DNA from: a virus
Virus record (IMG/VR): IMGVR_UViG_3300027659_000031
Location: 1 to 64,000 of that record
Direction: 5' to 3' (one strand)
Length of the DNA: 64,000 nt
Shown here: piece by piece, positions 1-64,000 of the stretch
Position numbering within the stretch: the first letter of the stretch is position 1
Layout of the letters: each line of letters begins with the position of its first letter
Translations under genes and position numbers: made by a program
Notes under the pieces: model-generated
What the model was told of the DNA's origin: nothing
Seen by the model: only the letters and a program-made list of their open reading frames with translations
Database searches by the model: none

Positions 1-7699: not shown

Positions 7700-8313
7700 T
7701 TCTTTTACTTAACGTGTCATTAAAGGCGCAAGACACAGTTAGATTGTTCCATAAAGAGTATACTACAGTATTCTCTAAATCTTTAAAGTATCCTGTATTG
7801 GTTGAGTGGTGGATAACAAAAGCTAAAGTAACATGTCTTAATCCTATACCAAGAAAAGATAAGTTTGCACCAGATCCATTTCTAAGCGCTGAAACTGATT
7901 TAACTGTAGATTATAAGGGATCAGGAACTGATCGCGGCCACATGGCCCCAGCAGCCGATAACCAATGTTCTGGTCCTACTGCTATGATTGAGTGTTTTTA
8001 CTTTTCTAATATGGCACCTCAATATCATAGTTTAAACGCAGGAGATTGGAAAACTTTAGAAATGTTAACTAGAGATCTAGCTTCAAAACAAGATTCTATT
8101 AAAGTATGGTGCGGATCTATAGGAGAGGCAAAAAAGATAGGTAGAGTTTCTGTTCCTACAAAGTGTTGGAAGATTATATACATAAATAAGACAAATGAGT
8201 GGATGGCATATATATTTAATAATGATCAATCTAAACCAGATGGTTTAGCAAATAATAAAGTAGCAGTTCAAGATATAGAGAAGTTAACCAATTTAAAATT
8301 TAAAATAAAGTAA
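7669..8313 (+). CDS. Secreted DNA/RNA non-specific endonuclease (NucA/NUC1 family)
   Basis: 214 residues. N-terminal Sec signal (LKVLSSVAVVLLLNVSLKAQ) with cleavage likely after Ala20. The catalytic DRGH motif is at 88-91, in GTDRGHMAPAADN, with His91 as general base. Asn114 in YFSNMAPQ and Asn123 in HSLNAGDWKTLE fit the Mg-binding helix of the beta-beta-alpha-metal family. It should act in the periplasm or outside the cell, degrading incoming or released DNA. A secreted nuclease next to thioredoxin and lysis genes suggests superinfection exclusion, nucleotide salvage or lysate DNA clearance. Confidence 0.88.
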   Translation: MLKVLSSVAVVLLLNVSLKAQDTVRLFHKEYTTVFSKSLKYPVLVEWWITKAKVTCLNPIPRKDKFAPDPFLSAETDLTVDYKGSGTDRGHMAPAADNQCSGPTAMIECFYFSNMAPQYHSLNAGDWKTLEMLTRDLASKQDSIKVWCGSIGEAKKIGRVSVPTKCWKIIYINKTNEWMAYIFNNDQSKPDGLANNKVAVQDIEKLTNLKFKIK

Positions 8314-8314
8314 T

Positions 8315-8572
8315 ATGAGTGTTTTGTATTTTTCAGCAGACTGGTGCGGTCCTTGTAAATCATTTAAACCCGTAGTACAGCAAGTTTCACAAGAGTTAGG
8401 AGTCTCTGTTAATTATGTTAATGTAGACTATGACGCATCACTAACCCAGAAGTACTCTATTACGTCTGTACCTACTATTATGGTAACAAATTATCAAGGA
8501 GACGAAGTATATAGAAAGTCTGGAGTCTTGTCAAGAGAGCAATTAATTAGCATGTTTAATCAATTTAAGTAA
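8315..8572 (+). CDS. Thioredoxin
   Basis: 85 residues, short for thioredoxin (about 105) because the N-terminal strand and helix are trimmed. Active site WCGPC at 10-14 and the cis-Pro motif SVPTIMV are intact. Cytoplasmic, no signal. It could support ribonucleotide reductase or serve as a polymerase processivity factor as in T7. It starts 1 bp after the nuclease stop. Confidence 0.9.
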   Translation: MSVLYFSADWCGPCKSFKPVVQQVSQELGVSVNYVNVDYDASLTQKYSITSVPTIMVTNYQGDEVYRKSGVLSREQLISMFNQFK

Positions 8573-8629
8573 GCTTTTAAGATATTTATATCTAAAATAG
8601 GTTGATCAATTAGTTTTAGTAACAGGTTT

Positions 8630-8637
8630 TATATTTG
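8630..8637 (+). promoter_or_regulatory. Promoter -7 box before endolysin
   Basis: TATATTTG in the 87-bp gap 8573-8659, 22 bp before the endolysin ATG. The same gap also holds an AGATATTTATATCT inverted repeat at about 8579-8592, similar to GATATTTAT motifs near 44.12 and 62.0 kb. The lysis block therefore appears to have its own transcription start. Confidence 0.55.
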
Positions 8638-8659
8638 TTTACAAAACTGATTATCAACT

Positions 8660-9259
8660 ATGGACATTAGCAAACTTAAAGGTCACATTCCTGAAGCTGT
8701 ACTAGCACAGATCCCTGATACTGCTGCTAAATTTGAAATTAACACGCCACTTCGTTTAGCTCACTTTTTGGCTCAATGTGGCCATGAATCTGGCGGGTTT
8801 AAACTTGTTCAAGAGAATTTAAACTACGGAGCAAAAGGCCTTTTAGGTATATTCAAGAAGTATTTTCCAACCGAAGAAAAAGCTAAGTTGTATGAAAGAA
8901 AACCTGAGAAGATTGCAAACCTCGTTTATGGATCAAGGATGGGGAACGGACCTGAACCTTCAGGAGATGGTTATAAATTTCGTGGCCGTGGTTATATTCA
9001 ATTAACCGGTAAAGACAACTATACTGCATTTGGCAAAGCTATCAATGAAGATATTGCCACCAATCCAGATAAAGTAGCTACTAACTATGCTTTATTATCT
9101 GCGGCATGGTTTTTCCATAAGAATGGCTTACATAAAATAGCTGATGGAGGTGCAACTGACGCAGTAGTAACTTCTGTAACTAAGCGTGTTAACGGAGGAA
9201 CTATTGGCCTTTCTGATCGTATCAAACACTTTAAAGAGTATTACGATTTATTAAAGTAA
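8660..9259 (+). CDS. Endolysin, GH19 (chitinase-like lysozyme)
   Basis: 199 residues, a single GH19 domain without signal peptide or binding domain. AHFLAQCGHESGGF places the catalytic Glu at residue 43, with a second Glu at 52 (QENLNY). The downstream FRGRGYIQLTGKDNY is the family's substrate-cleft signature. It would cut the glycan backbone of peptidoglycan at lysis, so cytoplasmic expression and release by a holin are expected. The next gene encodes a holin candidate. Confidence 0.92.
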   Translation: MDISKLKGHIPEAVLAQIPDTAAKFEINTPLRLAHFLAQCGHESGGFKLVQENLNYGAKGLLGIFKKYFPTEEKAKLYERKPEKIANLVYGSRMGNGPEPSGDGYKFRGRGYIQLTGKDNYTAFGKAINEDIATNPDKVATNYALLSAAWFFHKNGLHKIADGGATDAVVTSVTKRVNGGTIGLSDRIKHFKEYYDLLK

Positions 9260-9305
9260 TAGGTTTCATAAAGGTTATACATTTATAACAATAAAAATGT
9301 ACCTT

Positions 9306-9560
9306 ATGAAAAATTTTTTTAAAGCATTATTCAACGACAACAACACTATTAACGAAAAAAGTTTTATTGGGTTTTGTGCCTTCTTAATGATGGTAGGCTT
9401 TGCAGTAGCAGATATTATTACTGGGAGTCTTGGTAAGGAACTCGTTGTTCAAGAGTTTATCTTTAATGCGTTTATGGTATTGACTTTAGGATCTTTTGGT
9501 ATTGCTTCCGTAGATAAGTGGATCAATAAAAGCAAAGGAGAATCTAATGGAGAACTCTAA
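9306..9560 (+). CDS. Holin candidate (two-TM membrane protein)
   Basis: 84 residues from ATG 9306 (an in-frame ATG at 9297 is possible). Two hydrophobic helices (GFCAFLMMVGFAVADIIT and FIFNAFMVLTLGSFGIASV) are separated by a short GK-containing loop. The C-terminus is basic (DKWINKSKGE). Size, topology and position right after the endolysin fit a small phage holin. It overlaps the next gene by 14 bp. Confidence 0.65.
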   Translation: MKNFFKALFNDNNTINEKSFIGFCAFLMMVGFAVADIITGSLGKELVVQEFIFNAFMVLTLGSFGIASVDKWINKSKGESNGEL

Positions 9561-9816
9561 AACTACTATGTTTATATCCAATAATTGGAGTATCATAGTA
9601 GGAATTCTTACAGTGGCGTTTGCGGCCGGTGGAATCTTTAGTGAGTTCAGACTAATGCACAAAGAAATAGAAGAACTCAAACGAGACACTGATAGCAAAA
9701 TTAATCAGATCATAGACGAACGTCAACGTAAGAGCGATTGGTTAGAGGAACAAGAACAACGAATTGATGATTTAGAAGAGTGGAAAGCATACGAAGACGG
9801 AAGACAGTCTAAATAA
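9547..9816 (+). CDS. Membrane-anchored coiled-coil protein, lysis-block
   Basis: 89 residues. One membrane helix (WSIIVGILTVAFAAGGIF) then an uninterrupted charged heptad-type helix to the end. The topology resembles i-spanins or holin regulators. No lipobox-type outer-membrane partner follows. Ends 5 bp before the PAS gene. Confidence 0.6.
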   Translation: MENSKTTMFISNNWSIIVGILTVAFAAGGIFSEFRLMHKEIEELKRDTDSKINQIIDERQRKSDWLEEQEQRIDDLEEWKAYEDGRQSK

Positions 9817-9821
9817 AAAAA

Positions 9822-10931
9822 ATGAAAAACCTATCCAAAGAAGAATTATTAAGTAGACTTGAGGCAATTAACAGAAGCAATGCAATTATATATTTTGACC
9901 TAAAAGGAAATATTTTAGGTGTTAATGTTGTTTTTCTAAAAGCACTGGGATATGGTGAGAAGGATCATGAAGAAATCATCGGTAAACACCATAGTATTTT
10001 TGTATGTGAAGATTATGCAAGATCATTGGAGTATGAAAAGTTTTGGGATATATTAAGGAGTGGTAAATTCTATCAAGGAGAATTTGAGAGAAGGAAAAAA
10101 GATGGTAGTCTTATCAACTTACAAGCTACCTATAATCCTATCTATGATGAGAGCGGCACGATTACTAAAGTAATGAAAGTTGCTACTGACATTACTGAGA
10201 TTGTTAATAGTAAAAAACAAATAGATGCGATTAACAAAAGTACTGCAACTATTAGTTTTGATATTAATGGTTTTATTTTAGACGCTAATTCTATATTCTT
10301 AGAAACTATGGGGTATAAGGCTAACGAAAAAAGCCAAGTAATAGGAAAGCATCATAGTATTTTTGTAACGTATGAGTATTCAAAATCAGATGAGTATAGT
10401 AAGTTTTGGAAATCTTTAAAAAGCGGTAAGTTTTTTGACGGGATATTTGAAAGAAAAAAAGTGGATGGTTCTATTATTTATTTACAAGCCACCTACAATC
10501 CTGTCTTTGATAGTAAAGGAAACGTCACAAATGTAATCAAAATTGCAACTGACGTTACTGAAGCCGTTATTAGCAAAAATAAGATAGATGCTCTTTCTAA
10601 AGATCTACAGATTGAGTTAGATAAATCACAGCAATTAAAAAACTCAATTGAAATAGAGAAGAACGCTGCATTAAATGATTTAGATGTGTTGATGAAGAAA
10701 AGTCAATCTGAATTAATCAAGACAATCGTATTAGTTGCTTTAGCAGTAATTATAGGTGTGGGTCTTGTAACAACTATGCTATATTGGATGGCTATGGTAA
10801 CTGGTAAAGACACACAGATTATCGGCTCAACTTGGTCAAATATGTTTAGCGTATTGCTTACAAATGCATTTTCAATAGTAGGTACAATTATGGGTATTAA
10901 ATACGCTACACAAGATGGTAGTAAAAAATAA
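9822..10931 (+). CDS. Tandem PAS protein with C-terminal two-TM holin-like domain
   Basis: 369 residues. Two similar PAS domains (about 10-125 and 130-245) each have the GKHHSIFV element, a GxFxxGxFERxxxDGS segment and YNP(I/V).D..G. They resemble the sensory PAS repeats of Aer or histidine kinases. A coiled-coil linker (245-290) leads to two hydrophobic helices (IVLVALAVIIGVGLVTTMLY and FSVLLTNAFSIVGTIMGI) with a GKD loop and a basic end. No kinase, HAMP, chemoreceptor or GGDEF output follows. The membrane part has the same TM-GK loop-TM-basic tail layout as the holin candidate at 9306. I infer a sensor coupled to a membrane pore or pore regulator. Confidence 0.7.
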   Translation: MKNLSKEELLSRLEAINRSNAIIYFDLKGNILGVNVVFLKALGYGEKDHEEIIGKHHSIFVCEDYARSLEYEKFWDILRSGKFYQGEFERRKKDGSLINLQATYNPIYDESGTITKVMKVATDITEIVNSKKQIDAINKSTATISFDINGFILDANSIFLETMGYKANEKSQVIGKHHSIFVTYEYSKSDEYSKFWKSLKSGKFFDGIFERKKVDGSIIYLQATYNPVFDSKGNVTNVIKIATDVTEAVISKNKIDALSKDLQIELDKSQQLKNSIEIEKNAALNDLDVLMKKSQSELIKTIVLVALAVIIGVGLVTTMLYWMAMVTGKDTQIIGSTWSNMFSVLLTNAFSIVGTIMGIKYATQDGSKK

Positions 10932-11009
10932 AAACAATAGTTAATAATTTGATAACATTCTAGTAAAAGAGAGAAAGATAATTATATATGGATCAAATAC
11001 GTTTCATAC

Positions 11010-13262
11010 ATGAGAGTTTTTCTCTTTTTTTTATTAGCTTGCATTTCTTTACAAACTTTATCTCAAGACACTTTATTCAACAAAAAATTAGACAACATTA
11101 CAGTAACATCTGTTTCTAAAAAAGAAACTAATGTAGCAGTAGTGAATCTAATTAGAAATAGTTCAGTAGTTTCAGACGGACTTTCTATAGAGTTTATTAA
11201 AAAAACACCAGATCGTACAGTAGGCGATGCTCTAAAAAGGATAAATGGTGTTACTATTCAAAATGATAAGTTTGTATTAGTTCGTGGATTGTCTGATAGA
11301 TATAATCTAGCTCTACTAAACAAAACTTATTTACCTTCTACAGAACCAGATAGAAAAGCGTTCTCATTTGATATCATTCCTTCAGCTTTAATTGATAACA
11401 TTATTATATCAAAATCTGCAGCAGCAAATTTACCTGGAGATTTTGCGGGTGGTATTGTACAAATAACAACTAAAGATGTATCAAGTAATTTTTTCTCTTT
11501 AGGCGCAGGATTAAGTTATGGAACGGTGTCTACATTCCAAAAATTCAAGTTGGTGGAATATACGCAGTTTCCGCCCAACTTCCCATCTACATATCGATTC
11601 CGTATAGGAAGCAACGGAGATAGAAGAGCATATAGCAAACTAATAAGTTCACCTAAAATGCAAACAACTAATTCTGCGCCTAATACTAACAATTCATTTT
11701 CTTTCGGATTAAAAAAGAACAAGTGGAATTTAATCGTAAGCTCTACTTATAGGACTTCTTATTTAATAAATTATATAGATAGACAAGACTATCAGTCTTC
11801 AACAGAATTAGCTTACAAATATAAAGATACCTCGTATTCTAATACTCAGTTATTAAATGGATTAGCTAATATAACTTACATAGGCAAAAACAAATATAGT
11901 CTAAAGACAATAGTTAATTATCAAATAGAGAACTCTTATTTAACTCGTAATGGAGAGAACTACGATAACGTTCAGACAGTAAGAAGCAATTCATCTAATC
12001 ATATTAATAAGCTCAATGTTAATTCTCAATTTGACGGTAAGATCAAAACATTAGACTTCAATTTAGGATATAATCTAATGCTAAGAGATCAACCTGATTA
12101 TAGAGTGAATCCTATTACAAAATCATTAGGTACAAATGAAGCATACTCTATAGCATGGAGAGATACGTATCGTTTTTGGAGTGTTATGAACGAAAATAGT
12201 TTTAACGCAAGTGCTAATAAGTCTGTAGATAAATTTAAATTTGGCGGTAGCTATCTTAAAAAACTAAGAAGTTTTCAAGCTAGGATCTTTAGATATGAAT
12301 CTTTAGACATGCTAAACGAGATCACAAATAATACAGATAAGTACAAAGCTGATTTTGATTTGGGATCTGGCTATGCAATGTATGATAACGACTTTGGAAA
12401 GTGGAAAGTAAACACGGGATTAAGGACTGAATACAATATATTTAGTGTCAATACTTCAGATTTTAGTGGACAAAAAGTAGACGTGAATAGAGAGTATCTC
12501 GATCTTCTACCTTCAATTAATTTATCTTATAATTTAGATAAGACAAAGTTTAGATTCTCTGCAAGTAAAACTGTATCTAGAGCAGAGTTTAGAGAAATAG
12601 CCAACTTTGCATATTATGATTTTGTTCGTAATGCACAGATATTAGGAAACCCTAAATTAGAAAAGTCAAACATCTACAACTTAGATCTTAAATATGAATA
12701 CTATCCTAAATCAGGTGAAAATATATCAATTGGAGTATTCGGTAAGAACTTTATCAAACCTATAGAACAGATAGTAGCTGATGGTTCAGTTCCATCAAAC
12801 CTACTACTAACTTTCTTAAACCCTAAATCTGCAAATGTTTACGGTATAGAGTTAGAAGTTCGTAAGAAAATAAATGCTTGGTTAGATGCATATGCTAACG
12901 CAGCTCTAACTAATTCAGAGGTAAAAGTAAATGGAATAAAGAGACAGTTGCAAGGCCAATCTAATTACGTTGTTAATAGCGGATTAAACTTTCATAAAAA
13001 CAATAACACATTTAACATTACATACAATAGAGTAGGAGATAGGATATCTGCAGTAGGATTTCAAGGATACTCAGATATCTTTGAAAACTCAAGAGATGTA
13101 TTTGATGTAGTGTATTTAAGAAAAATAAAAAAAGGAGAGATTAAACTATCGGTAAGCGACATCTTAGCTCAACCGTCAGTATACTATCAAAAAACAAAAG
13201 GCAATTTAATTAAAACAAACAACGAACAAACAATTTCATTATCAATCAATTTTAATTTATGA
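11010..13262 (+). CDS. TonB-dependent outer-membrane receptor
   Basis: 750 residues. Signal peptide (FLFFLLACISLQTLS), a possible TonB box near ITVTS, then a plug domain at about 45-155 with DRTVGDALKRINGVTIQ, VRGLSDRYN, SALIDNIIISKSAAANLPGD and AGGIVQITTKD. The rest is alternating beta-strand sequence of a 22-strand barrel ending ISLSINFNL. It lacks the N-terminal CarboxypepD_reg domain usual in Bacteroidetes SusC proteins. It would import a scarce ligand across the host outer membrane using TonB energy, or block another phage's receptor. It overlaps the next gene by 4 bp (ATGA). Such a gene is exceptional on a phage. Confidence 0.92.
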   Translation: MRVFLFFLLACISLQTLSQDTLFNKKLDNITVTSVSKKETNVAVVNLIRNSSVVSDGLSIEFIKKTPDRTVGDALKRINGVTIQNDKFVLVRGLSDRYNLALLNKTYLPSTEPDRKAFSFDIIPSALIDNIIISKSAAANLPGDFAGGIVQITTKDVSSNFFSLGAGLSYGTVSTFQKFKLVEYTQFPPNFPSTYRFRIGSNGDRRAYSKLISSPKMQTTNSAPNTNNSFSFGLKKNKWNLIVSSTYRTSYLINYIDRQDYQSSTELAYKYKDTSYSNTQLLNGLANITYIGKNKYSLKTIVNYQIENSYLTRNGENYDNVQTVRSNSSNHINKLNVNSQFDGKIKTLDFNLGYNLMLRDQPDYRVNPITKSLGTNEAYSIAWRDTYRFWSVMNENSFNASANKSVDKFKFGGSYLKKLRSFQARIFRYESLDMLNEITNNTDKYKADFDLGSGYAMYDNDFGKWKVNTGLRTEYNIFSVNTSDFSGQKVDVNREYLDLLPSINLSYNLDKTKFRFSASKTVSRAEFREIANFAYYDFVRNAQILGNPKLEKSNIYNLDLKYEYYPKSGENISIGVFGKNFIKPIEQIVADGSVPSNLLLTFLNPKSANVYGIELEVRKKINAWLDAYANAALTNSEVKVNGIKRQLQGQSNYVVNSGLNFHKNNNTFNITYNRVGDRISAVGFQGYSDIFENSRDVFDVVYLRKIKKGEIKLSVSDILAQPSVYYQKTKGNLIKTNNEQTISLSINFNL

Positions 13263-14461
13263 AAAAATTATTAAGCTTAATTATTATCATTGGAATCTTT
13301 AGTTGCACAAAACAATTAGGAGGAGAAGATGGACCTATCAATGTTCCTTCAACTACTACTATATCTGGAAATATCAACACTACTACAACTTTAACATCTG
13401 ATAAAGTATGGACACTTAAAGGATATGTTTATGTAACTGATGGCGCTAAATTAATCATTCAACCTGGTACTACTATTATAAGTGATATTGCAGAAAAAGG
13501 CGCTTTGTGTATTGAAAGAGGCGCACAAATTATTGCAGAAGGCACAGCACTAAAACCGATTATATTCACCTCAGGTAAAAACATCGGCGAGAGGTCTCCT
13601 GGTGACTGGGGTGGTATAGTTATTTTAGGTAGAGCAAAGACTAATAGATCTTCTGAACCAACAATAGAAGGTGGAATTGGTCGTTCTTATGGCGGTATTA
13701 TCGACACAGACAATAGTGGAGTACTAAAGTATGTTCGCATTGAATATGCAGGCATTGCTGCATTACCTAACTCAGAGATTAATGCTCTAACTTTAGGTGG
13801 TGTGGGTAGCGGTACTGTAATTGAAAATGTACAGACTATCTATGCTAACGACGATGCATTTGAATTTTTCGGTGGAACAGTAAATGCTAAAAACTTATAT
13901 GCATTTGCTACAGCAGACGATGACTATGATTTTGATTTTGGTTACACCGGAACTATAACTAATAGTGTATCAAAGCGTGATCCTCAATTTGTAGATAATG
14001 GTGACGCTGGTAATGGTGTAGAATGCGACAATGATGGTACTGGATCACCAGCACAACCATTTACTCATCCTAAGCTAATTGGGATGGTTCTGGTAGGATC
14101 TTTTGATGCAAGTTCATTATCCAATCACAACTTAGGATTGAGGTGGAGGAGAGCTACCCAATTCACAATTACAAACTCTAAGATACTAGGTTATATGAAA
14201 GGTGGTTTTAGCATTGAATCAAATGAAACTGCTCAAGCATATAAAGATGGTATTAGTAAGTTTGAAAATAACGAAGTACAATCTTATGATCCCCTACAAA
14301 ATTTTAGGTCTACATCTACAGTAATAAATGTAGCGGATATGAAGACAAAAGCACTAGGTCAAGGTAATAAAGAAGTTTCTTACACTAAGAACGAAATGGA
14401 AGTGCTATCAAAACCATCATGGATTAATGGTTGGACTAAATTTCCTGCTAAAGGACAGTAA
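13259..14461 (+). CDS. Surface lipoprotein partner of the TonB receptor
   Basis: 400 residues. Lipoprotein signal with lipobox IFSC (Cys16). The mature part has repeated short beta-strand turns (LIIQPGTTI, ALCIERGAQIIAEGTALKP, IEGGIGRSYGG, LKYVRIEYAGI) like a right-handed beta-helix. Asp-rich segments (DADDDYDFDFGY-like, about 215-235) and DWGGIVILGRA follow. Proteins of this type are encoded beside TonB receptors in Bacteroidetes. It overlaps the receptor gene by 4 bp, so they are co-translated and likely work together at the cell surface. Ligand unknown. Confidence 0.75.
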   Translation: MKKLLSLIIIIGIFSCTKQLGGEDGPINVPSTTTISGNINTTTTLTSDKVWTLKGYVYVTDGAKLIIQPGTTIISDIAEKGALCIERGAQIIAEGTALKPIIFTSGKNIGERSPGDWGGIVILGRAKTNRSSEPTIEGGIGRSYGGIIDTDNSGVLKYVRIEYAGIAALPNSEINALTLGGVGSGTVIENVQTIYANDDAFEFFGGTVNAKNLYAFATADDDYDFDFGYTGTITNSVSKRDPQFVDNGDAGNGVECDNDGTGSPAQPFTHPKLIGMVLVGSFDASSLSNHNLGLRWRRATQFTITNSKILGYMKGGFSIESNETAQAYKDGISKFENNEVQSYDPLQNFRSTSTVINVADMKTKALGQGNKEVSYTKNEMEVLSKPSWINGWTKFPAKGQ

Positions 14462-14486
14462 TTAAAAATAATATAATAAATAATCT

Positions 14487-14609
14487 ATGTATAAGTTTTT
14501 TGATCTATTGCTTAATTTTCGTAGTAACAAACAAGATATGATGGCTAAAGGATTTATATGGGGGATAGGATTGTTCTTACTTTGTTTTTTAATTTCTTTA
14601 TCACTTTAA
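14487..14609 (+). CDS. Tiny single-TM protein
   Basis: 40 residues, MYKFFDLLLN then a basic stretch and one C-terminal hydrophobic helix (GFIWGIGLFLLCFLISLSL). It starts 25 bp after the lipoprotein stop. Coding status rests on the clean membrane topology only. Confidence 0.45.
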   Translation: MYKFFDLLLNFRSNKQDMMAKGFIWGIGLFLLCFLISLSL

Positions 14610-14641
14610 AGATAAATTGCATCGATTAATACAAAAGGTCT

Positions 14642-14649
14642 TATATTTG
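14642..14649 (+). promoter_or_regulatory. Promoter -7 box (TCTTATATTTG type)
   Basis: TATATTTG in the form GTCTTATATTTGTATT. The identical 16-base string occurs upstream of 16426. It drives the small lipoprotein and probably the RNA block that follows. Confidence 0.7.
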
Positions 14650-14675
14650 TATTGACACAAAAACAAATAAACGTT

Positions 14676-14852
14676 ATGAAAAAAGCAATGATTATTTTTG
14701 CAGCCTCTTTAACTTTGGCTGCCTGTGGCGGAAGTTCAGAACAAACTTCAACAGATTCAGTAGTAGTACCTGGCTCAGATTCTTCTCAGATTTTGCCAGC
14801 ACTCACAGACTCAGCTAAGGCTGATACTGTAAATGTTCTTTCTGCTCAATAA
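14676..14852 (+). CDS. Small lipoprotein
   Basis: 58 residues from ATG 14676 (TTG 14652 upstream lies inside the promoter leader and is rejected). Signal peptide with lipobox LAAC (Cys18) followed by GGSS, then a Ser/Thr/Asp-rich linker (QTSTDSVVVPGSDSS). The length is mostly linker, so it may act as a surface-exposed tether or decoy. Start context is AAACGTTATG. Confidence 0.75.
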   Translation: MKKAMIIFAASLTLAACGGSSEQTSTDSVVVPGSDSSQILPALTDSAKADTVNVLSAQ

Positions 14853-14914
14853 GACAGATAGACAAGGCTGTCGAGGGAAACGCTCGGAAAGACTACCGTT
14901 GAAACGTCTTTTTC
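14853..14914 (+). ncRNA. Three-hairpin structured 3' region with terminator
   Basis: Directly after the lipoprotein stop are GACAG/CTGTC (14853-14857 with 14868-14872), CGAG/CTCG around GGAAACG (14872-14886), and AAAGAC/GTCTTT (14888-14893 with 14906-14911) running into TTTTTCT. The last is a plausible rho-independent terminator. The whole may be a stable 3'-UTR or a small RNA. Confidence 0.5.
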
Positions 14915-14936
14915 TATAAAATCAAATACTTATTAT

Positions 14937-15173
14937 ATGAAAGTTCTTTGTGTAAATGGATATGAAAACGTGCTTACTGAAGGTGAAGTTTATACTGTAG
15001 CTCAAGTAACTACAGGAAATAACTTTCTATTAGAAGAAGTAAATGTTCCAGAAGGATACACATCATTTAACTCTAATAGATTTGTTCCTCTTATTACAAG
15101 TGATGAAGATTCATTAGATGAAACTTTTTTAGAACACAAACCTACAGCAGTATTTTACTGTGTAGATCTTTAA
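14937..15173 (+). CDS. Small SH3-like phage protein
   Basis: 78 residues. MKVLCVNGYENVLTEGEVY then TV and FNSNRFVPL follow the pattern of short phage beta-barrel proteins (MKVxC...LxxGxxYxV...RF). The 59481 protein of this window has the same opening pattern. Function unknown. Confidence 0.55.
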   Translation: MKVLCVNGYENVLTEGEVYTVAQVTTGNNFLLEEVNVPEGYTSFNSNRFVPLITSDEDSLDETFLEHKPTAVFYCVDL

Positions 15174-15178
15174 AATAT

Positions 15179-15563
15179 GGGCCTGACTGGAATTGATCCG
15201 GTTGTTGAGATTGCACCACATGCAGGCGTTTGGTAGAGTCGCCTTAGAAAACTGCAAACAATAACTGACGAAATGTCAACAATGACCTTCGATGACCTTA
15301 TGGCCTTCGTTGGTGCCGATTACGCTGTAGCAGCCTAGTCCGCAAACGGGTGAGTAACCTAGGAACAGAACTACTCCGAGCGCTCACGATCGACTCGTTA
15401 AATAAGGACTGTGGATTAGTTTTCTTGATAGTCATAAAATCAAGTGGTGGAAACGACCATAACGGTCCGCCCCTACTGATCAAAAGAAATTTAGATCTAA
15501 GCATGTGAAACGTTGGTGTTATTGTCGCTATCGGAGACGAGAGTTCGAATCTCTCCAGGTCCA
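15179..15563 (+). ncRNA. ssrA: Transfer-messenger RNA (tmRNA)
   Basis: The 5' end GGGCCTGACTGGAATTGA and 3' end close a 7-bp acceptor stem (GGGCCTG with CAGGTCC at 15556-15562). The T-arm is GAGAG-TTCGAAT-CTCTC. The discriminator is A15563 and CCA is not encoded. GGCG/CGCC with GTTT/AAAC near 15226-15251 fits pseudoknot 1. A tag frame ends VGADYAVAA then TAG at about 15336-15338. The stop sits in a CCTAG...CTAGG stem-loop as in other tmRNAs. The -AVAA end and the GADY part resemble Bacteroidetes tags such as GENNYALAA. The resume codon is unresolved. It would rescue stalled ribosomes and tag products for host proteolysis. Confidence 0.9.
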
Positions 15564-15590
15564 CTAATTTTTAATCAAACCCACCCTAAA

Positions 15591-16154
15591 ATGAAAACAG
15601 TTTTATTAACAATCTCGCTATTGTGCTCACTATTAGGATATTCCCAAAATGGAGGCCAATTTAATGAAAACAATGTTTTAAAAGTCGACTACGTAGGTTA
15701 TAACAATGGTAACCACATATTCAAGATCATTAATAAAATTAATTGTGTCTTGGGTGTTAAGATAGATAAAAACGGTGTTACTTCTTCTCAAACTATGACA
15801 GGTTTACAGGAAACAGTCATTGTAGTAACTGCACCACAAACCCCACAAATTACTATTAAAGCTAAGAGAGAATCAGGGGCTAATTGTAGACAAAATCCAG
15901 ATAATGGTTGGGTAGAATTACAATCTAGTATTGTACTTCCTATTAAGTTTGGAGGCATTACAGCAATTAAAGTTAGTTCTAATCTAATTAAACTTACTTT
16001 TGATGTAGAAGAAGATCACGCACTTAAAAGTTATGGTATAATGGTAAGTCCTGATGGTAAAAATTTTAAGCGGGTTAAAGTTCTATTTCCTAATGGAATA
16101 GTACCCTATGGTTCAACCAGTAGTAAAAAATATTCCGTACTAGTTAAATTCTAA
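15591..16154 (+). CDS. Secreted protein, unknown
   Basis: 187 residues from ATG 15591 (upstream in-frame codons lie inside the tmRNA). Signal peptide TVLLTISLLCSLLGYSQ with cleavage near Ser/Gln. The mature part is beta-rich, with one Cys pair (NCVLG, ANCRQ) and no family recognised. The C-terminus VKF is a typical exported Bacteroidetes ending. Confidence 0.65.
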   Translation: MKTVLLTISLLCSLLGYSQNGGQFNENNVLKVDYVGYNNGNHIFKIINKINCVLGVKIDKNGVTSSQTMTGLQETVIVVTAPQTPQITIKAKRESGANCRQNPDNGWVELQSSIVLPIKFGGITAIKVSSNLIKLTFDVEEDHALKSYGIMVSPDGKNFKRVKVLFPNGIVPYGSTSSKKYSVLVKF

Positions 16155-16157
16155 ATC

Positions 16158-16310
16158 ATGAAATATATCCTTTTATTCATTTTATTTTTAGTTTCTTGCA
16201 CTAAAGAAGAGCAAGTAAAACAAGAAATATCAAATCCGGTACTAATTCAAATTGAAGCCGTACATGTGGATGGAAATATAGAACTGTCTCCTATAGTTTT
16301 GGTAAGGTAA
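16158..16310 (+). CDS. Very small lipoprotein
   Basis: 50 residues. MKYILLFILFLVSC is a compact lipoprotein signal with lipobox LVSC, followed by TKEEQVKQ and a short tail. It starts 3 bp after the preceding secreted-protein gene. One of four lipoprotein genes in the first 16.3 kb. Confidence 0.6.
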   Translation: MKYILLFILFLVSCTKEEQVKQEISNPVLIQIEAVHVDGNIELSPIVLVR

Positions 16311-16362
16311 AGTGCAATTAGTATTGGCAGGATTTTTGATTTATATTTAAATAAATTGCACT
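16311..16362 (+). repeat. 9-bp inverted repeat
   Basis: AGTGCAATT (16311-16319) and its exact complement AATTGCACT (16354-16362) flank 34 bp containing an AT-rich run. It lies between the small lipoprotein stop and the next promoter, so it may be an operator, an RNA stem or a weak terminator. Confidence 0.5.
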
Positions 16363-16397
16363 CTAAAGATATATTGAAAAGGTAAAACAATATGTCT

Positions 16398-16405
16398 TAT
16401 ATTTG
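16398..16405 (+). promoter_or_regulatory. Promoter -7 box (TCTTATATTTG type)
   Basis: TATATTTG inside GTCTTATATTTGTATT, 20 bp before ATG 16426. It is likely the promoter for the 16426 gene and the downstream tRNA-like and tRNA block. Confidence 0.7.
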
Positions 16406-16425
16406 TATTAATCAATCAAACAGTT

Positions 16426-16644
16426 ATGATATATATAATTTGGATCATTAGCGTCATTTACTGTATAATTAAAATGTACAGATCCTACAATAAGAAAGAA
16501 ATAGATCCAGTTTACGCTACACCAGGTCTAGAGACCCTAGCAATCGTAGTAATGGCGCCAGTTCTAATGGCAGTAGATGCAACTCTTACATGGGTTCGTA
16601 AGTTCAAAGAGTATAGAGAAGAAAAACAAGATAAGATCTTTTAG
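16426..16644 (+). CDS. Small membrane protein with two hydrophobic segments
   Basis: 72 residues. An N-terminal helix (IIWIISVIYCIIKMY) and a second hydrophobic stretch (LAIVVMAPVLMAVDATL) enclose a basic loop. The C-terminus is strongly charged (KFKEYREEKQDK). Leader ATCAAACAGTTATG. Function unknown. Confidence 0.6.
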   Translation: MIYIIWIISVIYCIIKMYRSYNKKEIDPVYATPGLETLAIVVMAPVLMAVDATLTWVRKFKEYREEKQDKIF

Positions 16645-16649
16645 TTAAT

Positions 16650-16806
16650 TGTCAAGTGGTGAAAGGATATATCCACGGCATACACACCCTCTCGTCTCGA
16701 GGGCGCTGAATCTGAAAAAGGTAGACAGGATATGGGTTGACCACAAGCGCGCGCATTTTGTCCACTACCGAATCACAGCATGAAGGTTCGAATCCTTCCT
16801 TGACAG
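16650..16806 (+). ncRNA. tRNA-like RNA with expanded middle (157 nt)
   Basis: The ends form a perfect 7-bp acceptor stem (TGTCAAG 16650-16656, CTTGACA 16799-16805). A canonical T-arm GAAGG-TTCGAAT-CCTTC lies at 16782-16798 and the discriminator is G16806. U8 and a D-arm-like GTGAAAGG...CAC follow the 5' strand. About 100 nt then replace the usual anticodon arm, including CCCTC/GAGGG and GGTAG/CTACC stems. No anticodon arm with U33 can be assigned confidently. It may be a tRNA with an insertion, a decayed tRNA, or a dedicated tRNA-like small RNA. No group I intron core was seen. Confidence 0.55.
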
Positions 16807-16845
16807 CATAGTTACCGTTCTTTGACATATAAGGAGAAACAAAAC

Positions 16846-17124
16846 ATGGAAACATTATCATTCGTTTTAGGGATAGCGTTTATAGTGGTTATAGCTTTGA
16901 CTGTAGTTGCTACTTATGCTTTCGTTAAAGTAATAAAAATGCAAAAATCATTAGAAGAATTAATGAGAGACACTGATCAAAGATTAGCAGAAGTTTGGCA
17001 GGGTATATCTGAAGAGAATAGGCAGATTCATCAGAAAGTAGATCTTTTTGAAAAAGATATTTATTCTCAATTAGATTCAAGATTAGACAAATTAGAAACT
17101 AAATTAACAAACAATAAAAAATAA
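16846..17124 (+). CDS. Membrane-anchored coiled-coil protein
   Basis: 92 residues from ATG 16846. The start is set by AAGGAG 10 nt upstream, one of the few clear Shine-Dalgarno sequences in the window. One membrane helix (VLGIAFIVVIALTVVATYAFV) then a long charged heptad helix to the end. It resembles the 9547 and 50232 proteins in topology. It is translated right after the tRNA-like RNA. Confidence 0.65.
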   Translation: METLSFVLGIAFIVVIALTVVATYAFVKVIKMQKSLEELMRDTDQRLAEVWQGISEENRQIHQKVDLFEKDIYSQLDSRLDKLETKLTNNKK

Positions 17125-17135
17125 ATAAGTTAAAG

Positions 17136-17245
17136 AGCGGTAACTTAACTTCTGAACACAGTGAAGTCTAATAGGTTGATTGGAAACTAGGTTAGAAATG
17201 CCAATTATAAAAGCAGATGTCCACGCACCCATCTTCTGCTTTCCT
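17136..17245 (+). ncRNA. Structured spacer before tRNA-Ile
   Basis: Gene-free stretch holding ATTGG/CCAAT (17179-17183 with 17201-17205) and a strong stem AAAGCAGA/TCTGCTTT (17210-17217 with 17235-17242) around a 17-nt loop. It probably acts as a processing or termination signal for the tRNA transcript. An independent small RNA is possible. Confidence 0.4.
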
Positions 17246-17249
17246 AAAT

Positions 17250-17323
17250 AGTCGGGTAGCTTAGTTGGTTAAAGCGTTTGACTGATATTCAAAAGACCAC
17301 AGGTTCGAATCCTGTCCTGACTA
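17250..17323 (+). tRNA. tRNA-Ile (GAT)
   Basis: Cloverleaf with acceptor AGTCGGG/CCTGACT, D-arm TAGCTTAGTTGGTTAAAGC, anticodon stem TTTGA/TCAAA with loop CTGATAT (anticodon GAT), and T-arm ACAGG-TTCGAAT-CCTGT. The discriminator is A and CCA is not encoded. Its 3' half (ACAGGTTCGAATCCTGTCCT onward) is identical to that of the tRNA-like gene at 58656. Confidence 0.93.
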
Positions 17324-17338
17324 CAAAGCGGATAAAAT

Positions 17339-17374
17339 GTGCAGTAGCCGCAGAGAATCTAGATCTCACTGCAC
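17339..17374 (+). repeat. Hairpin between tRNA genes
   Basis: GTGCAGT (17339-17345) pairs perfectly with ACTGCAC (17368-17374), with extra GAGA/TCTC pairing inside. It lies in the 58-bp spacer between tRNA-Ile and tRNA-Leu and probably helps processing of the polycistronic tRNA. Confidence 0.5.
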
Positions 17375-17381
17375 TCTTATT

Positions 17382-17466
17382 GCCCCGGTGATGGAACTGG
17401 TAGACATGCAAGACTTAAAATCTTGTTCGCTGAAAGCGAGTACGGGTTCGATTCCCGTCTGGGGCA
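17382..17466 (+). tRNA. tRNA-Leu (TAA)
   Basis: Class II tRNA: acceptor GCCCCGG/CTGGGGC, D-arm TGATGGAACTGGTAGACA, anticodon arm CAAGA-CTTAAAA-TCTTG (anticodon TAA), long variable arm TTCGCTGAAAGCGAGT, and T-arm ACGGG-TTCGATT-CCCGT. CCA is not encoded. It matches an A/T-ending codon preference (TTA) of the phage. Confidence 0.95.
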
Positions 17467-17470
17467 CTTA

Positions 17471-17544
17471 GGACCTATAGCTCAGTTGGTTAGAGCATCT
17501 GACTCATAATCAGAGGGTCCCTGGTTCAAGTCCAGGTGGGTCCA
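17471..17544 (+). tRNA. tRNA with CAT anticodon (elongator Met, or Ile2)
   Basis: Acceptor GGACCTA/TGGGTCC, anticodon arm TCTGA-CTCATAA-TCAGA, T-arm CCTGG-TTCAAGT-CCAGG. The paired G1-C72 argues against an initiator. CAT could be elongator Met or a lysidine-modified Ile2, which the sequence cannot separate. It follows tRNA-Leu by 4 bp and ends 15 bp before the next CDS. Confidence 0.9.
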
Positions 17545-17559
17545 CTAAAAACGAATAAT

Positions 17560-17805
17560 ATGGAAAACAATCCAATTGAAAAATGCGTTATCTGTAAAAA
17601 AGATACCACTTATTATTTTAATGATCATATTGACATGAGATATGGTTATATTGAAGGAGCTGGTCAATTATGTAAACCTTGTTATGATACAGGAATAAAT
17701 CGTAGTCATATAGCAATTCCAGAAAACATAATATGTAAGACTCCTAATGATCAAGAGTTAGGTGGTAAAGTAAGAGATATCTATTGGCAACATAAACAAC
17801 AATAA
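17560..17805 (+). CDS. Small zinc-binding protein
   Basis: 81 residues from ATG 17560. CVICKK near the N-terminus and CKPCYD about 27 residues later give a Cys4 zinc-knuckle-like pair. No enzymatic motif. Begins directly after the tRNA cluster and heads a tightly coupled group of four genes. Confidence 0.6.
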   Translation: MENNPIEKCVICKKDTTYYFNDHIDMRYGYIEGAGQLCKPCYDTGINRSHIAIPENIICKTPNDQELGGKVRDIYWQHKQQ

Positions 17806-17806
17806 A

Positions 17807-18046
17807 ATGCAACAACAGAAACAAGTTAGGGTCAATATTCCGTTAGACAAGACAGCACCAATTTCTTGTGAAGAGTGTGGATGCTCTACATTTCAAGAAG
17901 CTTTGATGTTACGTAAGGTTAGTAAATTTTTAACTGGAGATGCGCAAGACGGTATTATGCCTATTGCTACATTTGTGTGTACAAAGTGTGGACATGTTAA
18001 CAAAGAGTTTTACCCTAAAGAATTAACTAAGAATGAGCAAGAATAA
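17807..18046 (+). CDS. Zinc-ribbon protein
   Basis: 79 residues. CEECGC and CTKCGH, about 36 residues apart, form a classic zinc ribbon. Similar short phage proteins are often nucleic-acid binding or RNA-polymerase associated. Starts 1 bp after the previous stop and overlaps the next gene by 14 bp. Confidence 0.65.
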   Translation: MQQQKQVRVNIPLDKTAPISCEECGCSTFQEALMLRKVSKFLTGDAQDGIMPIATFVCTKCGHVNKEFYPKELTKNEQE

Positions 18047-18299
18047 AGACATTTACGGAAAGATCATTGAATATAAAGATGAAAACAGCAGGATTATACT
18101 CAAAGCAGATTCTATTGTAGATTCTATTGTAGACAAGTTTATTGACCGTTCTAGAGTAGGCAAAGCAAAATATGGTACTACACTAGATCGTGAAGATTGG
18201 TCATTAGATCAATGGATTGAAGCCGCTATTGAAGAACATATGGATGCTATTCTGTACCTCCAGAAGATTAGGACCGTAATTGGAGGTAAAAATAACTAA
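18033..18299 (+). CDS. Phage all-alpha protein, MazG-like pattern
   Basis: 88 residues. RVGKAKYGTTLDREDWSLDQW followed by EEHMDAILYLQKI is a pattern common in small phage proteins. EEHMD resembles the ExxxD metal site of MazG-like NTP pyrophosphatases but is incomplete. Its stop shares one base with the start of the nuclease gene. Confidence 0.5.
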   Translation: MSKNKDIYGKIIEYKDENSRIILKADSIVDSIVDKFIDRSRVGKAKYGTTLDREDWSLDQWIEAAIEEHMDAILYLQKIRTVIGGKNN

Positions 18300-19204
18300 T
18301 GCCTAAACCTAAAATCAATATTAATTGGGCATATCAAAAGGCAGTATCCTATTCACAGTATTCTATATATAAGCAATGCCAATATCAATGGTATCTAAGT
18401 TATATTAAGAAGGAGTCTAGTTTTAAGCCGTCTATCTATTTGGTATATGGCACAGCAATGCACGAAACTATTCAGACGTACCTGCAAACAATGTATGATA
18501 AGTCTGTTAAAGCTGCTGATGAAATAGACATGAATAAGTTATTAGAGGATAGGATAGTAGCTACTTATAAAGAGAGTATAGGTGAAAATAAAAATCAACA
18601 TTTTAGCACTAAAGAAGAGTTAAAAGAGTTTTTATCTGATGGCCAACTTACATTAGACTGGTTTAAGAAAAATAGAGGTAAGTACTTTTCTAAAAAAAAT
18701 ACTGAGCTAGTTGGTATTGAGATACCTATTCTACAACCAGTATTAGAAGATATTCCTAATGTTCTTATGAATGGTTCTATTGACTTTATTATCTATGATA
18801 AGATATTAGAGAAGTATACTATCTATGACATAAAGACAAGCACAAAAGGATGGACTGATTATGAAAAGAAAGATCAGACTAAAATAAATCAGATCTTACT
18901 TTACAAAAGGTTTTATTCTAAAGTAATGAATGTTCCCGAGGATAAAGTTGACGTTATGTTCTTTATAGTAAAAAGAAAAGTGTTTAGTCATCCTGACTAT
19001 CCTTCATATAGAATACAAGAATTCATACCGGCTAATGGAAAAAGAAAAGTACAGGAAGCTATAGATGATCTCTCTACTTTTATACGAGAATGCTTTACTC
19101 CTAATGCTAAGTATAATGCAGACAGACTCTATATAAAGAACACTAGTAGTTGTAAGTTTTGTCCTTACGCAAACAAACCTGATCTTTGCGATAAAAAAGT
19201 TTAA
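18299..19204 (+). CDS. RecB/Cas4-like PD-(D/E)XK nuclease with Fe-S-type cysteines
   Basis: 301 residues. SQYSIYKQCQYQWYL and GTAMHETIQ at the N-terminus, GSIDFII then TIYDIKTS (the D...DxK core) at about 160-182, and a C-terminal CKFCPYANKPDLC. With the N-terminal Cys (KQCQ) this gives the four-cysteine iron-sulfur layout of AddB/Cas4 nucleases. It should be a 5'-3' exonuclease used in phage recombination or host DNA breakdown. No CRISPR genes or arrays surround it. Confidence 0.85.
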   Translation: MPKPKININWAYQKAVSYSQYSIYKQCQYQWYLSYIKKESSFKPSIYLVYGTAMHETIQTYLQTMYDKSVKAADEIDMNKLLEDRIVATYKESIGENKNQHFSTKEELKEFLSDGQLTLDWFKKNRGKYFSKKNTELVGIEIPILQPVLEDIPNVLMNGSIDFIIYDKILEKYTIYDIKTSTKGWTDYEKKDQTKINQILLYKRFYSKVMNVPEDKVDVMFFIVKRKVFSHPDYPSYRIQEFIPANGKRKVQEAIDDLSTFIRECFTPNAKYNADRLYIKNTSSCKFCPYANKPDLCDKKV

Positions 19205-19265
19205 AATATTTTTTTATTTACGTATTTATTTGTATATTCTGATATATTTATTATAAAATAGAAAT

Positions 19266-19484
19266 ATGCTAAATAAATCAAAGAGGGTTATAACATCGGT
19301 AAAAATACCACAAATTCTATACGAAGACTTTAAAGTAACATCTGTTAAAACAAAAATGGGACTACAAGATATTGTTGAAAGAGCAATGTTTATGTACCTT
19401 ACAAATACATCCTTTAGACAAGTTATTCACGAACAATACAATACACATTATACAGGATCTAGTTTAATTGACGCAATAAAATAA
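19266..19484 (+). CDS. Ribbon-helix-helix DNA-binding candidate
   Basis: 72 residues. KRVITSVKIPQILYEDFK (beta strand plus helix A) then TKMGLQDIVERAMFMYL (helix B) follows the Arc/MetJ pattern. It stands alone after a 61-bp AT-rich gap with promoter-like TATATTTA, immediately before the glycan operon, so it may regulate that operon. Confidence 0.6.
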   Translation: MLNKSKRVITSVKIPQILYEDFKVTSVKTKMGLQDIVERAMFMYLTNTSFRQVIHEQYNTHYTGSSLIDAIK

Positions 19485-19491
19485 GTTACAC

Positions 19492-20934
19492 ATGGTAAAT
19501 GGTTATATCCCTCAAGCACAAAGAAAAAAAATTTTATTTTTGTGCGATGATATTAGAATGACAAGCGGCATCTCTACAATGGCAAGAGAGATTGTTGTAG
19601 GAACAGCAGGAATATTTAACTGGATTAATTTAGGAGGTGCTATGAACCATCCTGAACAAGGTAAGAAGTTAGATATTTCACAAGACACAAATAAGGTTTT
19701 AGGCATTAATGATTCGTCTGTTTTTATTTATCCTATTAATGGATACGGTTCTCCTGAAGTAATTAGACAGTTATTAGAAATAGAAAAGCCTGATGCTATT
19801 CTTTTCTTTACAGATCCTAGATATTGGATCTGGCTATTTCAAATGGAAAATGAGATTAGAAAGAAAATCCCTATGATCTATCTTAATATTTGGGATGATC
19901 TTCCAGCACCTTTATACAATAAGCCGTACTACGAATCTTGTGATACTATCATGGCTATTTCTAAACAAACTCTTAATATTAATAGAATGGTATTAGGAGA
20001 TAAAGCTAAGGATAAGATCTTGAGTTATGTTCCTCATGGAATTAATGAGAGTATATTTTTCCCTATTACAGAATTCATGGCTAATCATAATGAAAGATTG
20101 GTTAATAAAAGAAAAGAGATCTTCGGAGACTTTAACCCTGAGTTTATAGTTTTCTATAATGCTAGAAATATTAGGCGTAAATCAACTTCTGATTTGATTG
20201 CTGCTTATTCTATATTCTGTGATAAAATAGGTGAAGAGAAAGCTAAGAAATGTGCTTTACTACTCCATACTCAGCCACTTGATGAAAATGGTACAGACTT
20301 ACCTGTTGTAAAGGACTTGCTGTGTGATCCATCTTATCAAAAGGTTTATTTTTCTGATGCAAGACTCACAGCAGAAGATGTAAATTTACTTTATAATATG
20401 TCAGATGTTACGGCTCTTATATCTTCTAACGAAGGATGGGGACTATCTTTGACAGAAGCTATGATGTCCGGAAAAATGATTATTGCAAATGTTACAGGCG
20501 GAATGCAAGATCAATTAAGGTTTGAAGATGAGACAGGCAAATGGATTGATTTTAACAATAAGTTCTGTTCTAATCATTATGGTACATATAAGAAACATGG
20601 AGAGTGGGGCATAGGAGTTTTCCCTAACAATATGAGTATTGTTGGATCTATTCCTACACCTTATATATTTGATGATAGATGCGACTTTAGAGATGTTGCA
20701 AATGCAATTCAAAATATATATGAACTTCCAGTAGAAGAAAGACAAACAAGAGGTTTAAAAGCTCGTAAATGGGTAACTTCAAATGAGTCTATGATGAGTG
20801 CTAGAATAATGTGCGAGAATGTTGTTTCTACAATAAACAAAACATTCGAGAAGTTCAAACCAAGAAAAAACTTTGAATTAATTAAAACAGAAAAATTAGG
20901 AAAGAAAAAAATTGTACACCCTTTAGTATATTAA
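19492..20934 (+). CDS. GT4-type glycosyltransferase
   Basis: 480 residues, GT-B fold. N-terminal RKKILFLCDDIRMTSGISTM is the usual acceptor-side Rossmann strand. Around 310-335, SSNEGWGLSLTEAMMSGKMI is the EGxGLxxxEA donor-nucleotide motif of GT4. First gene of the long glycan operon, transferring a nucleotide-sugar to an unknown acceptor. Two bases separate it from the next glycosyltransferase. Confidence 0.85.
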   Translation: MVNGYIPQAQRKKILFLCDDIRMTSGISTMAREIVVGTAGIFNWINLGGAMNHPEQGKKLDISQDTNKVLGINDSSVFIYPINGYGSPEVIRQLLEIEKPDAILFFTDPRYWIWLFQMENEIRKKIPMIYLNIWDDLPAPLYNKPYYESCDTIMAISKQTLNINRMVLGDKAKDKILSYVPHGINESIFFPITEFMANHNERLVNKRKEIFGDFNPEFIVFYNARNIRRKSTSDLIAAYSIFCDKIGEEKAKKCALLLHTQPLDENGTDLPVVKDLLCDPSYQKVYFSDARLTAEDVNLLYNMSDVTALISSNEGWGLSLTEAMMSGKMIIANVTGGMQDQLRFEDETGKWIDFNNKFCSNHYGTYKKHGEWGIGVFPNNMSIVGSIPTPYIFDDRCDFRDVANAIQNIYELPVEERQTRGLKARKWVTSNESMMSARIMCENVVSTINKTFEKFKPRKNFELIKTEKLGKKKIVHPLVY

Positions 20935-20935
20935 T

Positions 20936-22240
20936 ATGAAACAGTTTTGCGTTATATCATGTCCAATTGACACATATTCAGGTTATGGTGCTAGAGCTAG
21001 AGATCTTGTAAAGGCCATATACGAATTAAAGAAAGATGAGTGGGATATTAAAATTGCATCTCAAAGATGGGGAGTTACTCCTTGGGGATACATCAATGAT
21101 AATAAAGAAGAGTGGGAATGGTTATTTCCACTGATATTAACAAATCCTCAATTACAAAGACAACCTGATATTTGGATGCAGCTTACAGTTCCAAATGAAT
21201 TTCAACCAATAGGTAAGTATAATATAGGATTAACTGCTGGTATAGAAACTACTATTTGTGATCCTAGTTGGATTGAAGGAATTAATAGGATGGACACTAC
21301 ATTAGTATCTTCTCAACATGCCAAAGAAGTATTTCAAAAATCTGCATTTGAGAAAAGAGACCAACAAAATAATGTAGTAGAAGTAGTTAAACTAAATAAG
21401 CCGGTAGAAGTATTATTTGAAGGTGTAGATCTTAATAAATACTTTTTCATTCAAGATGAAGACTTAGAAGAAACAAATCTTGTTTTAGAGTTAGATGAAA
21501 TTAATGAAGAGTTTTGTTATTTGTTTGTAGGACATTGGTTGCAAGGTGAGATTGGTGAGGATAGAAAGAATATTGGGCTTATGATCAAAACATTCCTTGA
21601 GACATTCAAAGATAAAAAGAATAAGCCTGCATTAATTATAAAAACGTCTGGAGCTGGTGCATGTATAATGGACAGGGATGAAATGCTAAGAAAGATAGAT
21701 CAAGTAAGATCTACAGTTAGTGGCAACTTACCAAACATATACTTGCTTCATGGAGAATTAGATGATAAAGATATAAACAATCTTTATAACCATCCTAAAG
21801 TAAAAGCTATGTTTAACCTTACTAAAGGTGAAGGTTTTGGTAGGCCTATCTTAGAATTTACATTAGCAAAAAAACCAATCATAGTTTCAGGTTGGTCTGG
21901 ACACATGGACTTCTTGGATAAGGAATTTAATTGTCTATTGAATGGCGAGTTAAGAAACGTGCATCCATCTGCTCAAGTACAAAATATGATATTAGCAGAA
22001 TCACAATGGTTCAGTCCTGATATATCGCAAGCTAAACAATTCTTAGAAGAAGTTTATGAGAAATATAACAAATACCAAGAATTAGCTAAAAGACAATCTC
22101 ATTTGACTAGAACTAATTATTGTTTTGAAGAGATGAAAAAACTTGTTGGCCTGTACTTAGATAGAGTACCTAAACAAGTAGAAGTGCAACTTCCTAAATT
22201 AAAGAAAATAGAACTTCCTAAATTAAAAAAAGTAGACTAA
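20936..22240 (+). CDS. GT4-like glycosyltransferase
   Basis: 434 residues. N-terminal SGYGARARDLVKAIYE and C-terminal NLTKGEGFGRPILEFTLAKK match GT-B enzymes (EGFGRPxLE variant of the EGxGLxxxE motif). The extreme C-terminus carries a short duplicated PKLKKIELPKLKK tail. Shares its last base with the next ATG. Confidence 0.82.
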   Translation: MKQFCVISCPIDTYSGYGARARDLVKAIYELKKDEWDIKIASQRWGVTPWGYINDNKEEWEWLFPLILTNPQLQRQPDIWMQLTVPNEFQPIGKYNIGLTAGIETTICDPSWIEGINRMDTTLVSSQHAKEVFQKSAFEKRDQQNNVVEVVKLNKPVEVLFEGVDLNKYFFIQDEDLEETNLVLELDEINEEFCYLFVGHWLQGEIGEDRKNIGLMIKTFLETFKDKKNKPALIIKTSGAGACIMDRDEMLRKIDQVRSTVSGNLPNIYLLHGELDDKDINNLYNHPKVKAMFNLTKGEGFGRPILEFTLAKKPIIVSGWSGHMDFLDKEFNCLLNGELRNVHPSAQVQNMILAESQWFSPDISQAKQFLEEVYEKYNKYQELAKRQSHLTRTNYCFEEMKKLVGLYLDRVPKQVEVQLPKLKKIELPKLKKVD

Positions 22241-22641
22241 TGACATCTAGAGATTTTACAATCTGGCTTCGCGGATTCACAGAAGCTTGTAATGATTATA
22301 CTGCGACACCAAAACAATGGGATCGCATTAAGGAAGTGTTAGAAGATGTAGAAGATTATGATGACAATCCTGGAATAGATGTTGAAATAGATGGCTGGGG
22401 TTCAAGATGGTCATCTTCGCCATGTTATAATCCTAATTTGACTGTGCCACTGACTGGAACAATATCTGTATCAGGATCTGGCTCACCCATTATTACTACT
22501 GGTGGAACCGGAACCACCACTAATACTGTACGGAATGATAAGATGGGTTGTTGGCATTATACAAACTACCCTGAAGGGTTTGGATATTTTACAAATAGTA
22601 CAGCTGAATCTAAAAAAGAAAAACAACAACTCAATGACTGA
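22240..22641 (+). CDS. Phage protein with low-complexity Gly/Thr segment
   Basis: 133 residues. DFTIWLRGFTEACNDYTATP then QWDRIKEVLEDV is a pattern seen in small phage proteins. Gly/Ser/Thr-rich middle (SGSGSPIITTGGTGTTTNT). Not a sugar enzyme. Its presence shows that the glycan block is embedded in phage gene order rather than being a whole imported island. Confidence 0.55.
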   Translation: MTSRDFTIWLRGFTEACNDYTATPKQWDRIKEVLEDVEDYDDNPGIDVEIDGWGSRWSSSPCYNPNLTVPLTGTISVSGSGSPIITTGGTGTTTNTVRNDKMGCWHYTNYPEGFGYFTNSTAESKKEKQQLND

Positions 22642-23086
22642 TAATTTAATAACATGCCCAAAGTGTAGTGTAGCAGAATCTTGCTATGTATTACCTATTA
22701 ATGAGTTTCATAAGTCCTATGTTTGTTTTAACTGCGGTTTTCAAACAAATGATTTAATGCGTGAAGGTGAATTTGACTTTGAGGAGTATGAAAATGAAAT
22801 ACCTGAATTGTATAAAGAGATTAAGTATACAGATTCAGAAGGTAGAGTATGGTATCCGCATATTATTAATTTAGAAGGTAAAGGAACTGTATTTGCCAAT
22901 GGTTCATCAAAAGAAGATTGGCAATGGAGTGCAATTAAGTCTGTACTTCTAACAGAAGAAGAAAAAGAAAGTCTTAAGTTTAAAGGAAAATTATTTAAAT
23001 CAGATTCAAAGACCTTACAAAATTTTGGTATAGACTATTTTGCTGCCTGTGATTATATATCTTTTTTTGATATACAATTAAATTAA
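22634..23086 (+). CDS. Zinc-ribbon phage protein
   Basis: 150 residues from ATG 22634, overlapping the previous stop by 8 bp. N-terminal CPKCS...CFNCG zinc ribbon, followed by a WYPHIINLEGKGTVFANG segment found in phage proteins next to structural genes. Acidic middle. Function unknown. Confidence 0.6.
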   Translation: MTDNLITCPKCSVAESCYVLPINEFHKSYVCFNCGFQTNDLMREGEFDFEEYENEIPELYKEIKYTDSEGRVWYPHIINLEGKGTVFANGSSKEDWQWSAIKSVLLTEEEKESLKFKGKLFKSDSKTLQNFGIDYFAACDYISFFDIQLN

Positions 23087-23090
23087 TGTT

Positions 23091-23711
23091 ATGCCAACAA
23101 TTAGTTATGCAATTACAGCATGTAATGAACATGTTGAATTAGATAGGCTATTAGAAATTCTTACAGAATCTATAAGACCAGAAGATGAAATAGTTATTCA
23201 ATTAGATAAAACAGCAACAGTAGAAGTAAGATCTACTTGTTTTGATTTTGGTAGATCAAACTTAAGAGTCATTGAGTTTCCTTTAAATAATGACTTTGCA
23301 GCATTCAAAAATAATCTTAGTAGAGAGTGCCTTAAAGACTACATCTTCCAAATAGATGCAGACGAATATCCTAATCCAGATTTTATTGCTAACTTGGCAG
23401 ATATATTAGAATACAATCAAACAATTGATGTATTTTTAGTACCAAGGATTAATACAGTATCAGAATTAACTGAGCAGCATATTCAAAAATGGGGATGGAG
23501 AGTTAATGATAAAGGTTGGGTTAATTTCCCTGATTATCAATGGAGAATATGGAAAAATAAAGTAGGTATTCATTGGATAAATAAAGTCCATGAAAAACTG
23601 AATGGGTACAAAGAATTTTCACTACTTCCTCAATCTGAAGAATATTGTTTAATTCATCCAAAAGACATCGCAAGACAAGAAAGACAAAATCAATATTATA
23701 ATACAATTTAG
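23091..23711 (+). CDS. GT2 family glycosyltransferase
   Basis: 206 residues. TISYAITACNEHVELDRLLE is the GT2 start, QIDADEYP the DxD metal/nucleotide site, and the C-terminal WRIW...VHEKL matches small WaaE/KdtX-type GT2 enzymes. Short but apparently complete. Inverting transfer from a nucleotide sugar is expected. Confidence 0.85.
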   Translation: MPTISYAITACNEHVELDRLLEILTESIRPEDEIVIQLDKTATVEVRSTCFDFGRSNLRVIEFPLNNDFAAFKNNLSRECLKDYIFQIDADEYPNPDFIANLADILEYNQTIDVFLVPRINTVSELTEQHIQKWGWRVNDKGWVNFPDYQWRIWKNKVGIHWINKVHEKLNGYKEFSLLPQSEEYCLIHPKDIARQERQNQYYNTI

Positions 23712-23713
23712 TT

Positions 23714-25075
23714 ATGGCAAAAAAAGAAACCTATCAAGATTTAGAAGATTACAAATTTACAGAAAAAAAGATTCTTAGGTTAGTAGAAAGATATATTCAG
23801 CAAAAACACTATGATAAAAAGTGGGAAGCAGGTAAAGACTGGGTTCAATACGCAGGACCTTATTTTGATTCTAAAGAATATGTAGCAGCAATTAAAAGCT
23901 TATTGACTGAGTGGTTAGTATTAGGTGCTGATGCTAATAAGTTTGAAACTAAGTTCCCAAAAAAGTTTGGTAAAGAGTATGGACTATTAGCTAATTCAGG
24001 ATCTAGTGCTAACTTATTGATGATGCTAGCACTAACATCTAAGAGAGGTTTAAACTTACCTAAAGGCACAAAAGTTATTACTCCTATTGCAGGTTTTCCT
24101 ACTACTATTAATCCTATCTTACAAGTAGGCTTTACTCCTGTATTTGTAGATATTGAACTACAAACATTGAATCTTGATCTTGATCAAGTAGAAAAAGCCT
24201 GTATTGATAATCCTGATGCAAAAATCATTACATTTGCACATGTACTTGGCAATCCTCCCAACATGAATAGATTGATGGAGATCATTGAGAAGTATAAACT
24301 AATCTTGTTAGAAGACTGTTGTGATGCATTAGGATCCTTCTATGAAGGTAAACCTTTAGGATCGTTTGGAGAATTAGCAACTTGTTCATTCTATCCAGCA
24401 CACCATATGACTATGGCTGAAGGTGGATTTGTTGCATGTAAAGATGAGAACACTGAAAGGATTATACGTAGCTTTAGAGAATGGGGTCGTGGTTGTTATT
24501 GTATAGGTAAACAAAACCTATTAGAGAAAGGATCTTGTGGCTGTCGCTTCAATACATGGCTACCATCGCTACCAAATGATCTGTTCGACCATAAATATGT
24601 CTATGAAGAGATAGGCTATAATTTGAAACCTATTGAGCTTCAGGCATCAATGGGATTGGTACAGATGGAGAAGTTAGAAGAGATTGGACAAAAGCGTAGA
24701 GATAACTACAAGAATCTATTTAGTGCATTTAAAAAGTACAAACAGTATTTCCATTTACATGAAGCACAATTAGGAGCTGATGTTGATTGGTTTGCATTTC
24801 CTGTAACTCTTAGAGATGACGCACCATTTAAAAGATCTGATATCTGTCAATTCTTTGAAGCAAATAAAGTTCAAACAAGACCATACTTTGCAGGTAACAT
24901 TATGTTACAGCCAGCATATGAAGGACTCATGGATCCAAAAGAAGTTATTGAAAAGTTTCCTATCGCTAGAAAAGTTACTACTGACACTTTCTTCTTAGGC
25001 ACATCTCCAGTAATTAATAAAGAGAAGACAGATTATATTGAAATGATTCTTAATAAATTTATAGATCAACTATGA
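23714..25075 (+). CDS. rfbH: RfbH/DdhC-like CDP-4-keto-6-deoxyglucose-3-dehydratase
   Basis: 453 residues, DegT/DnrJ/EryC1 aminotransferase fold. The usual PLP-binding Lys is replaced by His (YPAHHMTMAEGG, about 227-238), the hallmark of the E1 3-dehydratase. Cysteines in GRGCYC and GSCGCRF fit its [2Fe-2S] ligands. FDHKYVYEEIGYNLKPIELQ is conserved in RfbH. It removes the C3 hydroxyl on the way to 3,6-dideoxyhexoses. The NDP (CDP or dTDP) is not fixed by the sequence. No clear E3 reductase is seen nearby. Confidence 0.85.
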   Translation: MAKKETYQDLEDYKFTEKKILRLVERYIQQKHYDKKWEAGKDWVQYAGPYFDSKEYVAAIKSLLTEWLVLGADANKFETKFPKKFGKEYGLLANSGSSANLLMMLALTSKRGLNLPKGTKVITPIAGFPTTINPILQVGFTPVFVDIELQTLNLDLDQVEKACIDNPDAKIITFAHVLGNPPNMNRLMEIIEKYKLILLEDCCDALGSFYEGKPLGSFGELATCSFYPAHHMTMAEGGFVACKDENTERIIRSFREWGRGCYCIGKQNLLEKGSCGCRFNTWLPSLPNDLFDHKYVYEEIGYNLKPIELQASMGLVQMEKLEEIGQKRRDNYKNLFSAFKKYKQYFHLHEAQLGADVDWFAFPVTLRDDAPFKRSDICQFFEANKVQTRPYFAGNIMLQPAYEGLMDPKEVIEKFPIARKVTTDTFFLGTSPVINKEKTDYIEMILNKFIDQL

Positions 25076-26061
25076 AAATAGCTTTTGTTAGTGAACTTCC
25101 TTTACATGGTAAAGTACCTGATAATTACTTTAATATGAGAACAGAGTTTGCTTGGATGCATGCTCTAAATGCAGATCATTACAATATAAGAAAGACTGAT
25201 AAGATACTTAACTACGATCATGTTTTTATAATCTTTCCAAAAGGAGAGGTCTATCTAAATGCAGTAGGATCAAAACTAATAGATAAACAAAACCCAGTGT
25301 CTGATATACTCAGATCATCTTTAGTAACAGACCTTAAAAGAAAAAATAAAAAGGTTCATTATGTACAAGAGGGTCCTCATTGGTTATTTAATGACTATGA
25401 GATATATGATCAGATCTACTTCTATAATATGATTCAAGAGTGTGATTCTATATTTGCACATAACGAACATGATAGAGTTTATTATAAAGGAATATTTCTA
25501 AACAAACCTGTTAATACTATCCAGACATTAATGATAGAAGATTTAATTAAAGACATCATACCTACTAAAGAAAATAAAACAATCATAGGAGGAAACTTTG
25601 CAAGGTGGTATGGAGGGTTTGAAAGTTATATGGTAGCTGATAATTTTGGTACAGAAATATGGGCGCAGGAGTCTCATGCAAAGAGGCAGGGTGAAGAGAT
25701 GGTAGAAGGTATAAAACATCTGCCTAGACTTATATGGTTAGACTGGATGAAGTCATTATCAACTTTCAAATACGCTGTTCATCTAATGCCTACAATTGCA
25801 GCTGGTACATTTAGTTTAAACTGTGCATATTTTGGTATACCCTGTATTGGAAATAGAGAGGTTGACACACAGAAGCTATGTCATCCTAATTTAGCCGTTG
25901 ATGTTAATGATATTCAGTATGCAACTGAATTGGCAAAGAGACTTAAAGAAGATCAAGGCTTTTATGAAGATTGTTCTTATCAAGCTAAACATAACTACGA
26001 GTCTTTCTATTCAATAGAAGATTGGAAAGAGAATATGAATAATATACTAAATAAAATATAA
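25072..26061 (+). CDS. Glycosyltransferase-like protein (GT-B type)
   Basis: 329 residues, overlapping the previous gene by 4 bp. IAFVSELPLHGKVPDNYFNM at the start, QECDSIFAHNEHD in the middle and TIAAGTFSLNCAYFGIPCIG near the C-terminus look like GT-B acceptor and donor halves. The strict EX7E motif is missing, so the family is uncertain. Confidence 0.6.
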   Translation: MKIAFVSELPLHGKVPDNYFNMRTEFAWMHALNADHYNIRKTDKILNYDHVFIIFPKGEVYLNAVGSKLIDKQNPVSDILRSSLVTDLKRKNKKVHYVQEGPHWLFNDYEIYDQIYFYNMIQECDSIFAHNEHDRVYYKGIFLNKPVNTIQTLMIEDLIKDIIPTKENKTIIGGNFARWYGGFESYMVADNFGTEIWAQESHAKRQGEEMVEGIKHLPRLIWLDWMKSLSTFKYAVHLMPTIAAGTFSLNCAYFGIPCIGNREVDTQKLCHPNLAVDVNDIQYATELAKRLKEDQGFYEDCSYQAKHNYESFYSIEDWKENMNNILNKI

Positions 26062-26062
26062 C

Positions 26063-27121
26063 ATGAAAACAGCATTAGTACTTGGAGCCGGTGGCTTTAT
26101 TGGATCTCATTTAGTTAAGAGATTAAAAGAAGAAGGTTTTTGGGTTCGTGGAGTTGATTTAAAATATCCTGAACATTGGGATACTATTGCAGATGATTTT
26201 ATAACTTGTGATTTAAGAGATTCAAAAAATGTAGAGTCTGTTATTAGACTAGAAGCCTATCAAGGATTTCCTCTACCTAGTAAGCATAGTCAATATCCAT
26301 TTTCTGAATTACTTGTATTTAATGAAGTATATCAATTGGCCGCAGATATGGGTGGAGCTGGATATATTTTTACAGGAGAGCATGATGCTGATGTAATGCA
26401 TAATTCTGCTTTGATTAATTTAAATGTAGCTCATTACGCAGTAAAAGGTAAAGTAAAAAGAGTTTTCTATTCCTCCTCAGCTTGTATGTACCCAGAACAT
26501 AATCAGATAGATCCAGCAAATCCTAATTGCAAAGAAAGTTCAGCATATCCTGCTAATCCAGATTCAGAATACGGATGGGAGAAATTATTCAGCGAGCGTT
26601 TATATTTAGCTTTTAATAGAAATTATAATCTTGATGTAAGAATAGCTCGTTTTCATAATATATTTGGACCGTATGGAACTTGGAAAGGAGGAAAAGAAAA
26701 AGCGCCTGCTGCAATGTGTCGTAAAGCTGCAGAAACTTTAGAAGGAGAAAATATAGAAGTCTGGGGAGATGGACAACAAACTAGATCATTTCTTTATATA
26801 GATGAATGTATTAACAGAGTATTAGAGTTCATGAGGCAAGATTCATTTATAGGACCTGTAAACATAGGTTCAGAAGAGATGGTTACTATTAATAGACTAG
26901 CGCAATTAGCAATAGACGCGTCAGGAAAAAATATATCTATCAAGAATATATCAGGACAAGAGTTTGAGTCAAAGTATGGATTCAAGTGTCCTGTAGGTGT
27001 TAGAGGTAGAAATAGTGACAGTACTCTTTATAAGAAAGAAATGGGATCTGACGTATACTATCCTTTAGATAAAGGTATTAAAGAAACTTTTGATTGGATT
27101 AGTAAACAAGTAAACTCATAA
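26063..27121 (+). CDS. GDP-mannose 3,5-epimerase-like extended SDR
   Basis: 352 residues. GAGGFIGSHL NAD loop, AADMGGAGYIF, SSSACMYPE, YGWEKL (catalytic Tyr/Lys) and RFHNIFGPYGTWKGGKEKAP then WGDGQQTRSFLYIDEC. These blocks match plant/bacterial GDP-mannose 3,5-epimerase closely. It would convert GDP-D-mannose to GDP-L-galactose or L-gulose, or act on a related sugar. Overlaps the next gene by 1 bp. Confidence 0.85.
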   Translation: MKTALVLGAGGFIGSHLVKRLKEEGFWVRGVDLKYPEHWDTIADDFITCDLRDSKNVESVIRLEAYQGFPLPSKHSQYPFSELLVFNEVYQLAADMGGAGYIFTGEHDADVMHNSALINLNVAHYAVKGKVKRVFYSSSACMYPEHNQIDPANPNCKESSAYPANPDSEYGWEKLFSERLYLAFNRNYNLDVRIARFHNIFGPYGTWKGGKEKAPAAMCRKAAETLEGENIEVWGDGQQTRSFLYIDECINRVLEFMRQDSFIGPVNIGSEEMVTINRLAQLAIDASGKNISIKNISGQEFESKYGFKCPVGVRGRNSDSTLYKKEMGSDVYYPLDKGIKETFDWISKQVNS

Positions 27122-27813
27122 TGTCTAAAATTTTTATTACTGGAGGTAAAGGAATACTAGGTAGTAAATTGGTTCTGTCTTTATTATCTAATCATGATGT
27201 ATATGCACCAGATAAAAAAGATTGTGATATAACCAATTTATCAGAGGTTAAAAATGCAATAAATCAATATCAACCAGATATAGTGATACATGCAGCTGCA
27301 TATGTAGATACCTTTGGATGCGAGAAAAATCCAATTAGTGCAATAGACACAAATATTATAGGTACTATAAACTTAGTTAAATCTATTTTAGAATTAAGTT
27401 GTAAATTTGTTTATATATCGTCTGAATATGTTTTTGGTGGCGACAGAGGGTACTATACAGTTGAAGACAAATTAGATCCAAAAAATATATATGGTAAAAC
27501 AAAAGCATCATCAGAATATATTGTTTCAATATTAGAAAATTATCAAATAATAAGAGCTCCATTTATAAGAAAAGTTTATCCTAAAGTATTTACAGATCAG
27601 TATTGCTCTAGATACTTTCTTGATGAAGCTGTACAGAAGATCATTTATAATATTATGAATAATAATGATAAGATAGTTCACATAGCTACAGAAAGAATGT
27701 CCTTATATGATTTATATATCAACAAAGGAATATATGCAGATCCTATAACAATGGATGAACATTTTCTACAAGTTATACCTAAAGATACTAGTTTAATAAA
27801 TAATAGCATATAA
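27121..27813 (+). CDS. RmlD-like dTDP-4-dehydrorhamnose reductase family protein
   Basis: 230 residues, shorter than RmlD (about 290). ITGGKGILGSKLV NAD loop, PDIVIHAAAYVDTFGCEKNP, YISSEYVFGG and YGKTKASSEYIV (active-site Tyr/Lys) are all in order. The C-terminal substrate half is reduced. Likely reduces a 4-keto-6-deoxy sugar. Confidence 0.75.
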   Translation: MSKIFITGGKGILGSKLVLSLLSNHDVYAPDKKDCDITNLSEVKNAINQYQPDIVIHAAAYVDTFGCEKNPISAIDTNIIGTINLVKSILELSCKFVYISSEYVFGGDRGYYTVEDKLDPKNIYGKTKASSEYIVSILENYQIIRAPFIRKVYPKVFTDQYCSRYFLDEAVQKIIYNIMNNNDKIVHIATERMSLYDLYINKGIYADPITMDEHFLQVIPKDTSLINNSI

Positions 27814-27814
27814 T

Positions 27815-28759
27815 ATGAAAAAAAATAGAGTTGCATGCGTAGTATTTTATACAGATGATAGATATGACGGTTTAGTTAGTAATGTTAGAAATAGTTTTTT
27901 ATCCTTTCATAAAGATGAAGCAGACTATTATCAAATAGATTATACTAACCAAAAAGAATATAATGATTCACTAGAGTACTTTGAATATGCACCAGAAACC
28001 TTTCTTATGCAATACATTTATGCATATGAAATAATGAGAAAATATAATTATGAGAAGGTTATTATTTTAGGTTCAGATACTATAGTTTGTAATAGAATGG
28101 ATGAGTTTATGGATAATGATACAACTCCTGTATTAGCAACATCCAATTACTATATTCATGAAGAAACAGAATATTGGAGTGCACCTATTATACAAATAAC
28201 TTTACCAGATGGATCTACTGAAATAGAGCATTTGAATATTAATGCTGATGTGGTTTGTTTTAATAGCCATGAAGCGTTAAAAAAAGTAATTGAACTTAGT
28301 ATAGAGCATTATGGATATTTCTCCATTCAAGGAGGATTGAATGAACTTGCATGGGCAGATAAGTCTTATGAAGTAGGAGTAGTTGATTTACCATATTCAT
28401 TAAGTAATGTGGCATATAATGTAAGATCTAAAGGCGTTCCTAGAACTAATATGATCAAAGAAGGGTTATTAGCAAATTGCTGGCCTCATAATGTTCATGG
28501 TTTTCCACATGAATGGTTGGCTAAAAGAGATTTGATTGATGGTAAACCATCTCCTATAAGAAAGTGGTATGTTAAAGATGGTAAACTATTTACTCATGAG
28601 CATAAGCAGATAAAATGTTTTCACTTTGTTGAAGGAATAGGAGGTAGACCTTTAGAAGATTTTATGACGTACATAAATGATTTTAAAACAAATTGGTTTA
28701 ACGAAGATACAATTAAGTATTTTAAAGAGATATGTAATTGCACTGAATTTTTTAATTAA
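27815..28759 (+). CDS. GT-A-type glycosyltransferase-like protein
   Basis: 314 residues. EKVIILGSDTIVCN resembles the DxD strand of GT8-like enzymes, preceded by a Rossmann-like half. LNINADVVCFN and CFHFVEGIGG supply later conserved-looking segments. Family assignment is weak, but size and context fit a transferase. Confidence 0.55.
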   Translation: MKKNRVACVVFYTDDRYDGLVSNVRNSFLSFHKDEADYYQIDYTNQKEYNDSLEYFEYAPETFLMQYIYAYEIMRKYNYEKVIILGSDTIVCNRMDEFMDNDTTPVLATSNYYIHEETEYWSAPIIQITLPDGSTEIEHLNINADVVCFNSHEALKKVIELSIEHYGYFSIQGGLNELAWADKSYEVGVVDLPYSLSNVAYNVRSKGVPRTNMIKEGLLANCWPHNVHGFPHEWLAKRDLIDGKPSPIRKWYVKDGKLFTHEHKQIKCFHFVEGIGGRPLEDFMTYINDFKTNWFNEDTIKYFKEICNCTEFFN

Positions 28760-28768
28760 AATTTAAAT

Positions 28769-30688
28769 ATGTATAAAGTTGTTCACAAACCTTGGGGTAA
28801 AGAAGAATGGTTAGAATTAAATGATGCGTATTGTTACAAGAGAATATACATCAATGCTGGATACAAAACTAGCTTTCAATATCATCAATTCAAAAAAGAA
28901 ACAAACTATATTATAGATGGTATAGCAGAGGTATGGTTAGAAAATGATGAAGGAGTAGTTGAGAAAAAGATAATGAAAAGAGGAGAGTTTTTCAACGTAA
29001 CCCCACCTAAAAAGCATAGAGTAATTGCTATCACAGATATTATTTTACAAGAAGTATCTACCCCTCATGTAGACGATGTATTCAGAATAGATGATGAATT
29101 TAATAGAGCAGATGGTAAAATAGAAGCAGAACATAAAACTCCTGCAGTCTTAATTCTATCTGCTGGATTAGGAAGTAGATTGAAAGATCTTACTAAGAAT
29201 ATTAATAAGGCAATGATTCCGATAAATAATAAGGCAATCATATCTTATATTGTAGAGAAGTTTCCTTCTAATTATGATTTTATATTAGCTCTAGGATATA
29301 AAGGAGAGGAACTAAAACAATACTGCCAATTAGCTCATCCCAATATTAATTTTACTTTTGTTAATGTAGACAAAATAGAAGGAGCTGGATCTGGACCTGG
29401 GTACTCTGCTTTTAAATGTAAAGAATATCTACAAAGACCATTTTATTTTATCGTATCAGATTGTATCATAGATTCTAAGATGCCTCATTTAGATGGTAAC
29501 TGGTTAGGAGTTTATCCTACTAGTTATCCTGAAAAATACTCTACTGTAGAAATAGATCAAGATAGCAACATATTAAGTTTAGTTAATAAAGATGAACAGG
29601 GATATGATAATGCTTTTATAGGATTGGCTAGTATTTGGGACTATGATATATTTTGGAACGAATTAAAAGATAGTAATAGTGAAGAGATTATCTCAGCATT
29701 TAAAGACTTTTCCAAGTATCCTAGTTTTAAATCTAAAGAATTAAAGTGGATAGACACAGGTAATTTAGATGATTTGAATAATGCTAAAGAGCATTTTAAT
29801 GACAATCCACTATCATTATATAAGGCAACAGATGAGATAACATATAAATGCGGAACGTTTATTAAGTTTAATCCAGATACAAACTTCATAAAAAATAAAT
29901 CAAAGAGAGCCGAGATATTAAAATCAATAGTACCATCAGGATATAAAAATACAAGTTATTTTATATCTTATAACTGGGAACCTGGAATGACTCTCTATTC
30001 ATATGATCAATATTCACTATATAGTAAGTTTTTAGAATTTTATAAAAATATCTTATCTTCATCAAAGAAATGGAAAGGATCTAATACATCAGAACTTGTT
30101 TATGACTTTTATGTAACTAAAACCAATAAAAGAAAGAATTTGTTTCTAGATAAGTTTGGGTCTGAATACTATACAGAGCAGTATACTATTAATGGTAAAA
30201 AATATGATTCTATGCAGTCTACAATAGATAACATAGATCTATCAATATTCAAAGATACTCATTTCTATAATATGTTTCATGGAGATTTACAGTTTGATAA
30301 CATACTTTACAATGATCAAAATGATAAGTTTACATACATAGATTGGAGAGAATCATTTGCAGGTAATATAGAAGGCGGAGATATATATTATGATCTTGCT
30401 AAATTATATGGCGGATGTTTAATTCCTTATAATCTAATGAAAGAGAAAGATCCTATATCTTTATTAGAAGGATCTTCTACAGTTGAATATTCATATTATA
30501 TACCTCAAGATCTTAATAGGTTTAAAATAATATATGAAAAATGGATATTAGATCAAGGATTTGATTTGAATAAAGTTAAACTAATAACCGGTATTATATT
30601 TTTGAATATGTCTCCTTTACATGATAGAGTATTTGCAAAAATGCTATGGTTTAAATCAATACAACTTCTAAATGATCTTAATAAATAA
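28769..30688 (+). CDS. Cupin - sugar nucleotidyltransferase - APH/choline-kinase fusion
   Basis: 639 residues, three domains. A mannose-6-phosphate-isomerase-type cupin (about 1-112: HKPWGKEEWLEL, GYKTSFQYHQFKKETNYII). A nucleotidyltransferase (125-335: LILSAGLGSRLKDLTKNINK loop, VSDCIIDS, WIDTGNLDDL). A kinase with HGDLQFDNILY at about 503 and YIDWRESFAG, the catalytic and metal motifs of aminoglycoside phosphotransferase/choline kinase. Together it could make and activate a sugar or polyol phosphate in one chain. The gene overlaps the next by 17 bp. Confidence 0.8.
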   Translation: MYKVVHKPWGKEEWLELNDAYCYKRIYINAGYKTSFQYHQFKKETNYIIDGIAEVWLENDEGVVEKKIMKRGEFFNVTPPKKHRVIAITDIILQEVSTPHVDDVFRIDDEFNRADGKIEAEHKTPAVLILSAGLGSRLKDLTKNINKAMIPINNKAIISYIVEKFPSNYDFILALGYKGEELKQYCQLAHPNINFTFVNVDKIEGAGSGPGYSAFKCKEYLQRPFYFIVSDCIIDSKMPHLDGNWLGVYPTSYPEKYSTVEIDQDSNILSLVNKDEQGYDNAFIGLASIWDYDIFWNELKDSNSEEIISAFKDFSKYPSFKSKELKWIDTGNLDDLNNAKEHFNDNPLSLYKATDEITYKCGTFIKFNPDTNFIKNKSKRAEILKSIVPSGYKNTSYFISYNWEPGMTLYSYDQYSLYSKFLEFYKNILSSSKKWKGSNTSELVYDFYVTKTNKRKNLFLDKFGSEYYTEQYTINGKKYDSMQSTIDNIDLSIFKDTHFYNMFHGDLQFDNILYNDQNDKFTYIDWRESFAGNIEGGDIYYDLAKLYGGCLIPYNLMKEKDPISLLEGSSTVEYSYYIPQDLNRFKIIYEKWILDQGFDLNKVKLITGIIFLNMSPLHDRVFAKMLWFKSIQLLNDLNK

Positions 30689-31286
30689 AGATACAAAAAT
30701 ATATGGGTCATTTTCCACTAATCCTGGCAATAATGGCTGTGTGTTCTTTAATAATAAATTTAAAGAAAATAATGTAAACGCTATATATAAATCTTTCTAT
30801 TCTAATAATATAGAAGATTCTGTATTAGCAGCTAAATCGTTGCAATTTTCAGGGTTTGCTATTAGTATGCCATTTAAAACAGAAGTGCTGAAGTATATAG
30901 ACAGCGTGGATTATGCTGTTAAACAAATAGGAGCTGCAAATACTATAGTTAATAAAGATGGCAAATTAAAAGCTTATAATACAGATTGCACGGCTTTGTA
31001 TAACTATCTGAAAAGTAGTAAAATAGACTCACTTACAATATTAGGAAACGGAGGATTCAGTAAAGCTCTACAATATACATGTGAGCTCCTAAATATAAAA
31101 TATTCAGTTGTTTTGAGACATGATTTTGAAAATGTTCCTAATCTCAAAGGATATGTATTTAATGCCACACCAATTGATGTAGAAGTAGAAGGTACTTTAA
31201 TTGATGGCAGACCGTTTACAGATGAAGGAAAAAAAATTGCAAGACTACAAGCAGAGGAACAATATAAAATTTATATGAATGAATAA
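30672..31286 (+). CDS. Shikimate-dehydrogenase-like protein (AroE family)
   Basis: 204 residues, shorter than AroE (about 270). FSGFAISMPFKTEVL holds the catalytic Lys of the NVTxPxK motif. IGAANTIV and AYNTDCTALYNYL are the conserved AroE substrate segments. LTILGNGGFSKAL is the NADP glycine loop. The C-terminal dinucleotide half is truncated. In a glycan operon it more likely reduces a keto-cyclitol or keto-sugar than shikimate. Confidence 0.75.
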   Translation: MILINKDTKIYGSFSTNPGNNGCVFFNNKFKENNVNAIYKSFYSNNIEDSVLAAKSLQFSGFAISMPFKTEVLKYIDSVDYAVKQIGAANTIVNKDGKLKAYNTDCTALYNYLKSSKIDSLTILGNGGFSKALQYTCELLNIKYSVVLRHDFENVPNLKGYVFNATPIDVEVEGTLIDGRPFTDEGKKIARLQAEEQYKIYMNE

Positions 31287-32244
31287 CATAAAGTACTTTA
31301 TAGGACCTATGTCTAAAAATGTTGTGGATGCTATAACTGATTTTTGCAATAAAACAGGAAATAATATAGCTTTAATACCTTCTAGAAGACAGGTAGAGTG
31401 GAGTGGTGGATATGTAAATAATTGGACTACAGAAGAATTTAGTAAGTACACGCCACTATTAAAACAGAGAGATCATTCAGGACCAGGCCAAGGTATAGTA
31501 GATGATGATGGATACGAATCATTAAAATATGATTGTCAGTATTTAGATCTTATTCATATTGATCCATGGAAAAAATATCCTGTATTTACTGATGGATTAA
31601 AAGAGACAATTAAAATGATTGAATATTGCTATCAGCTAAATCCTAAGATACAATACGAAGTTGCTACTGAAGAATCAATTAGAAGATTTGAACCATATGA
31701 ATTATCAGACCTAATGCACCAACTTAAGAGTAGGTTATTTGCAGAAGTTTATAGTAGAATAAAGTATCTGGTTATACAATCTGGTACTTCTTTAAAAGGA
31801 ACTAATCAAACAGGTGTGTATGATTCTGAAAGATTAAAAGATATGATATCTGTTTGTAAACAATTTAAAATATTATCTAAAGAACATAATGGTGATTATA
31901 TCCCAGTATCTGTTATAAAAGAAAAATTTTCATTAGGTTTAGATGCGATCAATATAGCTCCTGAATTTGGTCTTATAGAAACACAAACTTATCTTAATGA
32001 AATTAAAGATAGTAAAACATTAGATAGATTTTGGCAAATATGCTATGATTCTAAGAAGTGGATTAAGTGGGTAAACCCAAGTTTTGACCCGTACGTGAAT
32101 AAGATAGACCTTATAAAAATATGCGGTCATTATGTACTATCACATCCTGAATTTATAAACGAGATCAAAGAACAATTTGATGATATAGACGCAAGAATAA
32201 AAAACAATATTAAAAATAAATTAATAGAATTGTATGGATACTAG
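31279..32244 (+). CDS. TIM-barrel aldolase-like protein (GatZ/KbaZ-like)
   Basis: 321 residues. ALIPSRRQVEWSGGYVN, KQRDHSGPGQGI, DLIHIDPWKK and YEVATEESIRRFEP resemble the tagatose-bisphosphate aldolase-associated GatZ/KbaZ fold (RDHxGP, IHIDP). LGLDAINIAPEFGLIET gives a later barrel strand. Metal-binding residues could not be assigned. It probably handles a phosphorylated keto-sugar in the operon. Overlaps neighbours on both sides. Confidence 0.55.
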   Translation: MNNIKYFIGPMSKNVVDAITDFCNKTGNNIALIPSRRQVEWSGGYVNNWTTEEFSKYTPLLKQRDHSGPGQGIVDDDGYESLKYDCQYLDLIHIDPWKKYPVFTDGLKETIKMIEYCYQLNPKIQYEVATEESIRRFEPYELSDLMHQLKSRLFAEVYSRIKYLVIQSGTSLKGTNQTGVYDSERLKDMISVCKQFKILSKEHNGDYIPVSVIKEKFSLGLDAINIAPEFGLIETQTYLNEIKDSKTLDRFWQICYDSKKWIKWVNPSFDPYVNKIDLIKICGHYVLSHPEFINEIKEQFDDIDARIKNNIKNKLIELYGY

Positions 32245-32593
32245 ACCTGCTACTATATTTTGCGATATAGATGGAACTCTAACTAAGCACACACTACCTA
32301 CTGTATCTCAACTTCCATCTAATAAAATGGTACTGTTGGATGGTACTTTAGATAAATTAAATGAGTGGGATAAAAAAGGATATAGGATTATTCTGACAAC
32401 AGGTAGAAAGGAAGGATTGAGAGCACAAACAGAAAAACAATTGCAAGAAGCAGGAATAATATATGACCAGCTTATTATGGGAATAGGTGGAGGTCCTAGA
32501 TACTTAATTAATGATAAGAAGCCAGATGGCAGAGAGGTAGCTAAAGCCATTAATATAAATAGGAATGAAGGAATTAAAAATGTAGAGTTGTGA
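32234..32593 (+). CDS. HAD-superfamily phosphatase
   Basis: 119 residues. TIFCDIDGTL is HAD motif I (nucleophile Asp, acid/base Asp). LTTGRKEGLR gives motif II Thr and NDKKPDGR the C-terminal part. No cap domain, like KDO-8-phosphate-type phosphatases. Likely removes phosphate from a sugar intermediate. Confidence 0.8.
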   Translation: MDTRPATIFCDIDGTLTKHTLPTVSQLPSNKMVLLDGTLDKLNEWDKKGYRIILTTGRKEGLRAQTEKQLQEAGIIYDQLIMGIGGGPRYLINDKKPDGREVAKAININRNEGIKNVEL

Positions 32594-33723
32594 GTGAATT
32601 TAGAAATAAAAGTCTTTTAGATACAAATTCAGATCTTGAACATTTGCATACATTTAAAAGTGTTCCTGTATCAATGGGATGCACTTCTAATGATAGGAGC
32701 GGAGATATAGTTGCAGACCAAATATGGGACATTTGTAAAAACACAGGCATCATCCAGTTAAGAAACCCTTTAGATTTAGATATAGTATATAAGTTTCCCC
32801 ATAATGATGGAATAGGCAATGTTTGGGAAACGCACTATCAAAAATTTACAGACTTTATAACTGGGTGCAATATATCTAATGTAATTGAAATAGGAGGCGG
32901 AACAGGAAGACTCGGTAAGTTATTTCTACAAAAGAATGTAAATTCTAAATGGACTATGATTGAACCTAATCATACATACCAACCTATTACAATGGAAAAC
33001 TTTATCCATATTAGAAAGTGGTTTACAGATGATTATGATCTAGGATTTGAATACGATGCTATTGTTCATTCGCACGTTTTTGAACATACATATGACCCTA
33101 AACAATTTCTCAAGACTATATACAATCAAATATCAGAACATAAGTTACATATATTTAGCTTTCCTAATCTAAAAAAATTTATTAAAAATAGATTTACTAA
33201 TGCATTAAATTTTGAACATACAGCCTTTCTTACAGAAGATATCACAGATATTTTATTAAGAGAAGTTGGGTTCTCTACTATAAAGAAAGATTATTATGGA
33301 GAACATAGTATTTTTTATATTTGTAAGAAGTCAAAACCTGAATTGATATCGTATCCTAGTTCTATATATGAAGAAAATAAATTTTTATTTTTAGATTATA
33401 TAAATTTTTATAAGAAAGAAATAGAAGGTTTGAATACGAAGATAGAACAGTTTGATGGAAATATCTTTCTTTTCGGAGCACACATATTCTCTCAGTTTTT
33501 AATATTCAATGGATTAAATACTGATGGAATAAATTGTATATTAGATAATAGTCAAATGAAACAAGGTAACAGACTCTACGGTACTAACTTATTTGTAAAG
33601 TCGCCTAATATTTTACAACAAGAAACATCAGCCGCTATTATATTAAAAACAGCAGCCTATAATCAGGAAATAAAAGACCAGATATTAAATACAATAAATA
33701 ATAAAGTTAAATTTTTTGAATAA
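32590..33723 (+). CDS. SAM-dependent methyltransferase, sugar C-methyltransferase-like
   Basis: 377 residues. NVIEIGGGTGRLGKLF is SAM motif I, and IVHSHVFEHTYDPKQFL is the HVxEH segment of sugar C-methyltransferases. A C-terminal second domain (IFLFGAHIFSQFLIF, AAIILKTAAYNQEI) matches the Methyltransf_14-like half. The N-terminal zinc cysteines typical of TylC3 relatives are not clearly present. Would methylate a keto-sugar nucleotide. Confidence 0.75.
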   Translation: MSEFRNKSLLDTNSDLEHLHTFKSVPVSMGCTSNDRSGDIVADQIWDICKNTGIIQLRNPLDLDIVYKFPHNDGIGNVWETHYQKFTDFITGCNISNVIEIGGGTGRLGKLFLQKNVNSKWTMIEPNHTYQPITMENFIHIRKWFTDDYDLGFEYDAIVHSHVFEHTYDPKQFLKTIYNQISEHKLHIFSFPNLKKFIKNRFTNALNFEHTAFLTEDITDILLREVGFSTIKKDYYGEHSIFYICKKSKPELISYPSSIYEENKFLFLDYINFYKKEIEGLNTKIEQFDGNIFLFGAHIFSQFLIFNGLNTDGINCILDNSQMKQGNRLYGTNLFVKSPNILQQETSAAIILKTAAYNQEIKDQILNTINNKVKFFE

Positions 33724-35408
33724 TGATTAGAAATAAGTTTAAAATAATTACACCGTCCTTTAATAATGAGGAATGGGTAGAATACAATATAGCAAGTATA
33801 TTGAATCAAACTTACACTAATTATGAAGTATTATATGTAGATGATAGTTCTACAGATAACACATATAAGAAAGCTTTAGATATAGTTAAAAATTTATCTA
33901 ATTGGAAAGTTATAAAAAATGAAATCAATAAAGGTGCTACATACAATTACCTTGAAAATATAGAAAGTTTTGTAGACGATAACGATATTCTAATTCATCT
34001 AGATGGTGATGATTGGTTTTATGATGAAACTGTTTTAGAAAAACTCAATGACTTTTACAATAATGAAGATGTGTGGATGACATACGGAGGTTTTGTATGT
34101 TATGATGGTACAGATGAACCTAAATTACCACATCCACAATCTACGCCGCATCCAGACTTTATACATAATCATAAGAAGTATAGAGAGGATATATGGAGAG
34201 CGTCTCACTTAAGAACATATAGGGGATTTTTATTTAAAGCTGTGGATAAAGAAGACATAAAACCTTTGTTAGGAGGAGAATATTATTGGCACGCATCTGA
34301 TCTTGCATTTCAATATCCATGTATGGAAATGTGTCCGAAAGAAAAAATTGGAGTGGTTGATTTTTATACATGCATTTATAATCAAACTAAATCTAATCAA
34401 GTTAGAACTAGAGAAAGAGAGAGCCAAGATAATTCAAAATATGAAGTAGAAATTAGAAATAGAAAAAAGTATAAAGAGGGATTAAGTGGAGAAAAACTAC
34501 ACCAAGTAAACATATTTAATAAAGATTACTATTTTGAATATAATACTATACCTAAAAAATTTACTTTCTGTTATGAACAATATGAAGGTGAATACGATAT
34601 GGTTATGTTGTGTGATCTTTTAGTTCTAGAATATTTAGAAGGTAGACTTAACATTCCTAGGAAGGTTCCAATAGTAGCAAGACTTCTTGAACAAAGAGAA
34701 TATTATCAGAATAGAATTTTTGAAGCTGTTATAAAAAATTATGATAAGTTAGACTGCGTTTTAACTTTTGATAGAGAATTATTAAAAAAAATACCGAATG
34801 CAGTATTTTTCCCTCCAACAGAAGTTACACAGTTTAACAGACTTCCTAATCCTGCTAATCACCCCCCAATGAAATCTCCATCGTTTGAAGGATATGAACT
34901 TCCTAATAACTTATATCAAATTTATTCCAAGTCTAAATTAGTATCCTCAGTGGTATCTACAAAAGCATTTCTACCTGGACACGTAAAGAGACTTAATTTT
35001 ATAAAGGCTATACAGAATAAAATAGATATCTATGGTAGAGGTATAAGAGAAATACCTAGCAAGCTAGAAGGAATAAAAGACTATATGTTTAGTGTTGCTA
35101 TTGAAAACATATCTTGCGATGATAACTACTTCTCAGAAAAGATCATTGATTGTTTTTTAACTGGCACTATTCCTGTCTATCATGGATGTATTCATATAGG
35201 AGAGTTTTTTGATGAGAGAGGTATACTATCTTTTAAAACACAAGAAGAGCTAGATGCAATCATAGATAGCCTTAGTCCAGAAAAATATCAATCTATGTTA
35301 GAGTATGCAAAAATAAACTTTGATAAATGCTTTGACTGGGCTTTAGATAATGATATGGCTTATGAAAAGTATTATAAACAAATTATATTGAATGGAACTT
35401 CTCTTTAA
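33723..35408 (+). CDS. GT2 - GT10 glycosyltransferase fusion
   Basis: 561 residues. GT2 half (about 1-260): IITPSFNNEEWVEYNIASIL, YVDDSSTDN, LDGDDWFYD. GT10 half (about 300-540): IDIYGRGIREIP and FSVAIENIS then NYFSEKIIDCFLTGTIPVYHG at about 455-488. This is the alpha-1,3-fucosyltransferase donor signature. It could add two sugars in sequence, the second perhaps fucose or another 6-deoxy sugar. Overlaps the next gene by 17 bp. Confidence 0.82.
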   Translation: MIRNKFKIITPSFNNEEWVEYNIASILNQTYTNYEVLYVDDSSTDNTYKKALDIVKNLSNWKVIKNEINKGATYNYLENIESFVDDNDILIHLDGDDWFYDETVLEKLNDFYNNEDVWMTYGGFVCYDGTDEPKLPHPQSTPHPDFIHNHKKYREDIWRASHLRTYRGFLFKAVDKEDIKPLLGGEYYWHASDLAFQYPCMEMCPKEKIGVVDFYTCIYNQTKSNQVRTRERESQDNSKYEVEIRNRKKYKEGLSGEKLHQVNIFNKDYYFEYNTIPKKFTFCYEQYEGEYDMVMLCDLLVLEYLEGRLNIPRKVPIVARLLEQREYYQNRIFEAVIKNYDKLDCVLTFDRELLKKIPNAVFFPPTEVTQFNRLPNPANHPPMKSPSFEGYELPNNLYQIYSKSKLVSSVVSTKAFLPGHVKRLNFIKAIQNKIDIYGRGIREIPSKLEGIKDYMFSVAIENISCDDNYFSEKIIDCFLTGTIPVYHGCIHIGEFFDERGILSFKTQEELDAIIDSLSPEKYQSMLEYAKINFDKCFDWALDNDMAYEKYYKQIILNGTSL

Positions 35409-36543
35409 TGTATATCTTACAGATAGTCCTGGCAATCTATATAGTAAGCTAGATAGAGGTAATTTACCACAGACTAAAAAGTTGGATGTTACCAAATATA
35501 GCCTATCTAGTTTATCTAAAATGTACCCATGGAAAAATGCTATTATAAATGTAGAATTAGATTCTAGAATATATAAAGAAGACGACTATAAAGATTTAGA
35601 GACTTATATATCAAAAGAATTTTCTGGTATGCAATTTACATTCTCTAGAAAGCGGGTTTGTTTACAGAATGACTGGATAGAAATATATCAAAAATTAAAT
35701 AGCAACTTTGTTTTTTATTTAGGCAATCATGATCATATTTTTGTAGATTCAACAAATGAATACCTATTAACCTTATTAGAGTCTGCTAAAACAAACTGTG
35801 GTTCGTATACGACATTAGTTATGAGTCATTGGCCAGAGAATATAAGATGGGCAAAATCTGGTTACATAGATCTTCATCAATCTATTCCTACTAAACTAAA
35901 CAAAAATTATAGGATAGATGAAAACAATTTATATTATCAAGATATTTCTATAGATAGTTTAAATATTTTAAGTAAAGAAATTTTAAAAGATTGGATATTA
36001 ACTGGTGATTGGGGAAATAAAGTTATACCTAGAATGGATGGAATAGGAGCTAACTCAATACTAACTATTAGGAATGCAATAGGAATACCATTACCAGAAC
36101 AGGAGATCATAATACCATTCAAAGAACAATTAAGACATTTTGATGGTTATATGCATCAAATGATAAGTAATAATGTGTGTCCTGCCTTAACTATACCAGA
36201 TGGATTCTTTAATAATCAAATAAAAATTAGATTTGGATATAATAATTATAAAGAAGGTTGGGTAAATATAAATTCTATGATACAGAATTATAGGGCGCAT
36301 GATATTAATGGAGTTGATGATAAAATTTTGATTGAAGATATACCTCTTTTCTGGAAAAATAAAATAGTGGAAATTGATAAGAATCCAGATATTGATGAAG
36401 AGTTAATGATTCAATATAGATTATCAGCTGTATTAAATATGGTATATTCTGATGACAGATACAATCCATATATAGACAAAGATACAGAGACTAAAGTATT
36501 AAACGAATACTTAAATAATTATAAACAATATAAATTAGTATGA
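35392..36543 (+). CDS. Unrecognised glycan-operon protein, possibly GT-A
   Basis: 383 residues. FVFYLGNHDHIFVDS might be a degenerate DxD region, and SRKRVCLQNDWIEIYQ lies before it. No family identified with confidence. Its tight overlap with both neighbours argues for a role in the same glycan pathway. Confidence 0.5.
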   Translation: MELLFNVYLTDSPGNLYSKLDRGNLPQTKKLDVTKYSLSSLSKMYPWKNAIINVELDSRIYKEDDYKDLETYISKEFSGMQFTFSRKRVCLQNDWIEIYQKLNSNFVFYLGNHDHIFVDSTNEYLLTLLESAKTNCGSYTTLVMSHWPENIRWAKSGYIDLHQSIPTKLNKNYRIDENNLYYQDISIDSLNILSKEILKDWILTGDWGNKVIPRMDGIGANSILTIRNAIGIPLPEQEIIIPFKEQLRHFDGYMHQMISNNVCPALTIPDGFFNNQIKIRFGYNNYKEGWVNINSMIQNYRAHDINGVDDKILIEDIPLFWKNKIVEIDKNPDIDEELMIQYRLSAVLNMVYSDDRYNPYIDKDTETKVLNEYLNNYKQYKLV

Positions 36544-37496
36544 CAAAGGTAGTTTACGTAACAGGTTGTTTTGGGCTTATAGGAAGTCACATAACAAGAG
36601 CATGTTTAGAAAAAGGTTGGTACGTTAAAGGAGTTGATTCATTAACTTACGCAGCAAATAAAGATTTAATTGAAGAGTTTTCTTTATACAATAAGTTCTC
36701 TCTTGTAAAAGATGATATAAATAATCTTAAGTTTTTATATGAGTGTGATTATATCATTAATACAGCAGCAGAAACTCATGTAGGCAATTCAATAGCCAAT
36801 TCAGATAAGTTTATAACTTCTAATATTAATGGAGTTCATAACTTACTTGAATTGTTAAGAAAATATAGACAAGAAACAACTAAGCTTCCCGTATTACTTC
36901 ACTTTTCAACTGATGAAGTATATGGAGATATTGAAGACGGTGCACATACAGAGAAGGACTTACTTAAACCATCTAATCCATATTCAGCAACTAAAGCCGC
37001 AGCCGACCAATTAATACTTGCTTGGGGTAGAACGTATAAAATTCCCTACGTTATAGTAAGACCAACTAATAATTATGGAATTGGCCAGTATGTAGAAAAG
37101 CTTATTCCTAAAGCTTGCAAGTATTTAACTTTAGATAGAAAGATACCTTTGCATAATGGAGGATCTCCAATAAGAAATTGGTTACATGCCGCAGATACAG
37201 CAGAAGCAATAATTACTATAATTGAATCAGGAGTTCAAAATGAAATATTCAATATTGCTGGAGGGCATGAACAAAGTAATTTATCCACTATAAAGAAAGT
37301 TATACAAAATTATACTGGATTAAGTATATTTGATGTAAATGAATATATAGATACCGACTATTCAAGACCCGGTCAAGATGTTAGATATGCCTTAGATGAT
37401 AGTAAATTAAAAAGTCTTGGTTGGGAACCTAAAAAGAAATTTGATTCAGAGATACAAAAAATTGTAAAGTATTATAAATCAAAGTTTATATGGTAG
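36540..37496 (+). CDS. dTDP-glucose 4,6-dehydratase-like extended SDR
   Basis: 318 residues. VTGCFGLIGSHI NAD loop, AAETHVGNSI, FSTDEVYGD, YSATKAAADQL (catalytic Tyr/Lys) and RPTNNYGIGQYVEKLIP with NWLHAADTAEAI. These are RmlB signatures, including the Asp-Glu pair after Thr. Produces a 4-keto-6-deoxy sugar nucleotide. The donor could be dTDP- or another NDP-glucose. It would supply the RfbH-type dehydratase and RmlD-like reductase. Confidence 0.88.
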   Translation: MTKVVYVTGCFGLIGSHITRACLEKGWYVKGVDSLTYAANKDLIEEFSLYNKFSLVKDDINNLKFLYECDYIINTAAETHVGNSIANSDKFITSNINGVHNLLELLRKYRQETTKLPVLLHFSTDEVYGDIEDGAHTEKDLLKPSNPYSATKAAADQLILAWGRTYKIPYVIVRPTNNYGIGQYVEKLIPKACKYLTLDRKIPLHNGGSPIRNWLHAADTAEAIITIIESGVQNEIFNIAGGHEQSNLSTIKKVIQNYTGLSIFDVNEYIDTDYSRPGQDVRYALDDSKLKSLGWEPKKKFDSEIQKIVKYYKSKFIW

Positions 37497-38458
37497 AAAA
37501 TAAGAAAAGACTGATTATAGCTAATATGTATAGAGCAAAGAATAAATCTGCATTCTTTGCACTACATCAGGCTATAAATAAACTACCTGAGTTTGATATA
37601 GAGTTTCATATATTGTGGGATGATATAAACTATAAGGATGAATGGACTAATAAAATAGATAGTTTAAATTGTAAAATAGTAGCATATACTAAACAACAGC
37701 TAGATCAATATTGTTTAGAATATGGAGTCCTTCAAGAGTTTATAGATAAATTTATTAAGTTTAAAGCAATATATTTTATTCTCCATGGACATTACTTAAA
37801 GAAAAATAATATAACTAACTACTACTTAATATATGATGATGATATAGTATTAGCCGAAGACATTTCTGAGTTTAAACAATGTTTACTTGAGGAGATACCT
37901 TGTTTAGTACACGAACCTTTGAATGCAAATTGTGATAAAGTACTTGCAAATAATTTATTTAATCTATATCAAGATTCATACGAGTATTATAGACAAGTAA
38001 ATCCTCAGATGCTTGGTTTTAATGCTGGTATTCAAGGAATTAGTTTAGATGTGTATGAGGATTTTATCCAACCAGAGTATTTCTTTTTTATGTTAAACTT
38101 ATTTAATTATAATGGAATATACGATGAGAATGCAAAAGAGATAACCGGCTTTCAAAGAACTATGATTGATACTCAACAACAATCATTCTTTGGAATTATG
38201 AATATCATAAGATCGAAAAGAACTCCTCATATATTAACACCTGAGCAATACTTCGTATGTCCTAATTGGGGATATCATCCATTATATGGTAATATAGATC
38301 CGGCAAATCAATACGGAGGGTGGGATGTAAATATGAAGTCTAAGATTATTCATTTTATAGGACATACAGTACTAGAGGGAATTAATTATGGAAAACCAGA
38401 AATGTATCATAAATTAGTAGATCAATATTTAAAAAATCAAGATGTTTATGAATGTTAA
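37490..38458 (+). CDS. Glycosyltransferase-like protein with DDD motif
   Basis: 322 residues. YYLIYDDDIVLAEDISEF is a clear DxD-type metal site after an N-terminal Rossmann-like half. LGFNAGIQGISLDVY and NWGYHPLYGNIDPANQYGGW may form the acceptor part. No exact family. Overlaps the TPP-enzyme gene by 17 bp. Confidence 0.6.
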   Translation: MVENKKRLIIANMYRAKNKSAFFALHQAINKLPEFDIEFHILWDDINYKDEWTNKIDSLNCKIVAYTKQQLDQYCLEYGVLQEFIDKFIKFKAIYFILHGHYLKKNNITNYYLIYDDDIVLAEDISEFKQCLLEEIPCLVHEPLNANCDKVLANNLFNLYQDSYEYYRQVNPQMLGFNAGIQGISLDVYEDFIQPEYFFFMLNLFNYNGIYDENAKEITGFQRTMIDTQQQSFFGIMNIIRSKRTPHILTPEQYFVCPNWGYHPLYGNIDPANQYGGWDVNMKSKIIHFIGHTVLEGINYGKPEMYHKLVDQYLKNQDVYEC

Positions 38459-40232
38459 AGTAAGTGATGTTATTGCAGACTACTTAAAACAAAAAGGTAT
38501 AGAAGTAGTATTTGGTATTATAGGATCTGCAAATTCTCATATATTTGATTCAATTAATAAATTAGGTTACACTAAGATTATTAATACACATCATGAACAA
38601 GCTGCAGTACTTGCAATGGGTGCATACTATAGAGCATCAGGTAAATTATCTGCAACTATAGTTACAGCAGGAGGAGGATCAACTAATGCTGTTACAGGAG
38701 TAGTAAGTAACTGGGCAGACTCTATACCTGGAATCATTATCTCAGGACAAGAGAACTACAACTATGTTAGTACTCAAGAATCATTGAGGATGTATGGTAC
38801 TCAAGGATTGAATATGACTAAGATGGTATCAGAAGTAACTAAGAAAGCAATTGCTTTTGATAATGAAATGAATATTCAAACTATATTAGAAACGCTTGAT
38901 CATATAACAAGCGTAGGAAGACCAGGCCCAGTATGGTTAGATATTCCAATGAATTTACAAGCTAAGATGGTTAATAAAAGAAATTGGGATTTCATTGAAC
39001 CAGTTAAAATAGAAACAGATATAGAATTAATTATAGATGAAATTAATAAGTCTAAAAGACCAGTTATAATAGGAGGCAATGGTATTAGATTATCAGGAGC
39101 AAAAAAACAATTCAATCGATTATTGGATTATGCAAAAATCCCTACGCTACTTACTTGGTCAGGTATAGACTTATTAGATAGTGAGAATCCTAACTTCTTT
39201 GGTAGGTTTGGCTTATATGGACAAAGAGCCGCAAACTTTATTGTACAAAATGCTGATTTAGTACTTGTATTAGGAAGTAGATTGGCCCTACCCCAAGTAG
39301 GATATGACTTTAACCAATTTGCAAGAGGCGCAAAGATAATTGTAGTAGACATAGATGAACTTGAAGGAACTAAATATCCAGTTGATTTTGTTTGGGGAGA
39401 TTGTAAAGAAGTTATAGAAAGTCTAATTCAATCTTCTCATATGATGTGGGGATATAAAAAAGAGTGGGTAAATAAATGTATAGAATTAAAAGAAAGGTAT
39501 CCTTTAGTAGATGAAACTATTCATAAAGATAATGGATACTTAAACTCGTATAAGTTCATAACTAAGATGTCTGACTATTTGAAAGATGATCATATAGTTG
39601 TAACTGATATGGGAACTGCTTTATTAAGTGGACATCAAAACATAAAGCTTAAACCTAACCAGACTATGTTTACATCGCAAGGTCTAGGTGAGATGGGTTA
39701 TGGCCTTCCTGCTGCATTAGGCGCAGCTCTTGCATGCCCAAACAAGCCTGTGTTATGTATGAACTGTGATGGTGGAATGATGATGAACATACAAGAACTT
39801 CATACCATTATAGAGAATGATCTTCCTATTAAGATTATCATCTTTAATAATGATGGGTACTTAATGATCAAGCATACTCAAAAGATGTTATTTAAAGGAG
39901 ACTATGTTAGTGTAAATAAAAAGACTGGAATAGGGCTACCTAATTATAATAAAGTTATGCCTGCATTCGGGTATAAGTACTATGATATAAAATCATGGGA
40001 TAATTTTGATCAAGTCATGTCGTATTTCATAAATGAACCAGGACCTGCTTGTTTAGAAGTATTCATGGATCCTGAGCAAGACTTTATTCCTAAAGTAAAA
40101 GGCGTTCATAATGAAGATCATACTATCTTAGCTCCACCAATTGAAGAAATGTCTCCACTACTTTCATATGGAATAATAGAAAAAGAAATGATAGTAGGAG
40201 TTAGTGAAAAATCTAAACTAATTAAACGATGA
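38442..40232 (+). CDS. Thiamine-diphosphate enzyme (acetolactate-synthase/YerE-like)
   Basis: 596 residues (in-frame ATG also at 38448). Glu52 in THHEQAAVLAMG is the activating Glu. GRPGPVWLDIPMN and GLGEMGYGLPAALGAALACP are family blocks. NCDGGMMMNIQE...IFNN at about 441-470 is the ThDP/Mg motif. In sugar operons such enzymes transfer a two-carbon acetyl unit from pyruvate to a keto-sugar, as YerE does with CDP-3,6-dideoxy-4-ketohexose. The RfbH-like gene upstream supports that reading. Branched-chain amino-acid synthesis is unlikely here. Confidence 0.82.
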   Translation: MFMNVKVSDVIADYLKQKGIEVVFGIIGSANSHIFDSINKLGYTKIINTHHEQAAVLAMGAYYRASGKLSATIVTAGGGSTNAVTGVVSNWADSIPGIIISGQENYNYVSTQESLRMYGTQGLNMTKMVSEVTKKAIAFDNEMNIQTILETLDHITSVGRPGPVWLDIPMNLQAKMVNKRNWDFIEPVKIETDIELIIDEINKSKRPVIIGGNGIRLSGAKKQFNRLLDYAKIPTLLTWSGIDLLDSENPNFFGRFGLYGQRAANFIVQNADLVLVLGSRLALPQVGYDFNQFARGAKIIVVDIDELEGTKYPVDFVWGDCKEVIESLIQSSHMMWGYKKEWVNKCIELKERYPLVDETIHKDNGYLNSYKFITKMSDYLKDDHIVVTDMGTALLSGHQNIKLKPNQTMFTSQGLGEMGYGLPAALGAALACPNKPVLCMNCDGGMMMNIQELHTIIENDLPIKIIIFNNDGYLMIKHTQKMLFKGDYVSVNKKTGIGLPNYNKVMPAFGYKYYDIKSWDNFDQVMSYFINEPGPACLEVFMDPEQDFIPKVKGVHNEDHTILAPPIEEMSPLLSYGIIEKEMIVGVSEKSKLIKR

Positions 40233-41077
40233 TAAAGGCAGGAATTATAGGAACAGGAAATATAGGTACAGACTTATTGTTAAAAATACTTAAGACTAAC
40301 TTCATAACGCCAGTTATATTTTCAGGTAGAAGATTAGATTCTGATGGTATGAAGATAGCTATACAAAAGAACATACCTATTACAGACAAAGGTATACAAT
40401 ACTTCATTGATAATCCTAATTGTTGTGATGTAGTATACGATTGTACAAGCGCTGCAGATGCAAAACTACACGCTAAAGTATTTGCTGATCAAGGAATTAA
40501 AGTTATTGATCTAACTCCTGCTAAAGTAGGACCATTATGTGTACCTAGTATCAACTCTAAAATTATATTAGATTATGATAATGTAAACATGATCACTTGT
40601 GGTGGTCAAGCTTCTATGCCAATGCTTAATCTAATATCTAAGTATTGTGATAAATTAGACTACATAGAAGTTGTATCTCAAATTGCATCTAAGAGTGCAG
40701 GAATGGCAACAAGGATTAATGTTGATTCTTATATCCACACAACTGAGATGGCCATAAAACAATTTACTAAGTGTGAGAATTGTAAAGTTATAATAAATTT
40801 AAATCCTGCTGAGCCATGTGTTGATATGCAAACAACAATGTTCCTGAAGTTTCAGAATATTAATTTTGAAGATTTAGTTGAAGAAATTTATAAAAAGATT
40901 AAAGAGCTAAAGACTTATATACCGCACTATGAATTAGTACTACCACCAGTTATTAATGATGATGTACTTGTACTAAGCATTAAAGTAAAAGGATCGGGAG
41001 ATTATCTACCAGAATATGCAGGTAACTTGGATATTATTAACTGTGCTGCAATTGAAGTAACTAAAAATTTATTGTAA
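40229..41077 (+). CDS. Acylating acetaldehyde dehydrogenase-like protein (MhpF/DmpF)
   Basis: 282 residues. AGIIGTGNIGTDLLLKIL NAD loop, DVVYDCTSAADAKLH, and NMITCGGQASMPMLN at about 122-135 with the catalytic Cys. KSAGMATRINVDSYI is conserved in MhpF. It normally makes acetyl-CoA from acetaldehyde produced by the aldolase partner encoded next. Overlaps both neighbours (4 bp and 1 bp), so the three-gene set is one unit. Confidence 0.85.
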   Translation: MIKAGIIGTGNIGTDLLLKILKTNFITPVIFSGRRLDSDGMKIAIQKNIPITDKGIQYFIDNPNCCDVVYDCTSAADAKLHAKVFADQGIKVIDLTPAKVGPLCVPSINSKIILDYDNVNMITCGGQASMPMLNLISKYCDKLDYIEVVSQIASKSAGMATRINVDSYIHTTEMAIKQFTKCENCKVIINLNPAEPCVDMQTTMFLKFQNINFEDLVEEIYKKIKELKTYIPHYELVLPPVINDDVLVLSIKVKGSGDYLPEYAGNLDIINCAAIEVTKNLL

Positions 41078-42075
41078 TGAGTAAGATCATAATAACAGAT
41101 TCATCTTTAAGAGATGGCAATCACGCTGTAAAACACACCATCAATCTTGATCAAATAAAAACATATTGTCAATTTGCAGATCAAGCTGGTATTCCCATTA
41201 TAGAAGTGGGACATGGCAATGGTTTAGGAGCTTCATCATTATTGATTGGGCAATCTCCATATACAGATACACAAATACTATCTACTGCAAGAGAGAATCT
41301 TAAAACATCAAAGTTAGGCATCCATATTATTCCAGGAATTGCAACAGTTAAAAAAGATATTGAACCTGCAATTAACCTAGGAGTAGATGTATTTAGGATC
41401 GCAACGCACTGTACTGAAGCTACATTGTCTAAGTCTCATATAGAATATTTAAAGAGTAAAGATAAAACAGTATTTGGTGTACTAATGATGAGTGCATTAG
41501 CTGATACTAAAACATTAGTAGAGAACGCAAAAATCATGGAAGAATACGGAGCGGAAGCCGTAATCATAATGGATTCAACAGGAACATACTTACCAAAAGA
41601 TGTTTATGAAAGGATAAGTGCGCTTAAAGATAATTTAAAAATAGATACTGGTTTTCATGCTCATGATAATTTAGGGTTAGCAATAGCTAATTCATTAACA
41701 GCAGTTAATTATGGAGCTAAATACATCGATGCTTGTATTAGAGGTTTTGGAGCAGGAGCTGGCAACGCACATTTAGAAATGATAATTCCGGTATTAGAAA
41801 AGAGTGGGTATAAAATAGATATAGACTTTCAAAAAGTTATTATAGAAGCTGATAGAGTTATGGAGTATCTAGTACCATCAGCACCTATATCTACACCAGT
41901 TAATATCTTAACAGGATTAAATAGACTATTCTCAGGTTTTGAGAAGCCTATTATTAAAGCATCTAAATTATTTGGAATAGAATACTCATCATTAATATTT
42001 GAACTTGGAAATAGAAAGTTAGTTGCTGGACAAGAAGATCTTATATTGGAGATAGCACAAAAATTAAAGAAATGA
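41077..42075 (+). CDS. 4-hydroxy-2-oxovalerate aldolase-like protein (MhpE/DmpG)
   Basis: 332 residues. IITDSSLRDGNHAV carries the metal Asp and Arg of the DRE-TIM-like barrel. VGHGNGLGASS, FRIATHCTEA, MDSTGTY and GFHAHDNLGLAIANS (His metal ligands) are all present. The usual reaction gives pyruvate plus acetaldehyde. Pyruvate could feed the TPP enzyme encoded two genes earlier, or the aldolase could act on a sugar-derived keto acid. Confidence 0.87.
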   Translation: MSKIIITDSSLRDGNHAVKHTINLDQIKTYCQFADQAGIPIIEVGHGNGLGASSLLIGQSPYTDTQILSTARENLKTSKLGIHIIPGIATVKKDIEPAINLGVDVFRIATHCTEATLSKSHIEYLKSKDKTVFGVLMMSALADTKTLVENAKIMEEYGAEAVIIMDSTGTYLPKDVYERISALKDNLKIDTGFHAHDNLGLAIANSLTAVNYGAKYIDACIRGFGAGAGNAHLEMIIPVLEKSGYKIDIDFQKVIIEADRVMEYLVPSAPISTPVNILTGLNRLFSGFEKPIIKASKLFGIEYSSLIFELGNRKLVAGQEDLILEIAQKLKK

Positions 42076-42848
42076 AAATACTAATCACAGGAGCAAATGG
42101 TTATGTTGGAAGTTCTTTATATAATGCTTTAAAAGATAAGTACGAAGTAACAACTTTTAATAGACAGAAGTTTGATTTAACAAATTCAGTAAATACAAAC
42201 TTCTATTTTAAATACAGTTGGTTTGATGTAGTTATTCATTGCGCTGTTGAAGGTGGACATAGACTAGAAGAAGATTCTTGGGATGTAATGGATTCTAATT
42301 TAAAGATGTATTATAATTTATTACAGAATAGAAGTTCTTTCGGTAAATTAATACACTTTGGCTCAGGAGCTGAATATTTACAAGAAGATAAACCATATGG
42401 ATTTAGTAAAAAAGTTATATCAAAGTCTATACAAACTCAAGATCAATTTTATAACCTAAGGATATATACAGTATTTGATGAATTAGAGTTAGATACAAGA
42501 TTTATTAAATCTAATTTAAATAGATACGTAAACAAAGAAGACATGCAGATACACCAGAATAAGTATATGGACTTCTTTTATATGCAAGATCTAATTAAGA
42601 TAGTAGATCATTACATACTCAATAACGATTTACCAAAACAAATTGATTGTAGATACGAAAATATTAAAAGCCTAAAAGAAATATGTGAGTTTATAAATAC
42701 TCTTGATGATTATAAAGTAGAAATACAATTCCAGCAACAAGGATTAACAAGCGGATATACTGGTTTTAATAAAAGTTTGGAGTTAGATTATATAGGACTT
42801 AAACAAGGGATAATTAATACATACAATAAATTAAAATGCAACAAATAA
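42072..42848 (+). CDS. NAD-dependent epimerase/reductase (SDR)
   Basis: 258 residues. ILITGANGYVGSSLYNAL NAD loop, DVVIHCAVEGGHR, IHFGSGAEYL, and YGFSKKVISKSI with active-site Tyr/Lys. Compact RmlD-like size. It probably reduces or epimerises a sugar intermediate. Overlaps the aldolase by 4 bp and the GT2 gene by 13 bp. Confidence 0.75.
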   Translation: MKILITGANGYVGSSLYNALKDKYEVTTFNRQKFDLTNSVNTNFYFKYSWFDVVIHCAVEGGHRLEEDSWDVMDSNLKMYYNLLQNRSSFGKLIHFGSGAEYLQEDKPYGFSKKVISKSIQTQDQFYNLRIYTVFDELELDTRFIKSNLNRYVNKEDMQIHQNKYMDFFYMQDLIKIVDHYILNNDLPKQIDCRYENIKSLKEICEFINTLDDYKVEIQFQQQGLTSGYTGFNKSLELDYIGLKQGIINTYNKLKCNK

Positions 42849-44119
42849 GCTTTGTAACAAATACAGGAGCAGACACTTTAGAATATACAAAGTTGTTATT
42901 AGACTCTTTAAAAATTAATCTAGTTGGTAAAGAACATGAGATTATAGTCTTCATAGATAAAGATAATGACGGTACATATGATTATCTTAAGAGTATTAAG
43001 AAAGACTTCTACGATCTAAAAATAGTCACACATAAATTAAAAGGACCTGTAGGATATCAAAGAAACTCAAACTTACTTGTTGATATAGCTAAGCATGATA
43101 TTGTAAGCTATCTTCAATCTGATATGGTTATAGGTCCTAATTATGATGTTAACGTTCTATCTGAACTACAAGACAATTGCATACTATCTTCTACTAGAGT
43201 AGAACCTCCATTACATGGATATTCTGATTATACTATAACGTATGATTTTGGAACAGATCCTACAGTATTTGATATGGATAAGTGGAATAAGTATTCTGAA
43301 ATAGTAAAAACAAGTCAAGCCGCAGAATACTTCTTTGCTCCAATAACATTCTATAAAAAAGTATGGCAAAGTATTGGTGGCTATGATACAATATTTAGAA
43401 GATCAAGAGAGGACTCTGACTTTGTTCAAAGGTGTATTCATGCTGGAATAAAAATGATACAAACTTGGCAAGCTAATGTATACCACTTTACTTGTGTAAG
43501 TTCTAGAGGAAAAAACTGGTTTGATGAAAACAATCAAAAAGCAAAAGATAGAGTTGAACTACAGAAGATAGCTGACGGAATAGAGATTAGAAGGTTTTTA
43601 AAGAAGTGGGGAGGGTTTAATCATGGTGAACAGAAGTTAAAGAAAATGGATATAGATCTTGTAATAAAAGATAACAAGCAGCTAAACCCTTTATTCGTAG
43701 CTCAGTTAGAAGTATATTCATCAAGAGTGTGGTTAAGATCTCAAGACTATATAAATACCATGATGCAGACTTTCAGCAATGAACAAGATCCTGCTAATCA
43801 ACTTTTAGGATATGAAAAAGAAGGTTGGGAAGAAGCTAAGCATTTATTTAGAACTACCAACTTTCAGGATATCTATAGAGTGGGTGAACCAATAGACTTT
43901 AATGTAAAAATAGAGATCGATTTTACTAATGTAGATCCAGCACAAGACGAATTCATACAAAACGTAACGCGCTTGGGCGACATTATAGAAGCTCAAGAAC
44001 CAGGAATATATGAATTAGGATCTGCTAAAATAGAGATCAGAAACATTGTGGATTTAGCCAAGGATCAAATAATTATACAGAATCCACAGTTTGATTATTC
44101 ATTATTAACCATAGAGTAA
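42836..44119 (+). CDS. GT2 family glycosyltransferase
   Basis: 427 residues. Start SFVTNTGADTLEYTKLLLDS, DKDNDGTYDYL, VSYLQSDMVIGPNYD (DxD position) and SREDSDFVQRCIHAG (acceptor loop) fit GT2. A C-terminal extension from about 280 (VYSSRVWLRSQD to the end) looks phage-specific and may bind the acceptor. Last gene of the glycan operon. Confidence 0.8.
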   Translation: MQQISFVTNTGADTLEYTKLLLDSLKINLVGKEHEIIVFIDKDNDGTYDYLKSIKKDFYDLKIVTHKLKGPVGYQRNSNLLVDIAKHDIVSYLQSDMVIGPNYDVNVLSELQDNCILSSTRVEPPLHGYSDYTITYDFGTDPTVFDMDKWNKYSEIVKTSQAAEYFFAPITFYKKVWQSIGGYDTIFRRSREDSDFVQRCIHAGIKMIQTWQANVYHFTCVSSRGKNWFDENNQKAKDRVELQKIADGIEIRRFLKKWGGFNHGEQKLKKMDIDLVIKDNKQLNPLFVAQLEVYSSRVWLRSQDYINTMMQTFSNEQDPANQLLGYEKEGWEEAKHLFRTTNFQDIYRVGEPIDFNVKIEIDFTNVDPAQDEFIQNVTRLGDIIEAQEPGIYELGSAKIEIRNIVDLAKDQIIIQNPQFDYSLLTIE

Positions 44120-44143
44120 GATATTTATATATAAAAAGATTAA

Positions 44144-44455
44144 ATGGAAGCTGTTAATCCTAGATTCAACATAACTGTAGGCGGTAAAAAGTATGCACTT
44201 CAATTCGATGTAAATGATAATCCTACCAAGAAAGGTGTTAAGATGCAATTTATATTAGACCAGGAGTTCGAAGATCCTAGAGATAAACAAATGCTGGCTA
44301 ATGAGATATCTGTAGTATTGCAGAAAAGATTTGGTGCATCTGGTATAATGATTGACTATGATGATCGTAACCCATACAAAAATGTCATAGGGTTCATAGT
44401 ACCTTTAAATTCTGTGGCTACTATGTTAATTAAAGCTTTAAAAGGAGGCGGATAA
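44144..44455 (+). CDS. Small phage protein
   Basis: 103 residues, no recognised domain. Starts 25 bp after the glycan operon, behind a GATATTTAT motif (about 44127-44135). Compact alternating beta/alpha pattern (RFNITVGGKKYALQFDVNDN). Function unknown. Confidence 0.55.
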   Translation: MEAVNPRFNITVGGKKYALQFDVNDNPTKKGVKMQFILDQEFEDPRDKQMLANEISVVLQKRFGASGIMIDYDDRNPYKNVIGFIVPLNSVATMLIKALKGGG

Positions 44456-44472
44456 ATAAAACCTAACTAGTT

Positions 44473-44832
44473 ATGAAAAAAAGAGTTGTGAGAGCATTGT
44501 TTGATCAGCCTGAATTTTTATTATCTGAAGATATTGCAAGATCTGAGATATTAAAAGAACTTCTTAAGATACACACTCCTGATTCTATAGAGGATGCGAT
44601 CATCAATAGCAAGATATATGCTTGTGTATTTGAGATAAATGATACGAATCACCATATAGAGATTCACAAGAACCACTGGATTCAGGCATTAGAAACATGT
44701 TTACTTTGGTATGTTGAAGATGAGAACTATGAGATGTGCAATCACATAAAGAATATCATACAATCTATCAAAGATAAAAGTAAGATAACTAAAGTATCTA
44801 CTAAAAACAAAAAAGATGGAGAAAGATTATAA
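44473..44832 (+). CDS. Hypothetical phage protein
   Basis: 119 residues, mostly helical, with a basic N-terminus (MKKRVVRALFDQPEF) and a Lys-rich end. No family seen. Overlaps the next gene by 17 bp. Confidence 0.5.
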   Translation: MKKRVVRALFDQPEFLLSEDIARSEILKELLKIHTPDSIEDAIINSKIYACVFEINDTNHHIEIHKNHWIQALETCLLWYVEDENYEMCNHIKNIIQSIKDKSKITKVSTKNKKDGERL

Positions 44833-45223
44833 ACAAATACAATTAGGAGTGGATTCTATAATAGGTACTAAGACTATCATAAGAAGAAAAAAGAAGTCTA
44901 CAGCAGATAAAAAAAGGGAGTTGTTCTTTAATGTCATAAATGGTATTGATGAACTTAATGTTAGACAGAATATAATGTATGGAGATCTCAGTTTAGACTT
45001 TGCAGACTATGATGAGAAGTTTTTTAACGTTATAGACATGCTAATATATATGCATTTTGGTAAGCAGTGCACAGAGCTTATTGGCTTTTACTTATATGAA
45101 AGAATAAATCCAGGCGGAACCATCAATCCAGTTATAGTAAATGATAACGAAGAAGTACTATTAGAAACTCCTTATGATCTATGGAATCTAATATGTAAAG
45201 TAAACCCAAAAGTAGATGAGTAG
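44816..45223 (+). CDS. Hypothetical phage protein
   Basis: 135 residues. Basic stretch TIIRRKKKSTADKKREL near the N-terminus, then an acidic alpha/beta body (YGDLSLDFADYDEKFFNVID). No known domain. Overlaps the 45216 gene by 8 bp. Confidence 0.5.
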   Translation: MEKDYKQIQLGVDSIIGTKTIIRRKKKSTADKKRELFFNVINGIDELNVRQNIMYGDLSLDFADYDEKFFNVIDMLIYMHFGKQCTELIGFYLYERINPGGTINPVIVNDNEEVLLETPYDLWNLICKVNPKVDE

Positions 45224-45974
45224 AGTAGCACCATTTTTTACTAAAGATAATATGGCCAGAGATAAAAGGCCAGAATCTTGGTGGAATAAAGGACTTCAAT
45301 TAACTGAAGCACAGTTAAGAGAGGCTATGGCAAATACTCGTAGTAATAAAGAAGCTGCGAGATGGTTAGGTATTACAGATATAACCTATAAGAAATACTC
45401 TAAGAATACTTTTGATGAAGCAACAGGTAAGAGTTTGTTTCAACTTCATATGAACCAATCAGGAAAAGGAATGCCAAAAAACTGGGCTGGTGGTAAATGG
45501 AAAAAAGATCTTAATGATATGTTAATAGAGAATCAACCAATCAACTCTAAGAAAATACTAAGGTTGAAAGAATTATTAATGCAAGATGGCAGATTGGGAT
45601 TTAAATGTTCTGGATGTGAATTTTGTGAGAAGAGATTATCTGATATGAAAGTTCCTCTCCTACTTAATTTTAAGAATGGCAAGAAAAGTGATTGGCGTAT
45701 AGAGAACTTACAATGGCTTTGCTACAATTGTTATTTCCTTTTCATAGGTAATCCATTTACTAACAAGATGTTAGAAAGAATAGAATCAACTCCATTTGAT
45801 ACAATAGAAATAAAAGAGGAAGTGCAAGAGTTATATCAGCTCGATGACTTTTATTATCAACATTTGAAAAAATTAGGTCTAGATGATCATGGAGATATAT
45901 TATTCAAGCCTGAAGATATAATTGACTACAAAGATATTGATGACGGATCGGAATTTATTGATATTCGTACATAA
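45216..45974 (+). CDS. HTH plus degenerate HNH-type zinc protein
   Basis: 252 residues. N-terminal AARWLGITDITYKKYSK suggests a helix-turn-helix. CSGCEFCEKR and LCYNCYFLF give the Cys zinc pairs that bracket HNH nucleases, and RIENLQWLCYNC keeps the NLxxLCxxC half. The first catalytic His position (VPLLLNFKNG) is lost, so cleavage is doubtful. It is likely a DNA-binding protein derived from an HNH endonuclease. Confidence 0.6.
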   Translation: MSRVAPFFTKDNMARDKRPESWWNKGLQLTEAQLREAMANTRSNKEAARWLGITDITYKKYSKNTFDEATGKSLFQLHMNQSGKGMPKNWAGGKWKKDLNDMLIENQPINSKKILRLKELLMQDGRLGFKCSGCEFCEKRLSDMKVPLLLNFKNGKKSDWRIENLQWLCYNCYFLFIGNPFTNKMLERIESTPFDTIEIKEEVQELYQLDDFYYQHLKKLGLDDHGDILFKPEDIIDYKDIDDGSEFIDIRT

Positions 45975-46187
45975 CTTATTGGTTTTCAATCACTTATGCA
46001 TAACTAATTGATAATCAATCAGTTAGGTATTTTACACATTTTTTAGTACTTTTAATGATTCTTTGAAGATTCTTCAATAGATCTTATCTTTTATTAAACA
46101 AAACAAAAAGTTTTAAAAAAGACTACAAAAAAGTGCTCTGGATCAAAAATAGTTAGTATATTTACAATGTAACGAACAATAAAGAAT
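45973..46187 (+). promoter_or_regulatory. Control cassette 1 (operators plus promoter)
   Basis: Contains two copies of a 23-bp imperfect palindrome, consensus AACTnATTGAT plus a TCAATCAnTT half, at 45973-45995 and 46002-46024. A second palindrome TTGAAGATTCTTCAA lies at 46063-46077. Then come an A-rich run and a 31-bp promoter core at 46143-46173 with -7 box TATATTTA at 46157-46164. The 31 bp are identical in cassettes at 50.97 and 58.4 kb. Confidence 0.8.
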
Positions 46188-46550
46188 ATGACTATTAAGA
46201 TCTTCGTTTTCAACTACCTGACCCACGAGACAATCATTGACAGTACAATCGAAGTCAACGGAGACTATGCAATTGCAGAAGCCAACCATGAGGCTTTTAG
46301 GGAATTATTTCCTGACTGTCAAGTTAACTTCGTTATTGACAATGACAATTTTATGATGAGTCCGCCTCTGAATCAAGAAAAAGACGAGATAGCTAATGAA
46401 GAGGGTCGTATGACTTGGGACGAGTATATGAATAAATGGCATAGAGGACCGTATGAAAGCGATAGCGATATGCCTGATGATGAGATCGAGCGTCAAATTG
46501 ATGATCTTCTTGAGACCGATTGGAATGAGCGCGACTCAGTTTGCCATTAA
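46188..46550 (+). CDS. Acidic hypothetical phage protein
   Basis: 120 residues, strongly acidic C-terminal half (ESDSDMPDDEIERQIDDLLE). First gene after control cassette 1, with more C/G-ending codons than the glycan operon. Acidic early phage proteins are often host-takeover factors, but nothing here proves it. Confidence 0.6.
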   Translation: MTIKIFVFNYLTHETIIDSTIEVNGDYAIAEANHEAFRELFPDCQVNFVIDNDNFMMSPPLNQEKDEIANEEGRMTWDEYMNKWHRGPYESDSDMPDDEIERQIDDLLETDWNERDSVCH

Positions 46551-46568
46551 TCAACTAAAATCAAAGCT

Positions 46569-46688
46569 ATGTCTAAATTTATACTCTACAAAGATCTTAT
46601 CAAAATGGCTCATAGATTAGGAATTACCACTAAAGGATTAACTTATAGCCAAATCTTAAAGCACGTAAACGCAGCTAAAAATAAATAG
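46569..46688 (+). CDS. Tiny basic protein
   Basis: 39 residues, MSKFILYKDLIKMAHRLG then a helical, basic tail. It starts 18 bp after the previous stop and ends 2 bp before the next ATG. Confidence 0.5.
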   Translation: MSKFILYKDLIKMAHRLGITTKGLTYSQILKHVNAAKNK

Positions 46689-46690
46689 TT

Positions 46691-47128
46691 ATGCAAGAAA
46701 CAATTACCAATCAAGTCATTAAGCAAGGAGCCGCAGTGCAACTAAATAACGACACTAACAATTGTACTGTATTAGCTTTGGCAGCCACAATAGGAGCGTC
46801 TTATGATGAAGCCTACAATATTGCTAAAAATATATGGCTAAGAAAAAGCAAAAAAGGTGTGCGCACAAATACTTTAGACGCTTACTTCACTAAAACACTT
46901 CGTGCACATAAAATGGGTACCAAAAAAGTGTATCACATTAAACATAGCAACAAAGAAGTAGTGTGTAAGATGACAGTAGGTACCTTTGCCAAAGAATATC
47001 CTATAGGCAATTATTACGTATTAGTATCAGGTCACGCATTAGCAATTAATAATGGTAAGATCTTAGATCACGCAAATCTTCTTCTAAAACCTAAACGTAT
47101 CGTCAAACATGCGTGGAAAATAAAATAA
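46691..47128 (+). CDS. Papain-like cysteine-protease-fold phage protein
   Basis: 145 residues. TNNCTVLALAATIGASYDEAY places Cys25 at a helix start. Later NYYVLVSGHALAINNGKILD supplies a His, as in C39/papain-like phage proteins (NCxxxALA...GHA). Possible protease or deamidase; catalytic activity is inferred only from Cys/His order. Confidence 0.6.
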   Translation: MQETITNQVIKQGAAVQLNNDTNNCTVLALAATIGASYDEAYNIAKNIWLRKSKKGVRTNTLDAYFTKTLRAHKMGTKKVYHIKHSNKEVVCKMTVGTFAKEYPIGNYYVLVSGHALAINNGKILDHANLLLKPKRIVKHAWKIK

Positions 47129-47133
47129 AAGTT

Positions 47134-47403
47134 ATGGAATATACAAAAAGAGACTTACAAAATTTAGACACGATCGAACAAGCTTGGGACGGAGATGAAC
47201 TTAAGATAGAAGAGCCAGGTTATAAAGTATGGCTTACACATCCTGAGAATAGAAAATATAATGGCGACTATACAGTTGAAGTATTAGTCAATGGTAAATG
47301 GGAACAACAATCATGTTTATTTGATTTTGAATATAAAAATCTTCCATACATGAAAAGTTGTGCATATAGCGGATTACCTTCAGTTAGATCATATAATAAA
47401 TAA
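47134..47403 (+). CDS. Hypothetical phage protein
   Basis: 89 residues from ATG 47134, fixed by the AAAATAAAAGTTATG leader (an in-frame ATG at 47113 lies inside the previous gene). WLTHPENRKYNGDYTVEVLV and a Trp-rich start. Unknown. Confidence 0.55.
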   Translation: MEYTKRDLQNLDTIEQAWDGDELKIEEPGYKVWLTHPENRKYNGDYTVEVLVNGKWEQQSCLFDFEYKNLPYMKSCAYSGLPSVRSYNK

Positions 47404-47415
47404 AAAATAAAGGTT

Positions 47416-47715
47416 ATGAAGTTTAAACAAAATGAAAATGCGCCAGCCGGTACTTCTTTTTTTGGTACCACTTTAAATGCCTCAGTTAATGAATTAATCC
47501 AGATCTTTGGAGAGCCTACTTTTGAAGATAATACAGGAGAAGACAAAGTAAATTTTGAGTGGGATATTGAATGCCAGGATGGAACTGTGTTTACTGTATA
47601 TGACTGGAAAGAATACAGATCTATCGGTCTAGACAAACAAATAGAGTGGCATATAGGAGGCATGAGTGGAGCAGATACAGAAAAAGCAAAAAGAGAAATT
47701 AATAATATAAAATAA
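47416..47715 (+). CDS. Hypothetical phage protein
   Basis: 99 residues with a PAGTSFFGTTLNASVNELIQ then FGEPTF segment and aromatic beta strands (KVNFEWDIECQDG). Leader AAATAAAGGTTATG. Small phage family, function unknown. Confidence 0.55.
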   Translation: MKFKQNENAPAGTSFFGTTLNASVNELIQIFGEPTFEDNTGEDKVNFEWDIECQDGTVFTVYDWKEYRSIGLDKQIEWHIGGMSGADTEKAKREINNIK

Positions 47716-47720
47716 AAGTT

Positions 47721-47948
47721 ATGGCAATTAAAACAAAACAGAGATTAATAAACAAGTCAACTATAGAGATTGACCTCACAGGACCACAAGGAAACGCGTT
47801 TTACTTATTGGGCACAGCAAGTAAATTAGCAAAACAATTAGGGCTAAACAGCGCATTGATTCAATCAGAAATGACTAGCGGAGACTATAAGCATTTGATT
47901 AAAGCATTCGATAAACATTTTGGAGAATTTGTAACACTTTATAAATAG
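47721..47948 (+). CDS. Hypothetical phage protein
   Basis: 75 residues. LTGPQGNAFYLLGTASKLAK suggests a short beta-alpha unit seen in small phage proteins. Leader AAAATAAAAGTTATG. Unknown. Confidence 0.5.
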   Translation: MAIKTKQRLINKSTIEIDLTGPQGNAFYLLGTASKLAKQLGLNSALIQSEMTSGDYKHLIKAFDKHFGEFVTLYK

Positions 47949-47966
47949 ACAATAAAAATCAAAGTT

Positions 47967-48326
47967 ATGACAAATCAAGAAGCAAAGCAATTAGCAACAG
48001 AGATCATAGGAGATGGCAAAAGTCCAAACAAGTTCTTTGTAACCTCAGGACCATACTACTTTGAAGTAGATGAATACGGAAATAGAGATGCAGTTCTTTT
48101 AGACGGGTATACTGGAGACAATACTGCTACTCAAGCCTTTGACACACTAAAAGAAGCAGAAGATTATTATAATGATATCGAGCTTGACATCTATGATGGT
48201 ATTGCTCAAGTTATGATTGAAGATAGAAAGTCTGGAGTTATCAAAGAAAAAACTCTTGAAAAGATAATTCGAGTAGAGTACAGTATGACTGAAATAGACG
48301 ACACAAAACTTTTTGGATATAAATAA
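47967..48326 (+). CDS. Acidic hypothetical phage protein
   Basis: 119 residues, acidic, with TSGPYYFEVDEYGNRDAVLL and a helical region. Unknown. Ends 7 bp before the next ATG. Confidence 0.5.
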   Translation: MTNQEAKQLATEIIGDGKSPNKFFVTSGPYYFEVDEYGNRDAVLLDGYTGDNTATQAFDTLKEAEDYYNDIELDIYDGIAQVMIEDRKSGVIKEKTLEKIIRVEYSMTEIDDTKLFGYK

Positions 48327-48333
48327 AAATAAA

Positions 48334-48588
48334 ATGAAAGTCAAAAATCTTATAGAAGTCCTTAGTCAATATGATGCTGAGCTTCCTGTATTAGTAGAAG
48401 GTTATGAGGGAGGCTGCAATAATGTTGATCTAATTGAAGAGATAGAAGTTATAAAAGACGTGAACACTGAATGGTATTATGGAAGCCACGAAAAGGTTCA
48501 AAATCTACATGAGAATGTAATTAGTGACTTTGCAAAAAAAGGAAAGCTTCCATCAAAAGGATTATTAATAACAGCCATTAAATTTTAA
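48334..48588 (+). CDS. Hypothetical phage protein
   Basis: 84 residues from ATG 48334. KVKNLIEVLSQYDAELPVLVEGYEGG matches a common small phage pattern (L..LS.YD...PV......G), seen in many tailed phages. Function unknown. Confidence 0.55.
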   Translation: MKVKNLIEVLSQYDAELPVLVEGYEGGCNNVDLIEEIEVIKDVNTEWYYGSHEKVQNLHENVISDFAKKGKLPSKGLLITAIKF

Positions 48589-48590
48589 AA

Positions 48591-48815
48591 ATGAATAAAG
48601 AGATTAAAATAAAAAGTAGTTGCATACCAAATGAGTCTATAGATATTAATGAGTGGTGTAAAATGTTTAAAGTAGGTAGTAGAGTAGATAAGTACAAAGG
48701 ACAAGATCGTAGTGGCTTTCTAAACTCTCAATATAACTTTCAAAAACTATTCAAGTCTACTGAGGAATTAGGTTTTATTGACAGATTAAAAAGTCTTAAA
48801 TTAGTAAACTTATGA
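48591..48815 (+). CDS. Small hypothetical protein
   Basis: 74 residues, one Cys-rich spot (SSCIPNESIDINEWCKMF). No family recognised. Overlaps the next gene by 4 bp. Confidence 0.45.
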   Translation: MNKEIKIKSSCIPNESIDINEWCKMFKVGSRVDKYKGQDRSGFLNSQYNFQKLFKSTEELGFIDRLKSLKLVNL

Positions 48816-49135
48816 TAATCGTTCATAGCTTTCAAGTTCCTTTCTTTTGGACTGATGGAGTAGGTCCTTATGTCATCGAGGATGGTAATAGAAGAGATCT
48901 TCCAAGTGGAACCACTAGAAAAGATATTAAGTGGTTCAAACGCCCATATCCAGGAGGTAAGAATGAAGCATTTAAAATCGATCTAGATTGGGAAGTTCAA
49001 GGATCTGATAATAAAAAATATAGTGTAGCTTTATATGAAGACTCATGGTCCTGTAATTGTTATTCGTATAAATTTTCTGGAAACAAAAGAAGCTGTAAGC
49101 ATATAGAAGAGATCAAGTCTTCATATTTATCATAG
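48812..49135 (+). CDS. SWIM zinc-finger protein
   Basis: 107 residues. C-terminal WSCNCYSYKFSGNKRSCKHI is the CxC...CxH signature of SWIM domains, usually DNA- or protein-interacting. The N-terminal half (DLPSGTTRKDIKWFKRPYPG) is basic. Confidence 0.75.
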   Translation: MIIVHSFQVPFFWTDGVGPYVIEDGNRRDLPSGTTRKDIKWFKRPYPGGKNEAFKIDLDWEVQGSDNKKYSVALYEDSWSCNCYSYKFSGNKRSCKHIEEIKSSYLS

Positions 49136-49160
49136 GATCCCTTAACTTAAAAGGCTTACT

Positions 49161-49754
49161 ATGAACAAAAAGACTAAAGACTTTATCAAATATGTCAAGA
49201 GTGAGTGTAAGGAGTACGGAGTTAAATGTGATCTACGAAATACGAAGTACGTTAAACTATCAGAAAATATAAAGTGCTCAGGATATTTTGACGAAGAGGT
49301 TCCGGTTTTAGTTTGTTCAATGAATAGGCCAGACGCAATAGAAATTCTTGCACATGAATTCTGCCACCTTACACAATGGGTAGATCAAATCGATCTTTGG
49401 AAAGGTTGTAATGTTTCTATGCCACTAGTTGACGATTGGTTAAGTGGCACAGAGGTTCATAATATAAAGAAGCACTTGGGAGTTTCTAGAGATCTTGAAT
49501 TAGATAATGAGAAAAGATCAGTGAGATTAATTAAGAAGTTTGATCTGGACATAGACATAGACCATTACATTAGAAAGGCTAACGCGTACGTGTTTTTTTA
49601 TAACAGACTATTGGCTACTAGGAAATGGGCAACTCCTCAAAACAGTCCATATACAAATGAAAGGATAATAGAAAAAATGCCCAGATACTTTAGGGCAGAT
49701 TATTCAATAACACCAAAAAGAATTGAGAAGGTATTTATACAAGAAAACTTATAG
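49161..49754 (+). CDS. Zinc metallopeptidase-like protein (HEFCH)
   Basis: 197 residues. AHEFCHLTQW gives HExxH with His65, Glu66 and His69. The third zinc ligand could be further right but is not obvious. No signal peptide, so cytoplasmic. Similar HExxH proteins in phages can cleave a repressor or assembly protein. A second HExxH gene follows. Confidence 0.7.
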   Translation: MNKKTKDFIKYVKSECKEYGVKCDLRNTKYVKLSENIKCSGYFDEEVPVLVCSMNRPDAIEILAHEFCHLTQWVDQIDLWKGCNVSMPLVDDWLSGTEVHNIKKHLGVSRDLELDNEKRSVRLIKKFDLDIDIDHYIRKANAYVFFYNRLLATRKWATPQNSPYTNERIIEKMPRYFRADYSITPKRIEKVFIQENL

Positions 49755-49756
49755 TC

Positions 49757-50146
49757 ATGACAGATCAAATAAAGCCCACAAGAAAACACGTTAATCAGAT
49801 ATTTGAATGGTGCATTAAACATTATGGCAAATCTACATTCAATAAAACTGTCCCTGTTATTGAGTTTAAAAAGCAGGACTATTATACAGAAGGATGTATG
49901 GCATTTTATGATGAGATAGATTCAGTCATATATATTAATAAGGATCAGAATGATAACCTGCCTGAATTAGTAAATAGCGTTATACATGAATATGCTCACT
50001 ACAAACAAAACATGAAACATTATCAGATACTTAGTTTATATCTATCAGATAGTAAAAATCCTATGGAAATAGAAGCCAATAAAATTGCTAAAAAAGATAC
50101 AAAAAAATGCCTTAAAGAGGTATTTAATATAACAACTTCCAAGTAA
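49757..50146 (+). CDS. Zinc metallopeptidase-like protein (HEYAH)
   Basis: 129 residues. VIHEYAHYKQN gives HExxH (His77, Glu78, His81) and NPMEIEANKIAKKD may supply the Glu third ligand, as in M48/SprT-like peptidases. Compact, cytoplasmic. Tandem with the preceding gene (2-bp gap). Confidence 0.75.
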   Translation: MTDQIKPTRKHVNQIFEWCIKHYGKSTFNKTVPVIEFKKQDYYTEGCMAFYDEIDSVIYINKDQNDNLPELVNSVIHEYAHYKQNMKHYQILSLYLSDSKNPMEIEANKIAKKDTKKCLKEVFNITTSK

Positions 50147-50231
50147 TATTAATATTTATTGTTATGTTATATCTAAATGTTTTATAAAGGTATTATATAA
50201 AAATATTTAGCTCAGTAAATTAAAATTAAAA

Positions 50232-50522
50232 ATGATATTACTTCAAGTAGTAGAGGCATCTGGAATTAGAGATTATTTTCTACAGTACGGTGTTTTAGGA
50301 CTCCTAGCATTTCTTTTAGGATACTTTGCTTGGACTCAGTATCAAAGATTAATAAAAAAGAACGACGCTTTAGAATTTAAAGTAGACAAATTGCAAGACG
50401 AAATGATGCAATTGTTAATTCAGGAGAGAGATAGAATGGCTTACTTAATCAAGGAGAATACACAAGCGTTAAAAGATCTTCAAAATACCATACTTACTTA
50501 CATGGTTAAAAACAATGAGTGA
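50232..50522 (+). CDS. Small membrane protein with coiled coil
   Basis: 96 residues. One membrane segment (GVLGLLAFLLGYFAW) then a basic hinge and a charged helix to the end. It resembles BhlA-like phage holin peptides. Preceded by an 85-bp AT-rich gap with promoter-like ATATTTA runs. Confidence 0.55.
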   Translation: MILLQVVEASGIRDYFLQYGVLGLLAFLLGYFAWTQYQRLIKKNDALEFKVDKLQDEMMQLLIQERDRMAYLIKENTQALKDLQNTILTYMVKNNE

Positions 50523-50827
50523 TGGACTACAAAAGACTTTCTTTAAGCAAAATAGGAGACAAGCTTATTAAAACATTAGAAGCTAAAGAACATTTTGATC
50601 GTAAAGAAGAAGAAAAGTCTTACGTAAAAAAGGTACAGATACTTAAAGAAATCCTCACTCAAGAATTTAAGTTTGTTACACAGAATAAAGTAGCGCATTT
50701 AGTATATGCCACACGCGCACAGGTGCTCGAGAAGCACATATCTTATATAAAGAAGATACAGAATAATAAGATATTTGAGACCTCAGATAAGCAAATAATC
50801 GACACTCTTCTAGCCAAATACGGCTAA
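50522..50827 (+). CDS. Basic helical hypothetical protein
   Basis: 101 residues from ATG 50522 (TGATG overlap with the previous stop; GTG 50519 is less likely). Lys-rich and entirely helical (KEHFDRKEEEKSYVKKVQIL). Last gene before control cassette 2. Confidence 0.5.
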   Translation: MDYKRLSLSKIGDKLIKTLEAKEHFDRKEEEKSYVKKVQILKEILTQEFKFVTQNKVAHLVYATRAQVLEKHISYIKKIQNNKIFETSDKQIIDTLLAKYG

Positions 50828-51021
50828 TTCACAACTAATTGATAATCAATCAGTTAGGATTCCACTAAATAATCTCCAATCCAGGCCGCATTTCACTGAA
50901 GAATCTTTAATAAAACCTAGACTTTATTGAATGAAACAAAAAGTTTTAAAAAAGATTGAAAAAAAGTGCTCTGGATCAAAAATAGTTAGTATATTTACAA
51001 TGTAACAAACAAATAAAGGTT
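50828..51021 (+). promoter_or_regulatory. Control cassette 2 (operators plus promoter)
   Basis: A 23-bp palindrome at 50833-50855 is identical to the one at 46002. The second palindrome is CTGAAGAATCTTTAA at 50896-50910. Next come an A-rich AAAAAGTTTTAAAA run and the 31-bp core at 50976-51006, identical to cassette 1. CTCTGGA also precedes the core in both. Confidence 0.8.
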
Positions 51022-51912
51022 ATGAATAATCAAATCATCTTATCAGCATTAGAATCCCAATTGGCCATTAAGAAAGCAGACCGCGACTCGTATGAAACGT
51101 GTACATCAGAGCCCGCATTAAAAGCAGCGACTCAAGAAGTTTTAGAATCTCTTCGTGATAATGTATGTGCTCTCATTCCAAGTATCATGCTTGATGAAAG
51201 TCGTATCGAGATCATGAAGTGTTCCAATTCAAATTCTTGGTCTGCTCTCACCGTATCTTTACAAAACGATTGGAGATCTGAGGACAGAAAAGTATATGCA
51301 AAAATGAATTGGTATGGATCTAGTGCTACCACTCAAGAAGAGAATGTATTGAATGATGTTCGGATCTTTGGTGCAGTTGCAGCTAAACTTGCCTGGATCG
51401 AATACGAGTTCTTAAATAATTGGAGACCTAAGCTTATGGAAATAAACAAGCCATGTGACCTTATGCGATCCGAGATCTATAGTATAGAGAGCGGTATCAG
51501 GGATATCAAACAGAAAATAACACAAGAAGGTATTGATACCTACAAGACAGAAGGATTCTTTTGCACTGTTATTCCAACCCTAAACATAGAATTGGATTGG
51601 GAAGCGGATGAAATAGATCCATCTAAAGGACGTCCATACATATTGAAAGGAAATATTGCTAATATAAAATTATCAATAGGTAGATCTAAGTGGGATTATG
51701 TATATGCTAAATCTTTCAAAGTCATAAAGACTAATAAATATAAAACTACTTTAGAAGTAACTCTTGGTGATGATAGGGTCGTAGAGCATATAGTCACAGC
51801 AAAATCATTTAACGACTTTATTGATCAAGTGTACAATTGGCAAACTGATAGAGCTAAAGAGCATAATGATAAAATGACAGAGAGATTCAATACTCGATTC
51901 GCAACAAAATAA
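51022..51912 (+). CDS. Hypothetical phage protein
   Basis: 296 residues without recognised domains. N-terminal half helical (LAIKKADRDSYETC), with a Trp-containing alpha/beta body. First gene of cassette 2, with more C/G-ending codons than neighbours. Likely early and well expressed. Confidence 0.6.
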   Translation: MNNQIILSALESQLAIKKADRDSYETCTSEPALKAATQEVLESLRDNVCALIPSIMLDESRIEIMKCSNSNSWSALTVSLQNDWRSEDRKVYAKMNWYGSSATTQEENVLNDVRIFGAVAAKLAWIEYEFLNNWRPKLMEINKPCDLMRSEIYSIESGIRDIKQKITQEGIDTYKTEGFFCTVIPTLNIELDWEADEIDPSKGRPYILKGNIANIKLSIGRSKWDYVYAKSFKVIKTNKYKTTLEVTLGDDRVVEHIVTAKSFNDFIDQVYNWQTDRAKEHNDKMTERFNTRFATK

Positions 51913-51933
51913 AAACAAAATAAAATAAAAGTT

Positions 51934-52413
51934 ATGGGACTAGACATGTATTTATATCGTAAGACATTTCTCCACACAGGAGATTATATCAATGAAGATA
52001 AAAAAGATAGTATAGTTGTCACTAAAGGAGGGCATTCCCATCCTAGTATTAAAAATGATAGAATCAAATATGTTGTAGAGGAAGTAGGGTATTGGAGAAA
52101 GGCCAATCAAATTCACAAGTGGTTCGTAGATAATGTACAAAACGGCGTAGATAATTGTGGAGAGTATGAAGTTAAAGAGGATCAATTAGCAAATCTATTA
52201 GAGACCTGTAAACTAATACTAGACAAAGATCCTGGTAAGGCTAGCGTATTACTACCTGTGCAAAGCGGGTTTTTCTTTGGTAGCACAAACTATGATCTAG
52301 ACTATTTTAAAGATCTTGAAAATACTGTAAAGATTATTGAATCTTTATTTGAACAGGATCTTGATGGAGGTTCTTATTTGGAAGGAGACATTTATTATTC
52401 ATCTAGTTGGTAA
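51934..52413 (+). CDS. Conserved phage protein (MGLDMYL family)
   Basis: 159 residues. MGLDMYLYRKTFLHTG then EVGYWRKANQIHKWFVDNVQ, with VLLPVQSGFFFGS, is a widespread phage family of unknown function (MGLDMYL...YWRKANxIHKWF). Leader AAAATAAAAGTTATG. Confidence 0.75.
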   Translation: MGLDMYLYRKTFLHTGDYINEDKKDSIVVTKGGHSHPSIKNDRIKYVVEEVGYWRKANQIHKWFVDNVQNGVDNCGEYEVKEDQLANLLETCKLILDKDPGKASVLLPVQSGFFFGSTNYDLDYFKDLENTVKIIESLFEQDLDGGSYLEGDIYYSSSW

Positions 52414-52428
52414 TATAAAATAAAAATT

Positions 52429-52635
52429 ATGAATAAAAAGTATTGCATTGTATGTCAAAAATTAATACCAGAAGCCCGTGTTAAATTAGGGTATCAAACT
52501 ACTTGTGTAGATCATTCAACATCTACGCGATATACAGGTATTGTAGCAGCGGGATCTAAGAATGACTTCGAAGTTCATGTTATCAAAGATCCTGAGCTTG
52601 GCAAACGACTTGTTAGCTTAAGCAATATTTATTAA
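52429..52635 (+). CDS. DksA/TraR-like zinc-finger protein
   Basis: 68 residues. YCIVCQKLIPEARVKLGYQT followed by TCVDH matches the DksA zinc finger (CxxCxxxIxxxRL...C..C), except the last ligand is His. No coiled coil is present, so it may not bind the polymerase channel as DksA does. Confidence 0.6.
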   Translation: MNKKYCIVCQKLIPEARVKLGYQTTCVDHSTSTRYTGIVAAGSKNDFEVHVIKDPELGKRLVSLSNIY

Positions 52636-52646
52636 AAAAGAATCAA

Positions 52647-52940
52647 ATGAATTATGTAGACCCAGTATCGTACAGTAAGAAGATCTTAGCTTTAATGGAA
52701 GATGAAATGCCAGAAGTTCAAGAAGTAGTTCCTGTAAAAGGAAAGAAGACTATGAAAGAAAGACTTTCAGAACTTACTCCAGATGAAAAACAAAAACTAA
52801 AAGAATATATGGATGCTCTTAAAGAAATTAAGAAAGAAGTGTATGAACTTTTACATAAAAACCAAGTAGAAGAAGTTGGCGGCAATATGTCCTCAGATCT
52901 TACAATGCCAATAAAAGAAGAAATAGATCTTAATGAATAA
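52647..52940 (+). CDS. Hypothetical protein with readable extension past TAA
   Basis: 97 residues, acidic and basic helices (KERLSELTPDEKQKLKEYMD). The same frame stays open after the TAA at 52938-52940 for 31 codons to TAG 53034-53036, with coding-like amphipathic sequence (LLGAIENLLSQGETSQNILR). This could be read-through, a recent nonsense change, or a sequencing error. Confidence 0.55.
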   Translation: MNYVDPVSYSKKILALMEDEMPEVQEVVPVKGKKTMKERLSELTPDEKQKLKEYMDALKEIKKEVYELLHKNQVEEVGGNMSSDLTMPIKEEIDLNE

Positions 52941-53042
52941 GATCAACTTCTTGGGGCAATTGAAAATCTTTTAAGTCAAGGAGAGACGAGTCAAAATATT
53001 CTTAGAGTTGTAAAAGACACTTTAGGAATGTATTAGAGTTCT

Positions 53043-53402
53043 ATGAATAAAAAAATGGTTATGAATAATTTTGTTTTAGGAGTTTTATGGGGAATTGTAG
53101 GACAGTTATTGTCATTTATCCAATTACAAGCAGGTATTAAATGGGGATGGATTGATAAATACAGTATAGCACTTATGTTTTTAGGCCTTCCTATTAGTTG
53201 GTCATTCATGAAGAGTGTATATTATTTTATTAGTGCATTTGATGGACAACAATGGCCTTCTAGAATAATTGGATTCGGTATTGGAGTTATAGTATTTAGT
53301 ATTCTTAGTTGGGTTCTATTTAAAGAGGGAATCAATCCAAAAACCGGAGTGTGTATACTTCTTAGTATAGTCATCATACTTATTCAAGTACTTTGGAAAT
53401 AA
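53043..53402 (+). CDS. Membrane protein with four hydrophobic segments
   Basis: 119 residues. Hydrophobic stretches near NNFVLGVLWGIVGQLL, IALMFLGLPISWSF, IIGFGIGVIVFSILSWVLF and GVCILLSIVIILIQVLW. No holin-specific motif. Starts 6 bp after the read-through stop of the previous frame. Confidence 0.6.
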   Translation: MNKKMVMNNFVLGVLWGIVGQLLSFIQLQAGIKWGWIDKYSIALMFLGLPISWSFMKSVYYFISAFDGQQWPSRIIGFGIGVIVFSILSWVLFKEGINPKTGVCILLSIVIILIQVLWK

Positions 53403-53427
53403 ATTATATTGTTCTATAAAATAGAAT

Positions 53428-53435
53428 TAAATTTG
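53428..53435 (+). promoter_or_regulatory. -7 box 4 nt before ATG (leaderless promoter)
   Basis: TAAATTTG followed by TATT and ATG 53440. TTG at about 53410-53412 gives a plausible -33 element. Third occurrence of the 4-nt spacing. Confidence 0.55.
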
Positions 53436-53439
53436 TATT

Positions 53440-54204
53440 ATGCGTACATTAGTAATAGGAGACACCCACGGGAGATCTAATTGGAAATTAGCAGTACATC
53501 AAGAAAACCCTGACAGAGTTATATTCATCGGAGACTACTTTGATTCATTTGATATTTCTGGAGTAGAACAGATACATAACTTTAAAGAGATCATAGATTA
53601 TAAAGAAACATCATTTACAAATGATGGTAAAGATAATCAACGTAAGACCGAAGTTGTATTGTTGATTGGTAACCATGATCATCATTACTTTCCCGAAATC
53701 GGGTATACAGGTACTAGTGGGTATCAAAATAAAATAGCACCTTCAATTACTCAAGTCGTAGATGAGAATAGACACCATCTACAAATGGCTTACGGCTTTG
53801 GAGAATTCCTATTTACTCACGCTGGTGTAAGTCCTGTGTTTATGGATCAAGTGTTTGGAAAAGATGGTTGGTCTAAAGAAATAGTTGTGGTTGACCTAAA
53901 TGAATTGTTTAGGTATAAACCTAAAGCATTTGAATTTAATGGATTTGATGCTTACGGCGATAATTCAACACAAACTCCTATTTGGATTAGACCTAGATCT
54001 TTAATGTCTTCTAATAAGAAACATGAGAAAGGATTAAAGAAAGATTATATCCAAATTGTAGGGCATACAGGAATGAAACGAATTGATTTAGACGGTAGTG
54101 ATAAATTCACTGGTGGTAGATATTACTTCATTGACACAATGGGCACATCAGGAGAATACCTAGTAATAGAAGACGGTATAATAAGAACCAATTCAGTAAA
54201 ATAA
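53440..54204 (+). CDS. Metallophosphoesterase (calcineurin-like)
   Basis: 254 residues. GDTHGR, GDYFDS, LIGNHDHHYF, FTHAGVSPVF and a late GHTGMKR give all five metal-binding motifs of the PP2A/phage-lambda phosphatase type. It may be a protein phosphatase or act on a nucleotide. No signal peptide. Confidence 0.9.
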   Translation: MRTLVIGDTHGRSNWKLAVHQENPDRVIFIGDYFDSFDISGVEQIHNFKEIIDYKETSFTNDGKDNQRKTEVVLLIGNHDHHYFPEIGYTGTSGYQNKIAPSITQVVDENRHHLQMAYGFGEFLFTHAGVSPVFMDQVFGKDGWSKEIVVVDLNELFRYKPKAFEFNGFDAYGDNSTQTPIWIRPRSLMSSNKKHEKGLKKDYIQIVGHTGMKRIDLDGSDKFTGGRYYFIDTMGTSGEYLVIEDGIIRTNSVK

Positions 54205-54209
54205 ATGGT

Positions 54210-54503
54210 ATGAAAGAGAACAAAAAGAAATTAATAATAAAAGAATTAATTGATAAGATGTTTGAAATTGCCGGCCATCCTCTTAAATTTGAAGATGTTG
54301 AAGGTAGAACTGATAATTGGTTCCAAGAATATACAATGACTGAAGATCAAAATAAAGAGTGGAAAGATTGGGGTATTAAATTGTTAAAAAAGAAAAAACG
54401 TTATAACAATTACTTAGCTGATCTTGAAATAAGAATGTTAGATTTATATTGTGGATTAAAAATATCTGATAGTACATTTTATAATAAAGAAGAAAAAATA
54501 TAA
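54210..54503 (+). CDS. Basic hypothetical protein
   Basis: 97 residues, Lys-rich, all-helical (KENKKKLIIKELIDKMF), with one Cys in LYCGLK. Unknown. Starts 5 bp after the phosphoesterase gene. Confidence 0.5.
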   Translation: MKENKKKLIIKELIDKMFEIAGHPLKFEDVEGRTDNWFQEYTMTEDQNKEWKDWGIKLLKKKKRYNNYLADLEIRMLDLYCGLKISDSTFYNKEEKI

Positions 54504-54509
54504 AGAGTT

Positions 54510-54782
54510 ATGCCAACATTTAAAGAAGACGTAGAAGTAGAAATGTCAATAGATCCGGAAGATTATGTTGAAGGGTGTAATGAGTACTCTAAGAATAGAC
54601 TTATTGACGCTCTAATAGAAGACGGATGCTTAAACGAATATTGCAGAGGAGTTTACCAATACGGACTTCTTTCTCCACCAGAATTTTTTTATGTTACAGC
54701 AATTCATAAACTCAAGAACAAATGGAATATGCTTACTCAAGAAGAAGAGGAGCTTATTATAAAAATTGCAAATCGTTTCTAA
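54510..54782 (+). CDS. Hypothetical phage protein
   Basis: 90 residues. YSKNRLIDALIEDGCLNEYC then HKLKNKWNMLTQEEEELI. Helical, acidic. Unknown. Its TAA overlaps the next ATG by one base. Confidence 0.5.
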   Translation: MPTFKEDVEVEMSIDPEDYVEGCNEYSKNRLIDALIEDGCLNEYCRGVYQYGLLSPPEFFYVTAIHKLKNKWNMLTQEEEELIIKIANRF

Positions 54783-54946
54783 TGGCACATGTAGTTGATA
54801 TAGTTGATAGGATAGAAGAAATGTTCACTGACGTACCTGATAAAAGAAAGAAAAAAGAATATCAAGAGTGGAAGAATACTATCAATAAGTTAATTGAAGA
54901 AGTTAATAAACTATCTAAAACAAAAATGTATTTAAATATAAAATAA
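54782..54946 (+). CDS. Small helical protein
   Basis: 54 residues from ATG 54782 (TAATG overlap). Charged coiled-coil-like helix. An earlier in-frame ATG at 54722 lies inside the previous gene and is less likely. Confidence 0.5.
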   Translation: MAHVVDIVDRIEEMFTDVPDKRKKKEYQEWKNTINKLIEEVNKLSKTKMYLNIK

Positions 54947-54953
54947 ATAGAAT

Positions 54954-55145
54954 ATGGAAGAGGACTATAAAGATTTAAGTACGGGACACTATTTTGAATT
55001 AGCAGACAGACTATCAATCATTATGGGAAATCTAGATGAATATTGTTACAACCATCCGGCAGCAAATGATAAGATACAGAAATCTATAGATAGAGCTATG
55101 AAAAATCTTTGGGAAGCATATCAAATTACAGGAGAAAATATATAA
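54954..55145 (+). CDS. Small hypothetical protein
   Basis: 63 residues, acidic N-terminus (MEEDYKDLSTGHYFELADRL), helical. Unknown. Confidence 0.45.
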   Translation: MEEDYKDLSTGHYFELADRLSIIMGNLDEYCYNHPAANDKIQKSIDRAMKNLWEAYQITGENI

Positions 55146-55149
55146 CTAT

Positions 55150-55416
55150 ATGGCAGACTTTAGCAAACAATGGTGCGAATTAAATGATCCTGAGATGCCT
55201 CACGATTTTGATATAGAGGAAATAGCAAGTGAATTAAAAGATGATCACTATGTTACTTATATTTGCGAAGGATTCGGTTTTACAGCAATAGCAAAAGATA
55301 AAGAAGGAAAGACTATATTATATTTTCCTGATTGGGAATTCACAGGAGTGGAAGATAAATCTCATTGGATAGAATATGATATATTTATTAAACAACAAAA
55401 AAATAAAGTTTTATGA
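55150..55416 (+). CDS. Hypothetical phage protein
   Basis: 88 residues, acidic (ELNDPEMPHDFDIEEIASEL), with YFPDWEF near the end. Overlaps the next small gene by 4 bp. Unknown. Confidence 0.5.
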   Translation: MADFSKQWCELNDPEMPHDFDIEEIASELKDDHYVTYICEGFGFTAIAKDKEGKTILYFPDWEFTGVEDKSHWIEYDIFIKQQKNKVL

Positions 55417-55550
55417 TTGGAGCAATTATATTTGTAATCTTATTAGGAGCAGGAGTATTTAAGATGGTGTATGATCATCAAATAGTTAAAGATTTACAAA
55501 AGATTAGATCATTCCAAGATGATTTAAATGATGATACGATAGAGGAATAG
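55413..55550 (+). CDS. Tiny single-TM protein
   Basis: 45 residues, N-terminal membrane helix (IGAIIFVILLGAGVFKMVY) then charged tail. Starts at ATG 55413 in an ATGA overlap. Confidence 0.5.
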   Translation: MIGAIIFVILLGAGVFKMVYDHQIVKDLQKIRSFQDDLNDDTIEE

Positions 55551-55563
55551 CAAAAAGAAAACA

Positions 55564-55593
55564 CGACGGGCGGGGGCTCATTCCGCGAGGGCC
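55564..55593 (+). other. GC-rich intergenic element
   Basis: 30 bp with 24 G/C (80%), in a region otherwise about one third G/C. It contains GGGCGGGGGCTC and GCGAGGGCC with limited GGC/GCC pairing. It is followed by CTAAAAAAT. It may be a reverse-strand terminator or protein-binding site. Confidence 0.5.
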
Positions 55594-55674
55594 TAAAAAA
55601 TATCATAAATATATATATGAATTGGAAACATGGCTACTCCAATTTTAATTAATAGCCCTATAAAAAGAAAGGCT

Positions 55675-55682
55675 TATATTTG
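55675..55682 (+). promoter_or_regulatory. Promoter -7 box (CTTATATTTG)
   Basis: TATATTTG 22 bp before ATG 55705, in a 154-bp gap that also holds the GC-rich element. No gene is supported in that gap. Confidence 0.65.
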
Positions 55683-55704
55683 TATAAACAAAAAAAAATA
55701 GAAT

Positions 55705-55866
55705 ATGAATCCAAGTACAGTAGTTATGGTCTTAGGTTTTTTTTTTCTAATATTAAATTTAGTATGGCCAAGTAAGAAGTGGGGAGGAGTGGCAATAAAG
55801 ATTGTCTTCTCATCTATAAGTTTGGGCCTCTTCTTGGCAAATGCTATTTACACATTTGCAAAATAA
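55705..55866 (+). CDS. Tiny two-TM membrane protein
   Basis: 53 residues: VVMVLGFFFLILNLVW and IVFSSISLGLFLANAIYTF around a basic loop PSKKW. The promoter directly upstream supports it. Confidence 0.55.
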   Translation: MNPSTVVMVLGFFFLILNLVWPSKKWGGVAIKIVFSSISLGLFLANAIYTFAK

Positions 55867-55873
55867 TATTACT

Positions 55874-56254
55874 ATGAAGATTGAAGTATCTAATGCTGAG
55901 ATTCTAGATAAGTTTAGTATCCTAATGATTAAAGGGTTTAGGATAGAAGACGAGGATAAAATAAGAAACATCCAAAAGGAAATAGATGTATTACTTCCTA
56001 TAGCTGATGAGCTTACAGAAGAGGAGGAGGTCTACTCTAAGTATCTTGAGCTCATTAAAGTTAATGAAGAGCTGTGGGAAATTGAGGATGAAATTCGTGA
56101 GTACGAAAAAAGACAGCACTTTGAAGGGAGATTTATTCAACTCGCCAGACTTGTGTATATTACAAATGATAGAAGAGCAGAGATCAAAAAGGAGATTAAT
56201 CTTTTAACAGGTTCTAATCTAATTGAAGAAAAATCATATAAAGAATACAAATGA
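55874..56254 (+). CDS. DUF6165-like protein
   Basis: 126 residues from ATG 55874. VSNAEILDKFSILMIKGFRI followed by helical, charged sequence (IRNIQKEIDVL) matches the DUF6165 pattern (VSNGEILDKLTILEIK), often found beside glycan genes. Function unknown. Confidence 0.65.
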   Translation: MKIEVSNAEILDKFSILMIKGFRIEDEDKIRNIQKEIDVLLPIADELTEEEEVYSKYLELIKVNEELWEIEDEIREYEKRQHFEGRFIQLARLVYITNDRRAEIKKEINLLTGSNLIEEKSYKEYK

Positions 56255-56625
56255 AAGATTTTGAAGACTACAGTATTGGATCAGGTGACGAGTATGCAGA
56301 TATTTTGATTAATAACCTAATAGCATCAGATGATTTAAATGAGGAACTTCATGAGGATTTGATTAAGTACTGGGCTGAGGAGATAAGGAAGACCTGTAAT
56401 GAGAGGTACTCTCTCTACATTAAAGGAGAGGCTGATGACTACAGGTTATACGAAAGAGATATGCTAGACACCTACAAGGAGGCAAGCCTTAGAGCAACAC
56501 AAGAAATTATAAATAATCTTGTTGAGAAGGGTCAAATACAGATGGCAATTAATGAAGAGGGAGAGATTGTATATGGTTCTAAGGATTGGGATTGGCTTAA
56601 GAATAAAACTAAAAGAAAAAAATAA
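56251..56625 (+). CDS. Hypothetical phage protein
   Basis: 124 residues, acidic and helical (EELHEDLIKYWAEEIRKTCN), overlapping the preceding gene by 4 bp. Unknown. Confidence 0.5.
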   Translation: MKDFEDYSIGSGDEYADILINNLIASDDLNEELHEDLIKYWAEEIRKTCNERYSLYIKGEADDYRLYERDMLDTYKEASLRATQEIINNLVEKGQIQMAINEEGEIVYGSKDWDWLKNKTKRKK

Positions 56626-56631
56626 TAAGAT

Positions 56632-56874
56632 ATGGCAAAGGCAATATTAGAATTTGATCTTAATGAACCAGAAGATAGAAATGAACACGAAAGGATGCTG
56701 AAGTCTCTAGATCTGTGTCTTGCTCTGTGGGATATGGATCAGTATCTTAGGAGTCAGACCAAGTACAATGAGTCTCTAACTCAAGAACAGTGGGATGTAC
56801 TAGATGAGACTAGAACTAAGTTGTATGAGATTATGAATGCAAAAGCAATATCACTTGACGATTTATTAAAATAA
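56632..56874 (+). CDS. Hypothetical phage protein
   Basis: 80 residues, acidic, helical (EDRNEHERMLKSLDLCLALW). Small phage family of unknown function. A 25-bp gap separates it from uvsE. Confidence 0.5.
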   Translation: MAKAILEFDLNEPEDRNEHERMLKSLDLCLALWDMDQYLRSQTKYNESLTQEQWDVLDETRTKLYEIMNAKAISLDDLLK

Positions 56875-56899
56875 AAAACTAAGTACTTAAATAAAAGTT

Positions 56900-57841
56900 A
56901 TGAATAATCTTGGTTACGCCTGTATTTGTATGTCACTACCTGGAAGAACCACTAATAGAACTATGCGTAAGGCCACTCTAGACCAAAAGGGGATCGGGTA
57001 TCAATCTCAATTAGCTCTTCAAAACGTATCAGACCTTATCTATATTTTAGAGTGGAACAGGCAGAACGGAATATCATTCTTTAGGATGAGTAGCGACATG
57101 ATACCTTGGGGCAATACTATTGATCTAGAGACACTACCTGACTACAAGAAGATTGCAAAAGAACTTAAAAAAGCTGGAAACTTTGCTAAGTTTCATAACA
57201 TAAGACTAAGTATGCATCCGGGTCCATTCACCACTCTTAGTAGTCCAAAAAATAAAGTAGTAGAAGACGGCATCAAAGACCTTGAACTACATGGTAAGGT
57301 TATGGATCTTATGGGCCTTTCTAGAACTCCTTATAATAAGATCAACATTCATATGGGTGGTACACATGGAGACAAGACAGCATGCTTACAGAGGTTCGTT
57401 GAGAACTTTACAAGGATTAGCCGGTCTGTAAGATCTAGGCTTACTATAGAGAATGATGATAAGGAATCTCTTTATACAGTTAAGGATCTTATGTTCCTAC
57501 ATGAGAGAATCAAAATCCCTATAGTGTTTGATTATCACCATCATAAGTGTCAGAAGGACCCTATGTCAGAAGAGGATGCACTTAGGCTTGCCGCTTCTAC
57601 TTGGCCAGAAGGAATCAAACCTGTAGTACACTATTCAGAATCCAAGGCTTTACATGAATCTGATAATAAGATAAAACCTCAGGCTCATTCTGATTATGTA
57701 AACGCCCTACCTAACCTGTACGGTGTACAAGCAGACGTCATGATAGAAGCTAAAGCAAAAGAGCTTACGCTCTTAAAAATTAGAGAGAGTGAAAACCTCT
57801 GCCACTATTCAGGACTGAGAAAGGTAGAATCTTATAAGTAA
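56900..57841 (+). CDS. uvsE: UV damage endonuclease (UvsE/UVDE)
   Basis: 313 residues. LGYACICMSL start, FRMSSDMIPWG, RLSMHPGPFTTLSSP, NIHMGGTHGDK, LTIENDDK, VFDYHHHKC and HYSESK follow the TIM-barrel UVDE order with its metal-binding His/Glu/Asp residues. It nicks 5' to pyrimidine dimers and other lesions, starting excision repair. Leader AAATAAAAGTTATG. More balanced base composition than the glycan operon. Confidence 0.92.
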   Translation: MNNLGYACICMSLPGRTTNRTMRKATLDQKGIGYQSQLALQNVSDLIYILEWNRQNGISFFRMSSDMIPWGNTIDLETLPDYKKIAKELKKAGNFAKFHNIRLSMHPGPFTTLSSPKNKVVEDGIKDLELHGKVMDLMGLSRTPYNKINIHMGGTHGDKTACLQRFVENFTRISRSVRSRLTIENDDKESLYTVKDLMFLHERIKIPIVFDYHHHKCQKDPMSEEDALRLAASTWPEGIKPVVHYSESKALHESDNKIKPQAHSDYVNALPNLYGVQADVMIEAKAKELTLLKIRESENLCHYSGLRKVESYK

Positions 57842-57904
57842 AATAAAAAGTAGAAAAAAGTAGCCACTCTAAAGATTGATGTTAACAGGTTCAAAAATAA
57901 GTCT

Positions 57905-57912
57905 TATATTTA
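57905..57912 (+). promoter_or_regulatory. Promoter -7 box (TCTTATATTTA)
   Basis: TATATTTA in GTCTTATATTTACTAT, 37 bp before ATG 57950, within a 108-bp gap after uvsE. Drives the HTH-like gene. Confidence 0.65.
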
Positions 57913-57949
57913 CTATATATCAATTAACAAAAACAAAAAACAAGCAGTT

Positions 57950-58198
57950 ATGCAAAACAACACAAACCGCCCGTCTAGCTACACTAAGTTGAGCTACATT
58001 CAGAAAGTTAGCCGTATCAACCGTAAGCTCCGTACTGGAGATGTTACTAAAGTAGCACAAACAACAGGCTTTAGTCCTAATTATACCTCAGAGGTTATCT
58101 CAGGTAAACATTTTAACGAGCGTATCGTCAACGAAGCGTATGACGTAACTCGTGGTCGTATGTCTAATGCTGTTAAGCTTTCCACTTTAGACGCTTAA
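57950..58198 (+). CDS. HTH-like DNA-binding protein, possible cassette regulator
   Basis: 82 residues. DVTKVAQTTGFSPNYTSEVI then SGKHFNERIVNEAY fits a helix-turn-helix (VAxxTGFSxxYxSxVxSGKH). The N-terminus is basic (SRINRKLRTGD). It has its own promoter and terminator and lies right beside control cassette 3, so it is a candidate reader of the repeated operator. That link is inferred from position only. Confidence 0.6.
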   Translation: MQNNTNRPSSYTKLSYIQKVSRINRKLRTGDVTKVAQTTGFSPNYTSEVISGKHFNERIVNEAYDVTRGRMSNAVKLSTLDA

Positions 58199-58222
58199 TT
58201 TAGGCATTCATTGATTGTTACC

Positions 58223-58252
58223 GGCCTGGGATCTCTATCCTGGGCCTTTTTT
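58223..58252 (+). terminator. Rho-independent terminator
   Basis: GGCCTGGGAT and ATCCTGGGCC form a 10-bp stem with two G-T pairs around CTCT, followed by TTTTTT. Ends the HTH gene transcript before cassette 3. Confidence 0.85.
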
Positions 58253-58437
58253 ATAACTAATTGATAATCAATCACTTATAAAACCATTGAAGATTCTTCA
58301 ATACAAGCTAGAATCCACTAAAGAATCTTCAGAGAAACCTAGGTTTTACTAAACGAAACAAAAAGTTTTAAAATAGTTGGCTCCAATGTGCCCCCAGTTC
58401 AAAAATAGTTAGTATATTTACAATGTAACAAACAATA
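58253..58437 (+). promoter_or_regulatory. Control cassette 3 (operators plus promoter)
   Basis: A 23-bp palindrome at 58255-58277 (one base different from the others), TTGAAGATTCTTCAA at 58287-58301 and a related CTAAAGAATCTTCAG at 58318-58332, then AAAAAGTTTTAAAA and the identical 31-bp core at 58399-58429. The 24 bp just before the core (CTCCAATGTGCCCCCAG) differ from the other cassettes. Confidence 0.8.
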
Positions 58438-58650
58438 ATGAATATGTTAATGAAACAAATGAGAGATTTAGAGAGGCTTGCTACGATGCAAGAAGAGGAG
58501 TTCAAAAGAACTAACCAAGATTATGAACCTATGTTCCCAGAAGGATGGGCCGATGACAAGAATTGGCTAGATCTTAAATATGACTACGACTCCTTTAGGA
58601 AGATCCAGATCGAGATCGATGACTATAATGAGCGTATGGTCGGTTGTTAA
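58438..58650 (+). CDS. Small acidic phage protein
   Basis: 70 residues, helical N-terminus (KQMRDLERLATMQEEEFKRT) and acidic C-terminus. First product of cassette 3. Unknown. Confidence 0.55.
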   Translation: MNMLMKQMRDLERLATMQEEEFKRTNQDYEPMFPEGWADDKNWLDLKYDYDSFRKIQIEIDDYNERMVGC

Positions 58651-58655
58651 ACATC

Positions 58656-58748
58656 AGTCAGGTGGCGGAATTGGTAGACGCTAATTAACAGATAGAGAGA
58701 ATAAAGGAATGGTTATCTCTCATACAGGTTCGAATCCTGTCCTGACTA
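58656..58748 (+). tRNA. Class II tRNA-like gene, anticodon arm irregular
   Basis: Perfect acceptor AGTCAGG/CCTGACT, a Leu-type D-arm (GGCGGAATTGGTAGACGC) and the T-arm ACAGG-TTCGAAT-CCTGT shared with tRNA-Ile at 17250. A long arm GAGAG-A-ATAA/TTAT-CTCTC replaces a normal variable loop. The anticodon region TAATTAACAGATAG forms only a weak CTA/TAG stem with TTAAC or TAA in the loop. It may be a Leu(TAA)-like or decayed tRNA. Located between two tiny genes. Confidence 0.65.
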
Positions 58749-58763
58749 CAAAAAATAAAAGTT

Positions 58764-58961
58764 ATGATATACCAAATTAAACTCAAAGACCTTAAGCAAC
58801 AAGACGGAATGTATTACATCGGAGACTTCGTGGACATAGAAGGTTCAGGATGGGTAGACAAGGATATGGCACTTCAGACAATCGACATACTCAATGCCGA
58901 AGCCAACCAACCTATTATCGATGACTTTGAAGATGATTTTTTTGCTGATCAAGAATTTTAA
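58764..58961 (+). CDS. Small acidic phage protein
   Basis: 65 residues. DGMYYIGDFVDIEGSGWVDK then an acidic end (DDFEDDFFADQEF). Leader AAAATAAAAGTTATG right after the tRNA-like gene. Unknown. Confidence 0.55.
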   Translation: MIYQIKLKDLKQQDGMYYIGDFVDIEGSGWVDKDMALQTIDILNAEANQPIIDDFEDDFFADQEF

Positions 58962-58981
58962 TATATTACAATAAATAAGCT

Positions 58982-59269
58982 ATGAACAGAAGATTAAAAA
59001 AAGGACAGCACGGCTGGATCACTCAGTCAATCTTAGACTTCGTATATCTTAATGGTGAAGTTTCTTACAAAGAAATGGACACTCACTATCTAGTGGTTTG
59101 CCAAGGAAAACCTGCCTATCAGAAAAGCAGTTCATTTAACCACCATTGGACAAATTTAACTAAACCATCGAATAAACGTAGATGTCGCAGGTATTTAATT
59201 AAAGGATCTAACAGAAAGTATACCATAGGATTCGCGTTCACAGCAGCAGATCTTTATAAAACTAAATAA
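58982..59269 (+). CDS. Basic nucleic-acid-binding candidate
   Basis: 95 residues, basic (RRLKKGQHG, NKRRCRRYLIKGSNRKYT), with a helix that could be a winged-helix core (ITQSILDFVYLNGEVSYKEM). Charge suggests DNA or RNA binding. Family unknown. Confidence 0.55.
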   Translation: MNRRLKKGQHGWITQSILDFVYLNGEVSYKEMDTHYLVVCQGKPAYQKSSSFNHHWTNLTKPSNKRRCRRYLIKGSNRKYTIGFAFTAADLYKTK

Positions 59270-59274
59270 AAGTT

Positions 59275-59484
59275 ATGACAGCACAAGAGAAAGCAATTAA
59301 ATTAATCTCAATGAACGAGTTAATAGTGTTAGCAGAAACAGGACGTAAGTTAACAATGGATGAACGTAAAGGTATTGCTAAACGCCAAGCAATTGAAACT
59401 TGTAATGAGGTATTAGGGTTTATGGGTGCGGATCGTGGTTATTCATTTTGGGTTGAAGTAAAACAAGAAATAGAAAAAATATGA
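59275..59484 (+). CDS. Small hypothetical phage protein
   Basis: 69 residues, helical and basic (GRKLTMDERKGIAKRQAIET). Leader AAATAAAAGTTATG. Overlaps the next gene by 4 bp. Confidence 0.5.
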   Translation: MTAQEKAIKLISMNELIVLAETGRKLTMDERKGIAKRQAIETCNEVLGFMGADRGYSFWVEVKQEIEKI

Positions 59485-59750
59485 AAGTTATAGCAATTAG
59501 AGATAGTTACTTTAACGATGGTATTAAACCAACAGATAAGGCGATTCATAAAGGATCAATATACCATGTAGTAAATAAACATTTCAAACCAGAAGATATA
59601 TATTTCTATGATACAGAAACACATTATCCAAATGGTGTTCATTTATATGAATTATTGGAACAAAAGGGAATGCATGTAGTAGATCTATTTTTAGAGTTAC
59701 CTAATGATTTATTTGAAGTTGAAAAAATAAAACAAGATGAGTACATTTGA
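59481..59750 (+). CDS. Small beta-rich phage protein
   Basis: 89 residues. MKVIAIRDSYFNDGIKPTDK then HKGSIYHVV has the MKVxx...GxxYxV layout of the 14937 protein, suggesting the same SH3-like family in a longer form. Unknown. Confidence 0.5.
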   Translation: MKVIAIRDSYFNDGIKPTDKAIHKGSIYHVVNKHFKPEDIYFYDTETHYPNGVHLYELLEQKGMHVVDLFLELPNDLFEVEKIKQDEYI

Positions 59751-60117
59751 AATTGATTTCTTTGAATTAGCATTTCTAGCCGAGGCGTGTATACCACCGC
59801 GTCCAATTGCTCGAGCTATGTTTTGGCAAAGCCTAACAGACAAGTATTGGGAGCAAATGACCGAAAGCGAACGTGCTCATATGTTTGAATGGCTTCAGAA
59901 GAGTTGGGTGTATGAGGAGAGTTTGAAGGAAGAAGAGGATACTCAAGTATTCCATACTAGATTCAATCCAGATAACCAATATACTATTAAGGTTGATTAT
60001 GATGGTGAGTTAAGCGAACATAGAGCATTTAAATTAAACGATAATTACTACATAGGTAGGAATAGATGGGTAGCAGATGAATATATTGTATCGATTAATA
60101 AACTTCCATATCCATAA
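59737..60117 (+). CDS. Hypothetical phage protein
   Basis: 126 residues. Helical first half with FELAFLAEACIPPRPIARAM and FWQSLTDKYWEQMTESERAH, a common pattern of small phage proteins, then a beta-rich end. Overlaps the preceding gene by 14 bp. Confidence 0.55.
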   Translation: MSTFEIDFFELAFLAEACIPPRPIARAMFWQSLTDKYWEQMTESERAHMFEWLQKSWVYEESLKEEEDTQVFHTRFNPDNQYTIKVDYDGELSEHRAFKLNDNYYIGRNRWVADEYIVSINKLPYP

Positions 60118-60129
60118 TAAAATATTAAT

Positions 60130-60360
60130 ATGACACGAAAAGAAATAGAAAAATTAGCTGAATCTGCTTGGGAAGGATGTCATCTCCCTGAGGTTGATAA
60201 GCAATTTTGGGTAAATGGGTTTATACACGGCTATCTAAATGCTCAAGTAGATAATATAGATAAACAGAATCAAGCGAGTCATGATAAGATATCAGATATA
60301 TTAATTAATAATATAAATCCAAAGTGTAAGTACTGTGGGGGAGAGGATAGAGGACAGTAA
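60130..60360 (+). CDS. Hypothetical phage protein with C-terminal CxxC
   Basis: 76 residues. LAESAWEGCHLPEVDKQFWV followed by FIHGYLNA, and KCKYCGG at the very end, which may bind zinc as a dimer. Unknown. Confidence 0.5.
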   Translation: MTRKEIEKLAESAWEGCHLPEVDKQFWVNGFIHGYLNAQVDNIDKQNQASHDKISDILINNINPKCKYCGGEDRGQ

Positions 60361-60374
60361 TAAATAATCTATAT

Positions 60375-60545
60375 ATGACAGTAAAAGACAGGGCTCAATT
60401 TTTGATAGAGAGATACGGGCAAGACTCTATAAAAGTTATTAAAGACGTTATAGATGTAAAAGACCAAGATCCTGAAACTATTAAGTACTGGCAAGAGGTA
60501 TTAAAGGTATGTAAAGAGACTGTAAAAAAGAAGAGAGAACACTAA
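60375..60545 (+). CDS. Tiny basic protein
   Basis: 56 residues from ATG 60375 (VKDRAQFLIERYGQDSIKVI then a Lys-rich end). Helical, no family. Confidence 0.5.
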   Translation: MTVKDRAQFLIERYGQDSIKVIKDVIDVKDQDPETIKYWQEVLKVCKETVKKKREH

Positions 60546-60578
60546 AAAGGTATACTTTTCTATTTCAAAAGATTATTA

Positions 60579-60586
60579 TATATTTA
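60579..60586 (+). promoter_or_regulatory. Promoter -7 box (TATATTTA)
   Basis: TATATTTA followed by TATAAACAAACAATAAGTT and ATG 60606. The leader resembles those of other phage promoters in the window. Confidence 0.55.
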
Positions 60587-60605
60587 TATAAACAAACAAT
60601 AAGTT

Positions 60606-61232
60606 ATGAAAAAAAGCAAGTTTGCATTAAAAGACAATAGATCTTTTAAGGTAAAAGCCACTAGCTTTGCACAAAGTTTGCTATTCTGGAAAGGCAGAAA
60701 GAAAGGCATGATCCATACTAGAGATATTACCTTAGATGATATTAGATCAGTATTCTTTCCTAAAAACTTCTATGAAAAGTACCACTATTTAGGAAGTGTA
60801 CCTTGGAATGAGGAAGGCGAAATCTTTAAAGCAATGGAACCTTTAATTGTATTCATGGACTATAAAGCAAAACCTAAGTGGTGTCCAAGGTGGTTCTTAA
60901 GATTCCTACACTTATTTGGATCAGATAATTCTATAGTGAGAGTAAGAAATAGAGTGCTACATGACTTTTTAATGTATCTTACTGGAAGATATATAATATT
61001 TGATTATAAGACTAAATGGCATTATTATGATCTTCGGATATCAATTAGTGGAGATACTCAAATGTGGAATTTAGCTACTAGTATAGAAAACAGATTCTAT
61101 GAACAAGGACGCAGAGAAGATTTAGCACAGCAGATCAAAGACTTAGATCCTAATACTAAATTTGACAAAGGATTCTCATTAAACGATTTGCAAGATGAGT
61201 TAGAAAGACTTGATGGAGTAAATGAATTTTAA
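60606..61232 (+). CDS. Hypothetical phage protein
   Basis: 208 residues, basic N-terminus (KKSKFALKDNRSFKVKATSF), Trp/aromatic-rich middle (KWCPRWFLRFLHLFG) that might touch a membrane, and an acidic helical end. No family recognised. Confidence 0.55.
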   Translation: MKKSKFALKDNRSFKVKATSFAQSLLFWKGRKKGMIHTRDITLDDIRSVFFPKNFYEKYHYLGSVPWNEEGEIFKAMEPLIVFMDYKAKPKWCPRWFLRFLHLFGSDNSIVRVRNRVLHDFLMYLTGRYIIFDYKTKWHYYDLRISISGDTQMWNLATSIENRFYEQGRREDLAQQIKDLDPNTKFDKGFSLNDLQDELERLDGVNEF

Positions 61233-61242
61233 AAAAATCTAT

Positions 61243-61365
61243 ATGAAGTACGAAAATTTCTTAAAAGTTATAATGACTCAAAGAAAATTAGAACAACAAG
61301 TACATACTCTTATTAGAAATAAACAAATAAACTATGATACAACTAACGGCAATAGATTATTTTAA
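61243..61365 (+). CDS. Tiny basic protein
   Basis: 40 residues from ATG 61243, KYENFLKVIMTQRKLEQQVH and a short tail. Overlaps the next gene by 32 bp in another frame. Weak candidate. Confidence 0.35.
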   Translation: MKYENFLKVIMTQRKLEQQVHTLIRNKQINYDTTNGNRLF

Positions 61366-61543
61366 AAATGAATTAATTAAAAAAGGGTTCTTCGTTCCAA
61401 AAGGAATATATACAGAAGCCAAATCAATGGAGAAAGAGCAACGTATAAAAGATTATAATGCCGGCTATACAGATGCTCAATGCAATCATATAAATGATGC
61501 AGAAAATTACTCTAATGAACAAGACTATATAAATAACAAATAA
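61334..61543 (+). CDS. Small phage protein
   Basis: 69 residues (IDYFKNELIKKGFFVPKGIY then EAKSMEKEQRIKDYNAGYTD). Pattern found in short phage proteins. Function unknown. Confidence 0.5.
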   Translation: MIQLTAIDYFKNELIKKGFFVPKGIYTEAKSMEKEQRIKDYNAGYTDAQCNHINDAENYSNEQDYINNK

Positions 61544-61548
61544 AGAGA

Positions 61549-61734
61549 ATGACAAAGCAAGAACTACTTGAAAATGTAGATAAATACTACAATGAAGCTA
61601 AAGAAGCTTATAGCAAAGAAAAGGAAGATCTAATTAAGTTACTTACTCCATCTGCTGCTAAAGCCGCTCAATCATTTGAAATAAAAAGTAAAGAGGATTG
61701 GTTAGAAGACGAATTAAAAACTATTAACAAATAA
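61549..61734 (+). CDS. Small acidic helical protein
   Basis: 61 residues, coiled-coil-like (ENVDKYYNEAKEAYSKEKED). Unknown. Starts 5 bp after the previous gene. Confidence 0.5.
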   Translation: MTKQELLENVDKYYNEAKEAYSKEKEDLIKLLTPSAAKAAQSFEIKSKEDWLEDELKTINK

Positions 61735-61735
61735 C

Positions 61736-61996
61736 ATGGAAATTTGGAAATTCAAAGTAGAGAACATCATTGAGATGCCTAAAGAAGCAAAGATCATAAC
61801 AGTTCAACAACAAGACTCATTTAATACGTGTATTTGGGCTATAGTAGATCCAGAGGCCGAGAAAGAAAAAAGAATGTTCTCGGTCATAGGTACAGGAGAG
61901 GACTTTGACCCAACTAAAAGAAAGTACATTGGAACTTGGCAAGATTCAATATTTGTTTGGCATCTATTTGAAATTATTGATTTCCCTATAAAGTAA
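61736..61996 (+). CDS. Hypothetical phage protein
   Basis: 86 residues, beta-rich. IITVQQQDSFNTCIWAIVDP and KYIGTWQDSIFVWHLFEI match a short phage family (VxxQxxxxxxWAxVD...GTG......GT). Unknown. Confidence 0.5.
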   Translation: MEIWKFKVENIIEMPKEAKIITVQQQDSFNTCIWAIVDPEAEKEKRMFSVIGTGEDFDPTKRKYIGTWQDSIFVWHLFEIIDFPIK

Positions 61997-62028
61997 CAAG
62001 AGGGGGATATTTATTCCAAAGAAATATA

Positions 62029-62604
62029 ATGAAACTAACCAAGATACTAGAGTCAATACTATCAGAACTCAATATACCAAAACCAGAGGATGCTTATAAG
62101 TTTGATAGGATAGCATCTAAAAATTTAGGATACGGAGATTATTACAAGTACGCTTATACTAATGTTAAGGGAGATCCTATGGAAGTTACTGTGATGTCCC
62201 AGAAGAATCCAAAATATCCTGGACTTACTTTCTATGTGGCATTCGGTCCTGATGAAACTGCTCAAGGTACTAAGACTGATTTTATTCCTGATCTTGATAG
62301 TGAAGATCCTGATGATGAAGAGGAGAAGTACAATATTAAAACTGGAGCTGGAGATGTATTGAAAGTTCTGGCTACTGTGGTTCAAGCTGTAAAGAATACT
62401 GCTAACAAGGTTGGAGGTGTGGATAAGGTATATGCAATGGCATGGTCACCGGCAGATAAGAAGAGAAAGAATGTATATGACTACTATGTACAAACTTTGT
62501 TCCCAAGCTTTAAAAAGGACCTTGCTGTATCTAGCAGTTCTTTCCAACATTATATCAATCAAGACTTCAAAGGTAAAGAAGAAGATAATAATAATCCAGA
62601 ATAA
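62029..62604 (+). CDS. Hypothetical phage protein, KLTKILESIL family
   Basis: 191 residues. N-terminal KLTKILESILSELN then a beta-rich domain, acidic loop (DLDSEDPDDEEEK) and a Ser-rich end. GATATTTAT at about 62005-62013 precedes it, as before 44144. Function unknown. Confidence 0.55.
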   Translation: MKLTKILESILSELNIPKPEDAYKFDRIASKNLGYGDYYKYAYTNVKGDPMEVTVMSQKNPKYPGLTFYVAFGPDETAQGTKTDFIPDLDSEDPDDEEEKYNIKTGAGDVLKVLATVVQAVKNTANKVGGVDKVYAMAWSPADKKRKNVYDYYVQTLFPSFKKDLAVSSSSFQHYINQDFKGKEEDNNNPE

Positions 62605-62621
62605 TATAAGAAGAATATATA

Positions 62622-62813
62622 ATGACAAAGAAAGAACAACAAGAATCACTCTTCTCACTTAATATAATACATGGATATATAAAACACTATGCACTACAAG
62701 AAGACTATGATAGAGACCACTGCCTCATGCACCTAAAGTCTGTAATAGAAATCATAGAAGGGGATAGGATAGAGATACTCCAAAGAATAACTAAGGATCC
62801 TAATGTGTTATAA
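62622..62813 (+). CDS. Small hypothetical protein
   Basis: 63 residues, helical, with Tyr and His (HGYIKHYALQEDYDRDHCLM). Last gene before the iteron and operator region. Confidence 0.5.
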   Translation: MTKKEQQESLFSLNIIHGYIKHYALQEDYDRDHCLMHLKSVIEIIEGDRIEILQRITKDPNVL

Positions 62814-62822
62814 AAAAGAATA

Positions 62823-62862
62823 GTGTTAGGAAGTGTTAGTTTGTGTCAATTTGTGTCATACC
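62823..62862 (+). repeat. Four tandem 10-bp GTGT repeats
   Basis: GTGTTAGGAA, GTGTTAGTTT, GTGTCAATTT and GTGTCATACC begin at 62823, 62833, 62843 and 62853. Each unit starts with GTGT, and the 10-bp period keeps them on one DNA face, so a protein-binding array is likely. Confidence 0.6.
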
Positions 62863-62915
62863 AATATATAAGAAAGGTACTAAGCCGTGTTTCCTATATC
62901 ACGCCGGCGGCACCT

Positions 62916-63079
62916 AAGTGATTGATTTCCAACAAGTTAGGGAAAGTATATACGTATATAACTAATTGATTACCAATACGTTATAACTGATTGATTGCCA
63001 ATAAAAACTTTTGAAAATAGTTAAAATAAATTTTTTTATGTCACTGGATTGTCTTACTTTTACTATATAACAATCAAAT
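62916..63079 (+). promoter_or_regulatory. Diverged control region with three operator palindromes
   Basis: Copies of the 23-bp operator lie at 62916-62938 (reverse orientation), 62960-62982 and 62985-63007. They are followed by an AAAAACTTTTGAAAA stretch and TACTATATAAC before ATG 63080. The 31-bp promoter core of cassettes 1-3 is not conserved here. Together with the GTGT array it forms a 266-bp gene-free control or origin candidate. Confidence 0.65.
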
Positions 63080-63307
63080 ATGACTATGAATAGAATGGAT
63101 CTTGCCCAGCTCGTTTACTTCTTCAGGACCAATAAAATGCCTGCCTGTGTAGACTATTTCAAAAGCTTGGCCAATGAGAGCATAACAGTAGGTGGTCTGA
63201 TAGAAGCTGACTTCGTTAAACGTCACTGTTCAGTGGATAATACACCAGCTCAGATCTGGAAGGAGATCCAGGCCAATGTGACCACATACGTAGGCTGTGA
63301 GTTTTAA
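63080..63307 (+). CDS. Small phage protein
   Basis: 75 residues (MDLAQLVYFFRTNKMPACVD then FVKRHCSVDNTPAQIWKEIQ). More C/G-ending codons than the central window. First gene after the diverged control region. Unknown. Confidence 0.55.
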   Translation: MTMNRMDLAQLVYFFRTNKMPACVDYFKSLANESITVGGLIEADFVKRHCSVDNTPAQIWKEIQANVTTYVGCEF

Positions 63308-63341
63308 CAATCCGTTAACTCCATCTCTCAAGTAATAGTCT

Positions 63342-63349
63342 TATATTTA
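63342..63349 (+). promoter_or_regulatory. Promoter -7 box (TCTTATATTTA)
   Basis: TATATTTA in GTCTTATATTTACATAG, 23 bp before ATG 63373. The same motif recurs at 63608. Confidence 0.65.
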
Positions 63350-63372
63350 CATAGATAACAAATCAATAAAGC

Positions 63373-63570
63373 ATGACACTCGAATTTACACAGAAGCAAC
63401 ACGCCCTCCTTTCAGATGCCCTCCACACCAGGCTTCACAGAATCGATCAGATGATCAGACTGTTTGAAGAGGACAGGGACACTAGGGCAAAGAATATGGT
63501 TAAAGTCTATAGTGAAGAGTACATGGACGTCGAGTACCTACTCCAGATGGTAGAGAGGACGGAAGGCTAA
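63373..63570 (+). CDS. Small helical phage protein
   Basis: 65 residues, helical and charged (SDALHTRLHRIDQMIRLFEE). C/G-ending codons prevail. Unknown. Confidence 0.55.
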   Translation: MTLEFTQKQHALLSDALHTRLHRIDQMIRLFEEDRDTRAKNMVKVYSEEYMDVEYLLQMVERTEG

Positions 63571-63607
63571 CTCCAAAAATAAATTTTTCTATATCAAATA
63601 AAAGTCT

Positions 63608-63615
63608 TATATTTA
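63608..63615 (+). promoter_or_regulatory. Promoter -7 box (TCTTATATTTA)
   Basis: TATATTTA in AAAGTCTTATATTTACTTAT, 27 bp before ATG 63643 with an AAATAAAGGTT leader. Confidence 0.65.
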
Positions 63616-63642
63616 CTTATACAATCAAACAAAATAAAGGTT

Positions 63643-64000
63643 ATGTCAAAAGCAACAAATTTTAAGAACAACGTTATCACTTCTATCTCTCTCGAAACTG
63701 CTAAGGATCTTGCACCTGCAATCTTCGCTACAAGCCCGGCTCCTACAATCAAGAGCCCTAAGTATCAGTTCACTCCTACGTTTGAGGTTATCGAGCACAT
63801 GCAAGATATGGGTTACGCTCTCACAGGAGTTAAGCAGTCTAAGTCCAATGTTGAGCTTCGTAAGAACTGGGGCATTCACATTACTAGGTTTCAACACCCT
63901 GACCTCTACATCAAGAACCCACAGGGTGAGATCGAAGCAAGGCCTGAGGTTGTACTCATCAACTCTCATGACGGCACAAGGCCGATTCAATTCGAGATGG
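63643..64000 (+). CDS. DUF932-like phage protein (3' truncated)
   Basis: At least 119 residues, running off the window end. SISLETAKDLAPAIFATSPA, YQFTPTFEVIEHMQDMGYAL, ITRFQHPDLY and VVLINSHDGTRP match the phage/plasmid DUF932 type (FxPxxxxxVxxxLxxxGY...R...LxxxNSHDGT). Noticeably richer in C/G-ending codons. Its role is unknown; homologues are often strongly expressed early genes. Confidence 0.7.
   Translation, partial: MSKATNFKNNVITSISLETAKDLAPAIFATSPAPTIKSPKYQFTPTFEVIEHMQDMGYALTGVKQSKSNVELRKNWGIHITRFQHPDLYIKNPQGEIEARPEVVLINSHDGTRPIQFEM

Follow-up and report, generated by a model that had tools for sequence, protein, structure and literature searches.

The lysis region

The window spans 64,000 nucleotides of a viral record that is 67 kb long. 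Its lysis genes are tightly packed on the plus strand. A GH19-type endolysin gene (8660..9259; PHROG 181; Pfam GH19 at 7.5e-9, phrog_181 at 2.6e-71) is followed by a gene for a protein with two transmembrane (TM) helices (9306..9560), which matches no family and can be called a holin candidate only from its position and topology, and then by a gene for a protein with one TM helix and a coiled coil (9547..9816), weakly indicated to be an Rz-like inner-membrane spanin (phrog_739, E=0.004). The latter two genes overlap, and the PAS gene begins 5 bp past the end of the second (9822..10931, plus strand, ATG start); its 369-residue product is designated P0001. The first-pass annotation had placed this gene at the end of the lysis block. 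The gene order bears that out, and the linkage to endolysins holds across many phages and three endolysin families (see below). A search for the T4 late-promoter motif, TATAAATA, finds it at chance frequency, with none upstream of the cassette.

The surroundings of the cassette can be described briefly. Just upstream of the lysis genes lies a gene for a secreted-looking DNA/RNA non-specific endonuclease (7669-8572; PF01223, 1.5e-40), with a thioredoxin gene adjoining. Downstream of the PAS gene, an outer-membrane protein resembling TonB-dependent receptors (11010-13262; Plug 2.8e-8, OMP_b-brl_3 1.4e-26) is followed by a lipoprotein-like gene (13259-14461); both are present, at 74-75% identity, in the relative L003, and receptor masking or superinfection exclusion is a possible role for the pair. 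A tmRNA gene (15179-15564) specifies the tag DEMSTMTFDDLMAFVGADYAVAA, and four tRNA genes lie elsewhere in the window. Positions 19492-44119 hold a long run of glycosyltransferase- and nucleotide-sugar-like ORFs, within which sequences resembling a TPP-dependent enzyme (38442), an acetaldehyde dehydrogenase (40229) and a 4-hydroxy-2-oxovalerate aldolase (41077) are recognizable by eye.

Domain structure of P0001

The first-pass annotation had read the gene product as two PAS domains joined by a coiled coil to a two-helix membrane module, and Pfam and AlphaFold2 agree. PAS domain 1 (residues 20-124; 9879..10193), of the BdlA/NifL/MmoS-like kind by Pfam, PDB sequence matches and AlphaFold2, is joined by a helical linker to PAS domain 2 (residues 142-244; 10245..10553), which is identified by Pfam and AlphaFold2 and has PDB sequence matches to Aer and MmoS. 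Pfam (PAS_3 at 2e-26 and PAS_9 at 1.2e-23, two stretches each), AlphaFold2 and Foldseek all place a PAS fold over both. In the AlphaFold2 model (mean pLDDT 78), residues 246-327 (10557..10802) form one unbroken helix that begins as the coiled coil and ends as TM1 (about 301-327, also by hydropathy); a short loop leads to TM2 (332-363). The topology indicated by the model and by hydropathy is N-in, with two TM helices, a short loop and a basic tail. The near-invariant segment 331-363 (10812..10910) includes TM2, TQIIGSTWSNMFSVLLTNAFSIVGTIMGIKYAT, which carries Ser, Thr, Asn and Gly on one face. Profile searches of P0001 find no kinase, GGDEF, chemoreceptor or other output or catalytic domain, so that the claim of a sensor lacking kinase and chemoreceptor outputs also stands.

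Conservation of the membrane module

P0001 is a real protein under selection, judging by its 169 related viral stretches (the best 80 loci align almost entirely end-to-end, at 78-100% identity) and by the predominance of synonymous over amino-acid change in their DNA. The selection falls unevenly on the two membrane helices. Among 18 non-redundant homologues, codon differences in the TM2 segment (330-363) are 1.2% non-synonymous versus 39.5% synonymous; the corresponding values for TM1 are 24.5% and 36.2%. Mean column identity over 215 proteins is 0.93 for TM2 versus 0.69 for TM1. The Ser/Thr/Asn/Gly residues of TM2 are confined to one helical face (R=0.63, p=0.001), and those of TM1 are not (p=0.83); the hydrophobic moment of TM2 is not significant, and only the distribution of these small and polar residues is. 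The pattern would fit specific helix packing, oligomerization or the lining of a pore. The module is evidently more than a passive anchor.

In Pfam, PHROG, NCBIfam and PADLOC, the only family match to the C-terminal module is a weak one, to PHROG 1544, of unknown function (E 6e-4). The sensorless form of the module, described below, shares 53% identity with an uncharacterized phage protein, UniProt A0A6J5PRT3. PADLOC defence models match neither P0001, its module, nor the associated kinase and receiver, and with the sensorless form they yield coiled-coil matches at E>0.03 only. Because the module belongs to no recognized family, its action on the membrane is read from its conservation and topology.

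Forms of the module and their linkage to endolysins

Scans of IMG/VR find relatives of the membrane module in 551 viral stretches. The 214 distinct uncut module proteins, drawn from 429 loci, comprise 86 with two PAS domains (PAS-PAS), 27 with a single PAS domain, one with a GAF domain (L333) and 100 that are sensorless, the last being proteins of about 180-229 residues with a small helical head and a long helix. Of 20 large contigs, 12 encode a capsid protein of the T4 Gp23 type, and these 12 include carriers of the PAS-PAS, GAF and sensorless forms up to 322 kb in length. The relatives all come from metagenomic contigs. Among 50,697 phage records there is no cultured phage with a P0001-type protein and nothing for the module, the receiver or the sensorless protein; the matches there are of chemoreceptor PAS domains only, in an 8.2 kb fecal "phage" and in wastewater contigs with MCP domains. 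One pattern scan of cellular genomes finds no module (its seven matches are PAS-only), nor does a search of 396 Bacteroidota genomes that was run without a positive control.

Linkage to lysis genes is a property of the family at large. Among 128 well-flanked loci (at least 2.5 kb on both sides of the module gene), 101 have a GH19, GH24 or M15 endolysin within 3.5 kb of the module, mostly within 500 bp; by form, these are 41 of 48 PAS-PAS, 9 of 10 single-PAS and 51 of 70 sensorless loci. Relatives of the 9306 protein lie within the same distance in 31 of the 48 PAS-PAS and 9 of the 10 single-PAS loci. GH19 genes thin out with distance: their density per side is 0.197 in the first 500 bp and 0.006 per kb at 4-5 kb. 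M15 and GH24 show the same trend, and the density per side of endolysins as a whole drops more than 10-fold beyond 3 kb. The GH19 enzymes, GH24 lysozymes and M15 peptidases are mutually non-homologous and their gene orders are shuffled; plain inherited synteny is therefore a poor explanation for their company. There are exceptions: two PAS-PAS genes (L057:6001-7116 and L138:3149-4264) lie among genes of DNA metabolism rather than lysis genes, and about one quarter of the sensorless loci have no recognized endolysin within 3.5 kb. A 100-residue protein with one TM helix and a coiled coil recurs near the module gene (L241:9087-9389, L414:3362-3664); the L241 copy has a weak match to SLATT_6 that lies below the cut-off (E 7e-4).

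The two-component operon and the probable origin of P0001 by fusion

In the sensorless arrangement the module gene stands third in an operon, after a histidine kinase and a stand-alone receiver, and very often an endolysin gene is next. The kinase has two PAS domains, with or without GAF, and a HATPase_c domain (3e-16); the receiver matches Response_reg (4e-8), and its stop overlaps the start of the module gene by a median of 4 bp. The kinase H, N, G1 and G2 motifs and the Asp, Ser and Lys of the receiver are kept in more than 93%. Fused sensor and kinase are complementary in their distribution. A receiver lies near the module in 69 of 70 sensorless versus 0 of 58 PAS-fused loci (Fisher 4e-36, ignoring common descent) and a kinase in 67 of 70 versus 0 of 58 (Fisher 3e-33, with the same disregard of descent). 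On whole contigs, a receiver is present in 19 of 19 sensorless records and in 0 of 12 sensor-fused ones, a set that includes the GAF form and the window; none is found in the 67-kb record of the window, which may be a fragment. This complementarity is plain in the sequences, although it rests on few independent evolutionary events.

One locus, L414, connects the two arrangements. Residues 1-257 of its kinase (4141-5565) match residues 1-256 of P0001 at 53% identity and with the same N-terminus; residues 75-192 of its module protein (6004-6588) match residues 252-369 at 66% identity. The receiver gene (5573-6004) lies between the two, a GH19 endolysin gene (6940-7749) comes after, and two downstream genes appear, as read by eye, to be homologous to the window genes at 6017 and 6577. 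The boundary of the fusion falls at residues 252-260 of P0001. Since the N-terminal half of the L414 kinase and the C-terminal half of its module protein together make P0001, it seems that a two-component system has here been condensed into a single protein, a one-component sensor-effector. By the Rosetta-stone argument, the fusion also points to the module protein as what the receiver is likely to act on.

The module tree, which has few columns, an unsettled bootstrap and a midpoint root, is compatible with this history. One misaligned row (L053) aside, the PAS-fused forms constitute a single clade (100/99) that lies within the sensorless forms, and L414 is the sister of that clade (99/96). 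The GAF fusion branches elsewhere, making at least two sensor fusions likely; the GAF domain of L333 is 60% identical to that of one cassette kinase. Single-PAS and PAS-PAS forms have interconverted repeatedly (about ten label changes in the tree). The PAS tree has too few columns to tell which kinase PAS domain gave rise to the fused ones, and its L220 "kinase" row is a frameshifted, mis-clustered PAS-PAS protein.

The signal

The best sequence matches of PAS1 in the PDB are MmoS (3ewk, 1.3e-9) and NifL (2gj3, 6e-9). The closest solved structures to P0001 are MmoS, NifL and Aer by sequence, and MmoS, DosP, NifL and FixL by fold (Foldseek, MmoS at 7.5e-17). The Trp of FAD-binding PAS domains is aligned at W75 and W196 and is invariant, and the usual Asn of the NRRK motif is Arg (R90, R211). 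Cellular relatives of these PAS domains include MCP-like proteins, and the PAS domains of BdlA and McpS are predicted FAD binders (PMC8694187). The PAS domains of P0001 probably read redox state, oxygen or a small molecule.

A model for P0001 and its alternatives

Domain anatomy, conservation, linkage to lysis genes, complementarity of sensor and kinase, and fusion are established by sequence. Beyond the description of a conserved, lysis-linked, sensor-driven membrane module, everything is interpretation; that the receiver acts on the module protein and that the module alters the timing of lysis are things that we infer. With that understood, P0001 is probably a one-component, sensor-driven controller of host lysis derived from a phage two-component system, and its most likely function would be to set the time of lysis, at the inner membrane, in response to a signal. 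The two cytoplasmic PAS domains would sense a signal and twist or shift the continuous helix 246-327; the movement would change the packing of the TM hairpin in the inner membrane, and the hairpin, assembling through the invariant polar-faced TM2, would alter the moment at which the membrane is breached. The module would work together with the endolysin and, in many of the phages, with a holin encoded separately. In the presumed ancestor, the same PAS pair would have driven a histidine kinase, with the stand-alone receiver and the membrane-module protein encoded as separate genes; on fusion, the kinase core, the receiver and the head of the module would have been lost and the sensor joined directly to the output. 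The suggestion in the first-pass annotation that a PAS protein could govern when lysis occurs is upheld as regards a sensor free of kinase and chemoreceptor outputs and its place in the lysis cassette, but not as regards the identity of its output as a holin.

What the hairpin does in the membrane can be construed in more than one way: it may make holes itself, or it may set off or hold back another holin, so that lysis would come earlier or later. It is possible, and we put this forward tentatively, that the PAS/GAF kinase and receiver, or in the lineage of the window the fused PAS domains, gate a new 2-TM family in T4-like phages whose members themselves form a small, pinholin-like pore or depolarize the membrane, so triggering the phage's holin and endolysin in response to redox or energy state.

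That P0001 is itself the main holin, a class-II-like 2-TM protein whose hole formation is gated by the fused PAS domains, is unlikely. The topology set out above is appropriate, the invariant polar face of TM2 suggests self-assembly or pore lining, and at many sensorless loci an endolysin gene adjoins the module gene on whole contigs of 95-294 kb that have no homologue of the 9306 protein. The first-pass annotation had rested its case for a holin on a layout (TM, GK loop, TM, basic tail) shared with the 9306 protein. The layouts do resemble one another, but the loop varies in the module family (GK, NQ, DQ, GQ, QK and others) and the two are not homologous: comparison of residues 285-369 with the 9306 protein gives an hhalign probability of 0.5%, or 1.2% with diverse profiles. 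No holin family in Pfam, PHROG or NCBIfam matches P0001 or its C-terminal part, and the argument from resemblance to 9306 fails. Comparison with Phage_holin_10 likewise finds no homology. Recognized holins of other families (PF23987, PF05105) sit beside the module in some relatives (Phage_holin_10 at L219:6066-6233, Phage_holin_4_1 in L233 and L154), as the 9306 protein does in many loci. The module thus often coexists with another holin candidate, and for the module itself the name "holin" is not established by homology. Set against the usual description of holins as small proteins with 1-3 TM helices and an endolysin neighbour, P0001 has two TM helices and the neighbour, but is 369 residues long with a large sensor. 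Moreover, holins evolve fast, whereas TM2 of the module is nearly frozen. Of the PAS-gated holin, what survives is a sensory member of the lysis cassette; what does not is the holin by homology, and the partnership with a kinase and receiver, which only the relatives reveal, had no part in that earlier reading.

A role outside lysis seems quite improbable. The module would then serve membrane-anchored signalling, such as superinfection exclusion or the redirection of host taxis or redox responses, and its place in the late region would be due to chance or to expression timing. The PAS domains most resemble those of cellular chemoreceptors, NifL and Aer, two lineages are found away from lysis regions, and linkage to 9306 and endolysin is incomplete in the sensorless forms, all of which would suit such a role. 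However, adjacency to three unrelated endolysin families, kept in shuffled gene orders, argues against passive hitchhiking, and P0001 has no chemoreceptor output domain. PAS proteins are common and often membrane-anchored, and no catalytic output is visible in P0001, but that it is an ordinary PAS sensor on a generic, inactive 2-TM anchor, with the output carried by an unseen partner, is very hard to credit when the supposed anchor is where the family is most conserved and is what remains if the sensor is missing or exchanged.

Sensor-driven control of lysis, the reading preferred here, bears on the timing of lysis, the decision that matters most to a lytic phage. To our knowledge, the few known environmental inputs to lysis work by way of antiholins or transcription. 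Comparison of the genomes points instead to a dedicated sensory pathway, with a histidine kinase and receiver of the phage's own among its parts, that is tied to the lysis cassette in hundreds of large phages known from uncultured material, and suggests that T4-like phages with the module may read the state of the cell before choosing the moment of lysis. The natural series from two-component to one-component wiring makes the proposal directly testable with respect to the signal, the direction of its effect and the role of the hairpin. It would provide a new class of membrane output for PAS, GAF and two-component signalling, and might connect viral lysis in the environment with the state of oxygen or redox.

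Relation to known systems

The open-access literature yields nothing on a PAS holin, on a phage two-component system for lysis or on PAS sensors in phages. Because it describes no such system, and because the module has no described family, an operon of kinase, receiver and membrane effector devoted to the lysis cassette, like its fused PAS/GAF counterpart, is rated new, its function being predicted. PHROG 1544 and A0A6J5PRT3 are module-like in sequence; no function, sensor or two-component link is described for either.

On the sensory side, the redox and oxygen PAS sensors MmoS, NifL, Aer and DosP provide the best PDB matches of P0001 (3ewk, 2gj3, 8dik and DosP), but P0001 lacks the kinase, transcription or c-di-GMP outputs of these proteins. 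The soluble chemoreceptors BdlA and McpS have the same PAS subtype, in tandem as in P0001; their MCP signalling domain is replaced by the phage 2-TM module. On the membrane side, class II or pinholin-type holins (S21, Phage_holin_10, Phage_holin_4_1) share with the module two TM helices, an N-in/C-in topology and an endolysin neighbour. Unlike them, the module has a large cytoplasmic sensor and is extremely conserved, and no sequence relationship to them is found.

T4 provides a functional parallel. Superinfection is sensed there through periplasmic RI, which binds the holin T; RI and RIII are antiholins. (The T holin family, Phage_holin_T (PF11031), has no match in 21 contigs, in a search run without a positive control.) Environmental control of lysis has also been reported in Vibrio phage ICP1 (PMC7182436). 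T4 lysis inhibition and the role proposed here for the module have in common that the time of lysis would be tuned to a signal via a small membrane protein. They differ in the sensor, which is periplasmic RI in T4 and would be cytoplasmic PAS or GAF domains, or a two-component system, in the phages that carry the module.
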